From: Desulfobulbaceae bacterium
GTDB lineage: Bacteria > Desulfobacterota > Desulfobulbia > Desulfobulbales > Desulfocapsaceae
DNA length: 64,000 bases
Assembly: GCA_011390165.1 (NCBI GenBank)
Contig: JAABSV010000009.1
Span: 1-64,000, forward strand
Direction of reading: 5' to 3'
Positions 1-64,000 of the stretch are shown here, one piece after another; within the stretch, counting starts at the first letter, position 1; each line of letters starts with the position of its first letter. The notes under the pieces were generated by a model, which saw only the letters and a list, made by a program, of their open reading frames with translations, was not told where the DNA came from and searched no databases. The translations under genes and the position numbers were made by a program.

Positions 1-776
1 TGCAGGTTGCGCCAGGGCAGGGCCTGCAGGTCGTTGAGGGTGGTGAGGTTGGCGGCGGTGCCGAGGTTGTGGTACTTCTCCATCATCTTGGTGGTGGTCA
101 GTTCCCCGTACAACTCCCGGTAAAGGCTGGCATAGCCCTTGCCGGCGGGGGCGGCGAAGTGGCTGTCTCCCTGGATGATGATCGCCTTGATGTTTTTCAC
201 CCCCATCCCCGCCCCGCCGCCCAACCGGCCAAAATGGCGGTAGCTGTCGACATTGATGCAGGCCATCGCCGAACCGCTCTCACCGGCCGGGCCGATCCGC
301 ATGATCGTCCGGTGGCCGCTCCCCCCCTTGAAGACCCGTCGCAGTAGACGGCCGCAACTCTCCACATCCATGCCCCGGAGATAGCCGGCCTCCTGCACCG
401 CCACATGGTGGGCGCCAAGGAGGAGGCAGCTCAGTTCCGGGGCCCGTCCGGTCACCACCAGGGCATCGAAGCCGGCAAAGAAGAGGGCATAGGCCGCCCG
501 GCCGCCGGCGTGGCTTTCGGTATACTGTCCGTGGTAGGCGGAGCGGAAGGCACAGACCATCTTACTCATCAGCGGAAAATAGCCGGTGAGCGGGCCTATG
601 GTAAAGATCAGCGGCTGTGCCGGATCATCCCAGGGACGATCGGGGTGGCCGTAATCGGCAAAAAGCAGGGCGGCCAGGCCACTGCCGCCGACCACCTCCT
701 GGCGCCGGTCGATCTCGACGATCTTCGCCCTGCCACTGGCCGCATCGACCACCATCACCCGAAATTCCTGCCGCAT
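1..776 (-). CDS. Aldehyde:ferredoxin oxidoreductase (tungsten pterin enzyme), N-terminal part; runs off the window
   Basis: Reading from the ATG at 776, about 258 codons are visible and the 3-prime end lies outside the window. The family oxidises aldehydes to carboxylates with a tungsten-bis-pterin cofactor and passes electrons to ferredoxin. Visible family signatures are an early double-glycine segment (VVGGSGLAALLF), TIGPLTGYFPLM, SHAGGRAAYALFFAGFDAL, IGPAGES and a glycine-rich stretch followed by KNIKAI, which in the family line the cofactor-binding domain. The CxxC-type cluster ligands would lie beyond the edge. The start codon overlaps the stop of the upstream ferredoxin gene (ATGA), so the two are almost certainly co-translated and the ferredoxin is the likely electron partner. 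The substrate cannot be told. Confidence 0.9.
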   Translation of the reverse strand, partial: MRQEFRVMVVDAASGRAKIVEIDRRQEVVGGSGLAALLFADYGHPDRPWDDPAQPLIFTIGPLTGYFPLMSKMVCAFRSAYHGQYTESHAGGRAAYALFFAGFDALVVTGRAPELSCLLLGAHHVAVQEAGYLRGMDVESCGRLLRRVFKGGSGHRTIMRIGPAGESGSAMACINVDSYRHFGRLGGGAGMGVKNIKAIIIQGDSHFAAPAGKGYASLYRELYGELTTTKMMEKYHNLGTAANLTTLNDLQALPWRNL

Positions 777-1192
777 CACTCTTTCTCCTCTTCGTCCAGG
801 CCAACCATCTCCAGACAGCCCTGGGGGCAGTAGCGGACACACTGGCCGCAGTGGAGACAGACGTAGATGTGGCCCTGGCGATCGGCGCTGATCGCCGCCA
901 CCGGGCAGGCCGGCAGACACTCGCCGCACTGGATGCACAGTTCCCGGTGGTAGCGTATCCCGCCCTTCGGTCGCTCGCGCAGGGCACCGGTGGGGCAGAC
1001 TGCGGCGCAGGGGGCCGGCTGGCAGGCAAGACAGGTGACGGCGATAAAGCCGGTGGACAGCCCGCCGGCGGTGTGGATACGGATGCCGGCGGCGTTCCAG
1101 GAGAGGCTCCGGTAGACCAGGCGGGCACAGGCGAGGGAGCAGCTGTGGCAGCCGATGCACTGCTCCATCCGGGGGGTGGTGAGCTGCTTCAT
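776..1192 (-). CDS. Polyferredoxin with four [4Fe-4S] sites, partner of the oxidoreductase
   Basis: 138 residues with four cysteine clusters: C12/C15/C18/C22, C54/C57/C62/C66, C86/C89/C92/C96 and C112/C115/C118/C122. This is the layout of DmsB/HycB-like electron-transfer subunits with four cubane clusters. There is no signal peptide or membrane segment, so it should be cytoplasmic. Its stop overlaps the start of the aldehyde:ferredoxin oxidoreductase (ATGA), which suggests it carries electrons to or from that enzyme; family members beside such oxidoreductases are usually described as the small subunit. The C-terminus is acidic. Confidence is high for an iron-sulfur electron carrier and moderate for the specific partnership. 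Confidence 0.92.
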   Translation of the reverse strand: MKQLTTPRMEQCIGCHSCSLACARLVYRSLSWNAAGIRIHTAGGLSTGFIAVTCLACQPAPCAAVCPTGALRERPKGGIRYHRELCIQCGECLPACPVAAISADRQGHIYVCLHCGQCVRYCPQGCLEMVGLDEEEKE

Positions 1193-1310
1193 CGTCGCTC
1201 CGCCTGACGCGGGTCGCTGCGCCGGTGATGGGGTAAAGGTTTGGCAAGCATGATTGCACCCAGTCTACACCAGGGCGCGGCAAAAATGAAGGGGATACGG
1301 GACCGACGTT

Positions 1311-2801
1311 TCAGTCGGCGGCAGCAAGGCCAGCCATCATCTGCGGGATGAGGGCGACCATCTCCTCGTCGTCACTGGCAAAAAGAGCGACAATCCGACC
1401 ATTGTACATCACCCCGATGCGGTCGGCGAGGGCAAAGGCCTCGCCGAGGTCGCCGGTCACCACCAGCACCCCCGCCGCCTCCCGCGCCTTGAGAAGGAGG
1501 TTCCAGACATCCTCGGCGGCGGCGATATCAAGCCCCTGGGTGGGCTGCTCGGCGACAATCAGCCGCGGGCGGCGGTAAAACTCCCGGGCCAGCACCAGCT
1601 TCTGCAGGTTGCCGCCGGAGAGCTGCCAGGCAAAGGCCTGCGGGTCGGCCGGGCGGATATCGAACTCGCCCAGCAGGTGGCCGATCTTCTCCGCCGCTCG
1701 CCGCCGGTCCAGCCAAGGGCCACGGCTGAAACCGCCCCGGGTGGTAAGAAGAAAGTTGTCGAGCAGGTCGAGCCCCTGGCAGGTGGCCAGCCCCTGGCGG
1801 TCCTCCGGGATATAGGAGAGGGTGTTGTCGCGGTTGCCGCGGCCGAAGAACTCGGCCCACTCCATGCCAAGGATACGGACGCTCTCCGGCGCCGGTCGGT
1901 GCAGGCCGCAGATCGCCTCCACCAGCTGCTTCTGGCCGTTGCCGGCCACCCCGACCAGGGCGAGAATCTCCCCCTGACGCAGTTCAAGACTCACCCCGGC
2001 CAGCACCGGGGTGGTGAGGTCGCTCACCTTCAGGACAATCTGCCTCGCCTCCATGGGGCTCTTCTCCACCCGCAGGAGAACCTCCCGCCCCACCATGCGC
2101 TCGGCCAGTTCGGCGGTGGAGGCCACCTCGGCGGCGGCCACCGTGTCGACGATCTCCCCCCGGCGGAGGATGGCGATGCGGTCGGCCACCGCCATCACCT
2201 CCTCGAGCTTGTGGCTGATAAAGACGATCCCCTTGCCGAGAGCGGTCATCTTCCGCATGGTGGCAAAGAGATTGTCCGCCTCATGGGGGGTGAGCACGGC
2301 GGTGGGCTCGTCGAAGATCAGCACCCGGCTCTCCCGCTGGAGGAGTTTGAGGATCTCCACCTGCTGCCGCTCGCCCATGGAGAGGTCACTGATCAGGGCC
2401 GCCGGGTCGACCTGCATGCCGTACCGTTCGGCCAGGGCCACCACCTCCGCCTGCATGGTCCGCAGGTTCAGCCACAGCCCGCCCGGCCGGCCGAGGAAGA
2501 TATTTTCGGCGACGGTGAGCGCCCCCACCAGCTTGAAGTGCTGGTAGACCATGCCGATGCCGGCCTCGATGGCCTTGTCGGTGGCGGTGATCGCCAGCGG
2601 CTGGCCATCGACAAAAATGGTGCCGCTGTCCGGCTGCAGCTGCCCGGCCAGGATCGACATCAGGGTCGATTTGCCGGCGCCGTTTTCGCCGAGCAGGGCG
2701 AGCACCCGCCCCTGCTCGATGGTCAAGGAAACCTGGTGGTTGGCGCGAACCCGGCCGAAGGATTTACTGATATTCTCCAGGCGGATCAGCGGTACCGCCA
2801 T
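1311..2801 (-). CDS. Nucleoside/purine ABC transporter ATP-binding protein (two ABC domains)
   Basis: 496 residues from the ATG at 2801, two bases beyond the stop of the upstream gpt-like gene; an in-frame extension to 3023 is only a shadow of that gene. The first ABC domain has Walker A GENGAGKS (38-45), signature LSMGE (140-144) and Walker B LIFDEP (161-166). The second domain has a degenerate Walker A (GVAGNGQK), the signature LSGGN and AEQPTQGLD in place of a normal Walker B. One good and one degenerate site is normal for the sugar/nucleoside import class (RbsA, YufO/NupO types). It energises the two permeases at 3321-5305 with the BMP binding protein at 5342-6403. Confidence 0.92.
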   Translation of the reverse strand: MAVPLIRLENISKSFGRVRANHQVSLTIEQGRVLALLGENGAGKSTLMSILAGQLQPDSGTIFVDGQPLAITATDKAIEAGIGMVYQHFKLVGALTVAENIFLGRPGGLWLNLRTMQAEVVALAERYGMQVDPAALISDLSMGERQQVEILKLLQRESRVLIFDEPTAVLTPHEADNLFATMRKMTALGKGIVFISHKLEEVMAVADRIAILRRGEIVDTVAAAEVASTAELAERMVGREVLLRVEKSPMEARQIVLKVSDLTTPVLAGVSLELRQGEILALVGVAGNGQKQLVEAICGLHRPAPESVRILGMEWAEFFGRGNRDNTLSYIPEDRQGLATCQGLDLLDNFLLTTRGGFSRGPWLDRRRAAEKIGHLLGEFDIRPADPQAFAWQLSGGNLQKLVLAREFYRRPRLIVAEQPTQGLDIAAAEDVWNLLLKAREAAGVLVVTGDLGEAFALADRIGVMYNGRIVALFASDDEEMVALIPQMMAGLAAAD

Positions 2802-2803
2802 GG

Positions 2804-3292
2804 TCAGCCTCTTTCCCGGCCGGCGATGGGGACGGCGAACTGCGACTCGGCATCCCAGGGGAAGAGAATCCAGGTATCCTGACTCACCTCGGTGATGAAG
2901 GTATCGACCTGGGTTCGACCGGCCGGTTTGGCGTAGACCGTGGCGAAATGGGCCTTCGGCACCAGCCGTCGGACGATCTGGGCGGTGCGGCCGGTGTCCA
3001 CCAGGTCGTCCACCAGCAGCCACCCCTGGCCGTCGCCGTCGACCCCTTTGAGAATCTCCGCATCCCCCTTCTTGTCCTTCCAGTCATAGCTGGAGATGCA
3101 GATGGTGTCGACCAGGTGGATGTCGAGCTCCCGGGCGATGATCGCCGCCGGCACCATGCCACCACGGGTGATGGCGATGATCCCCTTGTAGTAGTCGGTG
3201 GAGAGGAGCCGCCAGGCGAGGGCCTTGGAGTCGCGGTGGAGCTGTTCCCAGGAGATCGGGTAGGTTTTTTTGTACTTGTCGTTGCCTGCCAT
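2804..3292 (-). CDS. gpt: Xanthine-guanine phosphoribosyltransferase
   Basis: 162 residues, close in length and sequence to E. coli Gpt. It transfers phosphoribose from PRPP to xanthine or guanine to give XMP or GMP in the cytoplasm. The PRPP-binding motif [12 protein letters not shown] lies at 92-103; ITRGGMVPA (41-49), the ISSYD segment (67-70) and the C-terminal [10 protein letters not shown] are typical of the family. The gene sits between the permease genes and the ATPase gene of the nucleoside transporter, 28 bp after the first and 2 bp before the second, so uptake and salvage should be co-expressed. This context also argues that the transporter handles purines or purine nucleosides. 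Confidence 0.93.
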
Positions 3293-3320
3293 GCGCTTCT
3301 CGTCGTGAGAGGGTTGTTGG

Positions 3321-4241
3321 TTAATCCACCGGCTCCTCGTTTATGCCGAGGGCGGCCGGGGCCTCGCCGCTGCCGCGCCGCCAGCTGGAAAAGACCAGGA
3401 CGAGCACGGTGAGCAGATAGGGGAGCATGAGGAGAATGGAACTGGGCACCTGGGTGCCGGTGGCCTGCAGGCGCAGCTGCAGGGCCATGATGCCGCCGAA
3501 GAGATAGGCGCCGAACACCGCCCGGCCCGGCCGCCAGAAGGCGAAGATAACCAGGGCGACGGCAATCCAGCCCCGGCCGGCGGTGAGGTTGCTGGTCCAG
3601 AGATGGGTGTAGGCGAGGGAGAGGTAGGCACCCCCCAGCCCCATCAAAAAGCCACCGACCAGAACCCCCAGCCAGCGGTGGGCGGCCACCGACAGCCCGG
3701 CGGCGGTGGCTGCCGCCGGGTACTCGCCCACCGCCCGCAGGGCCAGGCCGAGCCTTGTCCTGGTGAAGAAGAGCCAGATAAGCGGTACCAGGATATAGCT
3801 GCAGTAGACGAGTATGTCGTGGCGGAAAAAGATCGGCCCGAGCAGGGGGATGGCGGCGAGACCGGGCAGGGGGAGCGGGTCGAAGCCGGGCGCCGAGAGC
3901 CCGACGTAGCCGGTGCCGAGATAGTTGGCCAGGCCGAGGCCGAGGATGGTCAGAGCCAGGCCGGAGACCACCTGGTTACCCTGGAAGATGAGACAGACCA
4001 CGCCATGGATGGAGGTGGCCAGACTGCCCACCACTCCGGCGAGGAAAAAGCCGAGAAGCGGGCTGCCGGTCAGCCGGGCGGTGACAAAGCCGGCCAGGGC
4101 GCCGAGGATCATCGTTCCTTCGACGCCAAGGTTGAGCACCCCCGACTTCTCGGTGAAGATCTCGCCGAGGGTGGCGTAGAGGATCGGGGTGCCCGACTGG
4201 ACCGCCGCCGCCAAAAGGAGGATGAGGATCTCGAAGGTCAT
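3321..4241 (-). CDS. Nucleoside ABC transporter permease (second subunit)
   Basis: 306 residues, very hydrophobic, with about eight to nine predicted membrane segments. It belongs to the branched-chain/ribose permease superfamily and resembles the YufQ/NupQ type: an early [17 protein letters not shown] motif, and [19 protein letters not shown], the cytoplasmic loop that contacts the ATPase. It overlaps the upstream permease by four bases (ATGA), so the two are translationally coupled and probably form a heterodimeric channel. The substrate is inferred from the BMP binding protein and the embedded gpt gene. Confidence 0.9.
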
Positions 4242-5305
4242 CCCGGCCTCCGCCAGACCAGCCGGTAGTGGGTAAAGAGACCGCCGGCGAGCACGGTGAG
4301 CAGCACCAGCCCCTCGATTATCCCACCAAAGGCGGCCGGAACCTGCAGATCAAGCTGCAGACTCTCCACCCCCACCCGCAGACCGGCAAGGAGCAGGGCG
4401 GCAAAGCCGATGGCCAGAGGGTTGAGCCGGGCCAGCCAGGCCACCACGATGGCGGTGTAACCATAGCCGACCATGATGCTCGGCTGCAACCGGTGCACGG
4501 TCGCCGAGGCCTCGAGAAAACCGGCCCAGCCGGCCAGGGCACCACTGATGACCAGCACCAGCACCACCAGGCGGTTGTAGGGCAGGCCGGCATAGCGGGC
4601 GGCCCGGACGTTGTCGCCGCTCGCCTTCACCTCGAAGCCGAGGCGGGTAAAACGAAAAAAGACCCAGATAACAAGGCCGAGGAGGATGCAGTGGGCCAGT
4701 CCCCAGTTGATCGAAGAGGTGCCGATCTTGCCGACAATCGCCCCGTCGGTGAACACCGGGGTCATCGGGAAGCCGAAGCTGGCCGGATCCTTCCACACCC
4801 CGTAGACCAGGTAGTCGAGAAAGAGGATGGCGACGTAGTTGAGCATCAGGGTAACGATGATCTCGTTGGCGCGGAACTTCTGGCGGAGAAGGGCGGGGAT
4901 GAGGCCCCAGAACCCCCCGCAGAGGCAGGCCATCGCCGCCATCGCCGGCAGCAGGGCAAATTTCGGCCAGTCGGGGAAGGAGAGGGCCACCCAGGTGGCG
5001 CCGATGGCGCCAAGGGCAAACTGCCCCTCGGCGCCAATGTTCCAGATCTTCAGGCGGAAGGCCACCGCCACCCCGAGGGCGCAGAGATAGATGGGGATCG
5101 CCTTGAGGATGCTGTCCTCCAGCGCCCAGGGGGAGCCGAAGGCGCCCCGGAAGAGGGTGAGAATCCCCTCCAGAGGCGGCGTGCCCCGGATCGCCAGCAT
5201 GCCGGCACTAAGGAGCAGAGAGAGGAGCAGGGCCACACTCAAAACAACACAGGAGCCCCAGTATCCCAGGGGCTCCTGTCTTTTGGCAACACGCATCGGC
5301 AGCAT
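4238..5305 (-). CDS. Nucleoside ABC transporter permease (first subunit)
   Basis: 355 residues with many hydrophobic segments, similar to the YufP/NupP class. The LKIWNIGAEGQFALGAIGA segment and the loop FTRLGFEVKASGDNVRAARYAG (split here only by function, the EAA-like ATPase contact) are family hallmarks. It partners with the permease at 3321-4241, whose start overlaps its stop. The binding protein gene ends 36 bp upstream, so all belong to one transcript running from 6403 to 1311. Cytoplasmic membrane location. Confidence 0.9.
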   Translation of the reverse strand: MLPMRVAKRQEPLGYWGSCVVLSVALLLSLLLSAGMLAIRGTPPLEGILTLFRGAFGSPWALEDSILKAIPIYLCALGVAVAFRLKIWNIGAEGQFALGAIGATWVALSFPDWPKFALLPAMAAMACLCGGFWGLIPALLRQKFRANEIIVTLMLNYVAILFLDYLVYGVWKDPASFGFPMTPVFTDGAIVGKIGTSSINWGLAHCILLGLVIWVFFRFTRLGFEVKASGDNVRAARYAGLPYNRLVVLVLVISGALAGWAGFLEASATVHRLQPSIMVGYGYTAIVVAWLARLNPLAIGFAALLLAGLRVGVESLQLDLQVPAAFGGIIEGLVLLTVLAGGLFTHYRLVWRRPG

Positions 5306-5341
5306 TCAGGGTGCCCGTTCTTCTGTCCGGGGCGCGGTGGA

Positions 5342-6403
5342 TTACTCGGTGGTACCGACCACGCCCTTGACAAACCAGCTCATGCTGAGCATTTCCGCAT
5401 CGGTCATGGCCACCCCTTCGGCAACCTTCACCGCACCGCTCTGGTCGAAAATCGGGCCGGTAAAGATGGTGTCCTTGCCGGCGGCAATCTCCGCCTTTTT
5501 GGCCGTCACCCGGTCACGCACATCCTGGGGCACCATCGCGCCAAAGGGGGCCAGATCGACGATCCCTTCGGCCAGGCCGGGCCAGGCCGATTCCGGCTTC
5601 CAGTTACCCTGGCGCACCTCTTCCACCACCTTGACGTAGTAGGGGCCCCACTTCCAGATCGGCGCGGTGAGATGGGCCTTCGGGGCGAAGGGCGCCATGT
5701 CGGAGTTGTAGCCGATGGAGTAGACCCCCTTCTCCTCCGCCGCCTCCTGCGGTCCCGGTGAGTCCTGATGCTGGGCGATCACATCGGCGCCGACATCAAG
5801 CAGCGATTTGGCCGCCTCCTTTTCGGTGGCCGGGTCGTACCAGGTCTTGGTCCAGACCACCCGCACCGTCGCCTCGGGGTTGACCGCCTGGGCGCCAAGG
5901 GTGAAGGCGTTGATGCCGCGGATCACCTCAGGGATGGGGAAGGCGGCGGCATAGCCAAGGATGTTCGATTTGGTCATCGCCCCGGCGACCATCCCGGAGA
6001 GGTAGCGGGCCTGGTACATCCGGCCGAAGTAGTTGCCCATGTTTTCGGCCATCTTGAAGCCGGAACAGTGCAGGAAGGCGATATCGGGAAACTGCTTGGC
6101 GACTTTCAGCATCGGGTCCATATAGCCGAAGCTGGTGGCGAAGATCACATCAAAACCCTTGCGCGCCATGTTGAGCATCACCCGCTCGGCATCCGGGCCT
6201 TCCGGCACCGATTCGACGTAGGAGGTGGTCACCCCATCCAGTGCCTCGACAGCCTGCCGGCCGACATCGTGGGCGTAGGAATAGCCGGCATCACCAATCG
6301 GCGAGACATAGACAAAACCAACCTTCAACTCCTTTTCGGCAGCCTGGACCGTGCCGGCCATGACCAGCAACAGCAGTACCGCCAGCACCTGCAACACTTT
6401 CAT
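5342..6403 (-). CDS. BMP-family substrate-binding protein of the nucleoside ABC transporter
   Basis: 353 residues from the ATG at 6403, preceded by GGGAGGGTGGAG; a longer in-frame start at 6532 would add a basic low-complexity leader encoded by a 12-bp tandem repeat and is rejected. The N-terminus is a cleavable signal peptide ending near VQA (residues 1-21) without a lipobox cysteine, so the protein should be free in the periplasm. KVGFVYVSPIGDAGYSYAHD and GFDVIFATSFGYMD are typical of the basic membrane protein (BmpA/PnrA/Med) family, which binds purine nucleosides in studied members. It is the first gene of the transporter operon. The exact ligand is inferred. Confidence 0.9.
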   Translation of the reverse strand: MKVLQVLAVLLLLVMAGTVQAAEKELKVGFVYVSPIGDAGYSYAHDVGRQAVEALDGVTTSYVESVPEGPDAERVMLNMARKGFDVIFATSFGYMDPMLKVAKQFPDIAFLHCSGFKMAENMGNYFGRMYQARYLSGMVAGAMTKSNILGYAAAFPIPEVIRGINAFTLGAQAVNPEATVRVVWTKTWYDPATEKEAAKSLLDVGADVIAQHQDSPGPQEAAEEKGVYSIGYNSDMAPFAPKAHLTAPIWKWGPYYVKVVEEVRQGNWKPESAWPGLAEGIVDLAPFGAMVPQDVRDRVTAKKAEIAAGKDTIFTGPIFDQSGAVKVAEGVAMTDAEMLSMSWFVKGVVGTTE

Positions 6404-6432
6404 ACTCCACCCTCCCTTGATTACGTTCCTGT

Positions 6433-6474
6433 GATGATTTCTACGATGATTTCTGCGATGAATTCTGCGATGTT
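6433..6474. repeat. 12-bp tandem repeat in the leader of the BMP operon
   Basis: Three consecutive units GATGATTTCTAC, GATGATTTCTGC and GATGAATTCTGC, followed by a partial fourth (GATGTT). The array lies 30 bp upstream of the binding-protein start, between the amino-acid and nucleoside transporter operons. It is AT-richer than its surroundings. Whether it is regulatory or a neutral slipped-strand array cannot be told. Confidence 0.8.
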
Positions 6475-6591
6475 CTTTTGTGTTGATCTTTTGTTCGGGC
6501 GGCCTGCCCGGCGGGCGGCTGGGCGTTGCCACCCCCCGCCCGTCAGGCGGTGAGGCCCTGCCCCCCGCAAAGACGTCCCGGGAAGACGGTA

Positions 6592-7326
6592 TTACAACAC
6601 CTGTTTGAGAAAGAGCTTGGCCCGTTCCTCGGTGGGGTTGGTGAAGAAATGCTCCGGGGTGCCCACTTCCACCACCCGGCCCTCGTCCATGAAGATCACC
6701 CGATCGGCGACTTCCCGGGCAAAACCCATCTCATGGGTGACCACCACCATGGTCATCCCCTCCCTGGCCAGCTGCTTCATCACGTCGAGGACCTCGCCGA
6801 CCATTTCCGGGTCGAGGGCGGAGGTCGGCTCGTCAAAGAGCATGACCTTCGGGTCCATGGCCAGGGCCCGGGCGATGGCCACCCGCTGCTGCTGGCCGCC
6901 GGAGAGACGGGATGGGTACTCGCCTGCCTTTTCGGGAATCCCCACCTTGCGCAGCAGGCTGTGGGCCTTCTCCTCGGCCACCTTGCGGCTCCGCTTGCGC
7001 ACCCGGCACTGGGCCAGGGTGAGGTTTTCGAGAACCGTCTTGTGGGGGAAGAGGTTGAACTGCTGGAAGACCATGCCCACCTCGGCACGGATATTGTTCA
7101 TATTGGTGCGGCGGTCGGCCAGATCCACCCCGTCGATGATGATATGGCCATCGGTGAAGGTCTCCAGGCCGTTGATGCAGCGCAGGAAGGTGGATTTCCC
7201 CGAGCCGGAGGGGCCGATCACCACCACCACCTCACCGCGGGCAACATCGGTGGAGACCTTGTCCACCGCCCGAATCGGCCCGAGACGGCCGGGAAAAATC
7301 TTGGTGACGTTAACCGCTTTAATCAC
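6592..7326 (-). CDS. Polar amino-acid ABC transporter ATP-binding protein (GlnQ/ArtP type)
   Basis: 244 residues from the GTG at 7326, which overlaps the permease stop by eight bases and has GGAGG ten bases upstream; a 5-prime ATG at 7359 would lie deep inside the permease gene. Walker A is GPSGSGKS, signature LSGGQQQR, Walker [14 protein letters not shown]-loop VVTHEMGFA, and the tail [14 protein letters not shown] is typical of the GlnQ/HisP/ArtP group. It hydrolyses ATP to drive uptake through the permease at 7319-8278 with the binding protein at 8299-9102. The likely substrates are glutamine, glutamate, arginine or similar amino acids. Confidence 0.93.
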
Positions 7327-8278
7327 TGATCGAGAACCTCCGTTCCATGTAATAGACAACCTGGGAAAGCAGTGAGGTCACCAGCAGATACATCGCCGCC
7401 ACCACCAGCCACACCTCGAAGGTGGCGAAGGTGGAGGTGATGATCTCCCGGCCGGCCTTGGTCAGGTCGGTGATGGCGATGACCGAAACCAGGGACGAGT
7501 CCTTGATCAGGCTGATAAACTGTCCGGAGAGTGGGGGGAGTATCCTTTTAAAGGCCTGGGGCAGAACTATGTCCCACATCGTCTGAAAGACGTTCATTCC
7601 CAGGGAGCGGGAGGCCTCGCTCTGCCCCTTGGCGACCGACTGGATTCCGGCCCGGACGATCTCCGCCACGTAGGCACCGGCAAAGAGCGACAGGGCGCCA
7701 ATACCGCAGACGTTGCGGCTGAGGTTGAAGACCGTGCCGAGAAAGAAGTAGGCGATGAAGATCTGCACCAGCAGGGGGGTGCCGCGGATACACTCGACGT
7801 AGACCGCCGCCAGCCCCCGCAGGGTGAAGTTCTTCGACACCCGGGCCAGACCGGTGATCAGGCCGAGAATGAGGGCGAAAAAGCTCGATACCGCCGAGAG
7901 CCAGAGGGTGGTCCAGAGACCGTACATCAGTGGGCCGAGACGCCAGTGGCTGGTAAAGCCGATGGTGTCGCCGGCAAACATCTCTTCCCCCTCGGCCACC
8001 CGCAGGCTGCCGCTTTCCACCTGCCACTGCAGCTTCTCGCCGTTCTCCGCCGCCAGGGTTACCGTACTGTTTTTGCCATTCCGCACCACCGTCGTCACCC
8101 GGCCGTCGGCCGGGGTCTTCTCGGCCTCCTCGGCGAGATAGAAAAAGTACTGGGGTACCCGGTACCAGCGCCACTGGTAGTCTATCTTGGCAATCGCCCC
8201 CCAGGTTGCGGCGGACACCCCGATGAGGATGACCGCCAGCAGGACAACCCAGGGCCAGGTTTTTTCGGTGGCATTCAA
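7319..8278 (-). CDS. Polar amino-acid ABC transporter permease with periplasmic insertion
   Basis: 319 residues. The first membrane helix (about 8-30) is followed by an 80-residue soluble stretch (about 32-112) rich in short beta-like segments, then the usual HisM/GlnP permease core: [23 protein letters not shown], the EAA loop [20 protein letters not shown], and the C-terminal helices. The core is the normal 210-220 residues; the insertion makes the protein longer than most GlnP proteins. Related insertions are known to me from amino-acid permeases of deltaproteobacteria, so it is probably a subfamily feature. Its role is unknown; it may dock the binding protein. It is co-transcribed with the ATPase and the binding protein. 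Confidence 0.92.
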
Positions 8279-8298
8279 GATATCGCCCCTCTTCCGGC

Positions 8299-9102
8299 TT
8301 ACTGGATCTCTTTCAACCAGGTGTCATCCTGGAACCACTTGTGGTAAATCTTGTCATAAACCCCGTCGTACTTGATCTGGGCCATGAAGTTGTTCAACCA
8401 GTTGAGGAAATCGGGATCGCCGCGACGGATGGCCCAGGCCAGGGGCTCCTTGGTGAAGGGCTCGTCGAGATGGACGATCTTGCCGTCGCCCTTCTGACCA
8501 ACGGCGATGGCGTTGAAGGGGAGGTCGTAGATGAAGGCGTCGATCTTGCCGTTGACCAGTTCCATCACCCCTTCCTGCTCGGTCTCGTAGGAGATGTACT
8601 TGGCATCGGGGATCATCCGTTTGGTTGCCTGCTCACCGGTGGTGCCCAGTTTCGAGGCGACGGTGTAGCCGGCCTTGTTGAGGTCCTTGTAGGACTTCAC
8701 CTCGCCGGCCAGTTCCTTTTTGAGAAGGATCGACTGGCCGATGAGAATGTAGGGCTGGGCGAAGTTGACCGACATGTTCCGCTCCTGGGTGAGGGTCATG
8801 CCGGACATGATGATGTCAAATTTGTCGGTGAGCAGGGCGGGGATGATCCCGTCCCAGGCGGTGGAGACCAGTTCCAGTTCCACATTCATCGCCTTGGCCA
8901 TTCTTTTTGCCACATCGACGTCGAAGCCGATGATCTCGCCCTTCTGGTTGGTCAACTCGAAGGGCATGTAGCCGGGTTCCATCCCCACCCGCAACTTGCC
9001 CCGCTTCTGGATCTCCGCCAGGGTGTCGGCGGCGCTTACCGTTCCGGCCGCAAAGGCCAGGGCAGTCAGGGCAACAGCAAAAAATAGACAGAGTTTTTTC
9101 AT
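8299..9102 (-). CDS. Periplasmic amino-acid-binding protein (SBP family 3)
   Basis: 267 residues from the ATG at 9102. This start has AAAGGAG at proper spacing (six bases); the ATG at 9108 would be directly on the Shine-Dalgarno sequence, and the upstream in-frame extension to 9363 is non-coding leader. A signal peptide covers residues 1-22 ending at VSA. The mature protein has the family 3 opening AEIQKRGKLRVGMEPGYMPFE, the GFDVDVAKRMAKAM segment and DGIIPALLTDKFDIIMSGMT. It delivers an amino acid to the permease 20 bp downstream. The gene is the first of its operon and is divergent from the sugar kinase. Confidence 0.92.
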   Translation of the reverse strand: MKKLCLFFAVALTALAFAAGTVSAADTLAEIQKRGKLRVGMEPGYMPFELTNQKGEIIGFDVDVAKRMAKAMNVELELVSTAWDGIIPALLTDKFDIIMSGMTLTQERNMSVNFAQPYILIGQSILLKKELAGEVKSYKDLNKAGYTVASKLGTTGEQATKRMIPDAKYISYETEQEGVMELVNGKIDAFIYDLPFNAIAVGQKGDGKIVHLDEPFTKEPLAWAIRRGDPDFLNWLNNFMAQIKYDGVYDKIYHKWFQDDTWLKEIQ

Positions 9103-9498
9103 TTTCATCTCCTTTGGCTGATATTGTCTGGCATGGAATAGAGCAAAGGGGCAGAACTCCCCGCAGTCACCTCGCTCAGCCACCCTTTCTCCGGGGTTGG
9201 CCGTCGCTCCCGCCGGTGGCTCCTCAGGGTCGTCGCCGGGAGGGAGGAACAACCCATCCTGCGTAACAAACTCCTTCGATAAACTCAAGAAAAATCGACT
9301 ATTGCCGCCGCCGGCCGGGCCAGTCAAGCCGCTGCCGGCGGCACGGCCGGTCGGCGGCGGCAAAGTTCCCCTTGAATTTCTTCACCGAACCGGACATTGT
9401 AGCGCCAAGCCAGTCCCCACCGCCCTTTGCCGGCCTGCCGGGACCTTACCTCGATGCCTGATGCTTCGATCCTCTGTCTCCCCAACCGATGGTGAACC
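9103..9498. other. Divergent intergenic region between the amino-acid transporter and the PfkB kinase
   Basis: 396 bases without a credible gene. It must contain the promoters for the leftward transporter operon and the rightward kinase. The only clear structure is a 12-bp perfect inverted repeat at 9302-9363. I found no convincing -35/-10 pair and no riboswitch-like fold by eye. Confidence 0.6.
9302..9363. repeat. 12-bp inverted repeat (hairpin) in the divergent promoter region
   Basis: TTGCCGCCGCCG at 9302-9313 is the exact reverse complement of CGGCGGCGGCAA at 9352-9363. The 38-bp loop contains further complementary GGCCG/CGGCC segments, so the whole could fold into a long GC-rich stem. 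It could be an operator, a terminator for upstream readthrough, or an old insertion footprint. Confidence 0.6.
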
Positions 9499-10425
9499 AT
9501 GAAGAAAAAGATTGTTGTCGCCGGCTCACTGGCCTACGACCGGATCATGAACTTTCCGGAAAGATTTGCCGACCACATCCTCCCCGACCAGATCCACAAC
9601 CTCAACGTCTGCTTTCAGGTGAACGGGGTGACGGAAAACTACGGCGGCACCGCCGGCAACATCGCCTACGCCCTCCGCCTGATGGGCGAGGAGCCGTTCA
9701 TTTCCGCCACCATCGGCAGTGACCACCACAGCTATTTCGCCTGGCTGGAACAGAATGGGATCGGCCGGGAGGGGATCAAGCCCATTGCCGGCGAGCTCAC
9801 CGCCGGGGCCTATATCACCACCGACATGGGCAACAACCAGATCACCGGCTTCAACCCCGGGGCGATGAAGTACTCCTCCGCCCTGGAGATCGCCGCCCTC
9901 GAGCCGGCGACGACGCTGCTGCTGGTTTCCCCCGGCAACCTCGACGACATGATCGACTACCCCCGCCAGTGCCGGGCCGCCGGCATCGACTACATCTTCG
10001 ACCCCGGTCAGGCCCTGCCGATGCTCCAGGCCGGCGACCTGCTCGAGGTGATCGGCGGTTGTTTCATGCTGATCGTCAACGACTACGAGTTCAACCTGAT
10101 CCAGGAAAAGACCGGCTTCAACCGGGAGAAACTGGTTGCCCTTGCCGGCACCTGCATCGTCACCCTCGGCGGCAAGGGCTCACAGATCCACACCGCCGCC
10201 GGGGTCACCGCCATCCCGGCCTTTGCCGCCGCCAGAGTGGTCGACCCCACCGGCGCCGGCGACGCCTACCGTGGCGGCCTGCTCAGCGGCCTGGTCAACG
10301 GCTTCGGCCTGACCGCCAGCGCCACCCGGGGCAGCGTCTGCGCCTCCTTTGCCGTCGAGTGCCGCGGCACCCAGGTCTACCACTTCACCCCGGAGGAGTT
10401 TGCCCGGCGGCTGGAGGGGTGCTGA
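9499..10425 (+). CDS. PfkB-family carbohydrate/nucleoside kinase (adenosine-kinase-like)
   Basis: 308 residues. The N-terminal strand IVVAGSLAYDRIMNFP, the YGGTAGNIAYALRLMG motif (about 49-64) and the C-terminal anion-hole/catalytic motif DPTGAGDAYRGG are diagnostic for the ribokinase/PfkB superfamily. The GTAGNIAY form of the first motif, together with PGNLDDM and the short lid, resembles the adenosine-kinase-like members common in proteobacteria. It would phosphorylate a nucleoside or sugar with ATP in the cytoplasm. Its position beside purine and pyrimidine salvage genes favours a nucleoside, but fructose-type substrates remain possible. Confidence 0.9.
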   Translation: MKKKIVVAGSLAYDRIMNFPERFADHILPDQIHNLNVCFQVNGVTENYGGTAGNIAYALRLMGEEPFISATIGSDHHSYFAWLEQNGIGREGIKPIAGELTAGAYITTDMGNNQITGFNPGAMKYSSALEIAALEPATTLLLVSPGNLDDMIDYPRQCRAAGIDYIFDPGQALPMLQAGDLLEVIGGCFMLIVNDYEFNLIQEKTGFNREKLVALAGTCIVTLGGKGSQIHTAAGVTAIPAFAAARVVDPTGAGDAYRGGLLSGLVNGFGLTASATRGSVCASFAVECRGTQVYHFTPEEFARRLEGC

Positions 10426-10427
10426 AA

Positions 10428-10451
10428 AGCCGCCGGCCACTTCCGGCGGCT
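10428..10451. terminator. Hairpin just after the PfkB kinase stop
   Basis: AGCCGCCGG (10428-10436) pairs with CCGGCGGCT (10443-10451) around a six-base loop. It starts five bases after the stop region of the kinase gene. There is no T-tract, so termination efficiency is uncertain. Confidence 0.5.
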
Positions 10452-10478
10452 GCCAGGGCCGGCACGGAGGTATGCTGG

Positions 10479-10505
10479 CCCGGCTGCGGGGGTGCCGCAG
10501 CCGGG
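10479..10505. terminator. Perfect 11-bp stem between convergent genes
   Basis: CCCGGCTGCGG (10479-10489) and CCGCAGCCGGG (10495-10505) form a perfect 11-bp stem with a five-base loop. It lies 24 bp past the stop of the leftward transketolase and 54 bp past the kinase, the right place for a bidirectional terminator. No long U-run flanks it. Confidence 0.55.
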
Positions 10506-10528
10506 AAGAGGGAGGGGAGTACCGGCGG

Positions 10529-12418
10529 TCAACCGCGCAACGCCAGGATTTTCGCCTTGATATCGGCCACCGCCAGCCCCTGATGCGGCAGCTGTTCGGC
10601 TATCCCACCCATCCCGGGCCGGTAGCTGCCCATCGCCGCGTACCTGGGGGTCAGCCCCCGCTCCAGTAGCCAGGTGCCGAAACGGATGCCCAGGCCGGTC
10701 TTGCTGCTCTGGCTCTCCACCACCAGCACGAAGGGGCTGTGGCCAAGCCGGGCGAGCATCTTTTCGTCAACCACGTTGAGGGTCGGCTTGTTCACCAGAC
10801 CCACCCGGATTCCAGCCTCGCGGAGTTGCAGGACGGCGTCGAGACAGCGGTAGGTCATCTCGCCGTAGGTCACTACCCAGCCATCCTCTCCCTCCCGCAC
10901 CACCTCGTCCCGGTCCGGCTCGAAGCGGTAGCCTTCGCCGTAGAGCTCTTTGCCCGCCTCGTCCAGAAGGGAGGGGGTGGCAGAGCGGGTGGAGAAGAGA
11001 AAGCGCAGGCCGGGGTCGGTAAAGATCCGCGGCAACATCGCCCGCAGTTGCAGGACATCGGCGGGGAAGTAGAGCCGGGTCCGGTCCCCCTCGGCGAGAC
11101 TGTTGTCGGCAAAGAAGTTGTTGATCCCGAAATGGCAGGTGTTGTCGGCCATGTCGTCGATGCCGGCATGGGAGAAGTGGGCCAGGACGTTGGCGTGGTT
11201 GAGGCGGGCCATGGTGATCTCCGAGACCACCATCTCGAGAAAGGCGGAGAAGGTGCCGAAAATCCCTTGGCGACCGGCCTCGGCGCCGAAGCCGGCGGCA
11301 ACCGAAAAGTTGTTGCGCTCCATGATGCCACCGTGGACGTAGACCGCCGGGTGGCGCTTGCGGATATGGTGCAGGCCGCAGGAGCCCTCGAGGTCGGAAT
11401 CGACCACCAGGACCCGTTCCGCCGGCTTGTCGAGGCCATCGAGGATGTCGGCGACCGCCTTACCGAAATCGTCGCGCACCTTGCCCATCTTGCCGCTGCT
11501 GCCCAGATGGCTGACGGTGGCCGCCGCCGGGGTGGCCGCCTGCAGCATCGTAACCGCCGCGTCCCGCCCTTTGGCGGTGAGGTAGTCGATGGCCAGATTC
11601 ACCGGGATGACGTCATGCCCCTTCGGCGACCCCTCGATTCCCGGCACCCCGACGGCCATCGGCCGCCGGTTGATCACCGCCACCGGCCCTTCCGTCAAAA
11701 AGGCCTGACGGATCCGGGCATAGAGGCCGTCGAGGTCCTCGCCGTCACCGCCGGCGACGGCGAGGCCATGGCCGGCCAGGGTCTTCTCGACGGAGAAGCC
11801 CGGCAGGTACTGGCTGGGGTGGCCGGCGATGGTGACATCGTTGTCGTCGATGAAGAGCTTCACCGGCAATTTTCTCGCCACCGCATAGCGGGCCGCCTCG
11901 GCGTTGTCCCCTTCCATCTGCGAGCCGTCACTGCCAAAGAGCACCACCATCCGCCCCTGCCCGGCCTCGGCCACCCCGTTGACGTAGCTCCACAAATGAC
12001 CGAGTCGACCTGAGGAGAAGAAGACCCCGTGTGCCTCGTCCCGCTCCGGGTGGCCGTAGAGGCCGTGGCCGTACTCGCGGTAGTGGAGCAGCACCTCCGG
12101 CCGGCAGTAGCCGTTCAGCACCGCCATGATATACTGGAGGGCGACCCGGTGGCCGGCCTCATCGTAGAGGACCGGCGAGATGTTCGGCGATCCCTTCATG
12201 AAGCCGTCGACGATCAGCACCTCCGGCACCATATCGTAGGCCCCGCCGGTGTGGCCGCCCAGCCCCTTGACGTTGGCCAGGGCGGTGAAGAAGACCAGGG
12301 CGTCACGCACCAGCCGGATATTGTCGGCGAGGGTCCGGCGCTGTGCTGCAGCCAGCCCCTCCTGCCGGAGGTCGAAGGGGAGGGCCTGGTAGCCGCTCAG
12401 GTCTATTGGAAAGTTCAT
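10529..12418 (-). CDS. Transketolase
   Basis: 629 residues, the usual length. The protein carries the family order: the thiamine-diphosphate/metal domain with GGHTGGAYDMVPEVL near residue 54, LGHLWSYVNGVAEAG, and the GDG-type metal motif as GSDGSQMEGDNAEAARYA followed by KLFIDDNDVTIAG; the central pyrimidine-binding domain with GIMERNNFSVAAGFGAE; and the C-terminal domain. The central domain holds the catalytic glutamate context (IMERN). It interconverts pentose and hexose phosphates through two-carbon transfer in the non-oxidative pentose phosphate route. Some variants of this sequence type differ from TktA, so a related sugar-phosphate substrate is possible. It is convergent with the PfkB kinase. 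Confidence 0.9.
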   Translation of the reverse strand: MNFPIDLSGYQALPFDLRQEGLAAAQRRTLADNIRLVRDALVFFTALANVKGLGGHTGGAYDMVPEVLIVDGFMKGSPNISPVLYDEAGHRVALQYIMAVLNGYCRPEVLLHYREYGHGLYGHPERDEAHGVFFSSGRLGHLWSYVNGVAEAGQGRMVVLFGSDGSQMEGDNAEAARYAVARKLPVKLFIDDNDVTIAGHPSQYLPGFSVEKTLAGHGLAVAGGDGEDLDGLYARIRQAFLTEGPVAVINRRPMAVGVPGIEGSPKGHDVIPVNLAIDYLTAKGRDAAVTMLQAATPAAATVSHLGSSGKMGKVRDDFGKAVADILDGLDKPAERVLVVDSDLEGSCGLHHIRKRHPAVYVHGGIMERNNFSVAAGFGAEAGRQGIFGTFSAFLEMVVSEITMARLNHANVLAHFSHAGIDDMADNTCHFGINNFFADNSLAEGDRTRLYFPADVLQLRAMLPRIFTDPGLRFLFSTRSATPSLLDEAGKELYGEGYRFEPDRDEVVREGEDGWVVTYGEMTYRCLDAVLQLREAGIRVGLVNKPTLNVVDEKMLARLGHSPFVLVVESQSSKTGLGIRFGTWLLERGLTPRYAAMGSYRPGMGGIAEQLPHQGLAVADIKAKILALRG

Positions 12419-12464
12419 GCAAGTTCTCCTGGTTGTAATGTTCCCGGCCGACGGTTGCCGGCTG

Positions 12465-13787
12465 TTATTCCTTCTCTATTTCCCTGCTCGAGGGGAGGAC
12501 CAGATTGAGCAGAATGCCGAGAATCCCGGCCAGACCGATCTTTTCGATGGCGAAGGCGCCGGCGGAAAACTTCATCCCGCCGATGCCGCAGACCAGTATC
12601 ACCGCGACGATAATGAGGTTCCGCGGTTCGGTGAGATCCTGCCCCGACTTCACCAGCGTGTTGATGCCGACCACGGTGATCATCCCGAACAGCAGGATCA
12701 TGATCCCGCCCATCACCGGGGTGGGGATGGTGGCGAGAATCGCCCCGATCTTGCCGACGAAGGAGAGGAAGATGGCAATCAGGGCCGCCCAGGTCATGAT
12801 CGCCGGGTTATAGGCCTTGGTCAGGGCAACCGCGCCGCTCACCTCCGAGTAGGTGGTATTGGGCGGACCGCCGAGCATCGAGGCGACGCTGGTGGCAATC
12901 CCATCACCGAGCATGGTGTTCTCAATCCCCGGGTCCTTGACGTAGTCCTTGCCGGTGATGCCGCCCACCGCCAGGATGTCGCCGAAATGTTCAATGGCCG
13001 GGGCGATCGCCACCGGCACGATGAAGAGGATCGCCTCCCAGCGCCACTCGGGCAGGACAAAGGCGGGAACCACCAGCCACCCCTTGTCGGCCACGCTGGC
13101 AAAGGAGATCAGCGTCGGTTTGGTCCAGTTGGGCAGACCGCCCGGATCGAAACCGGCCTGGACCAGGGCGGTAAAGCCGGTGAAATCGAGGAGCAGAGAT
13201 GTGCCGTAGCCGGCCCCGATGCCGCAGAGGATCGGGATCAGACGAAACCAGCCCCGGCCGAGCAGGGCGACCAGGGCGGTGGTCACCAGGCTCACCCCGG
13301 CTATGATCATTGCCGTCTTCCCCGGCACCAGCCAGGCGGCGCCGTCCCCGGTCCGGCCCATCGCCATCTCCACCGCCACCGGGGCGAGGACCAGGCCGAT
13401 GACCATGATCACCGGGCCGGTGACCACCGCCGGCAGGTATTTGTGGAGAATTCCCGCCCCGAAGATGCGGATGGCAAAGCTGAGCAGGACGTAGAGCAGT
13501 CCGGCGGCGGCCAGGCCGCAGAGGGTGGCCGGAATGCCCCAGGTCTGCACCCCGTAGATGATCGGGGCGATGAAGGCAAAGGAGGAGGCGAGGAAGACCG
13601 GTACCTTCCCCTTGGTGATCACCTGAAAGATGAGGGTACCGAGCCCGGCGGTGAACAAGGCGACATTGGGGTCGAGGCCGGTGAGGATCGGCACCAGGAC
13701 CAAGGCCCCGAAGGCGACGAAGAGCATCTGGGCACCGAGCAGGCCGTCGCTCAGGCGAAATTGATACTCGGTGGTGTTTGTCAACAT
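12465..13787 (-). CDS. uraA: Uracil permease (NCS2 family)
   Basis: 440 residues from the ATG at 13787, preceded by GGAGGCATGAG; the longer in-frame ORF to 14390 only shadows upp. The protein is a 14-helix NCS2 transporter. Family features are QMLFVAFGALVLVPILTGLDPNVALFTAGLGTLIF (read here as the N-terminal helices), AIAPAIEHFGDILAVGGITGKDY and GGPPNTTYSEVSGAVALTK, which in UraA supply the substrate-binding glutamate and the unwound helix. It imports uracil with protons. It follows upp in the same operon, so imported uracil is trapped as UMP. Confidence 0.94.
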   Translation of the reverse strand: MLTNTTEYQFRLSDGLLGAQMLFVAFGALVLVPILTGLDPNVALFTAGLGTLIFQVITKGKVPVFLASSFAFIAPIIYGVQTWGIPATLCGLAAAGLLYVLLSFAIRIFGAGILHKYLPAVVTGPVIMVIGLVLAPVAVEMAMGRTGDGAAWLVPGKTAMIIAGVSLVTTALVALLGRGWFRLIPILCGIGAGYGTSLLLDFTGFTALVQAGFDPGGLPNWTKPTLISFASVADKGWLVVPAFVLPEWRWEAILFIVPVAIAPAIEHFGDILAVGGITGKDYVKDPGIENTMLGDGIATSVASMLGGPPNTTYSEVSGAVALTKAYNPAIMTWAALIAIFLSFVGKIGAILATIPTPVMGGIMILLFGMITVVGINTLVKSGQDLTEPRNLIIVAVILVCGIGGMKFSAGAFAIEKIGLAGILGILLNLVLPSSREIEKE

Positions 13788-13930
13788 CTCATGCCTCCTC
13801 CGGCAGGGTGTGCCGGCAGATGGAGCCGCCCTCTGAGCGGGCCCCGGAACAGGGGGTGGCGGCACCGGCACCGGCTGCTGCCGGACCGGGCCATCGGTCA
13901 TTGCCTTGTCGTGCTTTTGTAACCTTGCTG

Positions 13931-14557
13931 CTACTTGGTCCCGAATATCTTGTCGCCGGCATCGCCCAGGCCGGGCAGGATGTAGCCGACCTCGTTGAGC
14001 CGTTCGTCGATGGCGGCGACGTAGATCTCGACATCGGGGTGGGCCTCGGTAATCCGCCGGATCCCTTCCGGGGCGGCGACCAGAAAAAGCCCTTTGACGG
14101 TCTGGCAACCGGCTTTCTTCAAGGTCTCGATGGTGGCCAGGAGGGTGCCGCCGGTGGCCAGCATCGGGTCGAGGATGAGGGCCACCCGCTCGCCGATATC
14201 CTTGGCGGTCTTCACATAGTACTCCACCGGCTGCAGGGTCTCCTCGTTGCGGTAGTAGCCAACGACGCTCACCTTCGCCGAGGGGATCATGTCGATTACC
14301 CCGTTCATCATCCCCAGACCGGCCCGGAGAATGGGGACAATGGTGATTTTTTTCCCCTTCAGGGTATCCACCTCCACCGGGCCGGCCCACCCTTGAACGG
14401 TGGTTTTCCGGGTCGGCAGATCCCGGGTCGCCTCGTAGGTGAGCAGACGGGCAACCTCCGAGGAGAGGTCACGGAAGTCCTTGGTGGAGAGGTCGTGCTG
14501 CCGCATCAGGCCAAGTTTGTGCTTGATCAGCGGGTGCTCGGCGACGTGGACGGGCAT
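13931..14557 (-). CDS. upp: Uracil phosphoribosyltransferase
   Basis: 208 residues, the normal length. It converts uracil and PRPP to UMP. The start (ATG 14557) follows AAGGAGACC. The N-terminus [17 protein letters not shown], the [11 protein letters not shown] loop, the PRPP motif [13 protein letters not shown] (about 127-139) and the C-terminal [13 protein letters not shown] are nearly invariant in Upp. It is the first gene of a upp-uraA operon, with 143 bp before the permease. Confidence is very high. Confidence 0.97.
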
Positions 14558-14810
14558 GGTGGTCTCCTTGTGGTTCCTTCAGCTTTCGGGACGGGAAAAA
14601 GTGCCGGCACAGGCGGCAAAATGACGTGCCACCCTGTTTTAAAAAATACTGGAAAAAAAGCAAGAGATTTTCCGGGCCTTGCCCCCTCCGCCCTGACCTT
14701 GCCACCGACGTCCGGCCAGTGGTCGGCGGCGGCCCAAGGCTCGGGGCCGGCCAAGGCCTTGCCGGCGGCTTGGCGAGGGTGTTCGCGGGTGGCCGGAGGC
14801 TCTGCCTAGG

Positions 14811-14822
14811 TTGTCTATACAA
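14811..14822. promoter_or_regulatory. Candidate operator, TTGT-N4-ACAA
   Basis: TTGTCTATACAA is a dyad with four-base arms. It shares ten of eleven bases with the site at 14970-14980. This arrangement resembles operators of GntR-family (FCD) repressors, which often control TRAP transporters, but no such repressor gene is in the window. Confidence 0.4.
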
Positions 14823-14969
14823 GATTGGCAACTTCTCTTTGTCAGTAACCATTTTCACCACTTGTTTTTTTGCCTGCCAACCGTCAAGAAAATTTAAATA
14901 TATAAAAACAATACATTACAAACATGGGCAGCGCGCACCATTTTCTCTACTGGCGCAGCGAAATAATGC

Positions 14970-14980
14970 TTGTATATACA
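14970..14980. promoter_or_regulatory. Second candidate operator, containing the palindrome TGTATATACA
   Basis: TTGTATATACA includes a perfect 10-bp palindrome at 14971-14980. It lies 159 bp after the first copy and downstream of the possible -10 element, so a bound repressor could block transcription of the TRAP operon. Confidence 0.4.
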
Positions 14981-15149
14981 TATGGAATGCAGTATCATGC
15001 CGCAAAAGTCGCATCCTCCCCCATGCACTCGGCAATCCGTCCCTTCGCCGGGGCAGCCTGAGCGGGAGAAACCGGCAGGCAGACGAGATGGGCACCGGGC
15101 GGTTTCAGCCGGCGCCGAAGACGACTACACCGCACCTAGGAGGGTACAG

Positions 15150-16250
15150 ATGGACAGACGAGAGTTTTTGAAAACCGCCGGCGCCACCGCCTTAACCACC
15201 GCGGCCCTGAGTTCCGGCCTGGCGGCCCCGGCCAAGGCCGCTGAGAAGATCCAGTGGAAGATGGTCACTGCCTGGCCGAAGAACCTCCCCGGACCAGGAG
15301 TCGCCGCGCAGATGCTGGCCGACCGGATCACCGCCCTTTCCGGCGGTCGACTGGAGGTGAAGCTCTACGCCGCCGGCGAACTGGTCCCCGGACCAGGGGT
15401 CTTTGACGCCGTCTCCCAGGGAACCGCCGAACTCTACCACGCCGTCCCCTCCTACTGGGGGTCGAAGTCCAAGGGTATCCTCCTCTTCTGCTCCCAGCCC
15501 TTCGGCCTCCGTGCCGACGAACAACTTGGCTGGATGATGCATGGCGGCGGTCAGGCCCTCTACGACGAGATGTATGCCCGTTTCAACCTCAAGCCCTTCC
15601 TCTGCGGCAATTCCGGCGCCCAGTGGGCCGGCTGGTTCCGCAAGGAGATCAACTCGGTGGAAGACTTCAAGGGTCTCCGCTTCCGCACCACCGGCCTGGC
15701 CTCGGAGATGTGCGCCAAACTGGGCATGGCGGTACAGGCCATGAGCGGCCGCGACATGTTCCAGGCCCTGCAGTCCGGGGCGCTTGATGCCGGCGAGTTC
15801 ATCGGCCCGTGGAGCGACTCCTCCCTCGGCTACTACCAGGTAGCCAAGTACTACTACTGGCCGGGAGTGGGCGAGCCCTCATCCGCCGAGGAGTGCGCGG
15901 TCAACATGAAGGCCTTCCAGGCCCTGCCGGCCGATCTGCAGCAGACGGTGGCCATTGCCTGCGAGAGCCTCTACAACCCGGTGTGGACGGAATACTCCAC
16001 CAAGCACGCCCTCGCCCTCAAGCAGATGGTGGCCGAGCAGGGGGTCCAGGTGCGCAAGCTCCCCGACGAGGTGATCGTTGCCATGGGCAATGCCGCCGGT
16101 CAGGTGATCGAAGATCTGCGCAACGACTCGGATGAACTGGTCCGGCGCATCGTCGAGAGCTACCTCACCTACCGCACCTCCATTGCCGAGTACATGCTTT
16201 ACGCCGACAACGGCCAGATGAACGCCAGGGCGGCCGACTACCGTTATTAA
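15150..16250 (+). CDS. dctP: TRAP transporter substrate-binding protein with twin-arginine signal
   Basis: 366 residues from the ATG at 15150, preceded by AGGAGGGTACAG. The N-terminus MDRREFLKTAGATALTTAAL is a twin-arginine export signal (RR at 3-4), cleaved near APAKA about residue 30, so the protein is probably folded before export. The mature protein has DctP-family features: WKMVTAWPKN, AAQMLADRITALSGGRLEVKLY, VFDAVSQGTAELYH and FKGLRFRTTGLASEMCAKLG, the last containing the conserved arginine that binds the substrate carboxylate. It resembles the alpha-keto-acid/TakP-like subgroup rather than sialic-acid binders. It feeds the permeases at 16312-18377. Confidence 0.92.
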   Translation: MDRREFLKTAGATALTTAALSSGLAAPAKAAEKIQWKMVTAWPKNLPGPGVAAQMLADRITALSGGRLEVKLYAAGELVPGPGVFDAVSQGTAELYHAVPSYWGSKSKGILLFCSQPFGLRADEQLGWMMHGGGQALYDEMYARFNLKPFLCGNSGAQWAGWFRKEINSVEDFKGLRFRTTGLASEMCAKLGMAVQAMSGRDMFQALQSGALDAGEFIGPWSDSSLGYYQVAKYYYWPGVGEPSSAEECAVNMKAFQALPADLQQTVAIACESLYNPVWTEYSTKHALALKQMVAEQGVQVRKLPDEVIVAMGNAAGQVIEDLRNDSDELVRRIVESYLTYRTSIAEYMLYADNGQMNARAADYRY

Positions 16251-16263
16251 CTGACCAACTCAC

Positions 16264-16293
16264 CCGGCGGCGGCCCTGACCTGCCGCCGCCGG
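16264..16293. repeat. Intercistronic hairpin after the TRAP binding-protein gene
   Basis: CCGGCGGCGGC (16264-16274) pairs perfectly with GCCGCCGCCGG (16283-16293) around an eight-base loop, 13 bp after the dctP stop. Such hairpins after binding-protein genes can protect the upstream mRNA or attenuate the permease genes. A comparable one follows glpV at 29892-29927. Confidence 0.7.
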
Positions 16294-16311
16294 ACAGCCG
16301 GGTGCAAGACG

Positions 16312-16827
16312 ATGCGGACGCTGATAACACTCCTCGAAAAGGTGAACCGGGTGGTCGGCGGTGTGGTCTGCTGGTGCGCCCTGCTGATGGTTCTTCTCCA
16401 GTTCGGCATTGTCGTTCTCCGCTACGTCTTCGGCATCAGTTTCATCTTTCTCAATGAGGGGGTGCTCTACCTCCACGCCACCCTCTTCATGCTCGGGGCA
16501 GGCTACACCCTGCTGGTCGACAAACATGTCCGGGTGGATATCTACTATGCCCTCCGCCCGCCCCGCGGCAAAGCGATCATCGATATCGGTGGCCACCTGC
16601 TGCTGCTCATCCCGTCGATGCTGACCCTGGCCTACTTCTCCTGGCCAACTGTCCGAGACTCCTGGAAAATAATGGAAGGAGCGGTTTCGGTGGGGGGGAT
16701 TCCCGCCTCCTTTTATCTGAAGTCGCTGATCCCCGCCTTCTGCCTGCTGCTGCTCGTTCAGGGGCTGGCCAATCTCCTCGCCGACATCATCTGCTTAAAA
16801 AGCGGCAAACGAGAGTGGAGTTCATGA
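16312..16827 (+). CDS. dctQ: TRAP transporter small permease
   Basis: 171 residues with four predicted membrane helices (about 17-40, 49-72, 88-110, 130-155), the DctQ architecture. The segment RYVFGISFIFLNEGVLYLHATLF with the conserved E and the tail LVQGLANLLADI fit the family. It stabilises the large permease and is needed for transport. Its stop overlaps the next start (ATGA at 16824), so the two permeases are translationally coupled. Confidence 0.92.
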   Translation: MRTLITLLEKVNRVVGGVVCWCALLMVLLQFGIVVLRYVFGISFIFLNEGVLYLHATLFMLGAGYTLLVDKHVRVDIYYALRPPRGKAIIDIGGHLLLLIPSMLTLAYFSWPTVRDSWKIMEGAVSVGGIPASFYLKSLIPAFCLLLLVQGLANLLADIICLKSGKREWSS

Positions 16828-18377
16828 CCATGCCCCTCGACCTGCTTCTGGTCGCCGCCCTGATCGGCGGTATCCTCATCGGCTACCCGGTCTCCTTTAC
16901 CCTCGCCGGGGTGGCGACCCTGTTCGCCTTTCTCGGCTGGATGACCGGCAACTTCGACCTCAGCCTGCTCGGTGCCCTGGCCCAGCGGATCTTCGGCCTG
17001 CTCACCAATGACGTGCTGATCGCCATCCCCCTCTTTGTCCTCATGGGGGTGGTGCTGGAGAAGAGCCGCATCGCCGAGGATCTGCTTGAGACCATGGGCC
17101 GGCTGTTCGGGCGGATGCGCGGTGGCCTGGGGATTTCGGTGATTGTCGTCGGTGCCCTGCTCGCCGCCTCCACCGGTATTGTCGGGGCGACGGTGGTGGC
17201 GATGGGGATGATCGCCCTGCCCACCATGCTCCGCAACAACTACCAGCCGGAACTGGCCTGCGGCATTGTCTGCACCTCGGGCACCCTCGGCCAGATCATT
17301 CCCCCCTCCACCCTGCTGATCATCCTTGCCGATGTGATGTCCAACGCCTACCAGCAGGCCCAGTTTGCCCGGGGGAAATTCTCCATCGACACCATCTCGG
17401 TGGGGCAGATGTTTGCCGCCGCCCTTTTACCGGGGCTGCTGCTGGTCTCGATCTACATCGTCTACCTGCTGCTCAGGGCCTGGCTCTCCCCGCTGGTGGC
17501 CCCGGCGCTGCAGGACGATGCACTTGGCTCGGTGACTCTCAGTGAGATGTTCCGCGCCGTGCTGCCCCCCATTTTTCTGATTGTCGCTGTCCTCGGCTCG
17601 ATCCTCGGCGGTATCGCCACCCCCAGCGAGGCGGCATCGGTGGGGGCGGTGGGGGCAATCCTCCTCGCCGGAGCGAGACTCGGCCGGGCTGGATCGTTCA
17701 TGCTGGCCGGCACCGCCGCCTTTGTCGGCCTGGCGGTACTGGCCCGGCTGGCGCCCATCCGCCTCCAGCGCACCGATACCGCCAGCGCCGACTGGGCCAT
17801 CGGCCTGCTCTGCCTGCTCCTGGTCGGCATCGGCTTTGCCGCCCTGTTCAAGGCGCTGCAACTCACCTGGAAGGAAAAAATTCTGCCGGCAATCCTCTCC
17901 TCGACCATGGTGGTGACGGCGATGATCTTTGCCACCATCCTCACCGCCAGTGTCTTCTCGCTGGTCTTCATCGGCCTCGGCGGCGAGGAGCGGATCGAGT
18001 GGATCATCACCACCATGCCGGGTGGTGCCCAGGGGGCCCTGCTCTTCTGCATGCTGCTCATTTTTCTGCTCGGTTTTTTCCTCGACTTTGTCGAGATCAG
18101 CGTCATCCTCCTGCCACTCATCGCCCCGACCCTCATCCTGATGGGCCACGACCCGATCTGGCTGTCGGTGCTGATCGCCATCAACCTGCAGACCTCCTTT
18201 CTCACCCCCCCCTTCGGCTTCTCCCTCTTCTACCTGCGCGGGGCGGCGCCGCCGGAGGTGAGCACCGGCCAGATCTACCGGGGGGTTGTCCCCTTCATCG
18301 GCCTGCAGGCGGTGGGTGCGGTAGTGATCTGGTTTTTCCCGCAGATCGCCACCTTTTTGCCGAAGCTGATGTTCTGA
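16824..18377 (+). CDS. dctM: TRAP transporter large permease (extended DctM)
   Basis: 517 residues from the ATG at 16824, which overlaps the dctQ stop; a GTG at 16815 would add three residues and is less likely. It is longer than the usual 425-440 residues: between the two halves, about residues 280-360, lie extra hydrophobic segments (RLGRAGSFMLAGTAAFVGLA and WAIGLLCLLLVGIGFAALF) that add membrane helices. The motifs LEKSRIAEDLLETMGRLFGRMRGGL, CTSGTLGQIIPPST and LNLQTSFLTPPFGFSLFYLRG are typical of the DctM carrier domain. This extended form occurs with binding proteins of the same subgroup. It uses a sodium or proton gradient. Confidence 0.92.
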   Translation: MTMPLDLLLVAALIGGILIGYPVSFTLAGVATLFAFLGWMTGNFDLSLLGALAQRIFGLLTNDVLIAIPLFVLMGVVLEKSRIAEDLLETMGRLFGRMRGGLGISVIVVGALLAASTGIVGATVVAMGMIALPTMLRNNYQPELACGIVCTSGTLGQIIPPSTLLIILADVMSNAYQQAQFARGKFSIDTISVGQMFAAALLPGLLLVSIYIVYLLLRAWLSPLVAPALQDDALGSVTLSEMFRAVLPPIFLIVAVLGSILGGIATPSEAASVGAVGAILLAGARLGRAGSFMLAGTAAFVGLAVLARLAPIRLQRTDTASADWAIGLLCLLLVGIGFAALFKALQLTWKEKILPAILSSTMVVTAMIFATILTASVFSLVFIGLGGEERIEWIITTMPGGAQGALLFCMLLIFLLGFFLDFVEISVILLPLIAPTLILMGHDPIWLSVLIAINLQTSFLTPPFGFSLFYLRGAAPPEVSTGQIYRGVVPFIGLQAVGAVVIWFFPQIATFLPKLMF

Positions 18378-18603
18378 GCACCGCCGCCGTCCGCACACAC
18401 ATGATTACCGCCGCCAGCCGTCTGAACGTCCGGCACCCAGTCCGACACCCAGCCCGGCAGCTGTTTTTGGACCTGTTCCGGCAGCTCTTCCGGCACCCCT
18501 TGCAATATCTCTTCCGGCAAACGAATCCGGAGACGCCGCTCCCCCCTCACCGACGCTTCCGGCGGCTGGGACGGAGTTTGCCAACTCAGCCGAGGTACGA
18601 GCA

Positions 18604-19725
18604 ATGAACCCATCTTCGCTACCACTTATCAAAGAAAAAGTGGCCGGGCTCCCCCGCTACAACGCTGGCCTGCCGGAGGAGTACGTCCGCGACCACTATC
18701 AGGTTGGCCATATCGCCCGGCTGGCCGGCAACGAAAACCCCTTCGGGGTGGGAAGACTGGCGGCCGCCGCCGCCAGCGCCGCCATAGCCGAGCTGGGCAA
18801 GTACAGCGACCCGGAGTCCCGCCGGCTGCGCCAGGCCCTGGCCGACCGGTTGGGGGTGGAGAGCGAGGCGATCGTCATCGGCAACGGCTCCGAGGAACTC
18901 ATCGCCCTGCTCTGCCGGGCCACTGTCCGTGGCGGTGAGCGGGTGGTGACGGTTACCCCCTCCTTTCTCCTCCACGAGATCTACCCGGCAGAGCAGGGGG
19001 CGGAGGTGGTGACCGTGCCCATGCGGGCCGATTTTTCCTTTGCCGTCGACGAGATAGTGGCTGCCATGGGCCAGGGCTGCCGGATGCTGCTGCTCAGCAC
19101 GCCGGCCAACCCGGTGGGGAGCATGCTGAACGGCAGCGAACTTATGCGCCTCGCCCGGGCGGCCGGCCCGGAAACCCTGCTGGTGATCGATGAGGCCTAC
19201 TACGAATACGCCCGGGAGGAAACCGATCACCCCGACGCCCTGCAGCTGTTGGCCGGTGGCCGGGCCCCCTTCGTCCTCCTCCGCACCTTCTCCAAGGCCT
19301 ATGGCCTGGCCGGAGCCCGGGTGGGCTACGGGATATTCTCCGATCCGCACCTGGCCGGGGCCCTCGACCGGCTGCGGACCCCCTTTAACATCAACCGTAT
19401 CGCCCAGGCGGCTGCCCTGGCTGCCCTGGATGACAGCGAACATCTCAACCAAAGCCTCGCCCACAACCACCGGGAACGGCAGCGCCTCGCCGCCGAGCTT
19501 GCCGGGCGGGGCTATCAGGTCGCCCCGTCGACGGCCAATTTTCTCTTTTTCGCCCTTGGCCGGGACAGTGCCGAGGTGGCGGAAGGGCTGCTCAGACAGG
19601 GGGTGGTGGTGAAGCCGTGGCGCCAGCCCGGCTACCAGCAGTGTATCCGGGTGACAGTCGGCAGCCGGCAAGACAACGATCTCTTCCTCAGCGCCCTGGC
19701 GGCGGTTATGGCGGCACCGAACTGA
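18604..19725 (+). CDS. hisC: Histidinol-phosphate aminotransferase-like PLP enzyme
   Basis: 373 residues, class II-type aminotransferase (fold type I). PLP-binding features are NGSEELI (94-100), the N in STPANPVG (169), IDEAYYEY with D196 and Y199, and the Schiff-base lysine K231 in TFSKAYGLAGARVGYG. R240 and the C-terminal RVTVG contribute to substrate binding in HisC. It transfers amino groups between histidinol phosphate and 2-oxoglutarate, or between related aromatic substrates. It is not in a histidine operon here; it stands alone between the TRAP genes and an AT-rich island, so an aromatic or phosphonate-type role is not excluded. Confidence 0.85.
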   Translation: MNPSSLPLIKEKVAGLPRYNAGLPEEYVRDHYQVGHIARLAGNENPFGVGRLAAAAASAAIAELGKYSDPESRRLRQALADRLGVESEAIVIGNGSEELIALLCRATVRGGERVVTVTPSFLLHEIYPAEQGAEVVTVPMRADFSFAVDEIVAAMGQGCRMLLLSTPANPVGSMLNGSELMRLARAAGPETLLVIDEAYYEYAREETDHPDALQLLAGGRAPFVLLRTFSKAYGLAGARVGYGIFSDPHLAGALDRLRTPFNINRIAQAAALAALDDSEHLNQSLAHNHRERQRLAAELAGRGYQVAPSTANFLFFALGRDSAEVAEGLLRQGVVVKPWRQPGYQQCIRVTVGSRQDNDLFLSALAAVMAAPN

Positions 19726-19958
19726 CGGGAAAACTTGCCCCGGCCGGAGCGACAGCGACCTGCGGGGAGACAGTCGCCCTCCGGTCACCCTCTAGAGGTC
19801 ACCTTGAAAAAGGGTATTTTCGCCCAATTTTTGGGTTGAGAGAGAAAACAATTTTTTCTTAGAATATCAAATACATGAATGCGTAAAATTGTTTTCCTTC
19901 GCCTTGATTTTGAACGAAAATTCGAATTTTTCAAGGCGGCCTAATTTTTCAAGGCGGC
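19726..19958. other. AT-rich intergenic island between convergent genes
   Basis: 233 bases between hisC and the EamA transporter. From about 19800 on it is strongly AT-rich, unlike the surrounding DNA. It holds a possible terminator stem for hisC (AAAAAGGG at 19807-19814 against CCC and T-run to 19832), a 12-bp inverted repeat (19844-19896), a second inverted pair CGCCTTGA (19900-19907) / TCAAGGCG (19931-19938), and an 18-bp tandem duplication (19925-19960). Confidence 0.65.
19844..19896. repeat. 12-bp perfect inverted repeat in the AT-rich island
   Basis: GAAAACAATTTT (19844-19855) and AAAATTGTTTTC (19885-19896) are exact reverse complements, separated by 29 bp. It could be a terminator stem, an operator, or the ends of a small decayed mobile element. 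Confidence 0.75.
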
Positions 19959-19960
19959 CT
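19925..19960. repeat. 18-bp perfect tandem duplication overlapping the end of the EamA gene
   Basis: AATTTTTCAAGGCGGCCT occurs twice back to back (19925-19942 and 19943-19960). The second copy includes the first two bases of the EamA stop codon complement. It looks like a recent replication-slippage event. Confidence 0.85.
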
Positions 19961-20855
19961 AAAGGGGACGGGGACGACTGATCAGCGGCAGCAGCTCGAC
20001 AGCGAGGATGCTGACGAGGATCAGGGCGCCACCGGAGAGCTGGGTGAGGCTCAGCCGCTCGCCGAGAAAAATCATGCCGCCCAAAGCGGCAAAGACCGTC
20101 TCGGAGCTGAGGATGATTGCCGCATCGGCCGCCGGGGTGTAGCGCTGGCCGACCACCTGGAGGGTGAAGGCCATCCCCACCGAGAAGATGCCGATATAGA
20201 GGATACCCCAGAGGGCACCGACAAACTGGGCCGGAACCGGCCCCTCCACCAGGTGGCCAAGCCCCAGGCCGCAGACGCCGCAGACCAGAAACTGGGCGGT
20301 TGCCACCACCAGCGGCGCCTTGGTGCGGATGGCGAGGATGCCGACCAGGATAACATGGCTGGCCCAGAAGATGGTGCTGGCCAGGACCCAGAGGTCGCCC
20401 ACCGCCAGTTCCACCTGCTGGGCACCGCTCAGCACATAGGTGCCGAAAAAGCAGGCGAGGGAGGCGGGCCAGATGGAGAAGTGGACCCGCCGCCGGAGCA
20501 GGAGCAGACCCAGGACCGGCACCATCGGCACATAGAGGGCGGTGAGAAAACCGGAATTGGTCACCGTCGTCCGCTGGATACCGTGCTGCTGCAGGGCGGC
20601 GGCGGTAAAGAGGACCAAGCCGACCAGCAGCAGGCCGAGCCAGTCGATCACCCCCAGATGGAGTTCCCCCTGCCGGCGCATCCGCCGGTACTGGTGGCCG
20701 GCAAAGGGGAGCACCACCAGTGCCCCGACCAGGAAACGGGCCCCGGTGAAGCTGATCGTCCCCAGCTCACCGGTACCGATCTGCTGCACCACAAAACTTG
20801 ATCCCCAGATCACCGCCGCCAGGGTCAGCAGCGTATTGGCCTGCAGTCGTGTCAT
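19959..20855 (-). CDS. EamA/DMT-superfamily membrane transporter
   Basis: 298 residues with ten predicted membrane helices in two EamA repeats of about 140 residues. The N-terminal AAVIWGSSFVVQQIG with TGARFLVGALVVLP and the C-terminal AAIILSSETVFAALGGMIFLGERLSLTQLSGGALILVSI pattern are the standard marks of each repeat. Members export amino acids or other metabolites, or are uncharacterised. No neighbour suggests a substrate. It is convergent with hisC and divergent from glpR. Confidence 0.9.
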   Translation of the reverse strand: MTRLQANTLLTLAAVIWGSSFVVQQIGTGELGTISFTGARFLVGALVVLPFAGHQYRRMRRQGELHLGVIDWLGLLLVGLVLFTAAALQQHGIQRTTVTNSGFLTALYVPMVPVLGLLLLRRRVHFSIWPASLACFFGTYVLSGAQQVELAVGDLWVLASTIFWASHVILVGILAIRTKAPLVVATAQFLVCGVCGLGLGHLVEGPVPAQFVGALWGILYIGIFSVGMAFTLQVVGQRYTPAADAAIILSSETVFAALGGMIFLGERLSLTQLSGGALILVSILAVELLPLISRPRPL

Positions 20856-21201
20856 CCCCTCTCACCGCCTGAAGATTTCCGTACCCGTTCCCCAGCACCC
20901 CATTATCGCCCGGTCAGGCTAGCTGAGAGAGAAAACTCTCCCTCCCCGGCCTGCCGGCAGGCGAAAAGCCGGCAGTATACCGGGAGAAACAGAATTTACA
21001 AGCCTTCTCCGCAGCCGACCGCCAGCCTGTTGTCGACACCCGGCACCGCCCACCCTGCCAGGCCTTTTCCGCTCCGGCGACGGCGCTGCCGGCGGTTGTC
21101 GATGCTGCCGCCAATTTCTCTTTCGTGGCAATTCCCCTTTCATTCGCAACCAAGGTCTGCTACAATCGTCGGCGATATCTCTATTTTTTTGCCAGGACAG
21201 C
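20856..21201. other. Divergent intergenic region EamA/glpR
   Basis: 346 bases. Apart from a trivial five-base hairpin at 20927-20940 I see no repeat, RNA fold or gene. It should carry the promoters for the EamA gene and the repressor gene. Confidence 0.5.
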
Positions 21202-21969
21202 ATGGACAACCTCTCCGAACGACAGCACCAGATACTCCTCCGCGCCAGGGAAAACGGCCGGGTAGAGGTGGACGAACTGGCCGCCGCCTTCACCGTTTCT
21301 CCACAAACTATCCGTAAAGACCTCAATGAGTTGTGCGATAAGCAGCTCCTCCAGCGAATCCACGGCGGGGCGATTGTCGGCTCCGGTATCGAGAACGTCA
21401 GCTACGAGGCCAGACGCCTCCTCGCCCCGGCGGCGAAACGGGCAATCGGCAGACGGGCGGCCGAACTCATACCCGACAACAGCAGCCTGCTGATCAACAT
21501 CGGCACCACCACCGAGCAAGTGGCCCACAGCCTCCGCGACCACCGCGGTCTGCTGGTTATCAGCAACAATATCAATGCCGTAGAAATCATGAAGTCTTTC
21601 CTGGGGATCGAGCTGATCATCGCCGGTGGCCAGGTACGCCGCACCGATGGCGGCATCATCGGCGGCGCCGCCGTCGACTTCATCAACCAGTTCAAGGTTG
21701 ACTATGCGGTCATCGGGGTCTCCGCCATCGACGAAGATGGTTCCCTCCTCGACTACGATCTGCGCGAAGTGCGGGTTGCCCAGGCGATCATCCGCAACGC
21801 CCGGCATGTCATCCTGGTGGCCGACGCCATGAAATTCACGCGCACCGCCCCCATCCGAATCGCCCCTATCTCCCGGATCAACAGTTTCATCACCGACAGC
21901 CCATTGCCGGAAAAACTGCAGCAGATCTGCGATGAACAGGGGGTACGGGTGGTCATCGCCACCCCCTGA
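21202..21969 (+). CDS. glpR: DeoR-family transcriptional repressor, GlpR-like
   Basis: 255 residues. The N-terminal winged helix-turn-helix (about 6-60: ERQHQILLRARENGRVEVDE, then LAAAFTVSPQTIRKDLNEL, RIHGGA) is followed by the DeoR sensor domain with INIGTTTEQVAHSL, VISNNINAVEIM, GGQVRRTDGGIIGGAA and VADAMKFTRTAP. The sensor domain in GlpR binds glycerol 3-phosphate. Placement directly before the glycerol genes makes it their probable repressor; candidate operators are at 22301-22335 and 31539-31577. The 397-bp gap to glpD suggests separate transcription. Confidence 0.92.
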   Translation: MDNLSERQHQILLRARENGRVEVDELAAAFTVSPQTIRKDLNELCDKQLLQRIHGGAIVGSGIENVSYEARRLLAPAAKRAIGRRAAELIPDNSSLLINIGTTTEQVAHSLRDHRGLLVISNNINAVEIMKSFLGIELIIAGGQVRRTDGGIIGGAAVDFINQFKVDYAVIGVSAIDEDGSLLDYDLREVRVAQAIIRNARHVILVADAMKFTRTAPIRIAPISRINSFITDSPLPEKLQQICDEQGVRVVIATP

Positions 21970-22300
21970 TCACTCTCCTACCCGCCTGCCCGCCTCCTCA
22001 CCACACCCCTCTACCTGCCCTTATTCCCTCCCCTCTCCGCCTCCTCTTTTTCCCTCTGCCTGCCTCTTTCCTTCCCCACTCCGCCCGTCTACCTGCTCTC
22101 CCCTTCCCGCCGCCTCCACCCCTCTGCCCATCTCTTTCCTGTCCACCTGTGCCTGCTTCCTGCCCGCCTCACTTTCCCCTCTTCTGCCTGCCGCCATCGC
22201 TACCGGGCCTGCAGCCGGCTGTCCTGTTGCCGGGAAAATCCCGGCGGCAAAAAATTTTCACTTGCCGGGAATTTTTTTTTCGGCTACTCCTGTTGTTAAA
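21970..22300. other. Polypyrimidine-rich leader between glpR and glpD
   Basis: From about 21974 to 22190 the + strand is almost entirely C and T, with very few purine pairs, then it becomes mixed and AT-rich at 22245-22300. No gene is credible here; short ORFs are low-complexity proline/serine artefacts. The tract may be a slipped simple-sequence region or may affect local DNA structure near the glp promoter. Confidence 0.75.
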
Positions 22301-22335
22301 TTTCGCTTGAAACTTTTCATTCGAAAAGTTGAAAC
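22301..22335. promoter_or_regulatory. Candidate GlpR operator upstream of glpD
   Basis: The element centres on a perfect 8-bp inverted repeat, AACTTTTC (22311-22318) and GAAAAGTT (22323-22330), flanked by TTTCGCTTGAAAC on the left and GAAAC on the right. Repeated TTTC/GAAA units are common in DeoR-family operators. It lies 32 bp upstream of the glpD start and shares the TTGAAAC/GTTTC ends with the site before glpA. Confidence 0.6.
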
Positions 22336-22366
22336 AATCACCCTTCCACCGAGCAGGGATTGAGCC

Positions 22367-23915
22367 ATGGCGACTCTGCAGGCCCCGGACTACGATCTTG
22401 CCATCATCGGTGGCGGCATCAACGGCTGTGGCATCGCCCGTGATGCCGCCGGTCGCGGCTTGTCGGTCTTCCTCGCCGAACAGGGTGATCTTGCCGGCGG
22501 CACCTCCTCCGCCTCCACCAAACTGATCCACGGCGGCCTGCGCTACCTCGAGTATTACGAGTTTCGCCTGGTCCGCGAGGCCCTGCACGAGCGGGAGGTC
22601 CTGCTGCGGGCGGCGCCGCACATCATCTGGCCGCTCCGCTTCATCCTCCCCCACCATAAGGGGCTTCGCCCGGCCTGGCTGATCCGCCTCGGCCTCTTTC
22701 TCTACGACCACCTCGGCGGCCGCCGGCTCCTCCCCGGCACCACGGTTGTCAACCTCCGCGAGGACCCGGCCGGTGCGGTGCTCGGCGACGCGTTTGTCAC
22801 CGGCTTCGAGTATTCCGACTGCTGGGTGATGGACAGCCGGCTGGTAGTGCTCAACGCCCGTGCCGCCGCCGACGCCGGTGCCACCATCCGCAGCCGTTGC
22901 CAGGTACTCGCCGCCAACCGGCAGGAAAAGGGCTGGCGGCTGCGCCTCCTTGACCGCGACAGCGGCCGGGAGTGGTCGGCATCCGCCCGGGCCCTGGTGA
23001 ACGCCGCCGGCCCCTGGCTGGAGAATCTGCAGGGGAGGATCGACAGTTCCGGCGGGCAGGAGCATATCCGAATGGTGAAGGGGAGCCATATCATCGTCCG
23101 CCGCCTCTTTGCCCATGAACGGGCCTATATCTTTCAGAACAGCGACGGCCGGATCGTCTTTGCCATTCCCTATGAGGGCGAGTTCACCCTGATCGGCACC
23201 ACCGATGTCGACTTCCACGGCGACCCCGGCACCGCCCGGATCAGTGCCGAGGAGACCGACTATCTCTGCCGGGCGGTTTCGGAGTATCTGCGCACCCCGG
23301 TCGAGCCGAGCCAGGTGGTGGGCAGTTTTGCCGGCATCCGCCCCCTCTTTGACGACGGCAAGAGTGAGGCGCGGGCCGCCACCCGCGACTATGTCCTGAA
23401 AGTTGACGGCGGCGCCGGCCAGGCACCGCTGCTCACCATCTACGGGGGCAAGATCACCACCTACCGCCGCCTGGCGGAGACGGTGCTGCAGCGGCTGGCC
23501 CCCGACCTGCCGGCGATGGGCCCGGCCTGGACGGCAGAGGTTGCCCTGCCGGGGGGAGATTTTGCGGTGGACGGCTTCCCCGACCTGGTCACTGACCTTG
23601 AGTGGCGCTGCCCTCTGCTCGACCGGCAGCTGGCCGGCCGCCTTTGCCGCAGCTACGGTACCCTGGCCCGGGAGATGGTCGCCGCCCCGACGGCCGCCAA
23701 CAGCCTGGGTGACGGCTTCGGCCACGGTTTGTACCCCTTCGAGGTCGACTGGCTGATCAGCCGGGAGTGGGCCCGTTCCGCTGACGATATCCTCTGGCGC
23801 CGCTCCCGCCTCGGCCTGCTCTTCTCGGCGGCAGAGGCCAAGAGGCTCGACACCTATGTCCAGGCCCGGCTGGCGGCCGGATCGGCAGGGCATTTCAGCG
23901 AAAAAGGAGCAGCTG

Positions 23916-23926
<11 letters not shown>
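22367..23926 (+). CDS. glpD: Glycerol-3-phosphate dehydrogenase, GlpD type
   Basis: 519 residues. It oxidises sn-glycerol 3-phosphate to dihydroxyacetone phosphate and passes electrons to the quinone pool at the inner face of the membrane. The FAD-binding motif is GGGINGCGIARDAAGRG (11-27), followed by GGTSSASTKLIHGGLRYLE, the substrate/FAD segment typical of GlpD. Later segments VNAAGPWLENL, GSHIIVRR, FAIPYEGEFTLIGTTDVD and GGKITTYRRLAE match the family. Length agrees with E. coli GlpD (501). It is the first gene of the glp transport operon and overlaps glpS by 11 bp. Its coexistence with glpABC is noteworthy. Confidence 0.95.
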
Positions 23927-25004
<1,078 letters not shown>

Positions 25005-25013
25005 GAGAAGGCC

Positions 25014-26098
25014 ATGGCCACCATCACCCTGCAGGAGATCGCCCACTCCTACACCGGCGCCTCCACCAACCCGGACGACTATGCCCTGAAAAAACTCAAC
25101 CTCACCTGGCGGGACGGTGGCGCCTACGCCCTGCTCGGCCCCTCCGGTTGCGGCAAGACCACCCTCCTGAACATCATCTCCGGCCTGCTCATCCCCACCG
25201 ATGGCCGGGTGCTGTTCAATGACCAGGATATCACCAGGCTGCCCACCGAACAGCGAAATATCGCACAAATCTTTCAGTTTCCGGTGATCTATGACACCAT
25301 GACGGTGTTCGACAACCTCGCCTTCCCGTTAAAAAACCGCGGCCGGAGCAGGAAAGAGATCGAGCCGCGGGTGATTGCCCTGGCGAAGATGCTCGGCCTG
25401 GAAAAGGACCTCGGCACCAGGGCGCAACACCTCACCGCCGATGCCAAACAGAAGATCTCCCTCGGCCGTGGCCTCATCCGCCAGAGTGTCAACGCCATCC
25501 TCTTCGACGAGCCGCTCACCGTCATCGACCCACAGCTGAAATGGGAACTGCGTTCGCAGCTCAAATACCTGCACAAGCAGTTCGGCTTCACCATGATCTA
25601 CGTCACCCACGACCAGACCGAGGCGCTCACCTTTGCCGAACAGGTGATCGTCATGTACGAGGGGGAGATCGTCCAGGTGGGTACCCCCGAGGAGCTTTTT
25701 GACCGACCGGCGCACACCTTTGTCGGCTATTTCATCGGCTCACCGGGAATGAACATCATCCCCTGCCTCCTCCAGGGCAACCAGGCGGTGGTGGACGGCC
25801 ACCGGATCGATCTCGGCCAGCACTACCCGGACCAGCCGGCTAGCGCCAAGACCGAACTGGGCGTGCGGCCCGAGCATCTCCGGCTCGGGCCGGCGGATGA
25901 GGGGGGGCTGCCGGTCCGGGTGGTCAAGGTCAACGACATCGGCCGCCACCGGATAGTCCGGGTGGCTCTCGAAGGACGGGAACTGAACGTGGTGGTGCCG
26001 GAGCAGAGCGAGATCGGCGGCGAGCGGGCCGCTCTGTACTTCAACCCGGACCACACCAATATCTACCTCAACGACCATCTGCTCACAGGAGAACGGCA

Positions 26099-26102
<4 letters not shown>
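25014..26102 (+). CDS. glpT: Glycerol ABC transporter ATP-binding protein GlpT
   Basis: 362 residues. Walker A GPSGCGKT, Walker B ILFDEPLTVIDP and H-loop VTHDQTEALTFA are intact, but the signature motif is LTADAKQK instead of LSGGQ. GlpS shows the reverse pattern (good signature, altered H-loop), so the heterodimer should have one complete composite ATP site. A MalK-type C-terminal domain follows. The name here means the ABC ATPase of the GlpSTPQV system, not the glycerol-3-phosphate antiporter of E. coli. It overlaps glpP by four bases (ATGA). Confidence 0.9.
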
Positions 26103-26983
<881 letters not shown>

Positions 26984-26984
26984 G

Positions 26985-27782
<798 letters not shown>

Positions 27783-27795
27783 GGGGGGAAGAGCG

Positions 27796-28080
27796 ATGAA
27801 TCTCAACTGGATGGCCTGGACCGGGCCCACCGCAACCTTTTTTCTGATCATCTTCAGCCTGCTGCTGGCCATGACCATCTGGGAAATGAAAAGCCCCGGC
27901 GGTGCCCCGCGGGTGGGAATCCTCCGCTTCGAGACCACCCGCGGCGACCGGCTGTTCGTCTCTTTGCTCGGCTCCGCCTATATCCATCTCTTCTGGCTGG
28001 CGGCCTTTGCCGGCCTCAGCCTCTGGTGGGCAACCGCCATTGCCTGCCTGTACGCCCTCGCCGTCTTTCGGTGGGTGTAG
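27796..28080 (+). CDS. DUF2160 small membrane protein of the glycerol transporter operon
   Basis: 94 residues from the ATG at 27796, preceded by GGGGGGAAGAGCG. There are three predicted membrane helices: about 10-27, 55-72 and 76-92, with a basic loop between (WEMKSPGGAPRVGILRFETTRGDR). Small proteins of this type sit between glpQ and glpV in many GlpSTPQV operons. The function is not established; an accessory subunit of the importer is the simplest inference from conserved position. Its stop lies 77 bp before the binding-protein gene. Confidence 0.85.
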   Translation: MNLNWMAWTGPTATFFLIIFSLLLAMTIWEMKSPGGAPRVGILRFETTRGDRLFVSLLGSAYIHLFWLAAFAGLSLWWATAIACLYALAVFRWV

Positions 28081-28157
28081 TGGTATCAGGGTTGTTTCCG
28101 TTCTGTCGGGGCAGGCTGCCGGCAGGAAAAACGTCCAACAGACAAGGAGAAGCAAAC

Positions 28158-29876
28158 ATGATTAAAAAACTCGTCACCACCGCAGCGCTCGCCGCCTTCC
28201 TGGCGGCACCGGCAGGTACCTTTGCCGGCGTCGAGGAGGCAAAAAAATGGATCGAGAGCGAATTTCAGCCATCGACCCTCTCCAGCGCCGAGCAAATGGC
28301 CGAGATGGAGTGGTTCATCAAGGCCGCGGAACCGTTCAAGGGGATGGACATCAAGGTGGTCTCCGAGACCATCACCACCCACGAGTACGAGGCGAAGACC
28401 CTGGCCAAGGCCTTCACCGAGATCACCGGCATCAATGTCACCCACGACCTGATCGGCGAGGGTGACGTTATTGAGAAGCTGCAGACCCAGATGCAGTCGA
28501 ACAAGAACATCTACGATGCCTACATCAATGACTCCGACCTGATCGGTACCCATTTCCGCTACCAGCAGGTGGTTCCGCTCACCGACTGGATGACCGGCGA
28601 AGGCCAGGATGTCACCAACCCTGGGTTGGATGTTGACGATTTCATTGGTAAATCCTTCACAACCGGGCCGGACGGCAAACTCTATCAGATCCCCGATCAG
28701 CAGTTCGCCAACCTCTACTGGTTCCGTTACGACTGGTTTAAGAAACCGGAACTGCAGGCTAAATTCAAAGAGATCTACGGCTATGAGCTTGGCGTGCCGG
28801 TCAACTGGTCGGCCTATGAGGACATCGCCGAATTCTTCTCGGAGAAGGTGAAGGAGATCGACGGCAAGCGCGTTTATGGCCATATGGACTACGGCAAGAA
28901 GGACCCATCGCTGGGCTGGCGCTTCACCGACGCCTGGTTCTCCATGGCCGGGGCCGGCGACGCCGGTATCCCCAACGGACTGCCGGTGGACGAGTGGGGT
29001 ATCCGGGTGGAAGGGTGCCAACCGGTGGGCTCTTCGGTCTCCCGCGGGGGGGCCACCAATGGCCCGGCCGCCGTCTACTCGCTTACCAAGTACATCGACT
29101 GGCTGAAGAAGTATGCCCCGCCCGAGGCTGCCGGGATGACCTTCTCGGAAGCGGGCCCGGTGCCGGCCCAGGGCCATATCGCCCAGCAGATCTTCTGGTA
29201 TACCGCCTTCACCGCCGACATGGCCAAGCCCGGTACACCGGTGGTCGACGAAAACGACAACCCGAAATGGCGGATGGCCCCCTCCCCGCGCGGCCCGTAC
29301 TGGACCGAGGGAATGAAACTGGGCTACCAGGATGCCGGTTCCTGGACCCTGATGAAATCAACCCCGGTGGACCGACGGAAGGCGGCCTGGCTCTATGCCC
29401 AGTTCGTCATCTCCAAGACCGTCAGCCTGAAGAAGACCCATGTCGGCCTCACCCCGATCCGCGAGAGCGATATCTGGCATGCCTCCTTCACCGAGCGCTC
29501 GCCGAAACTGGGTGGCCTGGTTGAGTTCTACCGCAGCCCGGCGCGGGTGCAGTGGACCCCCACCGGCACCAACGTTCCCGATTACCCGAAACTGGCCCAG
29601 CTGTGGTGGCAGAATATCGCCGATGCGGTCACCGGTGCCAAAACCCCGCAGGAGGCTCTCGACTCCCTGGCGATGGAACAGGACAAGGTTCTCGAGCGGC
29701 TGGAACGGGCCGGCATCCAGGGTGAGTGCGGGCCGAAACTGAACAAGGAACAGGATCCGTCGATCTGGCTCAACCTGCCTGGCGCACCGAAATCGAAACT
29801 GGCCAACGAGAAGCCGCAGGGCATGACCGTTGACTACGACGAGCTGCTCAAGACCTGGGCGGCAGCGAAAAAATAA
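28158..29876 (+). CDS. glpV: Periplasmic glycerol-binding protein GlpV
   Basis: 572 residues from the ATG at 28158, preceded by AAGGAGAAGCAAAC. The signal peptide is residues 1-23 (ending TFA). The mature protein is a large family 1-type binding protein: the DIKVVSETITTHEYEAKTLA segment, followed by NVTHDLIGEGDVIEKLQTQM, belongs to the GlpV group, which is longer than sugar-binding proteins of the same fold. GlpV of Rhizobium binds glycerol. It is the last transporter gene and is followed by a strong hairpin, which may raise its expression above that of the membrane subunits. Confidence 0.92.
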   Translation: MIKKLVTTAALAAFLAAPAGTFAGVEEAKKWIESEFQPSTLSSAEQMAEMEWFIKAAEPFKGMDIKVVSETITTHEYEAKTLAKAFTEITGINVTHDLIGEGDVIEKLQTQMQSNKNIYDAYINDSDLIGTHFRYQQVVPLTDWMTGEGQDVTNPGLDVDDFIGKSFTTGPDGKLYQIPDQQFANLYWFRYDWFKKPELQAKFKEIYGYELGVPVNWSAYEDIAEFFSEKVKEIDGKRVYGHMDYGKKDPSLGWRFTDAWFSMAGAGDAGIPNGLPVDEWGIRVEGCQPVGSSVSRGGATNGPAAVYSLTKYIDWLKKYAPPEAAGMTFSEAGPVPAQGHIAQQIFWYTAFTADMAKPGTPVVDENDNPKWRMAPSPRGPYWTEGMKLGYQDAGSWTLMKSTPVDRRKAAWLYAQFVISKTVSLKKTHVGLTPIRESDIWHASFTERSPKLGGLVEFYRSPARVQWTPTGTNVPDYPKLAQLWWQNIADAVTGAKTPQEALDSLAMEQDKVLERLERAGIQGECGPKLNKEQDPSIWLNLPGAPKSKLANEKPQGMTVDYDELLKTWAAAKK

Positions 29877-29891
29877 CCTCTAGAACCGCCA

Positions 29892-29927
29892 CCCACCCCG
29901 TCCGCCGGCACCGGCGGGCGGGGTGGG
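29892..29927. repeat. Strong intercistronic hairpin between glpV and glpK
   Basis: CCCACCCCG (29892-29900) and CCGCCGG (29902-29908) pair with CCGGCGG (29911-29917) and CGGGGTGGG (29919-29927), interrupted by a single T/G mismatch, with a two-base tip. There is no U-run, so it may act in mRNA stability or partial termination rather than as a full terminator. Confidence 0.8.
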
Positions 29928-29964
29928 CAGGCGGATTCCCCCCTTTCGACCAGGACTACCCGAC

Positions 29965-31497
29965 ATGGCCTCGCATCTCCTTGCAATCGATCAGGGAACC
30001 ACCTCCAGCCGGGCGATTGTCTTCACCGACCAGCTGGAGATCGTCAGTGCCGCCCAACAGGAGTTTCCCCAATACTTTCCCCAGTCCGGCTGGGTTGAAC
30101 ATGATGCCGAAGAGATCTGGGGCTCCACTCTAGCCACCTGCCGCAAGGCCCTGGCCGAGGCCGGGCTGAAGGCAGCGGCAATCGCCGCCATCGGCATCAC
30201 CAACCAGCGGGAGACCACCCTCATCTGGGACCGGCAGAGCGGCAAACCGATCCACCGGGCCATCGTCTGGCAGGACCGGCGCACCTCCAACGCCTGCGCC
30301 GCCCTGGAGGCGGCCGGACACGGGCCGCAGATCACCGCCAGTACCGGTCTGCTGCTCGACGCCTATTTCTCCGCCACCAAGATCGCCTGGATCCTCGACC
30401 AGGTTCCGGGAGCGAGGGCCAGGGCGGCCAATGGCCAGCTCTGTTTCGGCACCGTCGACAGTTTCCTCCTCTGGCGGCTGACCGGAGGCCGGGTGCACGC
30501 CACCGACGCCACCAACGCCAGCCGCACCATGCTCTACAATATCCACCAGAACTGCTGGGACCAGGAGCTGCTCCGGCTCTTCGCCATTCCTCCTCTGATG
30601 ATGCCAGAAGTTCTTGACTCGGCAGCTGATTTTGGCAGCACCGAGCCAGATCTCTTTGCCGGCAGTATCACCATTGGCGGGATTGCCGGCGACCAGCAGG
30701 CGGCCCTGGTCGGCCAGGCCTGTTTCTCGCCGGGGATGATCAAGTCCACCTACGGTACCGGCTGCTTTGTGGTCCTCAATACCGGTGGCCAGGCGGTCCG
30801 CTCCGGTAACCGGCTCCTCACCACCATCGGCTACCGGTTGAACGGCCGGACCACCTACGCTCTTGAGGGGTCGATCTTTGTTGCCGGCGCAGCGGTCCAG
30901 TGGATGCGTGACGCCATGGGGCTGATCGAATCAGCCGCCGATACCGGCAAACTGGCCCGTCTTGCCGACAAGAGCCAGGATGTCTATCTGGTTCCCGCCT
31001 TTACCGGCCTGGGCGCCCCGCACTGGGACCCCGACGCCCGTGGGGCGATTTTCGGGATCACCCGGGCCACCGGCCCGGCCGAACTCTCCAGAGCGGCCCT
31101 GGAGTCGGTCTGTTTCCAGACCAGGGACCTGCTCGAGGCAATGCGCGGCGACTGGCCGGACATGGGGGAAACCGTCCTCCGGGTCGATGGCGGCATGGTC
31201 GCCTCCAACTACACCATGCAGTTTCTTGCCGACATCCTCAACGCCCCGGTGGACCGGCCGATGGTTCTCGAAACCACCGCCCTGGGTGCCGCCTATCTTG
31301 CCGGTCTGGAAAAGGGGTTGCTGCCGCCACCGGAGGAATTTGCCGGTACCTGGAAGAGAGACCGGCGCTTCACCCCGGAACTGGACGATAGCCGACGAAG
31401 CGAGAAGTACCGGGGTTGGCAGGATGCGGTGCGGCGTACCCTGAGCCGACCACCGGCAACGGCGATCGGCAAGGGGAGCCAGTCCGGGCGGCAATGA
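29965..31497 (+). CDS. glpK: Glycerol kinase
   Basis: 510 residues (E. coli GlpK 502). It phosphorylates glycerol with ATP to glycerol 3-phosphate. The start at ATG 29965 gives the family N-terminus [16 protein letters not shown]. Further signatures are [27 protein letters not shown] (split over the substrate-binding loop), [29 protein letters not shown] and [18 protein letters not shown]. The allosteric and catalytic regions look complete. It follows the transporter genes after a hairpin and precedes glpABC, so imported glycerol is immediately trapped. Confidence 0.96.
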
Positions 31498-31538
31498 GCT
31501 GCGCCTGCTGGGATGAATTTTCATTTTCGCAGCGATTA

Positions 31539-31577
31539 TTGTTTCGAGTGAACATTATTGAAATTCACTTGAAACAA
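31539..31577. promoter_or_regulatory. Candidate GlpR operator upstream of glpA
   Basis: TTGTTTCGAGTGAA (31539-31552) and TTCACTTGAAACAA (31564-31577) form a 14-bp inverted repeat with one mismatch and an 11-base spacer. It lies in the 197-bp gap between glpK and glpA, 117 bp before glpA, and shares the TTGTTTC arms with the operator-like element before glpD. It implies that glpABC has its own regulated promoter. Confidence 0.65.
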
Positions 31578-31694
31578 GACGGCGGCCGCAGTACTATCCA
31601 GGCAGTGTCGCCACAGGTCCCTGCCGCCCCCTGACAGTCTTAAAGATGCGAAGAAGGGTCCAGGAATGGCAGCGGCCGAAAAGGAGCAGAAGCG

Positions 31695-33311
31695 ATGGCA
31701 GGTGAAGAGCGGATCGAAACCGAGGTGTTGATCATCGGTGGCGGGGTTACCGGTACCGGCATCATGCGTGACCTGGCCCTGCGCGGCCTTGCCAGCCTGC
31801 TCATCGACCAGCGTGACCTCTGTGCCGGGGCCTCCGGCGGCAACCACGGCCTCCTCCACTCCGGTGGCCGCTATGTCTCCAACGACCTGCACTCAGCGGT
31901 GGAATGCCGACAGGAGAACCTGATCCTGAAGCAGGTGGCCCCCCACTGCATCGAGGATACCGGCGGCCTCTTTGTTGCCGTCGATGGCGACGACCCGGAC
32001 TTTGCCAGCCGCTTCCCGACCCTCTGTGCTGCCGCCGGCATCCTCTGCGAGGAGGTACTCCCGGCCGAGGCGCGCCGCCTGGAACCCCTCCTCTCCCCCC
32101 GGCTCATCAAGGCCTACGCCGTCCCCGACGCCACCGTCGACCCCTTCCGCCTGGCCCTGGCCAACGTCGCCGAGGCGGCCAGGGTGCAGGGAAGCCTCTA
32201 CCGCCCCCATACCGAAATCGTCAGCTTTGCCATTACCGATGGAGAGATCACCAGCGTCAGCTGCCGCGACCGCTTGAGCGGCGCCCGGCTGTGCATAGTC
32301 GCCCGGCAATACATCAACGCCACTGGCGCCTGGGCGATGGCGGTGGCCAGGCTGGCCGGCTGCCACAATGTCCGGCTGAGCTATTCGAAGGGGACCCTGC
32401 TGGTAAGCCACGACCGGCTCACCGCCAGGGTGATCAACCGACTCCGGCCTCCCGGCGACGGCGATATTCTCGTTCCCGGCGGCACCGTCTCGGTGCTCGG
32501 CACCACCTCGGTGCGCACCGACAACCTGGAGGGAGTCCGGCCGACGGTGGCCGAGGTCGACCGCAATGTCCGGGAGGGACAGGCGATGCTGCCGGATCTG
32601 GCCACTGCCCGCTATATCCGCGCCTTTTCCCGGATCCGGCCTCTCTTGCAGAGCAGCGGCGAGGACGACCGTGGTGCCACCCGGGGCTTTGCCCTCGTTG
32701 ACCACCGGCAGGAGGGGCTGAACAATTTCTGCACCATCACCGGCGGCAAACTGACCACCTTTCGCCTGATGGCGGAAAAGACCTGCGATCTGGTTGCCGG
32801 CCGGCTCGGCAACAGCAGCCCCTGCCGCACCGCCACACTCCCTTTGGACGACGGCGGTGCCTGTCGCTGGACGGAACCGGGGGCGGCAGCAAAATACTGG
32901 TACCAGGCCAACGATGCCGAAGACATGGTGCTCTGCGAGTGCGAAATGGTGCCCGCCTCGGCCATCGACGAGATACTTGCCTGCGCCCCCGGCCTCGACG
33001 AGACCATGAGCCTGGAGGCCATCGCCCTCCGCTCCCGGGCCGGCAAGGGGCCCTGCCAGGGCTCCTTCTGCGGCATCCGCATCGCCTCCTATCTCTACGA
33101 GCGGGGGTACTACCGGGACCGGACCGGACTGTACCACATGCGCAACTTCTTCAACGAGCGGTTCAAAGGCATGCAGACGGTGATCTGGGGCCGACAGGCC
33201 GCCCAGATGGAGCTGGCCGAGGCCCTCCACTGCGGCCTTCTCGGGCTCGACAACCTGGAAGAGAGCGACAGCGATTCCGGCCAAGCGCCGGACAGCGGGG
33301 GGAGCCGATGA
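31695..33311 (+). CDS. glpA: Anaerobic glycerol-3-phosphate dehydrogenase, catalytic FAD subunit
   Basis: 538 residues (E. coli GlpA 542). The FAD motif GGGVTGTGIMRDLALRG lies at 15-31, followed by AGASGGNHGLLHSGGRYV. GLP-dehydrogenase segments INATGAWAMAVARLAG, TISVLGTTSVRTD-like (GTVSVLGTTSVRTDN) and TGGKLTTFRLMAE are present. The C-terminal BFD-like [2Fe-2S] domain has CECEMVPASAIDE and GKGPCQGSFCG cysteines. It oxidises glycerol 3-phosphate with GlpB and transfers electrons through GlpC to menaquinone. It overlaps glpB by ATGA. Confidence 0.95.
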   Translation: MAGEERIETEVLIIGGGVTGTGIMRDLALRGLASLLIDQRDLCAGASGGNHGLLHSGGRYVSNDLHSAVECRQENLILKQVAPHCIEDTGGLFVAVDGDDPDFASRFPTLCAAAGILCEEVLPAEARRLEPLLSPRLIKAYAVPDATVDPFRLALANVAEAARVQGSLYRPHTEIVSFAITDGEITSVSCRDRLSGARLCIVARQYINATGAWAMAVARLAGCHNVRLSYSKGTLLVSHDRLTARVINRLRPPGDGDILVPGGTVSVLGTTSVRTDNLEGVRPTVAEVDRNVREGQAMLPDLATARYIRAFSRIRPLLQSSGEDDRGATRGFALVDHRQEGLNNFCTITGGKLTTFRLMAEKTCDLVAGRLGNSSPCRTATLPLDDGGACRWTEPGAAAKYWYQANDAEDMVLCECEMVPASAIDEILACAPGLDETMSLEAIALRSRAGKGPCQGSFCGIRIASYLYERGYYRDRTGLYHMRNFFNERFKGMQTVIWGRQAAQMELAEALHCGLLGLDNLEESDSDSGQAPDSGGSR

Positions 33312-34591
33312 GCGCCACAGCCCGCGATCACTGGTGTGATCTGGCGGTGATCGGCTCGGGCATCGCCGGCTTTGCCGCCTCGATTTTTGCCACCAACCGC
33401 CAGATCGCCACCGCCCAGGTCGGCAATACCGGCGCGATCGCCTACACCACCGGCTATCTCGACCTGCTCGGCAGCCTCTATGCCGACCCCAATCCCCTTG
33501 TCAACCCCTGGCAGGGGTTGGCCCACCTCCGCCAGGAGGAGCCGCACCACCCCTTAAGCCGCCTGCCGGTGGAGTTGATCCGCCAGGCCTTCAACGAATT
33601 CACCACCTTTGTCACTAACGCCGGAATCGGCTATACCCCACCGGGCGACGAGAATATCACTGCCCTCACCCCGGTCGGCACCGGCAAACAGACCCTCTGC
33701 CTCCCCACCACCATGGCGGCCGGCCCACTCGCCCTGGCCGCCCGGCGAGCGGCGGTGATCGTCGACTTCAAGGGGTTGAAGGGATTCAGTGGCCGACAGG
33801 TGGTGGCCAACCTCCGCCACTGCTGGCCGGAGTTGTGCAGTGCCCGGCTCACCTTTCCCGGCATGGCCCGGGGGGAAATCTATCCGGAGGTGATGGCCCG
33901 GGCCCTCGAGGTTGCCGGCACCCGCCGGGAACTGGCCGACCAGCTCAGGCAAGCGGCGGCCGGAGCTGGCTGCGTCGGCCTGCCGGCGGTGCTCGGCATG
34001 CACCATCCCGACCGGGTCCACCAGGAGTTGGAGGAACTCTCCGGCTTGACCATCTTCGAGATCCCGACCATGCCGCCGTCGGTGCCGGGCATCCGTCTGC
34101 GCGAGATGTTCGAACAGCTCTTTCCCCAGCGTGGCCTCACCCTCATCCCCCAGCAGAAGGTTGACCGGCTCTCCTTCACCGACGACGGCCCCCTGCTCGA
34201 ACTTGCCGACAACTACGGGCCGGTGACCATCCGGGCGAAAGCGGTGCTCCTCGCCACCGGCCGCTTTCTCAGCGGCGGGCTGGTCGCCGACCGCAACCGG
34301 ATCAGCGAGAGCCTGCTGCAGCTGCCGGTCAGCCAGCCGGCGGAGCGTGCCGAATGGTACCGTCAGCAGTATACCGACCGGCGCGGCCACCCGATCCACC
34401 GGGCCGGCATCGAGGTTGACGACAGCTGCCGACCGGTGGACCGAAACGGTCGGGTCGTCGACCCGAGACTCTTTGCCGCCGGGGTGATTCTCGCCCACCA
34501 GGATTGGATCCGCGGCCGTTGCGGGGCCGGGATCGCCATTGCCACCGCCTTCCGGGCGGTGGCCGCCGCCGAACAGCTGTTGCGCCGGTAA
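33308..34591 (+). CDS. glpB: Anaerobic glycerol-3-phosphate dehydrogenase subunit B
   Basis: 427 residues from the ATG at 33308, overlapping the glpA stop. The flavin-binding motif AVIGSGIAGFAASIFATNRQ is at about 12-31, followed by VGNTGAIAYTTGYLDLLG, a GlpB hallmark. The C-terminal segment IRAKAVLLATGRFLSGGL and the closing RPVDRNGRVVDPRLFAAGVILAHQDWIRGRCGAGIAIATAF-type sequence fit the family. GlpB holds a second flavin and forms the soluble dimer with GlpA. The long ORF that starts earlier in this frame is not used because its first part duplicates the glpA coding region. Confidence 0.93.
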   Translation: MSATARDHWCDLAVIGSGIAGFAASIFATNRQIATAQVGNTGAIAYTTGYLDLLGSLYADPNPLVNPWQGLAHLRQEEPHHPLSRLPVELIRQAFNEFTTFVTNAGIGYTPPGDENITALTPVGTGKQTLCLPTTMAAGPLALAARRAAVIVDFKGLKGFSGRQVVANLRHCWPELCSARLTFPGMARGEIYPEVMARALEVAGTRRELADQLRQAAAGAGCVGLPAVLGMHHPDRVHQELEELSGLTIFEIPTMPPSVPGIRLREMFEQLFPQRGLTLIPQQKVDRLSFTDDGPLLELADNYGPVTIRAKAVLLATGRFLSGGLVADRNRISESLLQLPVSQPAERAEWYRQQYTDRRGHPIHRAGIEVDDSCRPVDRNGRVVDPRLFAAGVILAHQDWIRGRCGAGIAIATAFRAVAAAEQLLRR

Positions 34592-34622
34592 CCGCCGGTC
34601 TGCCTGCCAGGGACGCACCATT

Positions 34623-35897
34623 ATGACCGATACCCCCACCATCCATTTCAAGGAACAGGCCCTGGCCCTGCTGCCGGCTGGGGCCAACTTTGATGCCTGC
34701 CTCACCTGTGGCCTCTGCTCCTCCGGCTGCCCCGCCTCCGGCATCGAGAACATGGACCCGCGCAAGTTCATCCGGATGGCGATGCTCGGCATGGACCGGG
34801 AACTCTCCACCACCCCCTGGGTCTGGTGCTGCACCCAGTGCAAGCGGTGCCAGCACGTCTGCCCGATGAGTATCGACATCTCGCAGCTGGTCTTTCTCGC
34901 CCGCAGCAACTGGCCACGGGAGTTGAAACCGGCCGGCATCGTCCGCTCCTGCGAGCTGATCCAGGCCACCGACTCCACCAGCGCCATGGGCCTGCCGCCG
35001 GAGGACTTTGTCTTCGTGGTCGCCGATGTGCTGGAGGAGGTGCGCAGCAGCCAGCCGGCCTTCGCCCATCTCCAGGCACCGATGGACAAGAAGGGGGCCC
35101 ACTTCTTCGTCAACCAGAATTCCCGGGAGCCGATGAACGAACCGGACGAGATGGTGCCGTTGTGGAAGATCTTCGATCTGGTCGGCGCCGACTGGACCTA
35201 CTCGTCGAAAGGGTGGGCGGCGGAGAACTTCTGCATGTTCGCCGGTGACGAGACGGCCTGGTACGAGGTGATCAAAAAACGGGTGGCGGCGGTCGAGGAA
35301 CTGGGCTGCCGGGTCTGGCTGAACACCGAATGCGGCCACAGCTACTACACCATGTGGCAGGCGATCAGCCGTTTCGGCCTTGAGGTCAGTTTCGAGTTGG
35401 AGAGCCTGATCAGCTACTACGCCAGGTGGATCCGCGAAGGGCTGCTGCCGGTGAACAGCGACTGGAACCGGGACGGGATCAAGTTCACTGTCCAGGACCC
35501 CTGCATGATCGTCCGCAAGGCCTACGGCGAGTCAATTGCCGAGGATATGCGCTTTGTAGTCAGAACCCTGGTGGGAGAGGAAAACTTCATCGACATGCAG
35601 CCCAACCGCAGCGCCAACTACTGCTGTGGTGGCGGTGGCGGTTTCCTCCAGGCCGGGATGACCGACCACCGCCGCACCTACGGCAAGCGGAAATTCGACC
35701 AGATCGCCGCCACCGGCGCCGCCTACGTCCTTACCCCCTGCCACAACTGCCACTCCCAGATGGAAGATATCGGCCACCATTACGGCGGCAGCTACGGGGT
35801 GGTGCACTTCTGGAGCCTGATCTGCCTCTCTTTGGGAATTCTCGGTGAAAACGAGCGCACCTACCTTGGCCCCGACCTCCTTGCTCTCCTTGCGTAA
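34623..35897 (+). CDS. glpC: Anaerobic glycerol-3-phosphate dehydrogenase subunit C-like iron-sulfur protein
   Basis: 424 residues from the ATG at 34623. Two ferredoxin-type motifs are near the N-terminus: CLTCGLCSSGCP (26-37) and CTQCKRCQHVCP (70-81). The C-terminal half carries heterodisulfide-reductase-like CCG elements: ECGHSYYT, DPCMIVRK, NYCCGGGGG and PCHNCHSQ. This resembles HdrD/GlpC-type subunits that anchor electron flow to the membrane or to a partner. It lies 31 bp after glpB. In the E. coli complex GlpC passes electrons to menaquinone; in strict anaerobes related proteins may use other carriers, so the acceptor is inferred. Confidence 0.88.
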   Translation: MTDTPTIHFKEQALALLPAGANFDACLTCGLCSSGCPASGIENMDPRKFIRMAMLGMDRELSTTPWVWCCTQCKRCQHVCPMSIDISQLVFLARSNWPRELKPAGIVRSCELIQATDSTSAMGLPPEDFVFVVADVLEEVRSSQPAFAHLQAPMDKKGAHFFVNQNSREPMNEPDEMVPLWKIFDLVGADWTYSSKGWAAENFCMFAGDETAWYEVIKKRVAAVEELGCRVWLNTECGHSYYTMWQAISRFGLEVSFELESLISYYARWIREGLLPVNSDWNRDGIKFTVQDPCMIVRKAYGESIAEDMRFVVRTLVGEENFIDMQPNRSANYCCGGGGGFLQAGMTDHRRTYGKRKFDQIAATGAAYVLTPCHNCHSQMEDIGHHYGGSYGVVHFWSLICLSLGILGENERTYLGPDLLALLA

Positions 35898-36021
35898 CTG
35901 CTCTATTTTTGACGGGCTCCTTTCTTTGCCAGCTGCTGCTTTGCCTGTTTTCTTTAGCGCTGCAGATGGCCCTTTTTTCCCAGGCCTTGATGCCGGTTTC
36001 TGATTCGTCAAGACGATGGGC

Positions 36022-36729
36022 TCATGTCTTCCAGAATTCCGAGCCATAATCGGCGCCGGGTTCAGCCGTTTTCGTTGGGGCGGTGAGGGACGAGAAAGAA
36101 ATTTCTTCCCTGGAGGGATGCAATGCATCCCATTCCCATTGGCAGGGATTGTCGGCGACATACTGGCGAATACGGTTTACTTCCCATTCATTGCGGATGA
36201 CATGCTCCCAGTAGTTGCGTTGCCATACCGGTCTGCCGGGTGTCTGGCGAATTGCGTTGATACGTTTGGTTACTGCAGATTTGAATCCGGCCACCACCGC
36301 ACCGACAGATTTCGGTTGTGGCCCCGTAGAGGCGACCGGCCGGTCGCCCTTGGCTGGTGGTTTGCCCTCGACAGGCCTGTTGCCTCCCAATGGTAGGGTA
36401 CCCTCAAATGAGCCGTCGGCCCTGGGGCAACAGCCCATAGCGGAAATCACCAGAATTGCATGAAAATGATTTGGCATCACCACCCATTCATCCAGTTCGA
36501 TTTCGCTGCGAATGCTGGCGGTTTTCAACCATTCATCGGCAACCACATGCCCGGCGTCGTTTATGTGCATGGTGGGCGACCGGCCGGTCGCCCCTACGAT
36601 TTCACCGAACAGACATTGCCGGTTGTGGGTACAGATGGTGAGGAAATAGGCCCCCGCCTGGGAATAGTCGTATCCCTGCAACCGGGTGGATCGGCGACGA
36701 TGGATGTTCGATCGGGATGTGTCAATCAT
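36022..36729 (-). CDS. REP-associated tyrosine transposase (RAYT, Y1_Tnp/IS200-like) with REP sequences inside the gene
   Basis: 235 residues. The HUH motif is at 87-91 (NHFHA, H88 and H90) and the catalytic tyrosine is probably Y190 in IRQYVADNPCQW. N-terminal GAYFLTICTHNRQCLFGEI and the PVWQRNYWEHVIRNE segment are family features. Two peptides are out of keeping with homologues: GATGRSPT (46-53) and GDRPVAST (128-135). They are translations of REP palindromes at 36574-36593 and 36331-36348, and GNRPVEG (117-123) comes from a decayed third copy. All are in frame and lie in loop positions outside the catalytic motifs, so the enzyme may still be active. RAYTs are single-copy transposases thought to mobilise REP/REPIN sequences. 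Confidence 0.92.
   Translation of the reverse strand: MIDTSRSNIHRRRSTRLQGYDYSQAGAYFLTICTHNRQCLFGEIVGATGRSPTMHINDAGHVVADEWLKTASIRSEIELDEWVVMPNHFHAILVISAMGCCPRADGSFEGTLPLGGNRPVEGKPPAKGDRPVASTGPQPKSVGAVVAGFKSAVTKRINAIRQTPGRPVWQRNYWEHVIRNEWEVNRIRQYVADNPCQWEWDALHPSREEISFSSLTAPTKTAEPGADYGSEFWKT
36331..36348. repeat. REP palindrome a1, inside the RAYT gene
   Basis: GGCGACCGGCCGGTCGCC, a perfect 18-bp palindrome, translated in frame as GDRPVA in the transposase. Confidence 0.9.
36366..36384. repeat. Decayed REP-like palindrome inside the RAYT gene
   Basis: Centre CGACAGGCCTGTTG keeps the GGCC core and outer symmetry of the REP but with substitutions. It is translated as part of NRPVEG. Confidence 0.5.
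36574..36593. repeat. REP palindrome a2, inside the RAYT gene
   Basis: GGGCGACCGGCCGGTCGCCC, a perfect 20-bp palindrome followed by CTAC, which marks its right end. It is translated in frame as GATGRSP. Confidence 0.92.
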
Positions 36730-36817
36730 GATGGCCCTTATTGACTTCGTTGGCCGTCAATCTTTGCACGGTTTGGTCGGCCCTGCAATGGCTTTCGTGG
36801 GCTATGTTGTGCCTTTG

Positions 36818-36839
36818 GGGGCGACTGGCCGGTCGCCCC
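36818..36839. repeat. REP copy a3
   Basis: Matches the palindrome with one change (GACTGGCC for GACCGGCC) and extends to GGGG/CCCC arms, followed by TAC on the right. Confidence 0.88.
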
Positions 36840-36872
36840 TACAATAAATCCGGCACTATTTGATCGCATGGT

Positions 36873-36892
36873 GGGCGACCCGCCGGTCGCCC
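36873..36892. repeat. REP copy a4
   Basis: GGGCGACCCGCCGGTCGCCC, one base from the consensus palindrome, inside the first tandem unit. Confidence 0.85.
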
Positions 36893-36927
36893 ATACAATA
36901 AAACCCGGCACTATTTGACCGCATGGT

Positions 36928-36946
36928 GGGCTACCCGACGGTCGCC
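36928..36946. repeat. REP copy a5, decayed
   Basis: GGGCTACCCGACGGTCGCC keeps the right arm but has three changes in the left arm and centre; inside the second tandem unit. Confidence 0.7.
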
Positions 36947-37041
36947 TCTGCAATAACCCGGTGCCGTGGTTGTCAATGATGGTTTTTTGTGACCCGTCGG
37001 CCGAACCTGCAATGGGTACTGTGACCGACGGCGCACCGTAG

Positions 37042-37061
37042 GGGCGACCGGCCGGTCGCCC
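37042..37061. repeat. REP palindrome a7
   Basis: GGGCGACCGGCCGGTCGCCC, perfect, preceded by GTAG, so oriented opposite to a2 and a3. It lies 38 bp past the end of the glycosylase gene. Confidence 0.92.
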
Positions 37062-37098
37062 TCATATCGGTCGGCCCGGCAAGGGTCGTTGGCTGCAG

Positions 37099-37740
37099 CT
37101 ATGGGGAATTTTTCTCCCCCCCGGTCGCCCCGAGCACCTCGGCAACCCGGGCCCGCAGGGCGGGAAGCAGTTCCTCTGCAAACCACGGGTTGCGTTTCAG
37201 CCAGAGATTGTTACGCGGACTGGGATGGGGCAGGGGAACCAGGGCCGGCCAGAACTGACGCCAGGCCCGGACTGTCTCGGTGAGCGAGGTGGCCCGGCCG
37301 GGAAGGTGGTAGGCCTGGGCGTACTGGCCGATGGCCAGGGTGAGTTGCAGACCATGGAGGTGGGCGAGGAGCGGTCCTCGCCAGCCTCTGGCGCACTCCG
37401 GGCGAGGTGGCAGATCGCCCGACCGGCCCGTTCCCGGATAGCAAAAGCCCATGGCCAGAATCGCCACCTGGCCGGGGTCGTAAAAGACCTCGCGGGATAT
37501 CCCCAGCCAGGTGCGCAGTCTGTCACCACTCGGGTCGTTAAAGGGGAGCCCGGTCTGATGCACCTTTCTCCCCGGGGCCTGGGCGGCGATGAGGATTCGC
37601 GCCCGCGCGCCAAGTTGCAGAACCGGTCGTGGCCCGAGCGGCAGGTGGTCGGCGCAGAGGGTGCAGCCCCGCACTTCGGCAAGCAAGCCGGCCAGCGGCA
37701 GATGGGGGGGCAGGGATGGACCCGCCCCCCTGTCTACCAT
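37099..37740 (-). CDS. Uracil-DNA glycosylase-family protein
   Basis: 213 residues. The N-terminal pair C-x2-C (GCTLCADHLPLGPRP, about 26-29) and ILIAAQAPGRKVHQTGLPFNDPSGDRLRTWLG form the active-site region of the UDG superfamily; the C-terminal HPSPRNNLWLKRNPWF is the DNA-intercalation loop motif of the family. Motif A reads GQAPG-like (AAQAPGRKVHQTG) without the classical catalytic Asp or Asn in the usual place, so the specific glycosylase class is unclear. Only two N-terminal cysteines are visible where family 4 and 5 enzymes have four. The start overlaps the stop of the upstream aldehyde:ferredoxin oxidoreductase by seven bases, which ties the two genes together in translation. Confidence 0.85.
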   Translation of the reverse strand: MVDRGAGPSLPPHLPLAGLLAEVRGCTLCADHLPLGPRPVLQLGARARILIAAQAPGRKVHQTGLPFNDPSGDRLRTWLGISREVFYDPGQVAILAMGFCYPGTGRSGDLPPRPECARGWRGPLLAHLHGLQLTLAIGQYAQAYHLPGRATSLTETVRAWRQFWPALVPLPHPSPRNNLWLKRNPWFAEELLPALRARVAEVLGATGGEKNSP

Positions 37741-39440
37741 TGTCTGGCGGCCAGGGATTCGGCGTCGGTGATGTCGATCTTTTCGCCGGTTTCCGGCTGT
37801 GCCTCCTCGTAGAAGGTCTCGCTGAAGCGGTGGTCGAGGGCGGTTATCCCGGCGTCGGCGTTGAACTGGTGCTCGATTCTCAGGGTCTCCTTGACGATGG
37901 TGTCGAACTCCTCACCGCTCATCCGGGTGCCGAAGCGGGCGGCCAGCAGTTCCAGCAGCGGGTTCATATCGTTCTGGACCGAGTAGCGGACAAAGTTGCA
38001 CATCCCCATGGCATCCATTCTCGAGCCGATTACCTGGAACTTCTTCGACAACTCGACCTTTCCCTCCTTGCTGGTGGGTGTCTCTTCGTCACGGAGGGTG
38101 AAGCCGAAGGTGTGGTCGGCCCCCATCGGAGAGGAAAGGTAGGTCATCGCCATCCCCTTGGTGCCGCGCGGTTCGTAGGCCGGAATGGCCTGGCCGAGGA
38201 CATGGGGGGCGTGGCGGACCCCAAGCACCTTGGCGGCAACCCGACAGCCGGAGCCGAGTATCCGCCCCAGCGGGGTGAGCTGCCGGACCTCCTCCATCAT
38301 CCGGATTGCCGCCTCGTCATCGCCAAAGCTGGCCAGACCGGCCTCCATTGCCACCCCGATCGCCGCGCCGACATCGAGGGTATCGACCCCGGCATCATTG
38401 GCGATCCGGTTCATTCGGGCTATGGTATCGAGGTCTGTGAGGCAGAGGTTGGAGCCCATCAGGGCCATGGTCTCATACTCAATGGGGGAACAGAGCAGGC
38501 TGCCATCCTTGTCGGGGTAGACGTTGGAGCACTGGATGGCGCAGGGGTGCATACAGGCATGCTGGGTGAGGCCGGCACCGCCCCGGGCCTTGATGGTGTC
38601 ATACATGGTCTGGGCGTTGATCTTCTCGGCCCCCGCCAGCACCCCATGGCGGAAGTTGCCGGTGGGGAGAACCTTCAGCGCCTGGCAGATATCGACCATC
38701 GCTGCGGTACCGTATTTGGTGAAGGTGGAGGAGACCGGGTTATCCTGGAGCATCTTGACTATCTTTCTGCTCCCGGCCTTGAAGGCCTCCTGGTCGAGGT
38801 AGGTCGGTTCCTCGCCACCATCGGCCAGCACCACCATGGCGATCACTCGTTTGGTGGCAAGCACCGCTCCCAGGCCACCCCGGCCGGCGTAGCGGGAACA
38901 GACGCCATGGGGGTCGGAGCAGGCGATACCGCTGGCCAGAAGCAGACTCTCGCCGGCCGGACCGATGGTGATGCAACCGGCCTTGCGGCCGAAGCGCTCG
39001 GTGAGCAGGGCCGATTTTTCGTACACCCCCAAGCCGGCCAGGAAGGTGCCGTCGACCATCTCCGTTTTCTCCTTGCCGATCACCACGATCTGCCAGGGGG
39101 AGTCGGCCGGGCGGGCCCCGGCCAGGGCGATTCCCCGCAGCCCCTGCTGGGCTATCCGGGTGGCGACAATGCCGCCAGCGTTGCTCTCCTTGATCCCCCC
39201 GGTCAGCGGGCTCTTCGCCCCGATACTGAGACGGTTGGCGCTGGAGACCGTGGTACCGCTGAGGGGGCCGGTACAGAAGTAAAGGCTGTTCCGGCTCCCC
39301 AGGGGGTCACAATCGGGGGGGACTTCCCGGCTGACCAGACGGGAGGTGAGGGTCCTGCCACCCAGCAGGTATTCCACGGCCTCCGAGGTCTCGATTTTCG
39401 TCTCACCGGTGGCAACATTGATGCGTAAAATCGAAAACAT
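37734..39440 (-). CDS. Aldehyde:ferredoxin oxidoreductase family protein (YdhV-like)
   Basis: 568 residues from the ATG at 39440, preceded by AAGGGAGAAGAGC. N-terminal cofactor-domain features include GPLSGTTVSSANRLSIGAKSPLTG and IGPAGESLLLASGIACSD, followed by YAGRGGLGAVLATKRV. The cluster ligands are CMHPCAIQC, a C-x3-C-x3-C arrangement as in E. coli YdhV, with the fourth cysteine probably in MGMCNF. It should hold a tungsten or molybdenum bis-pterin and one [4Fe-4S] cluster. No ferredoxin gene adjoins it, unlike the oxidoreductase at the left edge. The promoter and operator at 39614-39670 suggest tight control. Substrate unknown. Confidence 0.92.
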   Translation of the reverse strand: MFSILRINVATGETKIETSEAVEYLLGGRTLTSRLVSREVPPDCDPLGSRNSLYFCTGPLSGTTVSSANRLSIGAKSPLTGGIKESNAGGIVATRIAQQGLRGIALAGARPADSPWQIVVIGKEKTEMVDGTFLAGLGVYEKSALLTERFGRKAGCITIGPAGESLLLASGIACSDPHGVCSRYAGRGGLGAVLATKRVIAMVVLADGGEEPTYLDQEAFKAGSRKIVKMLQDNPVSSTFTKYGTAAMVDICQALKVLPTGNFRHGVLAGAEKINAQTMYDTIKARGGAGLTQHACMHPCAIQCSNVYPDKDGSLLCSPIEYETMALMGSNLCLTDLDTIARMNRIANDAGVDTLDVGAAIGVAMEAGLASFGDDEAAIRMMEEVRQLTPLGRILGSGCRVAAKVLGVRHAPHVLGQAIPAYEPRGTKGMAMTYLSSPMGADHTFGFTLRDEETPTSKEGKVELSKKFQVIGSRMDAMGMCNFVRYSVQNDMNPLLELLAARFGTRMSGEEFDTIVKETLRIEHQFNADAGITALDHRFSETFYEEAQPETGEKIDITDAESLAARQW

Positions 39441-39613
39441 GCTCTTCTCCCTTGGCTGATGTGCGATGAGTTGGTGGCGGGCCTTACGCCACTCCTGCAA
39501 GCGGTTGGCCCCGATTCTCCCGGCAACCAGCCTGCCGGAGTGCCTGGGTATTCGCCTGCGTCGTTGTGGCGTCCACTCGTGGGGCCAGGATCTGGGCGAG
39601 GGGGGGGCCGGTG

Positions 39614-39638
39614 ATTGTATTCACATATTGGATACAAT
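39614..39638. promoter_or_regulatory. Candidate repressor operator of the oxidoreductase gene
   Basis: ATTGTATTC (39614-39622) and GGATACAAT (39630-39638) form a 9-bp inverted repeat with one mismatch and a seven-base spacer. It covers the predicted start point and the downstream side of the -10, the classic repressor position. The TTGTAT/ATACAA arms recall GntR-family sites and the elements upstream of the TRAP genes. Confidence 0.6.
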
Positions 39639-39642
39639 CTGC

Positions 39643-39670
39643 AGTATAGCAGGTTCACCTCCCCTGTCAA
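39643..39670 (-). promoter_or_regulatory. Sigma-70-type promoter for the oxidoreductase-glycosylase operon
   Basis: On the minus strand TTGACA (39670-39665) is followed after 16 bp by TATACT (39648-39643). The -35 is a perfect match and the -10 matches five of six bases. Transcription should start near 39636 and run into the oxidoreductase gene. Confidence 0.75.
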
Positions 39671-39717
39671 CCGGGAATGGGTCGCCGGCTGCAGAGAAAG
39701 GCAGGCCGCTGCCAGCT

Positions 39718-39806
39718 GGGCGGCCGGTGAGAGAAAGCCGGCAGCGGCTTGGTCGGTGGCGGATTGTCGGCAACGTGGGCGGCCGGTGAGAGAAAATCGG
39801 CAGCGG
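39718..39806. repeat. 30-bp direct repeat upstream of the oxidoreductase promoter
   Basis: The segments 39718-39747 and 39777-39806 match at 28 of 30 bases; each begins GGGCGGCCGGTGAGAGAAA and ends CGGCAGCGG. The period is 59 bp. They lie between leuD and the promoter and could be activator sites or a simple duplication. Confidence 0.8.
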
Positions 39807-39850
39807 ATCGACCGATGCAGGGAGGCAGACGGCGGCGAGCGAAAACGGCG

Positions 39851-40447
39851 CTACTGCCGGCCGGCCATCCTGGCCTCGAAAGCTTCGATCTCCCCTTTCA
39901 GATTGAGAAGATAGTCGATATCGTCGTAGCCGTTAAGCAGACAGAGTTTTTTGTAGGGGTCGATGGCAAACTGCTCGCTCTCGCCGGTGGCATCGATGGC
40001 GATCCTCTCCCCCTTAAGATCGACGGTGATGGCGGTCCCGGGATCGGCGGCGATGGCGGCCAGCAGCTGCTGCAGAAAGGGGTCGCTGACCTTGACCGGC
40101 AGCAAGCCCACATTGAGGGCGTTGGCGGCGAAAATATCGGCGAAAAAGCTCGACACCACCACCCGGAAACCGAAGTCAGCCAGGGCCCAGGCGGCGTGCT
40201 CGCGGCTGGAACCGCAACCGAAATTACGCCCGGCAACGAGAATTTCCCCCCGATAGAGGGAATTGTTGAGGACAAAGTCGGGCTGCGGCCGGCCGTCAGC
40301 GCCATAGCGCCAGTCGCGAAAGAGGTTTTCACCAAAACCCTCGCGGGTGGTGGCTTTCAGAAAGCGGGCGGGAATGATCTGATCGGTGTCGATATCCTCA
40401 TTGGGCAGAGGGACGGCGGTCGAGGTGACGGTGGTAAACTTTTTCAT
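39851..40447 (-). CDS. leuD: 3-isopropylmalate dehydratase small subunit
   Basis: 198 residues. With LeuC it isomerises 2- and 3-isopropylmalate in leucine biosynthesis. The N-terminus [19 protein letters not shown], then [15 protein letters not shown] and [14 protein letters not shown] are typical of the aconitase swivel domain. Length matches LeuD (about 200). The gene lies 48 bp downstream of leuC on the same strand. A related hydro-lyase such as homoaconitase or citraconate-type cannot be excluded by sequence alone, but the [10 protein letters not shown] segment and length favour LeuD. Confidence 0.95.
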
Positions 40448-40495
40448 GGTACCTCATCTGCCTCGCTGGCAGTGGTTGTTCCGGCCGGCGGCCGG

Positions 40496-41884
40496 TTAGA
40501 GCAGATTCCGCACATCGACCAGACGGCCGGTTACGGCAGCGGCAGCGGCGGTCAGCGGACTGGCCAAAATGGTGCGGGCCCCCGGACCCTGGCGCCCTTC
40601 AAAATTGCGATTGGAGGTGGAGACACAGTACTCACCGGAGGGGATCTTATCCTCGTTCATGCCGAGACAGGCGGAACAGCCGGGTTCACGAAACTCGAAG
40701 CCGGCGGCGGCAAAGATCTTGTCCAGCCCCTCTGCTCTGGCCTCGGCCTCCACCTGTTTGCTGCCCGGGACAACCAGTACCCGCACCGTCTCCGCCTTGT
40801 GCCGGCCACGGACGAACTCGGCCACCAGACGGAGATCCTCAATCCGCGAGTTGGTGCAGCTGCCGATGAAGACCCACTGGATGGCCTTGCCGAGCATCCT
40901 CTCACCCGGCTGCAGGCCCATATAGTGAAGAGATTTGTCGAAACTGGCCGGATTGTCGCCACCATCGGCAGGAATCTGGCCGCCCACCGCCATCGCCATG
41001 CCGGGATTGGTGCCATAGGTGAGCATTGGTTCAATATCCTCGGCCCGGAAGTGGAGTTCCCGATCGAAATGGGCATCATCATCGGAAAAGAGGTTTCGCC
41101 AGCCGGCTTCGGCTCGAACCCAGCCCTCTCCCGTCGGGGCGAAGGGGCGGTCCCGGAGGTAGGCGAAGGTCGTCTCGTCCGGGGCGATCAACCCTCCCCG
41201 GGCCCCCATTTCGATGCTCATGTTGCAGACCGTCATTCGCCCTTCCATGGAGAGGGCGCGGATCGCCGAACCGGCATATTCGACGAAGTAACCGGTGCCA
41301 CCGGCAGCGCTCAACCGGCTGATGATATGGAGGATGATATCCTTGGCCAGCACTCCCTTGCCGAGAAGGCCATCGACGGTAATCCGCATCCGTTTCGGCC
41401 GGCTGAGCAGGAGGCACTGGCTGGCCAGCACCTGCTCCACCTGGCTGGTGCCGATACCAAAGGCAATGCAGCCGAAGGCACCATGGGTGGAGGTGTGGCT
41501 GTCGCCGCAGACCATGGTCAGGCCGGGTTGGGTAATCCCCAACTCCGGGCCGATGACGTGGACGATCCCCTGCCTGGGGTGGCCGAGACCGTACAGGGTG
41601 ATCCCGAACCTGGCACAGTTTTCGCTCAGCTTGTCCACCTGAAATCGGGAGAGTGGCTCGGCGATCGGGAGATGCTGGTTGACGGTGGGGACATTGTGGT
41701 CGGCGGTGGCCAGGGTCTGCTTCGGCCGCAGGACCCCGATCCCCCGGGCCGTCAGGCCGGCGAAGGCCTGTGGACTGGTCACCTCGTGGATCAGATGGCG
41801 GTCGATGTAGAGGACCTCCATACCACCCTTGACACTGGTGACCACATGGGCATTCCAGATTTTATCGAACAGGGTTTTGGCCAT
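40496..41884 (-). CDS. leuC: 3-isopropylmalate dehydratase large subunit
   Basis: 462 residues, close to E. coli LeuC (466). The [4Fe-4S] ligands are in [14 protein letters not shown] and [15 protein letters not shown], the last two in C-x2-C form. Other marks are [42 protein letters not shown] and [12 protein letters not shown]. It carries the catalytic cluster and partners LeuD. LeuA and LeuB are not in the window, so the leucine genes are not in a single operon here. Confidence 0.96.
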
Positions 41885-42085
41885 TTTTCCCCTCTGTAGT
41901 GTTTTCTGACTGTTCAGGAGCTTTCCTGTCTGACACCATCCCGGTAGCGGTCTACCGGTGGGTGGTGCCGGCTCATTTTTTGTCCACTCGGCAACTGCTC
42001 TCTCCTCTCTCCGGCCGGCCTCCCCTGCCGCCGACTAGCCAGGCGCATCCGGCCGCACCCAGTCACACCCGAGCCGATGGGGTAT

Positions 42086-43000
42086 CTAGGCGATGGGGGG
42101 AGGCGGTGGCGGAACATCGCCACGTTCCAGGGCCTGTCGGGCAGCTTTCACCGGTATTCCCGCCTCGCAGGGTACCCCAACCTGGCAGAGGCCGCAACCG
42201 TAGCCGGAAAAGTTGTAGCTTTCCCGGACATACTCCCGGGAGCGGGCAAGGTGCAACCGGCATTTTTCCTTGTCGTGGCCGGCGGGACTGATGGCAGCCA
42301 CTGGACAGCGGCCAATGCATTTGCCGCAGGTGCCGTTGCTGTAGAAGAGGCAGTAGTCGTGGTGGCCGGTATAGCTTCGCGGGGTTGGCGGGAGGGCAAT
42401 TTTCGCCACCACCGAGCCGAGCCGCATCGCCTTACCCCGCGCGGTGATCAGCCCGTCACAAAGGCCAAAGGTGCCGAGGCCGGCGGCGTAGGCGGCATGC
42501 CGTTCCGACCAGGAAGAGGCATAGGAGAATCGCTGCGAGTTGACGATGGTCCAGTTGGCGGCGAGCATCGGAGCAATGGCCGGATGGCCGGCGGCGCTGA
42601 GACTGGCCGCCACATGCCGGCGCAGGGCGGCATTGCACTCCTCGCCGTACACCCGAATCCGGGCCCATTCCTCGGCCGGAAACTCCCTCGCCCGGCGATT
42701 GGCCTGCCGGACCAGCCGGCGTTGCGGCAGGACCCAGGAGATCACGGTGAGTTCGGCGGCGCTCACCGGTTCCCCCCGGTAATGTTGATTGAAAACCTCC
42801 CAGGGGGTCCAGTGGAAGGCCCCCACATATTCCTTATATTGCTGCCAGAGGGGGTCGGTCCCGGCGGCAAAGCCGACTAAGACCGAATCCCAGGCCACCT
42901 CGCCGGAACCATCTCCGAGGTTGTTGCCGGGCGAGGTGGCGAGAAACTCCTCAATCAGGCCGGTAACCGCTTCCCTGCTCACCATCTCATCTGCTGCCAT
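42086..43000 (-). CDS. QueG-like 4Fe-4S double-cluster protein
   Basis: 304 residues. The C-terminal region has two cluster motifs: CLFYSNGTCGKCIGRCP and a second set of cysteines in EKCRL, YGCGLCQVGVPCEAGIP. The middle contains ASSWSERHAAYAAGLGTFGLCDGLITARGKAMRLGSVV, the pattern found before the ferredoxin domain in QueG and related corrinoid iron-sulfur proteins. QueG itself is about 380 residues with an N-terminal cobalamin domain; the N-terminal 130 residues here are divergent. It may be a reductase of another substrate. The tail ends in six prolines. It follows the chemoreceptor gene by 37 bp. Confidence 0.75.
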   Translation of the reverse strand: MAADEMVSREAVTGLIEEFLATSPGNNLGDGSGEVAWDSVLVGFAAGTDPLWQQYKEYVGAFHWTPWEVFNQHYRGEPVSAAELTVISWVLPQRRLVRQANRRAREFPAEEWARIRVYGEECNAALRRHVAASLSAAGHPAIAPMLAANWTIVNSQRFSYASSWSERHAAYAAGLGTFGLCDGLITARGKAMRLGSVVAKIALPPTPRSYTGHHDYCLFYSNGTCGKCIGRCPVAAISPAGHDKEKCRLHLARSREYVRESYNFSGYGCGLCQVGVPCEAGIPVKAARQALERGDVPPPPPPIA

Positions 43001-43037
43001 CTCTTACCGTTCCCCCGAAAGTTCTTTATAGAACCGG

Positions 43038-45026
43038 TCACACCTTGAAGCGACGAACCAGGCCATCCAACTGCTCGGCCAGCTTGGAGAGTTCGGTAGC
43101 GCTCTCCTTGACGTTGTGGCTCCCTTGAGTGACTTCTTCCGAGGTCTTGCTGATCTCGCCGATATCGCGGGTGACATCGCCGATCGCCACTGAGGTCTGG
43201 GCGACGTTCTCGTTCACCTCGGTAATCCCCGCCGAGGCCTGGGCGATGTTCTCGGAGATCTCCGAGGTCGCCGCCGACTGCTGCTCCACCGCCGTGGCGA
43301 TGGTGGTGATGATCTCGTTGATCTGGTTGATCACCTCGGTGATGGTCTTGATATCAACGATGGTGCCGTTGGTGGTGTGCTGCATCTCCTCGATCTGGTT
43401 CTTGATATCAACGGTGGCGGCGGCGGTCTGCTTGGCCAGCTCCTTGATCTCGTTGGCGACGACGGCAAAGCCCTTGCCCGCCTCGCCGGCCCGGGCCGCC
43501 TCGATGGTGGCGTTCAGGGCCAGGAGGTTGGTCTGCTCGGAGATCTCGGTGATCGCCTCGGTCACCTTGCCGATCTTGTTGGCCGCCTCACCCAGTTCGT
43601 TCATCTTGTCGGAGGTCTTCTGCGACTGGTCGACCGCCCTCTCCGAGATATCCTTGGCCTTGGCGGCGTTCTCGGCGATCTCGCGGACGGTGGAGGACAT
43701 CTCCTCGGTGGCGGTGGCCACCATGCCGACATTACTGGCCGACTGCTCCATGGCCGCCGAGACCGAACTCATGTTGGTGCTCATCTCCTCGGCCGCTGCG
43801 GCCACCCCGGTGGAGCGGGTGGAGGCGTTCTCGGCGTTGCTGGAGAGCTGGGCGGAGACCGCCGACAGTTCGGTGGAGGAGGAGGAGAGGGTGTTCACCC
43901 CGGTGACCACCTGCTTGATCATCGCCCCCAGTTCGCCCACCGTCTTGCCCAGGGCACGGGTCATCTTGCCGATCTCATCCTCCGAGTCGTTCTCGAGCTT
44001 CGAGGTGAAGTCGCCGCTGGCCAGGACATCGACAAACTTGACGATTTTCTGCACCGGGCCGGTGATCGAGCGGGTGATGATGAAGGCGGCGACAATACCG
44101 ATCAGCAGGGCGATCAGGGCGACAATCATCACCACCCGGACCGAGTTCTCGGAGAGGGCCTGGACCACCGGTCCAAGGGCATCCTGCTGCTTGGCGTAGC
44201 TCAGCTTCAAGGTCTCGATATCCTCGGCCATGGCCGGACCAAGGACGTCAAGCTGGTTTTTGATCAGGTCGTTGCGGGTGTAGATATCGCTGACGATCTT
44301 GGTGACCCCATCCAGGTACTGACGGGATTCCTTCATCACCTCACCGATCAGGGCCAGACGCTGCGGATTGCGCATGGTTCGTTCCAGTTCCGCCGCCATC
44401 TCGGCCATAGCGGCAAACTCGCTCAGTACCCGCTCCTCGTCCGCCTTAAGGTTGGTACCGAGAAAGGTCTGCATGTAGAGGCGGCCGATGAGGAGGTGGC
44501 GCAGGGTAAGGCCGGCCCGGAAGGCGGTATCGGCGTCACCGTCATCCTTGGCCGACTCCATGATCTTGGTGAGCTTTTCTTCCTGCGCACGGCCAACCGG
44601 CCGCAGCACCTCGCTGAAGATCCGGTTGCGCTCCCGCACCAGCTTCACCACCTCGGCAAAGGTCTTGTCGTAGCTCTGCAGGTCGTTGCTCTGCTTGGTG
44701 ACCAAGGCGAGCCGCTCCGGGTTTTTGATCTGTTCGCGGGCTTGGGCGAGAAACTCCTCCGCCTTCACGTGGTACGCCTCGTACTGTTCCACATCCTTGT
44801 CGCTGGAGGTCTGGATGAAGTCCTTGACGTTCATCCGCACCATCAGGATCTGGGCCTGGATCCGTCCGCCCAGGTTGGTGTTTCGGGCCAGACGACGGTA
44901 GTCGCTGAAACCATCGGCGACACCGCTGAGGCCCCACCAGCCGGCAGTGGCGACGATGACCAGAAGGAGAAGTACCGTCCCAAAACCACATCCGATTTTC
45001 ACAGCCAGGCTCATTTTCTTAAACAT
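43038..45026 (-). CDS. Methyl-accepting chemotaxis protein
   Basis: 662 residues from the ATG at 45026, preceded by AAGGAGTCTTCGTT. A first membrane helix (about 10-32) is followed by a helical periplasmic sensor domain of about 280 residues, a second helix ([19 protein letters not shown]), a HAMP domain beginning [15 protein letters not shown], and the signalling domain. The hairpin tip reads [37 protein letters not shown]-type sequence, nearly invariant. There is no CheR-binding pentapeptide at the end (LVRRFKV). The ligand is unknown. It follows the CheA-like gene by 47 bp, so signalling to that protein is likely. Confidence 0.95.
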
Positions 45027-45073
45027 AACGAAGACTCCTTGTGATAAGGGGAAAGAGGTTTGGGAGATGTACC

Positions 45074-46990
45074 TCAGATGCCAAATTCCTGCCATTCCGG
45101 AAAGAGAGCGGTGACGATGCCGCTCATATCCACCATCAAGGTTGTGACATTGTTAATGATTGCCGAACCGGAGATGCCGGGTTGCGTCAGAGTCGAGCTG
45201 TCAACGGCCAGGGAGAGTTCCAGGGCATCCACCGGCCCGGTGGCCAGGAGGCCGACCATCCGCCGGCCAAAAAGGAAGACGATCACCAGCAGGTCATCGT
45301 GGTCGGCGATGGGGAGCACCCCGGCGACGTCATCAATGCAGACCAGGGAGAGACTGCCGCCCCGGTACTGGATCACCCGTTTGCCGCCAAGATCCTCAAT
45401 CTGGCTGCGCCTGACCTTCTCGATCCGTTCAACCTGGCCGAGGGGAACGGCAAACTGCTCCGTTGTCGCCGAACGGAAGATAAGAAGAGACTGGCGGCTG
45501 CCGGCACTCTCTTCCCCCTGCTCGGCGGCAAGGATCGATTCCACCGCCTGCCGGGTACTGCTGTCGACATTGAGGCCGGCGATTTTGCCGAGATTACTGA
45601 CGTCAAGAATCAGGGCAACCTTGCCGTCGCCCATGATGGTGGCACCGGCATAGCCCTTGCAATCCTGAAAGTGGCGGCCCAGAGGTTTGATGACGATCTC
45701 TTCCGAGTCGAGCAGTTTGTCGACGATGAGGCCATACTTTACTTCACCGGTGGTAACAACGACGATATTGAGGGCATTGGTGATCGCCGAACGGCGGTCT
45801 ATCACCGACCGGCGTGGCCGCTGCTCCTCCTCCCGAAGATCACCCCGCTCCCTGACCGTCTCCCCCGGCAGGGGGTGGACCTTGCCCCGGCGGTCGGCAA
45901 TCCGCTGGCGGCGGTCCGGCTTTCTGGTGCCGGCGGTGGAGTCCAGATAGGTCCTTTCGATCCCGAGCACGTCGGCCAGGCGGATAAGAGGAAGCAGATT
46001 CCCCCGTAACCGAACCACTTCGGCGTCACCGACCTGTTCGATCCGCTCCTTCACCTGATCGGCGGGAATCCGCAGCAGTTCATCGAGGCTGATCTGGGGA
46101 ATGGCGTAGCGTTCCTCGCCGGTTTCGATGATCTGGCAGGGAATAATCGCCAGGGTGAGGGGCAGGGTGAGGGAGACGGCGGTACCGGTACCCGGCTCTG
46201 AAACGATTTCGACGTTTCCGCCCAGTTTGTCGAGGCCTTGTTTGACCAGATCCATCCCCATCCCCTGCCCGGAACGGTCGCCAGACGAGCCGGACAGGCT
46301 GAGGCCGGCGAGGAAAACCAGATCGACCTGTTCCTTCGTCGACATAACGGCCTGCTGGTCGGCGGCCAAGAGACCACTCTCCACCGCCCTGGCGGCCAGG
46401 CGACCGCCATCGATCCCCTGGCCGTCATCACTGATGATGATCTTCACCTGGCCGGCCTCATGGGCGGCACTGAGCCTAACCTGGCCGGCCTCCGGTTTTC
46501 CTGCCCCCGCCCGGACAGCCGGTTCTTCAATGCCGTGGAAGACAGCATTGCGCAGCAGTTGGGCAAGGGGCTCCTGGATTGCCTCGAGGATGGTCTTGTC
46601 CAGTTCCACATCCTGCCCGTTCAAGGTCAATTCCACCTGCTTGCCGAAGCTGCCGGCCAGATCCCTGATAAACTCGGGAAAACGGTTGCAGATACTGCCG
46701 ATGGGCTGCATCCTGGTCTGCATGATCGCCTCCTGCAGTTCAGAGGTGATCAGATCAATGCGCTGGCCCACCGCCTCGGCGTTGTCGTAATTGCCGGAGC
46801 CGATGGTTTGGAGGAGTTGGTTCCGGCTCAACACCAGTTCGCCGGCCAGGTTCATCAATGAATCCAGCAGACTCAGCTGGACCCGGATAGAGGAGGCATC
46901 CCCCGCGGAGGGCGATGTTGCCGGCATGCCGGCGGCAGTGGGTCCACCCTGGGTCTCACCAGGCTCTGACAACTGGGTTGTTTGCTCCAT
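45074..46990 (-). CDS. CheA-like histidine kinase without an HPt domain, with two CheW domains
   Basis: 638 residues from the ATG at 46990, preceded by GAGAGGCACT. After about 32 residues of linker it enters directly at the CheA dimerisation domain ([20 protein letters not shown], about 38-57) and the ATPase domain ([11 protein letters not shown] 145-155; DDGQGID 188-194; [10 protein letters not shown]). A CheW-like domain follows, interrupted by an Arg-rich insertion of some 50 residues (about [15 protein letters not shown] to RRSVIDRRS), then a second complete CheW domain from [17 protein letters not shown]. No N-terminal HPt domain with the phosphorylatable histidine is visible, and the usual D of the N-box is F. 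Split CheA systems with P1-less kinases exist (Rhodobacter CheA4). It lies between the chemoreceptor and a hybrid kinase. Confidence 0.85.
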
Positions 46991-47169
46991 AGTGCCTCTC
47001 TTCGGCTGTGCCCCTGCGGGCCGTTTGCACACTGTCGCCACCCTTGCCCTGGCAAAGGTGGGAAAACCTCTGACATTGTATCACAGGCATCGGCCTGTAC
47101 AAGGCTTGCGGCAAAAAATCTCCCTTTCCCTGCCCCTGCCGGGCACGAACCGCTCTGGGGAGTCGGCAA

Positions 47170-49266
47170 TCAGGCGGACGGCGGCACGGCGGTGGCCGTC
47201 CCCCCTTTGCCGAGAAACCGGGCTATCTCCCCGGCCAGGGCGTGGGGGTCGACTGGTTTACTGACATAGCCGTTCATCCCGGCTGCCAGACATTTTTCCC
47301 GATCACCGGTCATGGCATGGGCGGTCATGGCAATAATCGGCACCGCCGGGTTGCGAACGGCAGCCTGGCCACTGCGGATCTGCCGGGTGGCCTCGACCCC
47401 GTCAAGGACCGGCATCTGCACATCCATCAGGACCAGGTCGTAGGGTTCTGCCGCCAGCGCCCGGAGTGCCTCCTGACCATTGCCGACGACATCGGCGCGG
47501 AGGGCCAGTTTTTTCAAAATCCCCAGTGCTACCAGCTGGTTGGTGGGGTTGTCCTCAACCAGGAGAATACGGGCGGTGCTGTCGCTGAACCGGTTGAGAA
47601 GCTCCCTGGCGCTGTGGCGGGTGGCGATGCTTTGCAGAGTTGACGACTGGTCTTGGGGTTCACTGAGGGCAAGAGAGAGGACGCCGCGCAGTTCCAGCAG
47701 ACGGGCCGGCCTGGGGAGATAACCGGCAAAGCCGATTTCAGCAAAACGCCTTGCATCCCCCCGGGTCCCGGAGGAGGTGAGCAGGACCATTTTGGTATCG
47801 CGATAGCGGCTCTCCGCGGCGATGGCCCGACCAAGGGCCTCCCCCCCCATCCCCGGCAACTGCAGGTCAAGCAACAGCAGCCGATAGGGATCGCCGGCGG
47901 CCAGTGCCTCGGTCAGGGCCAGCAGAGCCGCCGGGCCATCATCGGCGGTGTCCGGACGCATCCCCCAGCCAGTCAGGGCTGTGCGGAGGGCCTCTCGATT
48001 GTCGGCACTCCCCTCGACGATCAGAATGCGAATTCCCAGCAGTGGCGAAGGGGGGCGAACCTCTGCTGCCAACCCCTCCACGGAGCGCCTCAACCTGGCG
48101 GTAAACCAGAATTCGGATCCCCTGGCGGCCTCGCTGTCCACGCCGATACGCCCTCCCATCAACTCCACCAGCTGCCTGCAGATCGCCAGACCGAGTCCTG
48201 TTCCACCAAACTTGCGGGTGGTCGAGGCATCCAACTGGCTGAACTTGGTGAACAGCAACGCGACCTTTTCAGGAGGAATACCGATGCCGGTATCGCGTAC
48301 CACAAAACGGAGCACCACCACGGCATCGTCGCTCTCTGCCAGTTCCACGCCGATGCTGACATTTCCGGCCTCGGTGAATTTAATTGCATTACCGACGAGG
48401 TTGGTCAGAATCTGCCGGAGCCGGCCCGGGTCGCCATGGAGGAAGCGGGGTACGGCTGGAGCAATGTCGCAGGAGAAGAGCAGCCCCCTGGCATCGGCCT
48501 GAACGGAGAGACTGGCTGTCAGGTCGTCGAGGAGATTCTGCAGATCGAAAGGAAGGTTTTCCAACTCCAGTCGACCCGCCTCTATTTTTGAAAAATCGAG
48601 GATATCGTTGATAAGGCCAAGAAGCATTCGGCCACTGGTCCGAACAGTGTCGGCATAGTGCCGCTGCTGCTCATCCAGAGGGGTATCAAGGAGGAGGCCG
48701 GCCATACCGATGACCCCGTTCATCGGGGTACGGATCTCATGGCTCATGTTGGCCAGGAACTCACTTTTGGCCACATTTGCCGCCTCGGCTCGGGCGGCCA
48801 GTTCTTTCACCCGGATCGCCTCCTGTTCCAGATGCCGGTTGGCCGCCTCGATGCTGCGGGCATACTCCGCCCGGCTGTTGCGTTGCCGGCGCAGGGTGAT
48901 GATCCAGGCGCTGAAGAGGATGGTGATGGTCAGCAGGCAGGCGAAAATGGCCAGGATAAAGGGCCACCATTTCTGCCAGATATCCACCAGCCGGATCTCC
49001 GGCACCTGGTCAAAGGGCGGCAGCTGCAGGGCCCGGCTGGGATCCTCCACCTCAAGGTAATCGGAGGGAATGGTGTAGCGTTTCTTCTCTCCATCGGCAG
49101 CGGCGCCCATCTCCAGCCCAACCGGTGGGGTGGCGGCGACGGCATCTGGGAGAGGGTGCAGGCAGGAGAGGGTCAGAAAAAAGAGGATCAACCAGCAGGG
49201 GCCGGCACTAGACGGGGAGCGATCAGAGAACCACCGGCGCAGGCAGAAATCGACATAAGAGAACAT
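47170..49266 (-). CDS. Hybrid sensor histidine kinase with two receiver domains
   Basis: 698 residues from the ATG at 49266. A signal-like hydrophobic N-terminus (24-36) and a membrane helix (102-124) enclose a periplasmic part of about 65 residues. The HisKA domain has H176 in [11 protein letters not shown]; the ATPase has [17 protein letters not shown] and GGTGLGLAI. The first receiver domain looks degenerate: the acidic pair is EG (VEGSADN) and the conserved lysine is R (LPRPAR), though [10 protein letters not shown] keeps an aspartate. The second receiver is complete ([16 protein letters not shown] in YVSKPVD). There is no HPt domain, so a separate phosphotransfer protein is needed. It lies between the repeat protein and the CheA-like kinase. 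Confidence 0.92.
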
Positions 49267-49395
49267 AGGGCAGTCTTCCACTGTGAGGGGCTGGATAGAG
49301 GGGAGTGGGCAGCAGGCAGCAGGCACAGAGCCGGCCGGGAGTGGCAGGTGGTACCGGCACTCGCGGAGAGCCTCAGGGCCTGACGACAGCCATGC

Positions 49396-50199
49396 TTACT
49401 CAATATGAAGGGAACCGGAACTGGTCTTATTGTTGACCCCGATACCGATATTGGACGATTTCTTGCTGTTAGAGGTGTTCATCAGGGTACTCGATTTGCC
49501 GATGGTGGTATTCTGCAGGTTGATTGTTCCCATGTTAGCGGTATTATTGACCCCAATGCCGATATTGGCCACCGCATCGCTTTGTGACAACGACTCTACC
49601 TTGCCGCTCACCCTGGTGTTTGAGGCGGCAACGGTGCCGACATTGGCCGTGTTGCCCTTCCCCTTCGCCAAATTGAGGGAAGAGGTAATTGTCGTCTTGT
49701 TGGCGACCAGCCCCGATTTTGCCACTCCGCCGCCAACGATGGCAACCGCGCCCATGTTGGCGGTACTGTTTTCTCCGACGGCAATATTCTCTGAATTGCG
49801 GATAGTGGCATCGTTGGCAACGGTCCCCTTGATGAGCACATCCTCAATGCGGATATTGCCGAGGTTGACGGTGGTCCCCGGTCCGACAGCACTGCTGCTG
49901 CTCTTCTCGACACTGCCGGTAGCAACCACCTTGGCCGTCTTGCCGAGGGTGGCGTTTTTCTGGTCGATTCGGGCCGCCATCCCCGGCTGGCCCGCCTTGT
50001 TGCTGACCCCACCCTTCCGTTCGATCAGCGGTTTCCGCTCCTTGCTCTCCGCACCGACGTTGAGGTTCGCCGATTTTTCCGTGGAAGTGAACCCCTTCAA
50101 CTGCGCCGCCTCGTCGGCGGCAACAGCCGATCCTCCGCCAAAATGACAGAGAAGAATCCCGCATACACTGGCTAAGATCTTGTTTTTCATTGCCTTCAT
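49396..50199 (-). CDS. Secreted repeat protein with curlin-like beta-solenoid repeats
   Basis: 267 residues from ATG 50199 (50190 and 50223 are alternatives). A signal peptide spans about 5-28 (ILASVCGILLCHFGGGSAVAA). The mature protein is Asn-, Gly-, Ser- and Val-rich. From about 137 a unit of 36-38 residues repeats: it opens with NIAVG, NLAKG, NIGIG and NIGIG at 138, 176, 212 and 250, each followed by N[ST]AN[MV]G[AT] or a decayed form, then a variable segment. An earlier related element VNLGNI is at 111. The pattern resembles curlin repeats (S-x-L...G-x-G-N-x-A) but lacks the curlin glutamines. I do not recognise a named family. The next gene downstream is a hybrid kinase; possible role in adhesion or matrix. 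Confidence 0.8.
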   Translation of the reverse strand: MKAMKNKILASVCGILLCHFGGGSAVAADEAAQLKGFTSTEKSANLNVGAESKERKPLIERKGGVSNKAGQPGMAARIDQKNATLGKTAKVVATGSVEKSSSSAVGPGTTVNLGNIRIEDVLIKGTVANDATIRNSENIAVGENSTANMGAVAIVGGGVAKSGLVANKTTITSSLNLAKGKGNTANVGTVAASNTRVSGKVESLSQSDAVANIGIGVNNTANMGTINLQNTTIGKSSTLMNTSNSKKSSNIGIGVNNKTSSGSLHIE

Positions 50200-50268
50200 G
50201 CCCCGCTCAAGTGGTTTGCCCATGAAACGACGCCGATAAAGAGGAGGTAGATGAGCCGTGTGCAGTAC

Positions 50269-50298
50269 AGTTTAGCACATATCAACTCTATTTGTCGA
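50269..50298 (-). promoter_or_regulatory. Possible promoter of the repeat-protein/signalling cluster
   Basis: On the minus strand TCGACA (50298-50293), 18 bp, then TAAACT (50274-50269). The -35 matches five of six bases and the -10 four of six. It lies 70 bp upstream of the chosen start of the repeat protein. Confidence 0.35.
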
Positions 50299-50374
50299 AA
50301 GTATCTCTTTGGCAAGATGCTTCCTGGCAAGAATGACCGGTAAAAATGGGGCAGGGGAGGTTGTCGTGCCCTCC

Positions 50375-53300
50375 TCACAGCAAGTGAATCTGCACACCCT
50401 CACCGGCAAGCCTCGACGCCTCGTCGACAATCCGCCGATGGTGGGTAAAAAGCACCACCTGATTGTGTTCACCGAGTTCGGCGAAAAGGGCCAGGCTTGC
50501 CCGGGTACGGTCATCGTCGAAGTTGATCAGAATATCATCGATGATAAAGGGCATCGGCTCTTCCACCCGTCGACGCCACTCCAGGCTGGCGAGGCGAAGG
50601 GCGAGAAAAAGCTGGTCACGGGTGCCGGAACTCATCTTATCGACGGTCAGGCGAGTACCCCCGGGGCGGAGGCCGACCAGCACCGGTTCACCCCGGTCAT
50701 CGAGGTCGGTGCGCAGAGCGACGAAGGAGCCGGTGGTCAGCGTTTGGAAAAACTGGCTGGCCAGAGCCAGAACCGGGTCCTGATGTTCTTCCCGGTAGCG
50801 CTCAATCGCCTGCTGGAGAAGCCTGGCCGCCAGCTTCACCAGGGTGTACCGTTCGACCAGCCGGCGGATTCCAGCCAGTTCCCCCTCCATCTCCTCGGCC
50901 AGTTCCACCGCCCCGGGGCCGCCAGCCATTGCCGCCAGCCTGGTCTCCAACTCGCCGATTACCTGCGAAATCCGGTTGATCTCGGGGTAGAGCCGTTGTT
51001 CGATATCCAGTTGCAGGGCCTCGACCTTACCGGGCAGGGTGTCGGCCGCCACCCCGGCAGCCTGGCGGGCGAGTTCCTCCAGGGGAATCCCGCCGCCGAT
51101 CCGGGCAAGATTTTCCCGGGCCAGGGCAATTTTTTCCCGTAACCGCCTCTCGTCCATAGAGCGTTCAATTACCGCCGGCAGCTCCGCCTCACCGGCACAA
51201 CCAGCCAGGCGCAGCAATTCGAGCAACTGCCCCCTGGCCTGCTGCAAGCCCTGGCCGACAGCGGCCAGTTCCTCGGCCAGCACCTGTTCTTCGCCAGCCA
51301 ATTGTTCGTTAAGAGCAGCATCTCTCTGCGCCTGCCCGAGGAGGGCACGCAACTGGAGAATCGCCTGTTCCAGGGGCAAAGCGGCCAGAGCCGGGGCGAC
51401 CCTGGACAGCAGGGCCTGCACTTCACTGGTAAGGGCAACAGCGTCGCGATCGATACCGTCGATCCGCTTCTGCAGATCGTCGGCGTCCCGCAAGGTGTCA
51501 AAGGAGTTCTGCAGGGTATCGAGAAGGGCGACCGCCTCCAGTGGGCCGGGTTCCTCCTCTCCGCCAAGGCCGGCCAGGGCCCGTTGCCACTCACTCCGCC
51601 AGTCGGCCAGGGCGGCCTCGGCAGCCTGACACTCCTCCTTGGCCTGGCGCCAATCCCCGGCGGCCTGGTCTCGCCTTTCGGTCAGCCTGGCCAGTTCATT
51701 CTTCTGCCGGGAAATCCGCTCCAGCACCCTCTCGGCCAAGAGAAGGAGGGGGCCAAGTTGCGCCTCATCGGCCGGAACCTCCTCCCCCAGGCGGGACAAC
51801 TCCCGGGCGAGAGCCGTCCGCAGATCGGCTCGTCGACCGTTGGTCAGGGTCTGCTGGTGTTCCTTTCTCGCCAGTTCGCCGGCCTTGAAACGGAGGGTAT
51901 CGATCTCTTTCAGCCAGGCACTCATCTCTCGAGGTGACAGGGGTGTGATGGCCAGCGGCTGCCAGACCTGGACCCAGGCGGCCTGCAGCTCCTGCTGCCG
52001 CCGGCGGAAGGTTTCCACCGCCGCCCCATTTTCGGCCAGGGCCTGCTCCAGGCCGGAGATCTGGCTGCGCAATGCCGCCGCGCCGGCCACCCGGTCGGCC
52101 TCCCGGCGCAGGCGATCGGCCAGCTGATCAGCCTGGCGGACGTACCCCTCGTAGGCCTCCGGGAGGGGCTGCCGGGCGTAGGCCCGACACTCCGCAGCGA
52201 GATCTTCCCCGCCAAGCCACTGCCGGCGCACCAGCTGCCAGCCTTCTTGCCGTTTCTCCCTCGCTTGGCGCAGCTCCTCTTCCCGGGGGACCTCCCCGGC
52301 CGATTCCAGGGCAGTGATCTCGGTCCGGGCCGTCTGCAGCTCTCTCTCGTTCTGCTGCCGGACCCTGGTCAGCTGCCGCTGTTCCTCGGCCAACTGGCCG
52401 CCATCCTGCTCAAATTTCTGCACCGTCGCCGGCAGGGGCAGGGCCAGGTGCAGGAGGGCGGCCAGATCGCCACGCCACAGGCCAAGCCGTCCCAGCTCGG
52501 CCAGGCACTCCTGACGCTGCCGGCGGCAGTCTCCTGCAGCAGCAAGCAGCTGTTCGTCGAGGTCTCCCGCCTGCTGCGCCGGCCTCAGGGCAAGAAGCAA
52601 CCCCTTCGGTTCAACCACGGCGGCGGCGGCCATCGCCGACAACCCGGCCATCGCCTCCCGATACTGGCGTTCGGCGACGCTGCCCTGCTTGCGGACCTGA
52701 GCCAGGCGCTGACGAAGCGATTCGTACCGGCTGCTCAGGGCCTGAACCGTTATCCTTCTGGCCAAAAGGGGGCGCAGGTTGTCGATCTGCTCCAGGGGGA
52801 GATCGGCCCGCACCTGCTTGAGCAGCCGGGCCGCCTCACTGCGCAGGCTGATCCGCATACCGTTCCGTTCCGGACGGTCCTTCTGCCCTTTGCGGTATTC
52901 ACCCAGCCGCTGGTGGAAGTCATCGATCAGTTCGGCCTGGCCGAGGAGTTCCCCGGGAACAATGATCGCCTGCCGTCGCCCGGCAAGTTTCTCCAACCGT
53001 TCCCCGTCCCGCTGCAGCTGCTGCCCCGCCTCGCGGATCTGTCGGCTGACCAGTTGGTATCTCTCGGTAAAATCATCACCAAGGGAGGGAACCGGGCCAA
53101 GGCCGTCAAGCTCTTCCCGCATGGTCGCCAAGGCCGCCAGTTCGGGGCCCGCCTGGAGCAAGCGGTGGAGACGGTACCGCTCGGTGTTCAACCGGTCCCG
53201 CTCCTCTTCGAGCTCAACCCGCCGACGCAGAGCCTGGTCCAGGGCCTGGCGCTGCTCGTTCCACTGACTGGCCGAGAGGGCGGCAGACCTGGCTCGCCCC

Positions 53301-53878
53301 TGCAGTTCCCGGTACCGCTTGAGGGCGGTATTGATTTCCGGCCTGGAGCCACTTGCCTTGAAGAGCTCCGCCGCCTCCTTTTCCAACTCGGCGATCACCC
53401 CGGCAAGTGAGGAGAGACCGGCGCCGGCGGCAAACAGGGCCTGGCCCACCTCACCCTTCTGGGCGAGAATCTCCTCTCCACCCCGCACCAGGGTGTCGTG
53501 GTCGATGGCAAAGAGGGTGGCAAAGATCGCCGCCTCCACCCCACCGAGGAAGGGGGCGAGCTGGGCCTGGTCAAGGGGGTTGCCGTCGGCGTCGAGGAGA
53601 TCACCCAGCCTTTTTTTCCGCCGCTGCAGGTACAGCTCCTGACCTGCCCGGTTGCGTAGGGTGCCGGCTACCAGCAGCTGGTCGTAACTGTGCAGGAAAT
53701 TGTCCGGGGTCTGGGGGGGAAAGCCGTACAGCAGGGCCTTGAGAGCGCGCAGGGAGCTGCTCTTGCCGGCCTCGTTGGGGCCAAAGACGATATGCAGGCC
53801 CGGCGGCCCGGTGGTGAAGTCGAGGCTCCGCCCGGTAAAGGGGCCAAAGGCCCGGAGTTCCAGCCGCTGCAGCCTCAC
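50375..53878 (-). CDS. SMC-like AAA ATPase, YhaN type
   Basis: 1167 residues. The N-terminal ATPase half has Walker A GPNEAGKS (33-40) and the C-terminal half has the ABC signature MSSGTRDQLFLALRLASLE and Walker B MPFIIDDILINFDD, the arrangement of SbcC/Rad50/YhaN proteins. The roughly 800 residues between are Glu/Arg/Leu-rich and predicted to be long coiled coils. It works with the nuclease encoded just upstream, whose stop overlaps its start by four bases. YhaN/YhaO resemble SbcC/SbcD but lack a clear zinc hook here; a role in DNA end processing or repair is inferred. Confidence 0.9.
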   Translation of the reverse strand: MRLQRLELRAFGPFTGRSLDFTTGPPGLHIVFGPNEAGKSSSLRALKALLYGFPPQTPDNFLHSYDQLLVAGTLRNRAGQELYLQRRKKRLGDLLDADGNPLDQAQLAPFLGGVEAAIFATLFAIDHDTLVRGGEEILAQKGEVGQALFAAGAGLSSLAGVIAELEKEAAELFKASGSRPEINTALKRYRELQGRARSAALSASQWNEQRQALDQALRRRVELEEERDRLNTERYRLHRLLQAGPELAALATMREELDGLGPVPSLGDDFTERYQLVSRQIREAGQQLQRDGERLEKLAGRRQAIIVPGELLGQAELIDDFHQRLGEYRKGQKDRPERNGMRISLRSEAARLLKQVRADLPLEQIDNLRPLLARRITVQALSSRYESLRQRLAQVRKQGSVAERQYREAMAGLSAMAAAAVVEPKGLLLALRPAQQAGDLDEQLLAAAGDCRRQRQECLAELGRLGLWRGDLAALLHLALPLPATVQKFEQDGGQLAEEQRQLTRVRQQNERELQTARTEITALESAGEVPREEELRQAREKRQEGWQLVRRQWLGGEDLAAECRAYARQPLPEAYEGYVRQADQLADRLRREADRVAGAAALRSQISGLEQALAENGAAVETFRRRQQELQAAWVQVWQPLAITPLSPREMSAWLKEIDTLRFKAGELARKEHQQTLTNGRRADLRTALARELSRLGEEVPADEAQLGPLLLLAERVLERISRQKNELARLTERRDQAAGDWRQAKEECQAAEAALADWRSEWQRALAGLGGEEEPGPLEAVALLDTLQNSFDTLRDADDLQKRIDGIDRDAVALTSEVQALLSRVAPALAALPLEQAILQLRALLGQAQRDAALNEQLAGEEQVLAEELAAVGQGLQQARGQLLELLRLAGCAGEAELPAVIERSMDERRLREKIALARENLARIGGGIPLEELARQAAGVAADTLPGKVEALQLDIEQRLYPEINRISQVIGELETRLAAMAGGPGAVELAEEMEGELAGIRRLVERYTLVKLAARLLQQAIERYREEHQDPVLALASQFFQTLTTGSFVALRTDLDDRGEPVLVGLRPGGTRLTVDKMSSGTRDQLFLALRLASLEWRRRVEEPMPFIIDDILINFDDDRTRASLALFAELGEHNQVVLFTHHRRIVDEASRLAGEGVQIHLL

Positions 53879-55158
53879 GCGCCCCTTCCCTGCTGGAGAA
53901 GCCTGGCCAGCAGCAGCTCACCGACTTCGGCCCGCAGCTGGTTGATTTTCTCTGCCGACAGCACCAGCAGGGGGTCGTCGACGCTCTCGATTTCCGGGGG
54001 CAGTTTGCCCTGCAGAAGTTGCAGTTCCGGAACCAGGGCAAAAAGGGTGTTGCCGTCCAATTCCAGCTGCTGCAGGCTCGCCAGCAGATCGGCTAAAGGG
54101 GTATCAGCGGGAAAGAGTTCTGCCGGCCCCAGCCGGCGGCTGGTCTGGAACTGGACCTTTTCCAGCCACAGTTCGCCGAGGCCGGCGGCCAGCCCACGGA
54201 ACTCCTCGGCCCACTGTGCCGTTCGGGCCAACAGCTGCGGGTGCACCGCGGTTGCCCCGGTGAGTTGCAATCGGACCGCCAGGGTCCGCCCGGCCGCCCG
54301 CTCCCGTTCGTTGAGGAGCGCCTGGCGCACGGTTGCGGCGACCGTGTCGACCCGGTCGCAGTCGCTCAGATCGACCCGGCAGGTGGCCCAGCGGAGCACA
54401 TCCAGGGGGCACTCCTGCACCTCGCTGACCCGTCCGTCGACCACCGTGACCAGGGTTACCCCCTTGGCCCCCTCCTCGCGGATATGGCGACCCTGAAGGT
54501 TACCGGCAAAAACCACCCATGGATCGGTGGCGACCACTTCCCGCCGATGCACATGGCCAAGGGCCCAGTATGCGTATCCTTTGGCCAGGAGATCACCGAC
54601 ACTGCAGGGGGCGTAGTCGGCGTGGCCGGGGCGGCCGGTGAGGGAGGTATGGAGCAGGCCGATATTGACCAGACCAGGCCAGTATGGCGGGAAGTCCCGG
54701 GCCAGGTTTTCGGCCTCTGCCTGATTCTGGTAACTCCGGCCATGGATGACTGCAGCAAGCCCTTCCAGGGCGACCGACTCCGGTTGCTGGGAAGAAAAAA
54801 CCCGGACATTCTCCGGCCAGGGCATCGCATGGCTCATTCGGCTGGCCGCATCATGGTTGCCGGCGACGATGAAGACCCTGATCCCGGCCCTGGCCAGCTG
54901 CCCCATCTGCCTGGCAAAAAACAGCCCGGTGTGGTAATCCTTCCAGTCGCCGTCAAAGAGGTCTCCGGCAAGGAGGACAAAGGCCACCCGTTCGGCCAGG
55001 GCCAGTTCCACCAGCCTCTCCAGGGCCCGCCGGGTGGCGCCGCGAATCTCGGCCACCGGTGCGTCAGGGTACCCCTCCACCCCCCGTAGCGGGCTGTCCA
55101 GGTGGATATCAGCGGCGTGGATGAACTGCCACCGGCCCGTCGACTGTTGCGCAATCAA
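53875..55158 (-). CDS. SbcD/YhaO-like DNA repair exonuclease (metallophosphoesterase)
   Basis: 427 residues. The metal-binding motifs are in order: FIHAADIHLD (D and H), LAGDLFDG, AGNHD, LLHTS and GHVHR, all intact. This is the Mre11/SbcD family of manganese-dependent nucleases. The C-terminal 170 residues differ from SbcD and match the YhaO type, which interacts with the YhaN ATPase. Translational overlap with the ATPase gene (ATGA) supports a stable complex. The gene is the first of a two-gene operon; its upstream region contains 9-bp tandem repeats. Confidence 0.92.
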   Translation of the reverse strand: MIAQQSTGRWQFIHAADIHLDSPLRGVEGYPDAPVAEIRGATRRALERLVELALAERVAFVLLAGDLFDGDWKDYHTGLFFARQMGQLARAGIRVFIVAGNHDAASRMSHAMPWPENVRVFSSQQPESVALEGLAAVIHGRSYQNQAEAENLARDFPPYWPGLVNIGLLHTSLTGRPGHADYAPCSVGDLLAKGYAYWALGHVHRREVVATDPWVVFAGNLQGRHIREEGAKGVTLVTVVDGRVSEVQECPLDVLRWATCRVDLSDCDRVDTVAATVRQALLNERERAAGRTLAVRLQLTGATAVHPQLLARTAQWAEEFRGLAAGLGELWLEKVQFQTSRRLGPAELFPADTPLADLLASLQQLELDGNTLFALVPELQLLQGKLPPEIESVDDPLLVLSAEKINQLRAEVGELLLARLLQQGRGA

Positions 55159-55584
55159 CTTGTACCGTTCCTCTTCTGTGCCTGCTGCACGGCACGTGCA
55201 CGGCAGTATCGGCCATTTTTTCCCGCGCAGAGCAAAACCAGGCCGGTCGTTCTACCGCTCAGCCGGCTGCGACACGGCGATTTGCGCATCAAGAATCCTG
55301 CCGGGGCTGGCCAGGCAAAAAGAGAGGGCGAGCCCAGCGGGATGGTCGCTTTGCAGAGATGCAATCGTATCGGCCATATAGGCCATATTGGTTATATTGG
55401 CTATATTGGCCATTCGGGCCACCTGATCCAGGTAGAGCGACCATACCAGGGATAATCCGATAAATCAAGAATCGCCCCGGTCATCCGCCGGGGCCGCCGT
55501 AACTCGCACCCCAGTTCTGGCTTGCGGCCCGGGCAACCGCCATGGTAGGTTCTTCTGCACAGACATTCTTACCCCTCGGAGGCA
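55159..55584. other. Divergent intergenic region with a 9-bp tandem array
   Basis: 426 bases between yhaO-like and namA-like genes. Besides the array at 55372-55416 I see no RNA gene or convincing operator. Small ORFs reading through the array give Ile-Gly-His repeats and are artefacts. Confidence 0.65.
55372..55416. repeat. Five-unit 9-bp tandem repeat (GGCCATATT type)
   Basis: Units are GGCCATATA, GGCCATATT, GGTTATATT, GGCTATATT and GGCCATTCG. It is related in period and sequence to the longer array at 59177-59257 (unit AGCCAGATA), which suggests a genome-wide simple-repeat family. Confidence 0.85.
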
Positions 55585-55587
55585 ATG

Positions 55588-56601
55588 ATGGCACGACTCT
55601 TCGAACCATATGAAATCAAGGGAATGCCGGTGAAAAACCGGCTGGTGATGGCACCGATGTGCCAGTACTCGGCCGATGACCGGGGTCTGCCCCTGGCCTG
55701 GCACCGACTGCACTACGCCACCAGGGCCGTCGGCCAGGTCGGAACGATCATTATCGAGGCGACGGCGGTGGAGCGCCGGGGCCGGATCTCCGACCGGGAT
55801 CTGGGGCTGTGGGGTGATGAGGCCATCGACCCATTCCGCGAACTCATTGCCGGCGTCAAGGCCCACGACTGTCGGTGCGGGATACAACTGGCCCACGCCG
55901 GCCGCAAGGCAACCATCCAGGACGAGGCAATTGTCGCCCCGAGCGCCATCGCCTTCAGCGACCAACTACCGGTACCGGTGGAGCTGTCGACAGCAGATAT
56001 CAACCGGGTGGTCGTGGCCTTCGCCGAGGCTGCCCGACGGGCTGTGGCCGCAGGAACCGACTTCATCGAGATCCATGCCGCCCACGGTTACCTGATCAAC
56101 CAGTTCCTCTCGCCGCTGACCAACCGGCGGACCGACGCCTACGGCCAGGACCGCGCCCTCTTCCTACGGCAGGTGCTGACGGCGGTGGCTGGACAAGTTC
56201 CGGAGCAACTGCCGGTTTTCCTGCGCATATCGGCCGAGGAGTACCAGGAGGGGGGAAACCATCCCGCCGAACTGGCCCGGCTGCTCGCCCCGCTCAGAGA
56301 GATGATCGACCTCATCCACGTCAGCTCCGGCGGGGTGGTGGAGAATGCGGTGGTTCCGGTGTACTCCGGCTACCAGCTGGCCTTTGCCGACACCATCCGG
56401 CAGGCCCTCTCCCTGCCGGTCCTGGCAGTGGGCATGCTGGAGACGCCGCAGCTGGCCGAGGAGGCCCTGCGGCACGGACGGGCCGACCTGGTCGCCCTGG
56501 GGCGGGAACTGCTGCGCAACCCCTACTGGCCGTTGCAGGCGGCCAAGGATCTGGGCGCGGAAATCACCTGGCCAACGGCCTATGTGCGGGCGAAAGGGTG
56601 A
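55588..56601 (+). CDS. namA: Old-yellow-enzyme-family NADPH dehydrogenase (NamA/YqjM-like)
   Basis: 337 residues; the ATG at 55588 has GGAGG at a five-base spacing, better than the ATG at 55585. FMN and substrate motifs are VMAPMCQYSADDRG, where C is the redox-tuning cysteine of YqjM, WHRLHYATRAVGQVG, IQLAHAGRKA (H and the preceding Q), HAAHGYLINQFLSPLTNRRTDAYG, and VGMLETP with ALGRELLRNPYWP. It reduces activated C=C bonds with NADPH. In anaerobes it may act on enones or nitro compounds. It precedes a DUF362 ferredoxin gene by 67 bp on the same strand. Confidence 0.93.
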   Translation: MARLFEPYEIKGMPVKNRLVMAPMCQYSADDRGLPLAWHRLHYATRAVGQVGTIIIEATAVERRGRISDRDLGLWGDEAIDPFRELIAGVKAHDCRCGIQLAHAGRKATIQDEAIVAPSAIAFSDQLPVPVELSTADINRVVVAFAEAARRAVAAGTDFIEIHAAHGYLINQFLSPLTNRRTDAYGQDRALFLRQVLTAVAGQVPEQLPVFLRISAEEYQEGGNHPAELARLLAPLREMIDLIHVSSGGVVENAVVPVYSGYQLAFADTIRQALSLPVLAVGMLETPQLAEEALRHGRADLVALGRELLRNPYWPLQAAKDLGAEITWPTAYVRAKG

Positions 56602-56668
56602 GGGGCGCGGTTTTTCCCCGAGCACCAGCGGATAGAGAGAAAGACAGAGAGAAAAAAGCGAGGAAACA

Positions 56669-57748
56669 ATGAGCGGAAAGGGAAAAGAGAAGGTCTATTT
56701 TCTGGCAGCTACCGACGAGGAGGAGGATAGCCGCCTCTGTGAGCGGCTGCAGCAACTCCTGGCGGCGGAAAACCTCCTCGGCTGCATTGCCGACCAAGAC
56801 ATCACGGCAGTGAAGACCCATTTCGGCGAATCGCTGAAACTGGGATTCGCCCGGCCACTCTATCTGCGCATGCTCGGGGAGGCGGTGAAGGAACGCGGTG
56901 GCCTCCCCTTCCTCACCGAGACATCGACCCTCTACAAAGGCAACCGCAGCGACGCCATCCGCCACATCAACCATGCCCACCGCCAGGGTTTCGACCACGC
57001 CGCCACCGGCATGCCGATCATCATGGCCGACGGCCTCTTCGGTGACGAGGAGGTTGCCGTGCCGGTCCCCGGCTCCCCGCACTCCCCGGTGCATATTGCC
57101 GCCCTCTTCGCCAAGTGCAACGCCCTGGTGATGGTCTCCCACTTCACCGGCCATCTCCTCGCCGGCTTTGGCGCCACCATCAAGAACCTGGGGATGGGCT
57201 GCGCCAGTCGTAAGGGGAAAATGAGCCAGCATTCCACCGCCAAACCGAAAATTATCAAAAAGAACTGTATCGGCTGCGGCATCTGTGTCGAGTGGTGTCC
57301 GAAGGAAGCGGTCACCCTCCAGGATGGGGTGGCGCAAATCGCCGCCAACCGCTGCATCGGCTGCGGCCAGTGTCTGGCGATGTGCCGCTTCGGGGCGGTG
57401 AAATTCAACTGGGGGGCAACCTGCGAGGATCTGCAGCAAAAGATTGTCGAGCATGCCTGCGGGGTAGCCAACCTCTTTCAGGGGAAAAGCCTCTACCTCA
57501 ACATCCTCACCAGGATATCCAAGGACTGCGACTGCATGGGGCAGACCTATGAAAAGATCGTCCCGGATATCGGCATCCTCGTCTGCCGTGACCCGGTGGC
57601 CCTGGATGCCGCCTCCCTGGACCTGGTGGAAGAGCGGGCCGAACTGCAACTCTCCAGGCTGGCCTACGACATCCCCTACCGCTTTCAGCTGGAGTACGCC
57701 AAGAAACTCTCCTTCGGCAGTCTCGACTATGAGCTGATCGCCTGCTGA
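56669..57748 (+). CDS. DUF362 protein with two [4Fe-4S] clusters
   Basis: 359 residues. The DUF362 part (1-190 and 250-359) surrounds an inserted 2[4Fe-4S] ferredoxin region: NCIGCGICVEWCP (about 195-206) and RCIGCGQCLAMCR (about 225-236). Further cysteines in KDCDCMG lie in the C-terminal part. Markers are VKTHFGE near residue 50, GHLLAGFGATIKNLGMGCASRKGK and ICRDPVALDAASLDL-like (VCRDPVALDAASLDLV). These proteins are common in anaerobes and their function is not firmly assigned. The start has GAGGAAACA before it. Cytoplasmic, no signal peptide. Confidence 0.9.
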   Translation: MSGKGKEKVYFLAATDEEEDSRLCERLQQLLAAENLLGCIADQDITAVKTHFGESLKLGFARPLYLRMLGEAVKERGGLPFLTETSTLYKGNRSDAIRHINHAHRQGFDHAATGMPIIMADGLFGDEEVAVPVPGSPHSPVHIAALFAKCNALVMVSHFTGHLLAGFGATIKNLGMGCASRKGKMSQHSTAKPKIIKKNCIGCGICVEWCPKEAVTLQDGVAQIAANRCIGCGQCLAMCRFGAVKFNWGATCEDLQQKIVEHACGVANLFQGKSLYLNILTRISKDCDCMGQTYEKIVPDIGILVCRDPVALDAASLDLVEERAELQLSRLAYDIPYRFQLEYAKKLSFGSLDYELIAC

Positions 57749-57762
57749 GGCCGGTGCCGCCG

Positions 57763-59217
57763 ATGCCGCGCCGCCACAGCAGTTTTGCCGCAGCCTTTCT
57801 TCTGCTCCTGCTCTCTTCCCTCTTGCCCGGCTGCGGCAAGGCACCGCTGCACCCCTGGCACGACCGGCCGCTGGCCGGTGAATTCAGCGTCGACCAGGCA
57901 GCGCGGGCAGATACCTTTCAGGACTATTTGGCTCTTGAAGAGCTTCTTTTCCGGGAACTTGCCGACACCATCCGGAAGAACGGCGCAAGGGGGCCGGAAA
58001 ACCAGTTGCTCCGCTACGCCGCCGACCGGCCGGCACCTCCGGCCGACACCCCCGACTACAACCGCAGCTTTGAGCTGCCGGTGGCCAGGCCGCGGGGTGC
58101 CATCCTCCTGCTGCACGGCATGAGTGACTCCCCCTACAGCCTGCGGGCAATCGGCACCACCCTGAACCGCCACGGCTACCGGGTGGTGGGGCTACGCCTC
58201 CCCGGGCACGGGACGATTCCCGCCGCCCTCAAGGAGACCACCTGGCCCGATATGACGGCGACGGTGGCCATGGCCGCCGACTATCTTGCCACCAGCGGCC
58301 AGCCCTATTCGATCATCGGCTTCTCCACCGGCGCCACCCTGGCCCTGGAGTACACCCTGAACTGCCTGGAAGAGGGCAAAAATCCCCCTCCGGCCAGCCT
58401 GGTCCTGGTTTCGCCGGCGGTTGCCATCCACCCGACCGCCGCGTTTGCCGGCATGGTCGACAGCATTGCCCGCCTGCCCGGCTTGGCCCGGCTGGCCTGG
58501 CTCTCCCTGAACCCGGAAGTCGACCCCTACAAGTACTCTTCCTTTGCGGTCAACGCCGCCAGTCATGTCTACCGGCTGACTCGATCGGTTGCCGGGCGGA
58601 TCAAGACACTGGCCGCCGGCCGAGGGAACATTAAACTTCAAAACTTTCCGAAAATACTTGTTTTTTCCTCGGCCGTCGACGACACCGTCGATGCCACCGG
58701 CATCACCCGCCAGTTGCTCAACCGGCTGCCCACCTCCGGCAACGAACTGGTCCTCTTCGACCGCAATCGTTTCGCCGGACTCTCCCCTTTCCTGCACGAA
58801 TCACCGGAGCTGCTGGCCGGCACCCTGCCGGCGGACCAGCCCCTGCCGTTTGCCCTTTCCCTCATCAGCAACCGCAGCAAAGAGAGCATGGCGGTCAGCC
58901 TGTTGCACCGGCCGGCGGGAAGCCTGGCGACCCTGGAGCCGATTGACCTTGGCCTTTCCTGGCCCGCCGGGGTCTTTTCCCTCTCTCATCTCGCCATAAC
59001 CATTCCACCGGATGACCCGTTCTACGGCCCCGGATCCCACGGCGGCGACGCCCCTTTTCCGGGCACGATGCTGCTGCAGGGAGAAAACAGCCTCCTGGCG
59101 ATCCCCTTCCACTGGCTCTTCCGCCTGCGCTACAACCCCTTTTATCCCTATTTCGAGGCGAGGACTCTGGACTGGGTTAGCCGCGTTAGCCGGGTCAGCC
59201 CGGACAAGCCTTATTAG
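57763..59217 (+). CDS. Alpha/beta-hydrolase lipoprotein
   Basis: 484 residues from the ATG at 57763; a GTG at 57754 with GAGG three bases upstream is an alternative. The signal peptide ends in a lipobox LPGC (21-24), so the mature protein is a lipid-anchored envelope protein. The hydrolase core shows LLHGMSDSPYSLR (oxyanion hole, about 117-128), GLRLPGHG and the nucleophile GFSTG (S188). A plausible acid is in SAVDDTVDA; the histidine is less certain (GSHGGD). It resembles lysophospholipase/carboxylesterase proteins, with a long C-terminal extension of unknown function. Its last residues VSRVSRVS are encoded by the 9-bp repeat array. Confidence 0.82.
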   Translation: MPRRHSSFAAAFLLLLLSSLLPGCGKAPLHPWHDRPLAGEFSVDQAARADTFQDYLALEELLFRELADTIRKNGARGPENQLLRYAADRPAPPADTPDYNRSFELPVARPRGAILLLHGMSDSPYSLRAIGTTLNRHGYRVVGLRLPGHGTIPAALKETTWPDMTATVAMAADYLATSGQPYSIIGFSTGATLALEYTLNCLEEGKNPPPASLVLVSPAVAIHPTAAFAGMVDSIARLPGLARLAWLSLNPEVDPYKYSSFAVNAASHVYRLTRSVAGRIKTLAAGRGNIKLQNFPKILVFSSAVDDTVDATGITRQLLNRLPTSGNELVLFDRNRFAGLSPFLHESPELLAGTLPADQPLPFALSLISNRSKESMAVSLLHRPAGSLATLEPIDLGLSWPAGVFSLSHLAITIPPDDPFYGPGSHGGDAPFPGTMLLQGENSLLAIPFHWLFRLRYNPFYPYFEARTLDWVSRVSRVSPDKPY

Positions 59218-59257
59218 CCCTAGTAGCGAGATATGCCAGATAAGCCAGATAAGCCTT
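59177..59257. repeat. Nine-unit degenerate 9-bp tandem array at the end of the lipoprotein gene
   Basis: Units such as TTAGCCGCG, TTAGCCGGG, TCAGCCCGG, ATTAGCCCT, ATATGCCAG, ATAAGCCAG and ATAAGCCTT keep AGCC in phase. The array runs through the stop codon of the hydrolase gene at 59215-59217. Confidence 0.75.
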
Positions 59258-59310
59258 TAAGGGTACCGGCACCCGGCAAAAAGGTGAGGGAGAGAAGACC
59301 TTCCGCCCCG

Positions 59311-59523
59311 TCAATCGCCGGCTGAATCGGGGGGAGAGACTGGCCTGTCTGCCGGCTCATCGGCGGGTTGATCGACCAGTTCATCGTCCTGTCCAATCCC
59401 CTCTTCGCCATCGTCCGGCCGGGTTTTATTCTTCTCCAGCCGGCGCTGCAGTTTCTCTTCCTTTTTTTTCTTCTTCTCCAACTCTTTCTTCCGCTTTTCA
59501 AAGGAAAAATTGCTTCGTGCCAA
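59311..59523 (-). CDS. Small lysine-rich hypothetical protein (TTG start)
   Basis: 70 residues from the TTG at 59523, which has GGAGG seven bases upstream; no ATG fits that ribosome site. Residues 5-34 (NFSFEKRKKELEKKKKKEEK and on) are a highly charged predicted helix; the rest is acidic and proline-rich, probably disordered. Small proteins that begin ARxNFSFEKRxKE are common in deltaproteobacteria. No function is established. It is convergent with the lipoprotein gene and the region upstream is REP-rich. Confidence 0.75.
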   Translation of the reverse strand: MARSNFSFEKRKKELEKKKKKEEKLQRRLEKNKTRPDDGEEGIGQDDELVDQPADEPADRPVSPPDSAGD

Positions 59524-59715
59524 GGAGACACCTCCAGGGTAAAATGATTCTTCACATGTTCGGGGAGCGGGCAACCGCCCCGCAGGTATCTCTTCCGCCA
59601 CTGCCCTCTGCTCCGGCCGGCAGTTCGATGATAGACGGTCTGGCTGAGAAATGCACCCCCTGATTGCCTCTACCCGGAGCGATTACGACAGGTGCAATCA
59701 ACAACGCCGGTGTAG

Positions 59716-59735
59716 GGGCGACCGGCCGGTCGCCC
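59716..59735. repeat. REP palindrome b1
   Basis: GGGCGACCGGCCGGTCGCCC, perfect, preceded by GTAG. Confidence 0.92.
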
Positions 59736-59844
59736 AAATGGGGGGGGGACATAGCAGGTCACGGCAAACCTGGCAGGACAACCGCCGCGTCGCGAAAATT
59801 TTCCTTTCGTGTGGTTAACGGCGAATGTCGCAGGGCCGATCCAT

Positions 59845-59863
59845 GGGCGACCGCCGGTCGCCC
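59845..59863. repeat. REP copy b2 (short centre)
   Basis: GGGCGACCGCCGGTCGCCC lacks one central base; it is followed by CTAC, so it is inverted relative to b1, 110 bp away. Confidence 0.88.
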
Positions 59864-60022
59864 CTACGGTGCGATGGTGATCGGCAGAACGTTGCAAAAC
59901 CAACCATCGCGTCACAAAAACCCCACAGGTGAATCAACACCGATTGAACACATAACAAAATAACCCCTCACGTGCATTCCACCAAAACTACCCTACAGGT
60001 GCGTTCCACACCGATGGTGTAG

Positions 60023-60042
60023 GGGCGACCGGCCGGTCGCCC
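60023..60042. repeat. REP palindrome b3
   Basis: GGGCGACCGGCCGGTCGCCC, perfect, preceded by GTAG as in b1 and inverted relative to b2. Confidence 0.92.
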
Positions 60043-60183
60043 GACCAGCGCAGGTGACTGGAACCACTGCTGGATAGGGAAAAAAGAAGGTGCGACACTC
60101 TCCATCCGGTGGTAGTGTTTCGACACCGTTCACCGCAAAGTGGTGCGATAGGCACCATCCGGCCCCTTAACAGACGAGACCAC

Positions 60184-61521
60184 ATGGACATTTTGCTGTA
60201 CGGGTCCACAGATATCAGCTACCAGATCGCCAGCCGGCTGCACCAGCAGCACAATCTCACCGTCCTCCACGACCCTGGGGAGTCCGCGGAGCGCTTCGGC
60301 AACCTGGACGTGGGGGTAGCAGAGGGGAGCGGTAGCGATATCGCCGTCCTCGAGAAAATCGGCGCCGGCACGGTCAACCTCTTCATTGCCTGCTCTGCCC
60401 TGGACGAGGCGAACATCGTAGCCTGCTGGACGATCAAAAAAATCGTCGACACCGAAACCATCTGCTTTCTCACCAAGCCGGCCCTCTACCGCAATTTCGC
60501 CTCGACCAGCCACAACAACTACCAGAGCCGCTACGATATCGATTCGATCATCTGGCCGGAACAGCTGCTCACCCAGGATATCTTCCGGATCATCTCGGTA
60601 CCGGCCGCCCTGGATGTGGAGTGGCTGGCCGGTGGTAAGGCAAAACTGCTGGAATACCGGATCGGCTCCGGGGCGAAGATCCTCAACACCCCGATCCGCG
60701 ACTGCCGCCTCCCCCGCAACGTGCTCATTGCCGGGGTTTCCCGAAACGGGGTGCTCTTCATTCCCAACGGCGACACGGTCATCGAACTGGACGATAAGGT
60801 GTTTTTTATCGGCACCAGCCAGGCCCTTGACTCGCTGGCCGCCGATTTTCTCGGTACCCTCCGCAAAGTGAAGAGTGTTGCCATCATCGGTGGCGGCAGC
60901 GTCGGCCTGATGCTGGCGGAAATGCTCGAAGGCCGGGGCATCAAGGTTAAGATCATCGAGCACGACCGGGCGCGCTGCGTCCTCCTCGCCGACACCCTGA
61001 AAAAGAGCCTGGTCCTGCGTGGCGACGGCACCGACCTGGAACTGCTGGAGAGCGAGTCCATTGCCGAGGCCGATGTCTGTGTCTGTACCACCAACAACGA
61101 CGAAAAAAACCTGCTCTGCGCCCTGCTGATCAAACAGCTCGGCTCGCAGCGGATCATCACCCGGGTAAGCAATCTCCAGAACTACGAGCTCTTTTCCCGG
61201 GTTGGCGTCGATGTGATGGTCTCCCCCCGCGCCTCGGCCCTCACCGAGGTGCTCAACCGGGTTCAGGCCCAGCGGGTGAACATAATCGCCCTGATCGAGG
61301 GGGGTAAGGGAGAGATGCTGCAGCTGACGCTTCCCGACTCGTTCAAAAAGATCGCCATCAAGACGTTCCACTTCCCGGTTCGGGCTATTATCGGCCTGAT
61401 CAGGCGGGGCCACCGCATCCACATCCCCGCTGGTGACAGCAGCCTGCTCCCCGGTGACCACCTGATGGTCTTCACCATGCAGGAAGATTCGGAAACCGTC
61501 AAAAAACTCTTCTTTCCATGA
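60184..61521 (+). CDS. trkA: Trk potassium uptake regulatory subunit
   Basis: 445 residues from the ATG at 60184. There are two RCK modules, each a Rossmann-type RCK_N plus RCK_C domain. The second nucleotide site GGGSVG (VAIIGGGSVGLMLAEML, about 233-249) is complete; the first (LLYGSTDISYQIA) lacks the GxGxxG pattern and may not bind NAD. TrkA binds NAD(H)/ATP and gates the TrkH channel in the cytoplasm. The trkH start overlaps the trkA stop (ATGA). The operon is bracketed by REP repeats on both sides. Confidence 0.94.
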   Translation: MDILLYGSTDISYQIASRLHQQHNLTVLHDPGESAERFGNLDVGVAEGSGSDIAVLEKIGAGTVNLFIACSALDEANIVACWTIKKIVDTETICFLTKPALYRNFASTSHNNYQSRYDIDSIIWPEQLLTQDIFRIISVPAALDVEWLAGGKAKLLEYRIGSGAKILNTPIRDCRLPRNVLIAGVSRNGVLFIPNGDTVIELDDKVFFIGTSQALDSLAADFLGTLRKVKSVAIIGGGSVGLMLAEMLEGRGIKVKIIEHDRARCVLLADTLKKSLVLRGDGTDLELLESESIAEADVCVCTTNNDEKNLLCALLIKQLGSQRIITRVSNLQNYELFSRVGVDVMVSPRASALTEVLNRVQAQRVNIIALIEGGKGEMLQLTLPDSFKKIAIKTFHFPVRAIIGLIRRGHRIHIPAGDSSLLPGDHLMVFTMQEDSETVKKLFFP

Positions 61522-62978
61522 AGCCGAAACTGCTCGCCAGGGCCCTGAGCTATATCCTGCTGGCCTTTGCTGCAATCATGCTCCTGCCGGCGCTGCTGGC
61601 GGCAGCGATTGGCGAGTACCGGACCATCCACCCCTTTGTCACCGCCGCCGGCTGCTCTCTTGTCTTGGGGCTCCTCTGTCGCTGGCTTGGACGGGGCAGC
61701 CGGGATTTGGACAGCCTCCGCCGCAACGAAGGGCTCTGCGTGGTCGCCCTCACCTGGAGCGCCGCCGGCCTGATCGGGGCCATCCCCTACCTCTTCTTTG
61801 CCATCACCCCCCTCGACGCCATCTTTGAGTCGGTCTCCGGGATCACCACCACCGGCGCCACCATCCTTACCGATTTTTCTCTCTACCCTCGCGCCTTCTT
61901 CTTCTGGCGAAGCCTCAGCCAGTGGCTGGGCGGACTGGGGATCATCGTTCTCTTCGTGGCCATCCTCCCCCAGTTCGGGGTTGCCGGGCGGCGAATCTTC
62001 TTTGCCGAGGCACCGGGACCGACCGAGGATAAGATCACCCCGCGGATTGCCCAGACCGCCAAGGCTCTCTGGCTGGTCTACATACTTCTCACCGTGGTGG
62101 AGATCGTTGCCCTGATCCTGGTCGGGATGCCCTGGTTCGACGCCCTGTGCAACGCCCTCTCAACCATGGCGGCCGGCGGCTTCTCGCCGCACCCGGAATC
62201 GATCATGGGCTACGCCAGCCCGGCGGTGACCTGGATAGTCACCCTGTTCATGTTTCTGGCCGGCAGCAACTTCGCCCTCCAGTACCGGCTGCTCCTGAAA
62301 GGCAATCCCCACTCTCTGTCGGCAAGCGAAGAGTTCCGTTTCTATCTCAGCACGGTGGTGCTCTTTTCGGTCCTGCTCTGGGCGCTGCTCGCGGCCAGTG
62401 GCGAGGGGACGGTGGCCGCCAACTGGCGGGACAGCCTCTTCCAGATCGTTTCCATTGTCACCACAACAGGTTTCTCCTCGGCCGATTTCGCCCTGTGGGC
62501 CATCCCTGCCCAGACTGTTCTCTTTGCGATGATGCTGATCGGCGGCTGCGCCGGTTCAGCTGGGGGGGGGATCAAGGTGGTGCGGGTGATGTTCGCGGGC
62601 AAGTTCCTGGTCCGAGAAATCGACCAGATGGTCCACCCCATGGCGGTCCTGCCGATCAAGATCGACCGGGTGACCGTCCACCGGGAAGTGCAGCGGCAGA
62701 TGCTCAGCTTTCTCCTCTTCTACCTTCTTCTCCTCGTTGTCTCCGGCCTGGTGGTGACGATGATCGAGAAGAACGCCATCATCGGCATGGTCGGGGCGGC
62801 GGCCACCATAGGTAACATCGGCCCCGGACTCGGCGAGATCGGCCCGATGGGCAGTTTCGCAGGCCTGCAGCCGGTGAGCAAAATGCTCTTTATTGCCAAC
62901 ATGCTGGTCGGCCGTCTCGAACTCATCCCCTTCCTGGTCATGCTCTCCCCGGAATTCTGGCACTTTTCCAGGCAATAG
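61518..62978 (+). CDS. trkH: Trk potassium uptake channel subunit
   Basis: 486 residues with about ten to twelve membrane helices. Selectivity-filter-like segments are visible in the four pore repeats: SGITTTGATIL, LSTMAAGGFSPHP, VTTTGFSS and GNIGPGLGEIG; the GCAGSAGGGIKVVR motif before the last repeats is a TrkH hallmark. It forms the potassium pathway, with TrkA regulating it. Coupling to trkA by ATGA overlap supports equal production. It is followed six bases later by a REP element. Confidence 0.95.
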   Translation: MKPKLLARALSYILLAFAAIMLLPALLAAAIGEYRTIHPFVTAAGCSLVLGLLCRWLGRGSRDLDSLRRNEGLCVVALTWSAAGLIGAIPYLFFAITPLDAIFESVSGITTTGATILTDFSLYPRAFFFWRSLSQWLGGLGIIVLFVAILPQFGVAGRRIFFAEAPGPTEDKITPRIAQTAKALWLVYILLTVVEIVALILVGMPWFDALCNALSTMAAGGFSPHPESIMGYASPAVTWIVTLFMFLAGSNFALQYRLLLKGNPHSLSASEEFRFYLSTVVLFSVLLWALLAASGEGTVAANWRDSLFQIVSIVTTTGFSSADFALWAIPAQTVLFAMMLIGGCAGSAGGGIKVVRVMFAGKFLVREIDQMVHPMAVLPIKIDRVTVHREVQRQMLSFLLFYLLLLVVSGLVVTMIEKNAIIGMVGAAATIGNIGPGLGEIGPMGSFAGLQPVSKMLFIANMLVGRLELIPFLVMLSPEFWHFSRQ

Positions 62979-62983
62979 CCTGT

Positions 62984-63005
62984 GGGGCGACCGGCCGGTC
63001 GCCCC
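62984..63005. repeat. REP palindrome c1
   Basis: The 20-bp palindrome with one extra G and C on each side, starting six bases after the trkH stop and followed by TACGG. Confidence 0.92.
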
Positions 63006-63045
63006 TACGGGGCCATGGTGATCACCTGCAAACCATGGTTTATTC

Positions 63046-63065
63046 GGGAGGCCCGGCGGTCGCCC
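63046..63065. repeat. REP copy c2, decayed
   Basis: GGGAGGCCCGGCGGTCGCCC keeps the right arm but not the left. Confidence 0.65.
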
Positions 63066-63123
63066 ACAATGCGCAGAGCACCTGCAGAATAACCCTCCCG
63101 TACGACCAACAACAGTGCCGTAG

Positions 63124-63142
63124 GGGCGACCGGCGGTCGCCC
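63124..63142. repeat. REP copy c3
   Basis: GGGCGACCGGCGGTCGCCC, short-centre form, preceded by GTAG; first unit of the tandem duplication. Confidence 0.88.
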
Positions 63143-63182
63143 AGAGGGGCAATGCAGAGTACGACCAACAACAGTGCCGCAG

Positions 63183-63200
63183 GGGCACCGGCGGTCGCCC
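63183..63200. repeat. REP copy c4
   Basis: GGGCACCGGCGGTCGCCC, copy of c3 with a one-base deletion in the left arm; second unit of the tandem duplication. Confidence 0.85.
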
Positions 63201-63261
63201 AGAGGGGCAATGCAGATCACCTACGGATCATGACAACCGGGCAGAGCGCAAATGTTCCCAT

Positions 63262-64000
63262 TCACCCGGAAGTAGAGGACGACTCACGGGCCGCCTCTTT
63301 GGGATCGATCCGCCAGGTATAGAGCGGCGAGAAGAGATAGAAGACCATGAAGGCCAGGCAGACCTGGCCGAAGTAGGGGGTCACCACTGTTGCCAGGATG
63401 GCCAGACAGAGGTAGGTCATCCAGCGGTTGCGGCTGATGAAGCGGCCCATGTGCAGATAGTGGATCCAGTAGCAGTTCATCAGCAGGGCGGTAACGATCA
63501 TCAGGGAAAAGGAGAAGTAGCCCCAGAAGGTGGTCCATGGCGACGGGGCGGCGAGGCTCTGGCTGAACATGACCAGCGGCGCCAGGACCAGCATCGCCCC
63601 GGCCGGGGTGGGTAACCCCTTGAAAAAACCGGGAATCGGCGCCTTGTCGAGAGTGAAGTAGACAAGCCTGCCAAGCCCCAGCCCGGCATAGAGCAGGGAG
63701 ACCAGCAGCAGCGGCAAGTGGGCAAACTGCCCGCCTGCCAGGTCGCTCAGACAGATATAAAAGATCCAGCCGGGAACGATACAGAAGCTCACCGCATCGG
63801 CAAAGTCATCAAGAAGGCCGCCAAAGTTGATCCGCCGGCCCTCCTCCTCCGGCAGCGGTTCGGTCAGCCCCAGCCGTCTGGCCACCGCCCCGTCCAGCTT
63901 GTCGAAGGTGGCCGCGCCGATAATCATCAGGTACGCCTCCTTGATCCGCCCCTGATAGGCGAAAAATACCGCGATCAAGCCCATCAGGGCGTTCATCACG
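63262..64000 (-). CDS. CDP-alcohol phosphatidyltransferase (phosphatidylserine synthase-like), partial
   Basis: At least 245 residues; the N-terminus is cut by the window edge, since the visible part begins in the middle of what should be the first membrane helix. The catalytic CDP-alcohol motif is present as DKLDGAVARR, then GGLLDDFADAVSF (G-x3-D-x3-D). The spacing between AR and the G is about ten residues longer than the classical motif (insertion LTEPLPEEEGRRINF). Several more membrane helices follow. It would join a CDP-diacylglycerol to an alcohol such as serine in membrane-lipid synthesis. PssA is the likeliest assignment, not certain. Confidence 0.8.
   Translation of the reverse strand, partial: VMNALMGLIAVFFAYQGRIKEAYLMIIGAATFDKLDGAVARRLGLTEPLPEEEGRRINFGGLLDDFADAVSFCIVPGWIFYICLSDLAGGQFAHLPLLLVSLLYAGLGLGRLVYFTLDKAPIPGFFKGLPTPAGAMLVLAPLVMFSQSLAAPSPWTTFWGYFSFSLMIVTALLMNCYWIHYLHMGRFISRNRWMTYLCLAILATVVTPYFGQVCLAFMVFYLFSPLYTWRIDPKEAARESSSTSG

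Follow-up and report, generated by a model that had tools for sequence, protein, structure and literature searches.

The 64,000-nucleotide stretch of Desulfobulbaceae DNA analysed here (the window) contains a RAYT (TnpA_REP) gene that carries copies of its own REP palindrome in frame. We consider it likely that this group 4 RAYT gene houses two cognate REPs, which are tolerated in loops of the protein and kept as DNA, and that helix alphaC of the protein probably reads the REP stem. Both copies are present in the window gene, at two sites and in two reading frames. Among related genes, such in-gene REPs are enriched, match the flanks of their own genes, covary in sequence with alphaC and are conserved at synonymous positions. 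The placement of the REP peptides in loops rests on the alignment and on a published structural model. The features of the window are listed below by position, those outside the gene without strand.

36022–36729, minus strand: RAYT (TnpA_REP) gene, 235 aa, uninterrupted (ORF, profile and structure-database matches)
36160–36162, minus strand: codon of the presumed catalytic Tyr190, context YVADNP (from sequence)
36256–36306, minus strand: helix alphaC, aa 142–158, VGAVVAGFKSAVTKRIN, at the position of the DNA-binding helix alpha3 of E. coli TnpA_REP (helix by homology)
36331–36348, minus strand: linker REP between HUH and alphaC, 18-nt palindrome, 0 mismatches, encoding GDRPVA
36367–36384, minus strand: decayed REP-like stretch, 5 of 18 mismatches (counted by eye), read GNRPVEG
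36460–36477, minus strand: MPNHFH, the HUH motif, aa 85–90 (NHFH, aa 87–90; from sequence)
36574–36593, minus strand: pre-HUH REP, 20-nt palindrome, 0 mismatches, within GATGRSPT, at the site after FGxI(V)
36820–36837: REP adjoining the RAYT gene, 1 mismatch
36874–36891: REP adjoining the RAYT gene, 1 mismatch
36929–36946: decayed REP adjoining the RAYT gene, 3 mismatches
37043–37060: REP adjoining the RAYT gene, exact
59717–59734: distant REP outside ORFs, exact
60024–60041: distant REP outside ORFs, exact
62986–63003: distant REP, exact, directly past the stop of an ORF resembling TrkH (named by eye)

The window RAYT and its palindromes

The 235-aa ORF matched the profiles NF047646 REP_Tyr_transpos (61.3 bits, in two stretches) and Pfam Y1_Tnp (21.3 bits) below their curated cut-offs of 80 and 23, respectively, and inserts may split the former match. 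E. coli TnpA_REP (PDB 4er8), the only solved structure matching the window RAYT family, was matched by sequence at an E-value of 0.0028 with the ORF and of 1.8e-8 with a profile of 73 sequences; by these comparisons the ORF is homologous to TnpA_REP, though it falls under both cut-offs. The HUH motif and the single Tyr in a Y...NP context are both present, and their catalytic role is predicted.

In-frame REPs within the cognate tnpA_REP gene were described by Quentin et al. (2018) as a unique feature of subclass 2.4, generally lying between HuH and Y and peripheral in a structural model, and the same authors mapped RAYT group 4 of Bertels et al. (2017) onto this subclass (PMC6006769). The window gene shares with subclass 2.4 the NH[IFV]H motif (NHFH), the WQ motif (within WQRNYWEH) and a variable insert between beta3 and alphaC that, in the alignment, holds in-frame REPs; it differs in reading YVADNP, off the YIxNNP consensus, and in carrying one copy before HuH. 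With respect to the double-foot form of the palindrome (GTAG...CTAC), the window REPs carry one foot or the other, and a relative labelled Desulfobacteraceae (L030) has one copy with both. Judged by these motifs, membership of subclass 2.4, or RAYT group 4, is probable. Since in-gene REPs have been published for subclass 2.4, the window gene belongs to a known kind.

Other systems resemble it in part. GTAG-tagged palindromes in coding regions were also reported by Di Nocera et al. (2013; PMC3733652), but in varied genes, many of them for replication or repair, whereas those of the window lie in the cognate transposase. The Rickettsia palindromic elements, as cited in that paper, likewise sit in frame within ORFs, but they are tagged CGTC, and the paper assigns no dedicated transposase to CGTC REPs. 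E. coli TnpA_REP (4er8; PMC8266576) has the same HUH/Tyr core and a DNA-binding helix between HuH and W; unlike the window RAYT, it belongs to group 2, with a shorter linker and a bulged REP.

Within the gene, the linker and pre-HUH palindromes are both perfect, in agreement with the preliminary description, which had reported two intact in-frame REPs and one decayed copy; the latter (36367–36384) is weak when taken alone. L030 and two further relatives, L114 and L115, also have degraded DRP/NRP peptides resembling its GNRPVEG, located upstream of their intact REP. The same description rightly assigned the copies to the gene's own REP family, as the same word adjoins the gene and recurs elsewhere in the genome, and rightly placed the peptides outside the catalytic motifs: they occupy length-variable segments, with NHFH and Tyr190 intact. 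Of the two perfect copies, the one within GATGRSPT precedes HUH rather than falling between it and Tyr. On either strand, GTAG...CTAC reads as V-G-A..., as R-G-... or into a stop, so that two of the three frames are open, the same two on both strands. Both GDRPVA and GATGRSP can therefore occur, and the window RAYT reads a single DNA word in both of these frames (GDRPVA and GATGRSPT).

Across the genome, the 18-nt REP word was found exactly at 8 places, 6 of them in the window, and with one mismatch at another 8. Allowing up to three mismatches yielded 63 places compared with 47 for a reversed control pattern, so three-mismatch matches are mostly noise. The copies that flank the gene all lie on its upstream side (36820–37060). 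Those at 36820, 36874 and 37043 are located outside ORFs, as are those at 59717, 60024 and 62986. Apart from the RAYT, exact or one-mismatch copies overlap four ORFs of this genome, which gave no Pfam match at an E-value of 0.001 and may be spurious. Shortened variants lacking 1–2 nt were also seen close to the exact copies, at 59845–59863, 63125–63141 and 63184–63199, and resemble the shorter REP form of L114 and L115.

Occurrence of in-gene REPs among relatives

Related loci compared with the window RAYT (labelled L with a number) were analysed in two sets. Set 1 comprised 106 genes including the window gene; 80 loci, from named genomes, were the best of 498 relatives, and the remainder came from the genome, family and order to which the window belongs. 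From the 113 ORFs found, five repeats of the same gene (L111, L112, L113, L119 and L134) and two spurious ORFs (in L068 and L074) were removed, and loci L123, L138 and L139 were without an ORF. For set 2, loci were taken from other orders of the phylum; 80 of 88 yielded 82 genes, and no gene was recognised in the remaining eight. Two genes are common to both sets (L081 = L189 and L109 = L263), and set 2 includes one close pair. A protein tree built from 104 of the 106 set 1 genes was poorly resolved, with 22 of 101 inner branches well supported.

Linker hairpins were present in 86 of 106 set 1 genes and 79 of 82 set 2 genes, compared with codon-shuffled means of 10.6 (maximum 17) and 8.8 (maximum 14). 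Set 1 in-gene hairpins that recur in the flanks numbered 56 in 64.1 kb (42 of 106 RAYT genes; 0.87 per kb). Neighbouring ORFs held 19 in 423.6 kb (15 of 362 ORFs; 0.045 per kb), an approximately 19-fold difference in density. In set 2, 44 of 82 genes held 68 such hairpins (1.34 per kb) and 7 of 140 control ORFs held 21 (0.16 per kb), a density about 8 times higher in RAYT genes. The control ORFs may themselves contain spurious REP-overlapping frames, an effect that runs against the measured enrichment. Moreover, among set 1 in-gene hairpins of at least 8 pairs, 54 of 153 matched their own flanks, versus 337 of 16,065 comparisons with other loci; the remaining 99 had no match within the short flanks compared. 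A linker REP is thus ordinary for this RAYT family, and the window gene is not an exceptional case.

These counts bear on the explanation that the REP peptides are ordinary family sequence, that is, conserved peptides of the RAYT fold rendered palindromic by codon bias. Peptides resembling GRGTACRAPT or VGAxxxxPL do recur in relatives from several phyla, as this explanation would have it. Nevertheless, the shuffled genes and the own-flank matches both argue that the REP peptides are not ordinary family sequence, and the window gene, which reads the same DNA word in two frames, speaks against it as well; we regard the explanation as hardly credible. The preliminary description had itself considered that the same peptides might turn up where no REPs exist; instead, the peptides vary between genes, and the hairpins preferentially match their own flanks. 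Between the two open frames, VGA outnumbered the other by 34 to 11 in set 1; this did not replicate in set 2 (30 to 32), and a stable frame bias towards VGA was rejected. Other RAYT subclasses, taken as a control, supplied 11 genes in 20 loci, at least one of them doubtful (L159), which is too few for a test of uniqueness; two of the 11 were flagged, one at a stretch edge and one in a tandem pair.

The second RAYT of the window's genome, its sister gene (L002; G000:C64, 1255–2085, minus strand), is without the pre-HUH peptide and is 5 aa shorter at that place. Its linker carries a different REP, one with GGGGCACGGCATGCCGTGCCCC (read GRGTACRAPT), which recurs in its own flanks, and its helix belongs to the RSFKS class. 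Additional exact copies of the core of this REP were located at C32 and, beyond the window, at C98:65149 and 90506. A C-terminal fragment of another RAYT lies at a contig end of the same genome (G000:C29:3–167, L004).

The two REP sites and the preservation of the palindrome

The spacing from FG to HUH was 39 aa in 77 of the 91 set 1 genes in which FG was found. Large departures were confined to the window gene (44), L050 (44), L128 (59), L069 (60) and L073 (70), and smaller ones to four genes at 41 aa and one at 38; the spacings of L055, L061 (26), L075 (165) and L137 (44) depend on which FG is chosen. Recurring REPs occupied the FG–HUH turn in 5 of 106 genes (the window gene, L069, L073, L128 and L130), and the turn of L050 holds, by eye, a decayed match to the REP of that locus. 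In set 2, the spacing was 39 in 66 of 73 genes, and in L261 (47) the turn contains a recurring REP; the very large spacings in this set come from extended frames in which an FG-like sequence was matched a long way upstream. Spacing and recurring REPs together identify the pre-HUH turn as a second, rarer REP site.

In the alignment, the pre-HUH copy is missing from the sister gene, L030, L114 and L115. The GTA codon that precedes it could be the gene's own Val, with GTAG as a pre-existing target; GTAG at this offset was found in only two uninterrupted relatives (L032 and L132). In contrast, all 18 nt of the linker REP are identical in L030, at the same place and in the same frame (GDRPVAPTGP, versus GDRPVASTGP in the window RAYT). 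At the linker place L114 has a REP one base shorter and L115 the same short form with one central change, and REPs in the flanks of both loci likewise have the shorter form. By this comparison of sequences, the linker copy is older than the pre-HUH copy.

Synonymous positions were better conserved within the REP codons than in neighbouring ones. In four peptide classes (22 genes), fourfold third positions were identical at 81–94% in REP codons against 26–47% in the helix, and elsewhere in the same genes at 35–52% after W and 27–54% before HUH; these classes were chosen by peptide motif and cover part of each helix class (for example, 6 RSFKS and 3 GAFKT genes). In addition, REP variants alter both arms jointly (L117 and L122 versus L002 and L047). 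Both patterns indicate that the DNA palindrome is kept, not the peptide alone, whether selection on the DNA or renewal by copies outside the gene is responsible. Better preservation of the palindrome inside genes than outside was considered and rejected: pairing was 0.90 in in-gene copies (n = 61) versus 0.82 outside (n = 77; Mann-Whitney p = 0.003), and by locus family it was higher inside in 19, lower in 11 and tied in 5, but the outside sample had omitted perfect seed copies, and outside pairing is about 0.88 once these are counted.

DNA-level conservation would also suit an autoregulatory role, in which the in-gene REPs would limit expression of the RAYT, either as folds in its mRNA or as binding sites for the protein on its own gene or transcript. 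The predicted minimum free energy of the window RAYT mRNA was −271.6 kcal/mol against a mean of −249.1 kcal/mol (z = −3.6, 20 shuffles). In this fold, which the preliminary description had proposed as a check, the linker and pre-HUH REPs can base-pair with one another, enclosing the HUH codons, but any two copies of one palindrome would do so. Furthermore, REP number and position differ among relatives, and 20 of the 106 set 1 genes are without a linker hairpin; autoregulation appears improbable on this evidence.

A more serious competitor is that the copies are passive debris, left by REPs that hop locally and persist neutrally in tolerant loops, with neither maintenance nor any special link to alphaC. 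Such an account would explain why the insertions occupy length-variable segments, why a decayed copy adjoins an intact one in the window RAYT, and why, with the seed copies included, the palindromes are about equally well formed inside and outside genes. It does not fit the excess of fourfold identity in REP codons over the other codons of the same genes, the identity of the linker REP in L030 across all 18 nt, or the covariation of REP and alphaC described below, and we hold it to be a possible but rather unlikely account.

Under the preferred reading, of cognate REPs kept as DNA, REPs presumably mobilised by the RAYT would spread in its vicinity, and landings within the gene would survive given an open frame and a protein that tolerates extra residues. 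The tolerant places would be the linker between the HUH strand and alphaC and the turn after FGxI(V). In-gene copies would remain REPs at the DNA level, their sequence tracking the cognate family, presumably through selection on the DNA or renewal from copies outside the gene. Helix alphaC, adjacent to the linker REP, probably reads the REP stem, a contact proposed here for group 4; if it does so, helix and REP are expected to change together.

Covariation of helix alphaC with the REP

The partial Mantel correlation between in-gene REPs and alphaC was 0.405 in set 1 (n = 79) and 0.480 in set 2 (n = 72), with 0 of 500 permutations in either set, compared with 0.05 and 0.05 for the N-terminal segment, 0.08 and 0.02 for the C-terminal segment, and 0.15 and 0.10 for the HUH strand; phylogeny is incompletely removed in these tests, and the protein tree is weak. 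Because in-gene REP and alphaC are adjacent on the DNA, joint transfer could inflate the in-gene correlation. For REPs up to 300 nt outside the gene, the correlation with alphaC was 0.249 in set 1 (n = 58, 0 of 300 permutations) and 0.288 in set 2 (n = 54, 0 of 500); alphaC ranked first of the four segments, the N-terminal segment of set 2 reaching 0.112 (4 of 500). With 1000-nt flanks, the set 1 value dropped to 0.173 (n = 62).

In nearest-neighbour comparisons alphaC also came first. For 110 of 151 genes, the nearest neighbour by alphaC shared the REP (similarity of at least 0.8); choosing the neighbour by the HUH strand gave 64, by the N-terminal segment 44 and by the C-terminal segment 38. 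With outside REPs, the counts were 66 of 112 for alphaC versus 45, 38 and 34 in the same order. Among pairs of below-median core similarity, they were 83 of 151 for alphaC, 40 for the HUH strand, 12 for the N-terminal and 14 for the C-terminal segment.

A scan by position, numbered from the F that an invariant K follows in alphaC (FK), covered 148 of 188 genes, with 7 set aside as having no helix motif, 27 no REP, and 6 being short or ambiguous. Positions F-5, F-2, F-1, F+2, F+3 and F+4 covaried with the REP in both sets (r of 0.22–0.37, sets combined) and are spaced roughly as one helix face. F-8 gave 0.18, and F-7, F-4, F-3, F and F+5 gave at most 0.07. The control helix alphaA reached at most 0.22 in either set, some positions lying at 0.21–0.22. 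In 4er8, the corresponding stretch is RWREIKKQFT, in which K82 stands two residues before F84, so that with the register set by eye on F84, E. coli K82 falls at F-2. This lysine touches REP base C27 from the DNA-binding helix alpha3, and contact of alpha3 with other REPs has been suggested (PMC8266576).

Helix classes differ in their commonest REP half-stem, as follows.

AGFKS (14 genes, including the window gene): GGGCGACCGG, 8 REPs
RSFKS (15 rows, including the sister gene): GGGCACGGC[AG], 15 REPs
GAFKT (12): GGGCGGTTCG, 11 REPs
RGFKI (11): GGGCGAAA[AG]A, 7 REPs
QWFKT and HRFKT: two REP types apiece

Over these 17 residues, the window helix VGAVVAGFKSAVTKRIN departs from the L175 helix VGAVVRGFKSAVTKRIN at F-2 only, and the REPs of the two genes are unlike (similarity 0.59, against a mean of 0.565 over all pairs). 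REPs of the AGFKS genes L030, L164, L218 and L219 resemble that of the window gene at 0.91–0.95; those of the AGFKS genes L120 and L115 also score 0.59, which counts against a code, although in L115 the low value arises because its REP is one base shorter.

Collectively, these sequence relationships suggest that the palindrome matches the protein helix expected to read it. We lean, by a small measure, towards a group 4 code in which alphaC residues F-5, F-2, F-1 and F+2 to F+4 would specify the stem just inside GGGC, the in-gene REP beside the helix then being a hard-linked record of that specificity. A mobile cassette of helix plus REP is not claimed, as inter-segment correlations were mostly low and the tree was weak. 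That RAYTs and REPs coevolve at the level of the whole protein had already been reported by Nunvar et al. in 2010 (PMC2817692). Helix–REP covariation belongs to the present analysis and was not found in the portions of the Quentin et al. account available (PMC6006769), and no report of it at the level of positions was found in the titles and abstract openings turned up by a literature search. As judged from these sources, what is new here is the localisation of the covariation to alphaC and the table of helix classes and REPs.

With 4er8 the only match among solved structures, a detailed picture of REP reading exists for a single group 2 protein, and the group 4 genes with their own REPs provide many natural enzyme–substrate pairs. 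If the match of helix and REP is true, REP specificity would be predictable from few residues, and the diversification of REP families with their transposases would be directly testable.

Some relatives contain longer open frames that include the RAYT. In L068, a 612-aa frame from 1530 on the plus strand begins with a part that by eye is Fic-like (HPFLDGNGRLGR), continues into the RAYT with no intervening stop and holds three in-frame recurring REPs, an apparent Fic-like/RAYT fusion through REP sequence. A 545-aa frame of L049, from 1448 on the plus strand, is radical-SAM-like (CSIRCRHC, by eye) and continues in frame into the RAYT. The 429-aa open frame of L235 (G615:C65) has two RAYT matches and is perhaps a tandem fusion.
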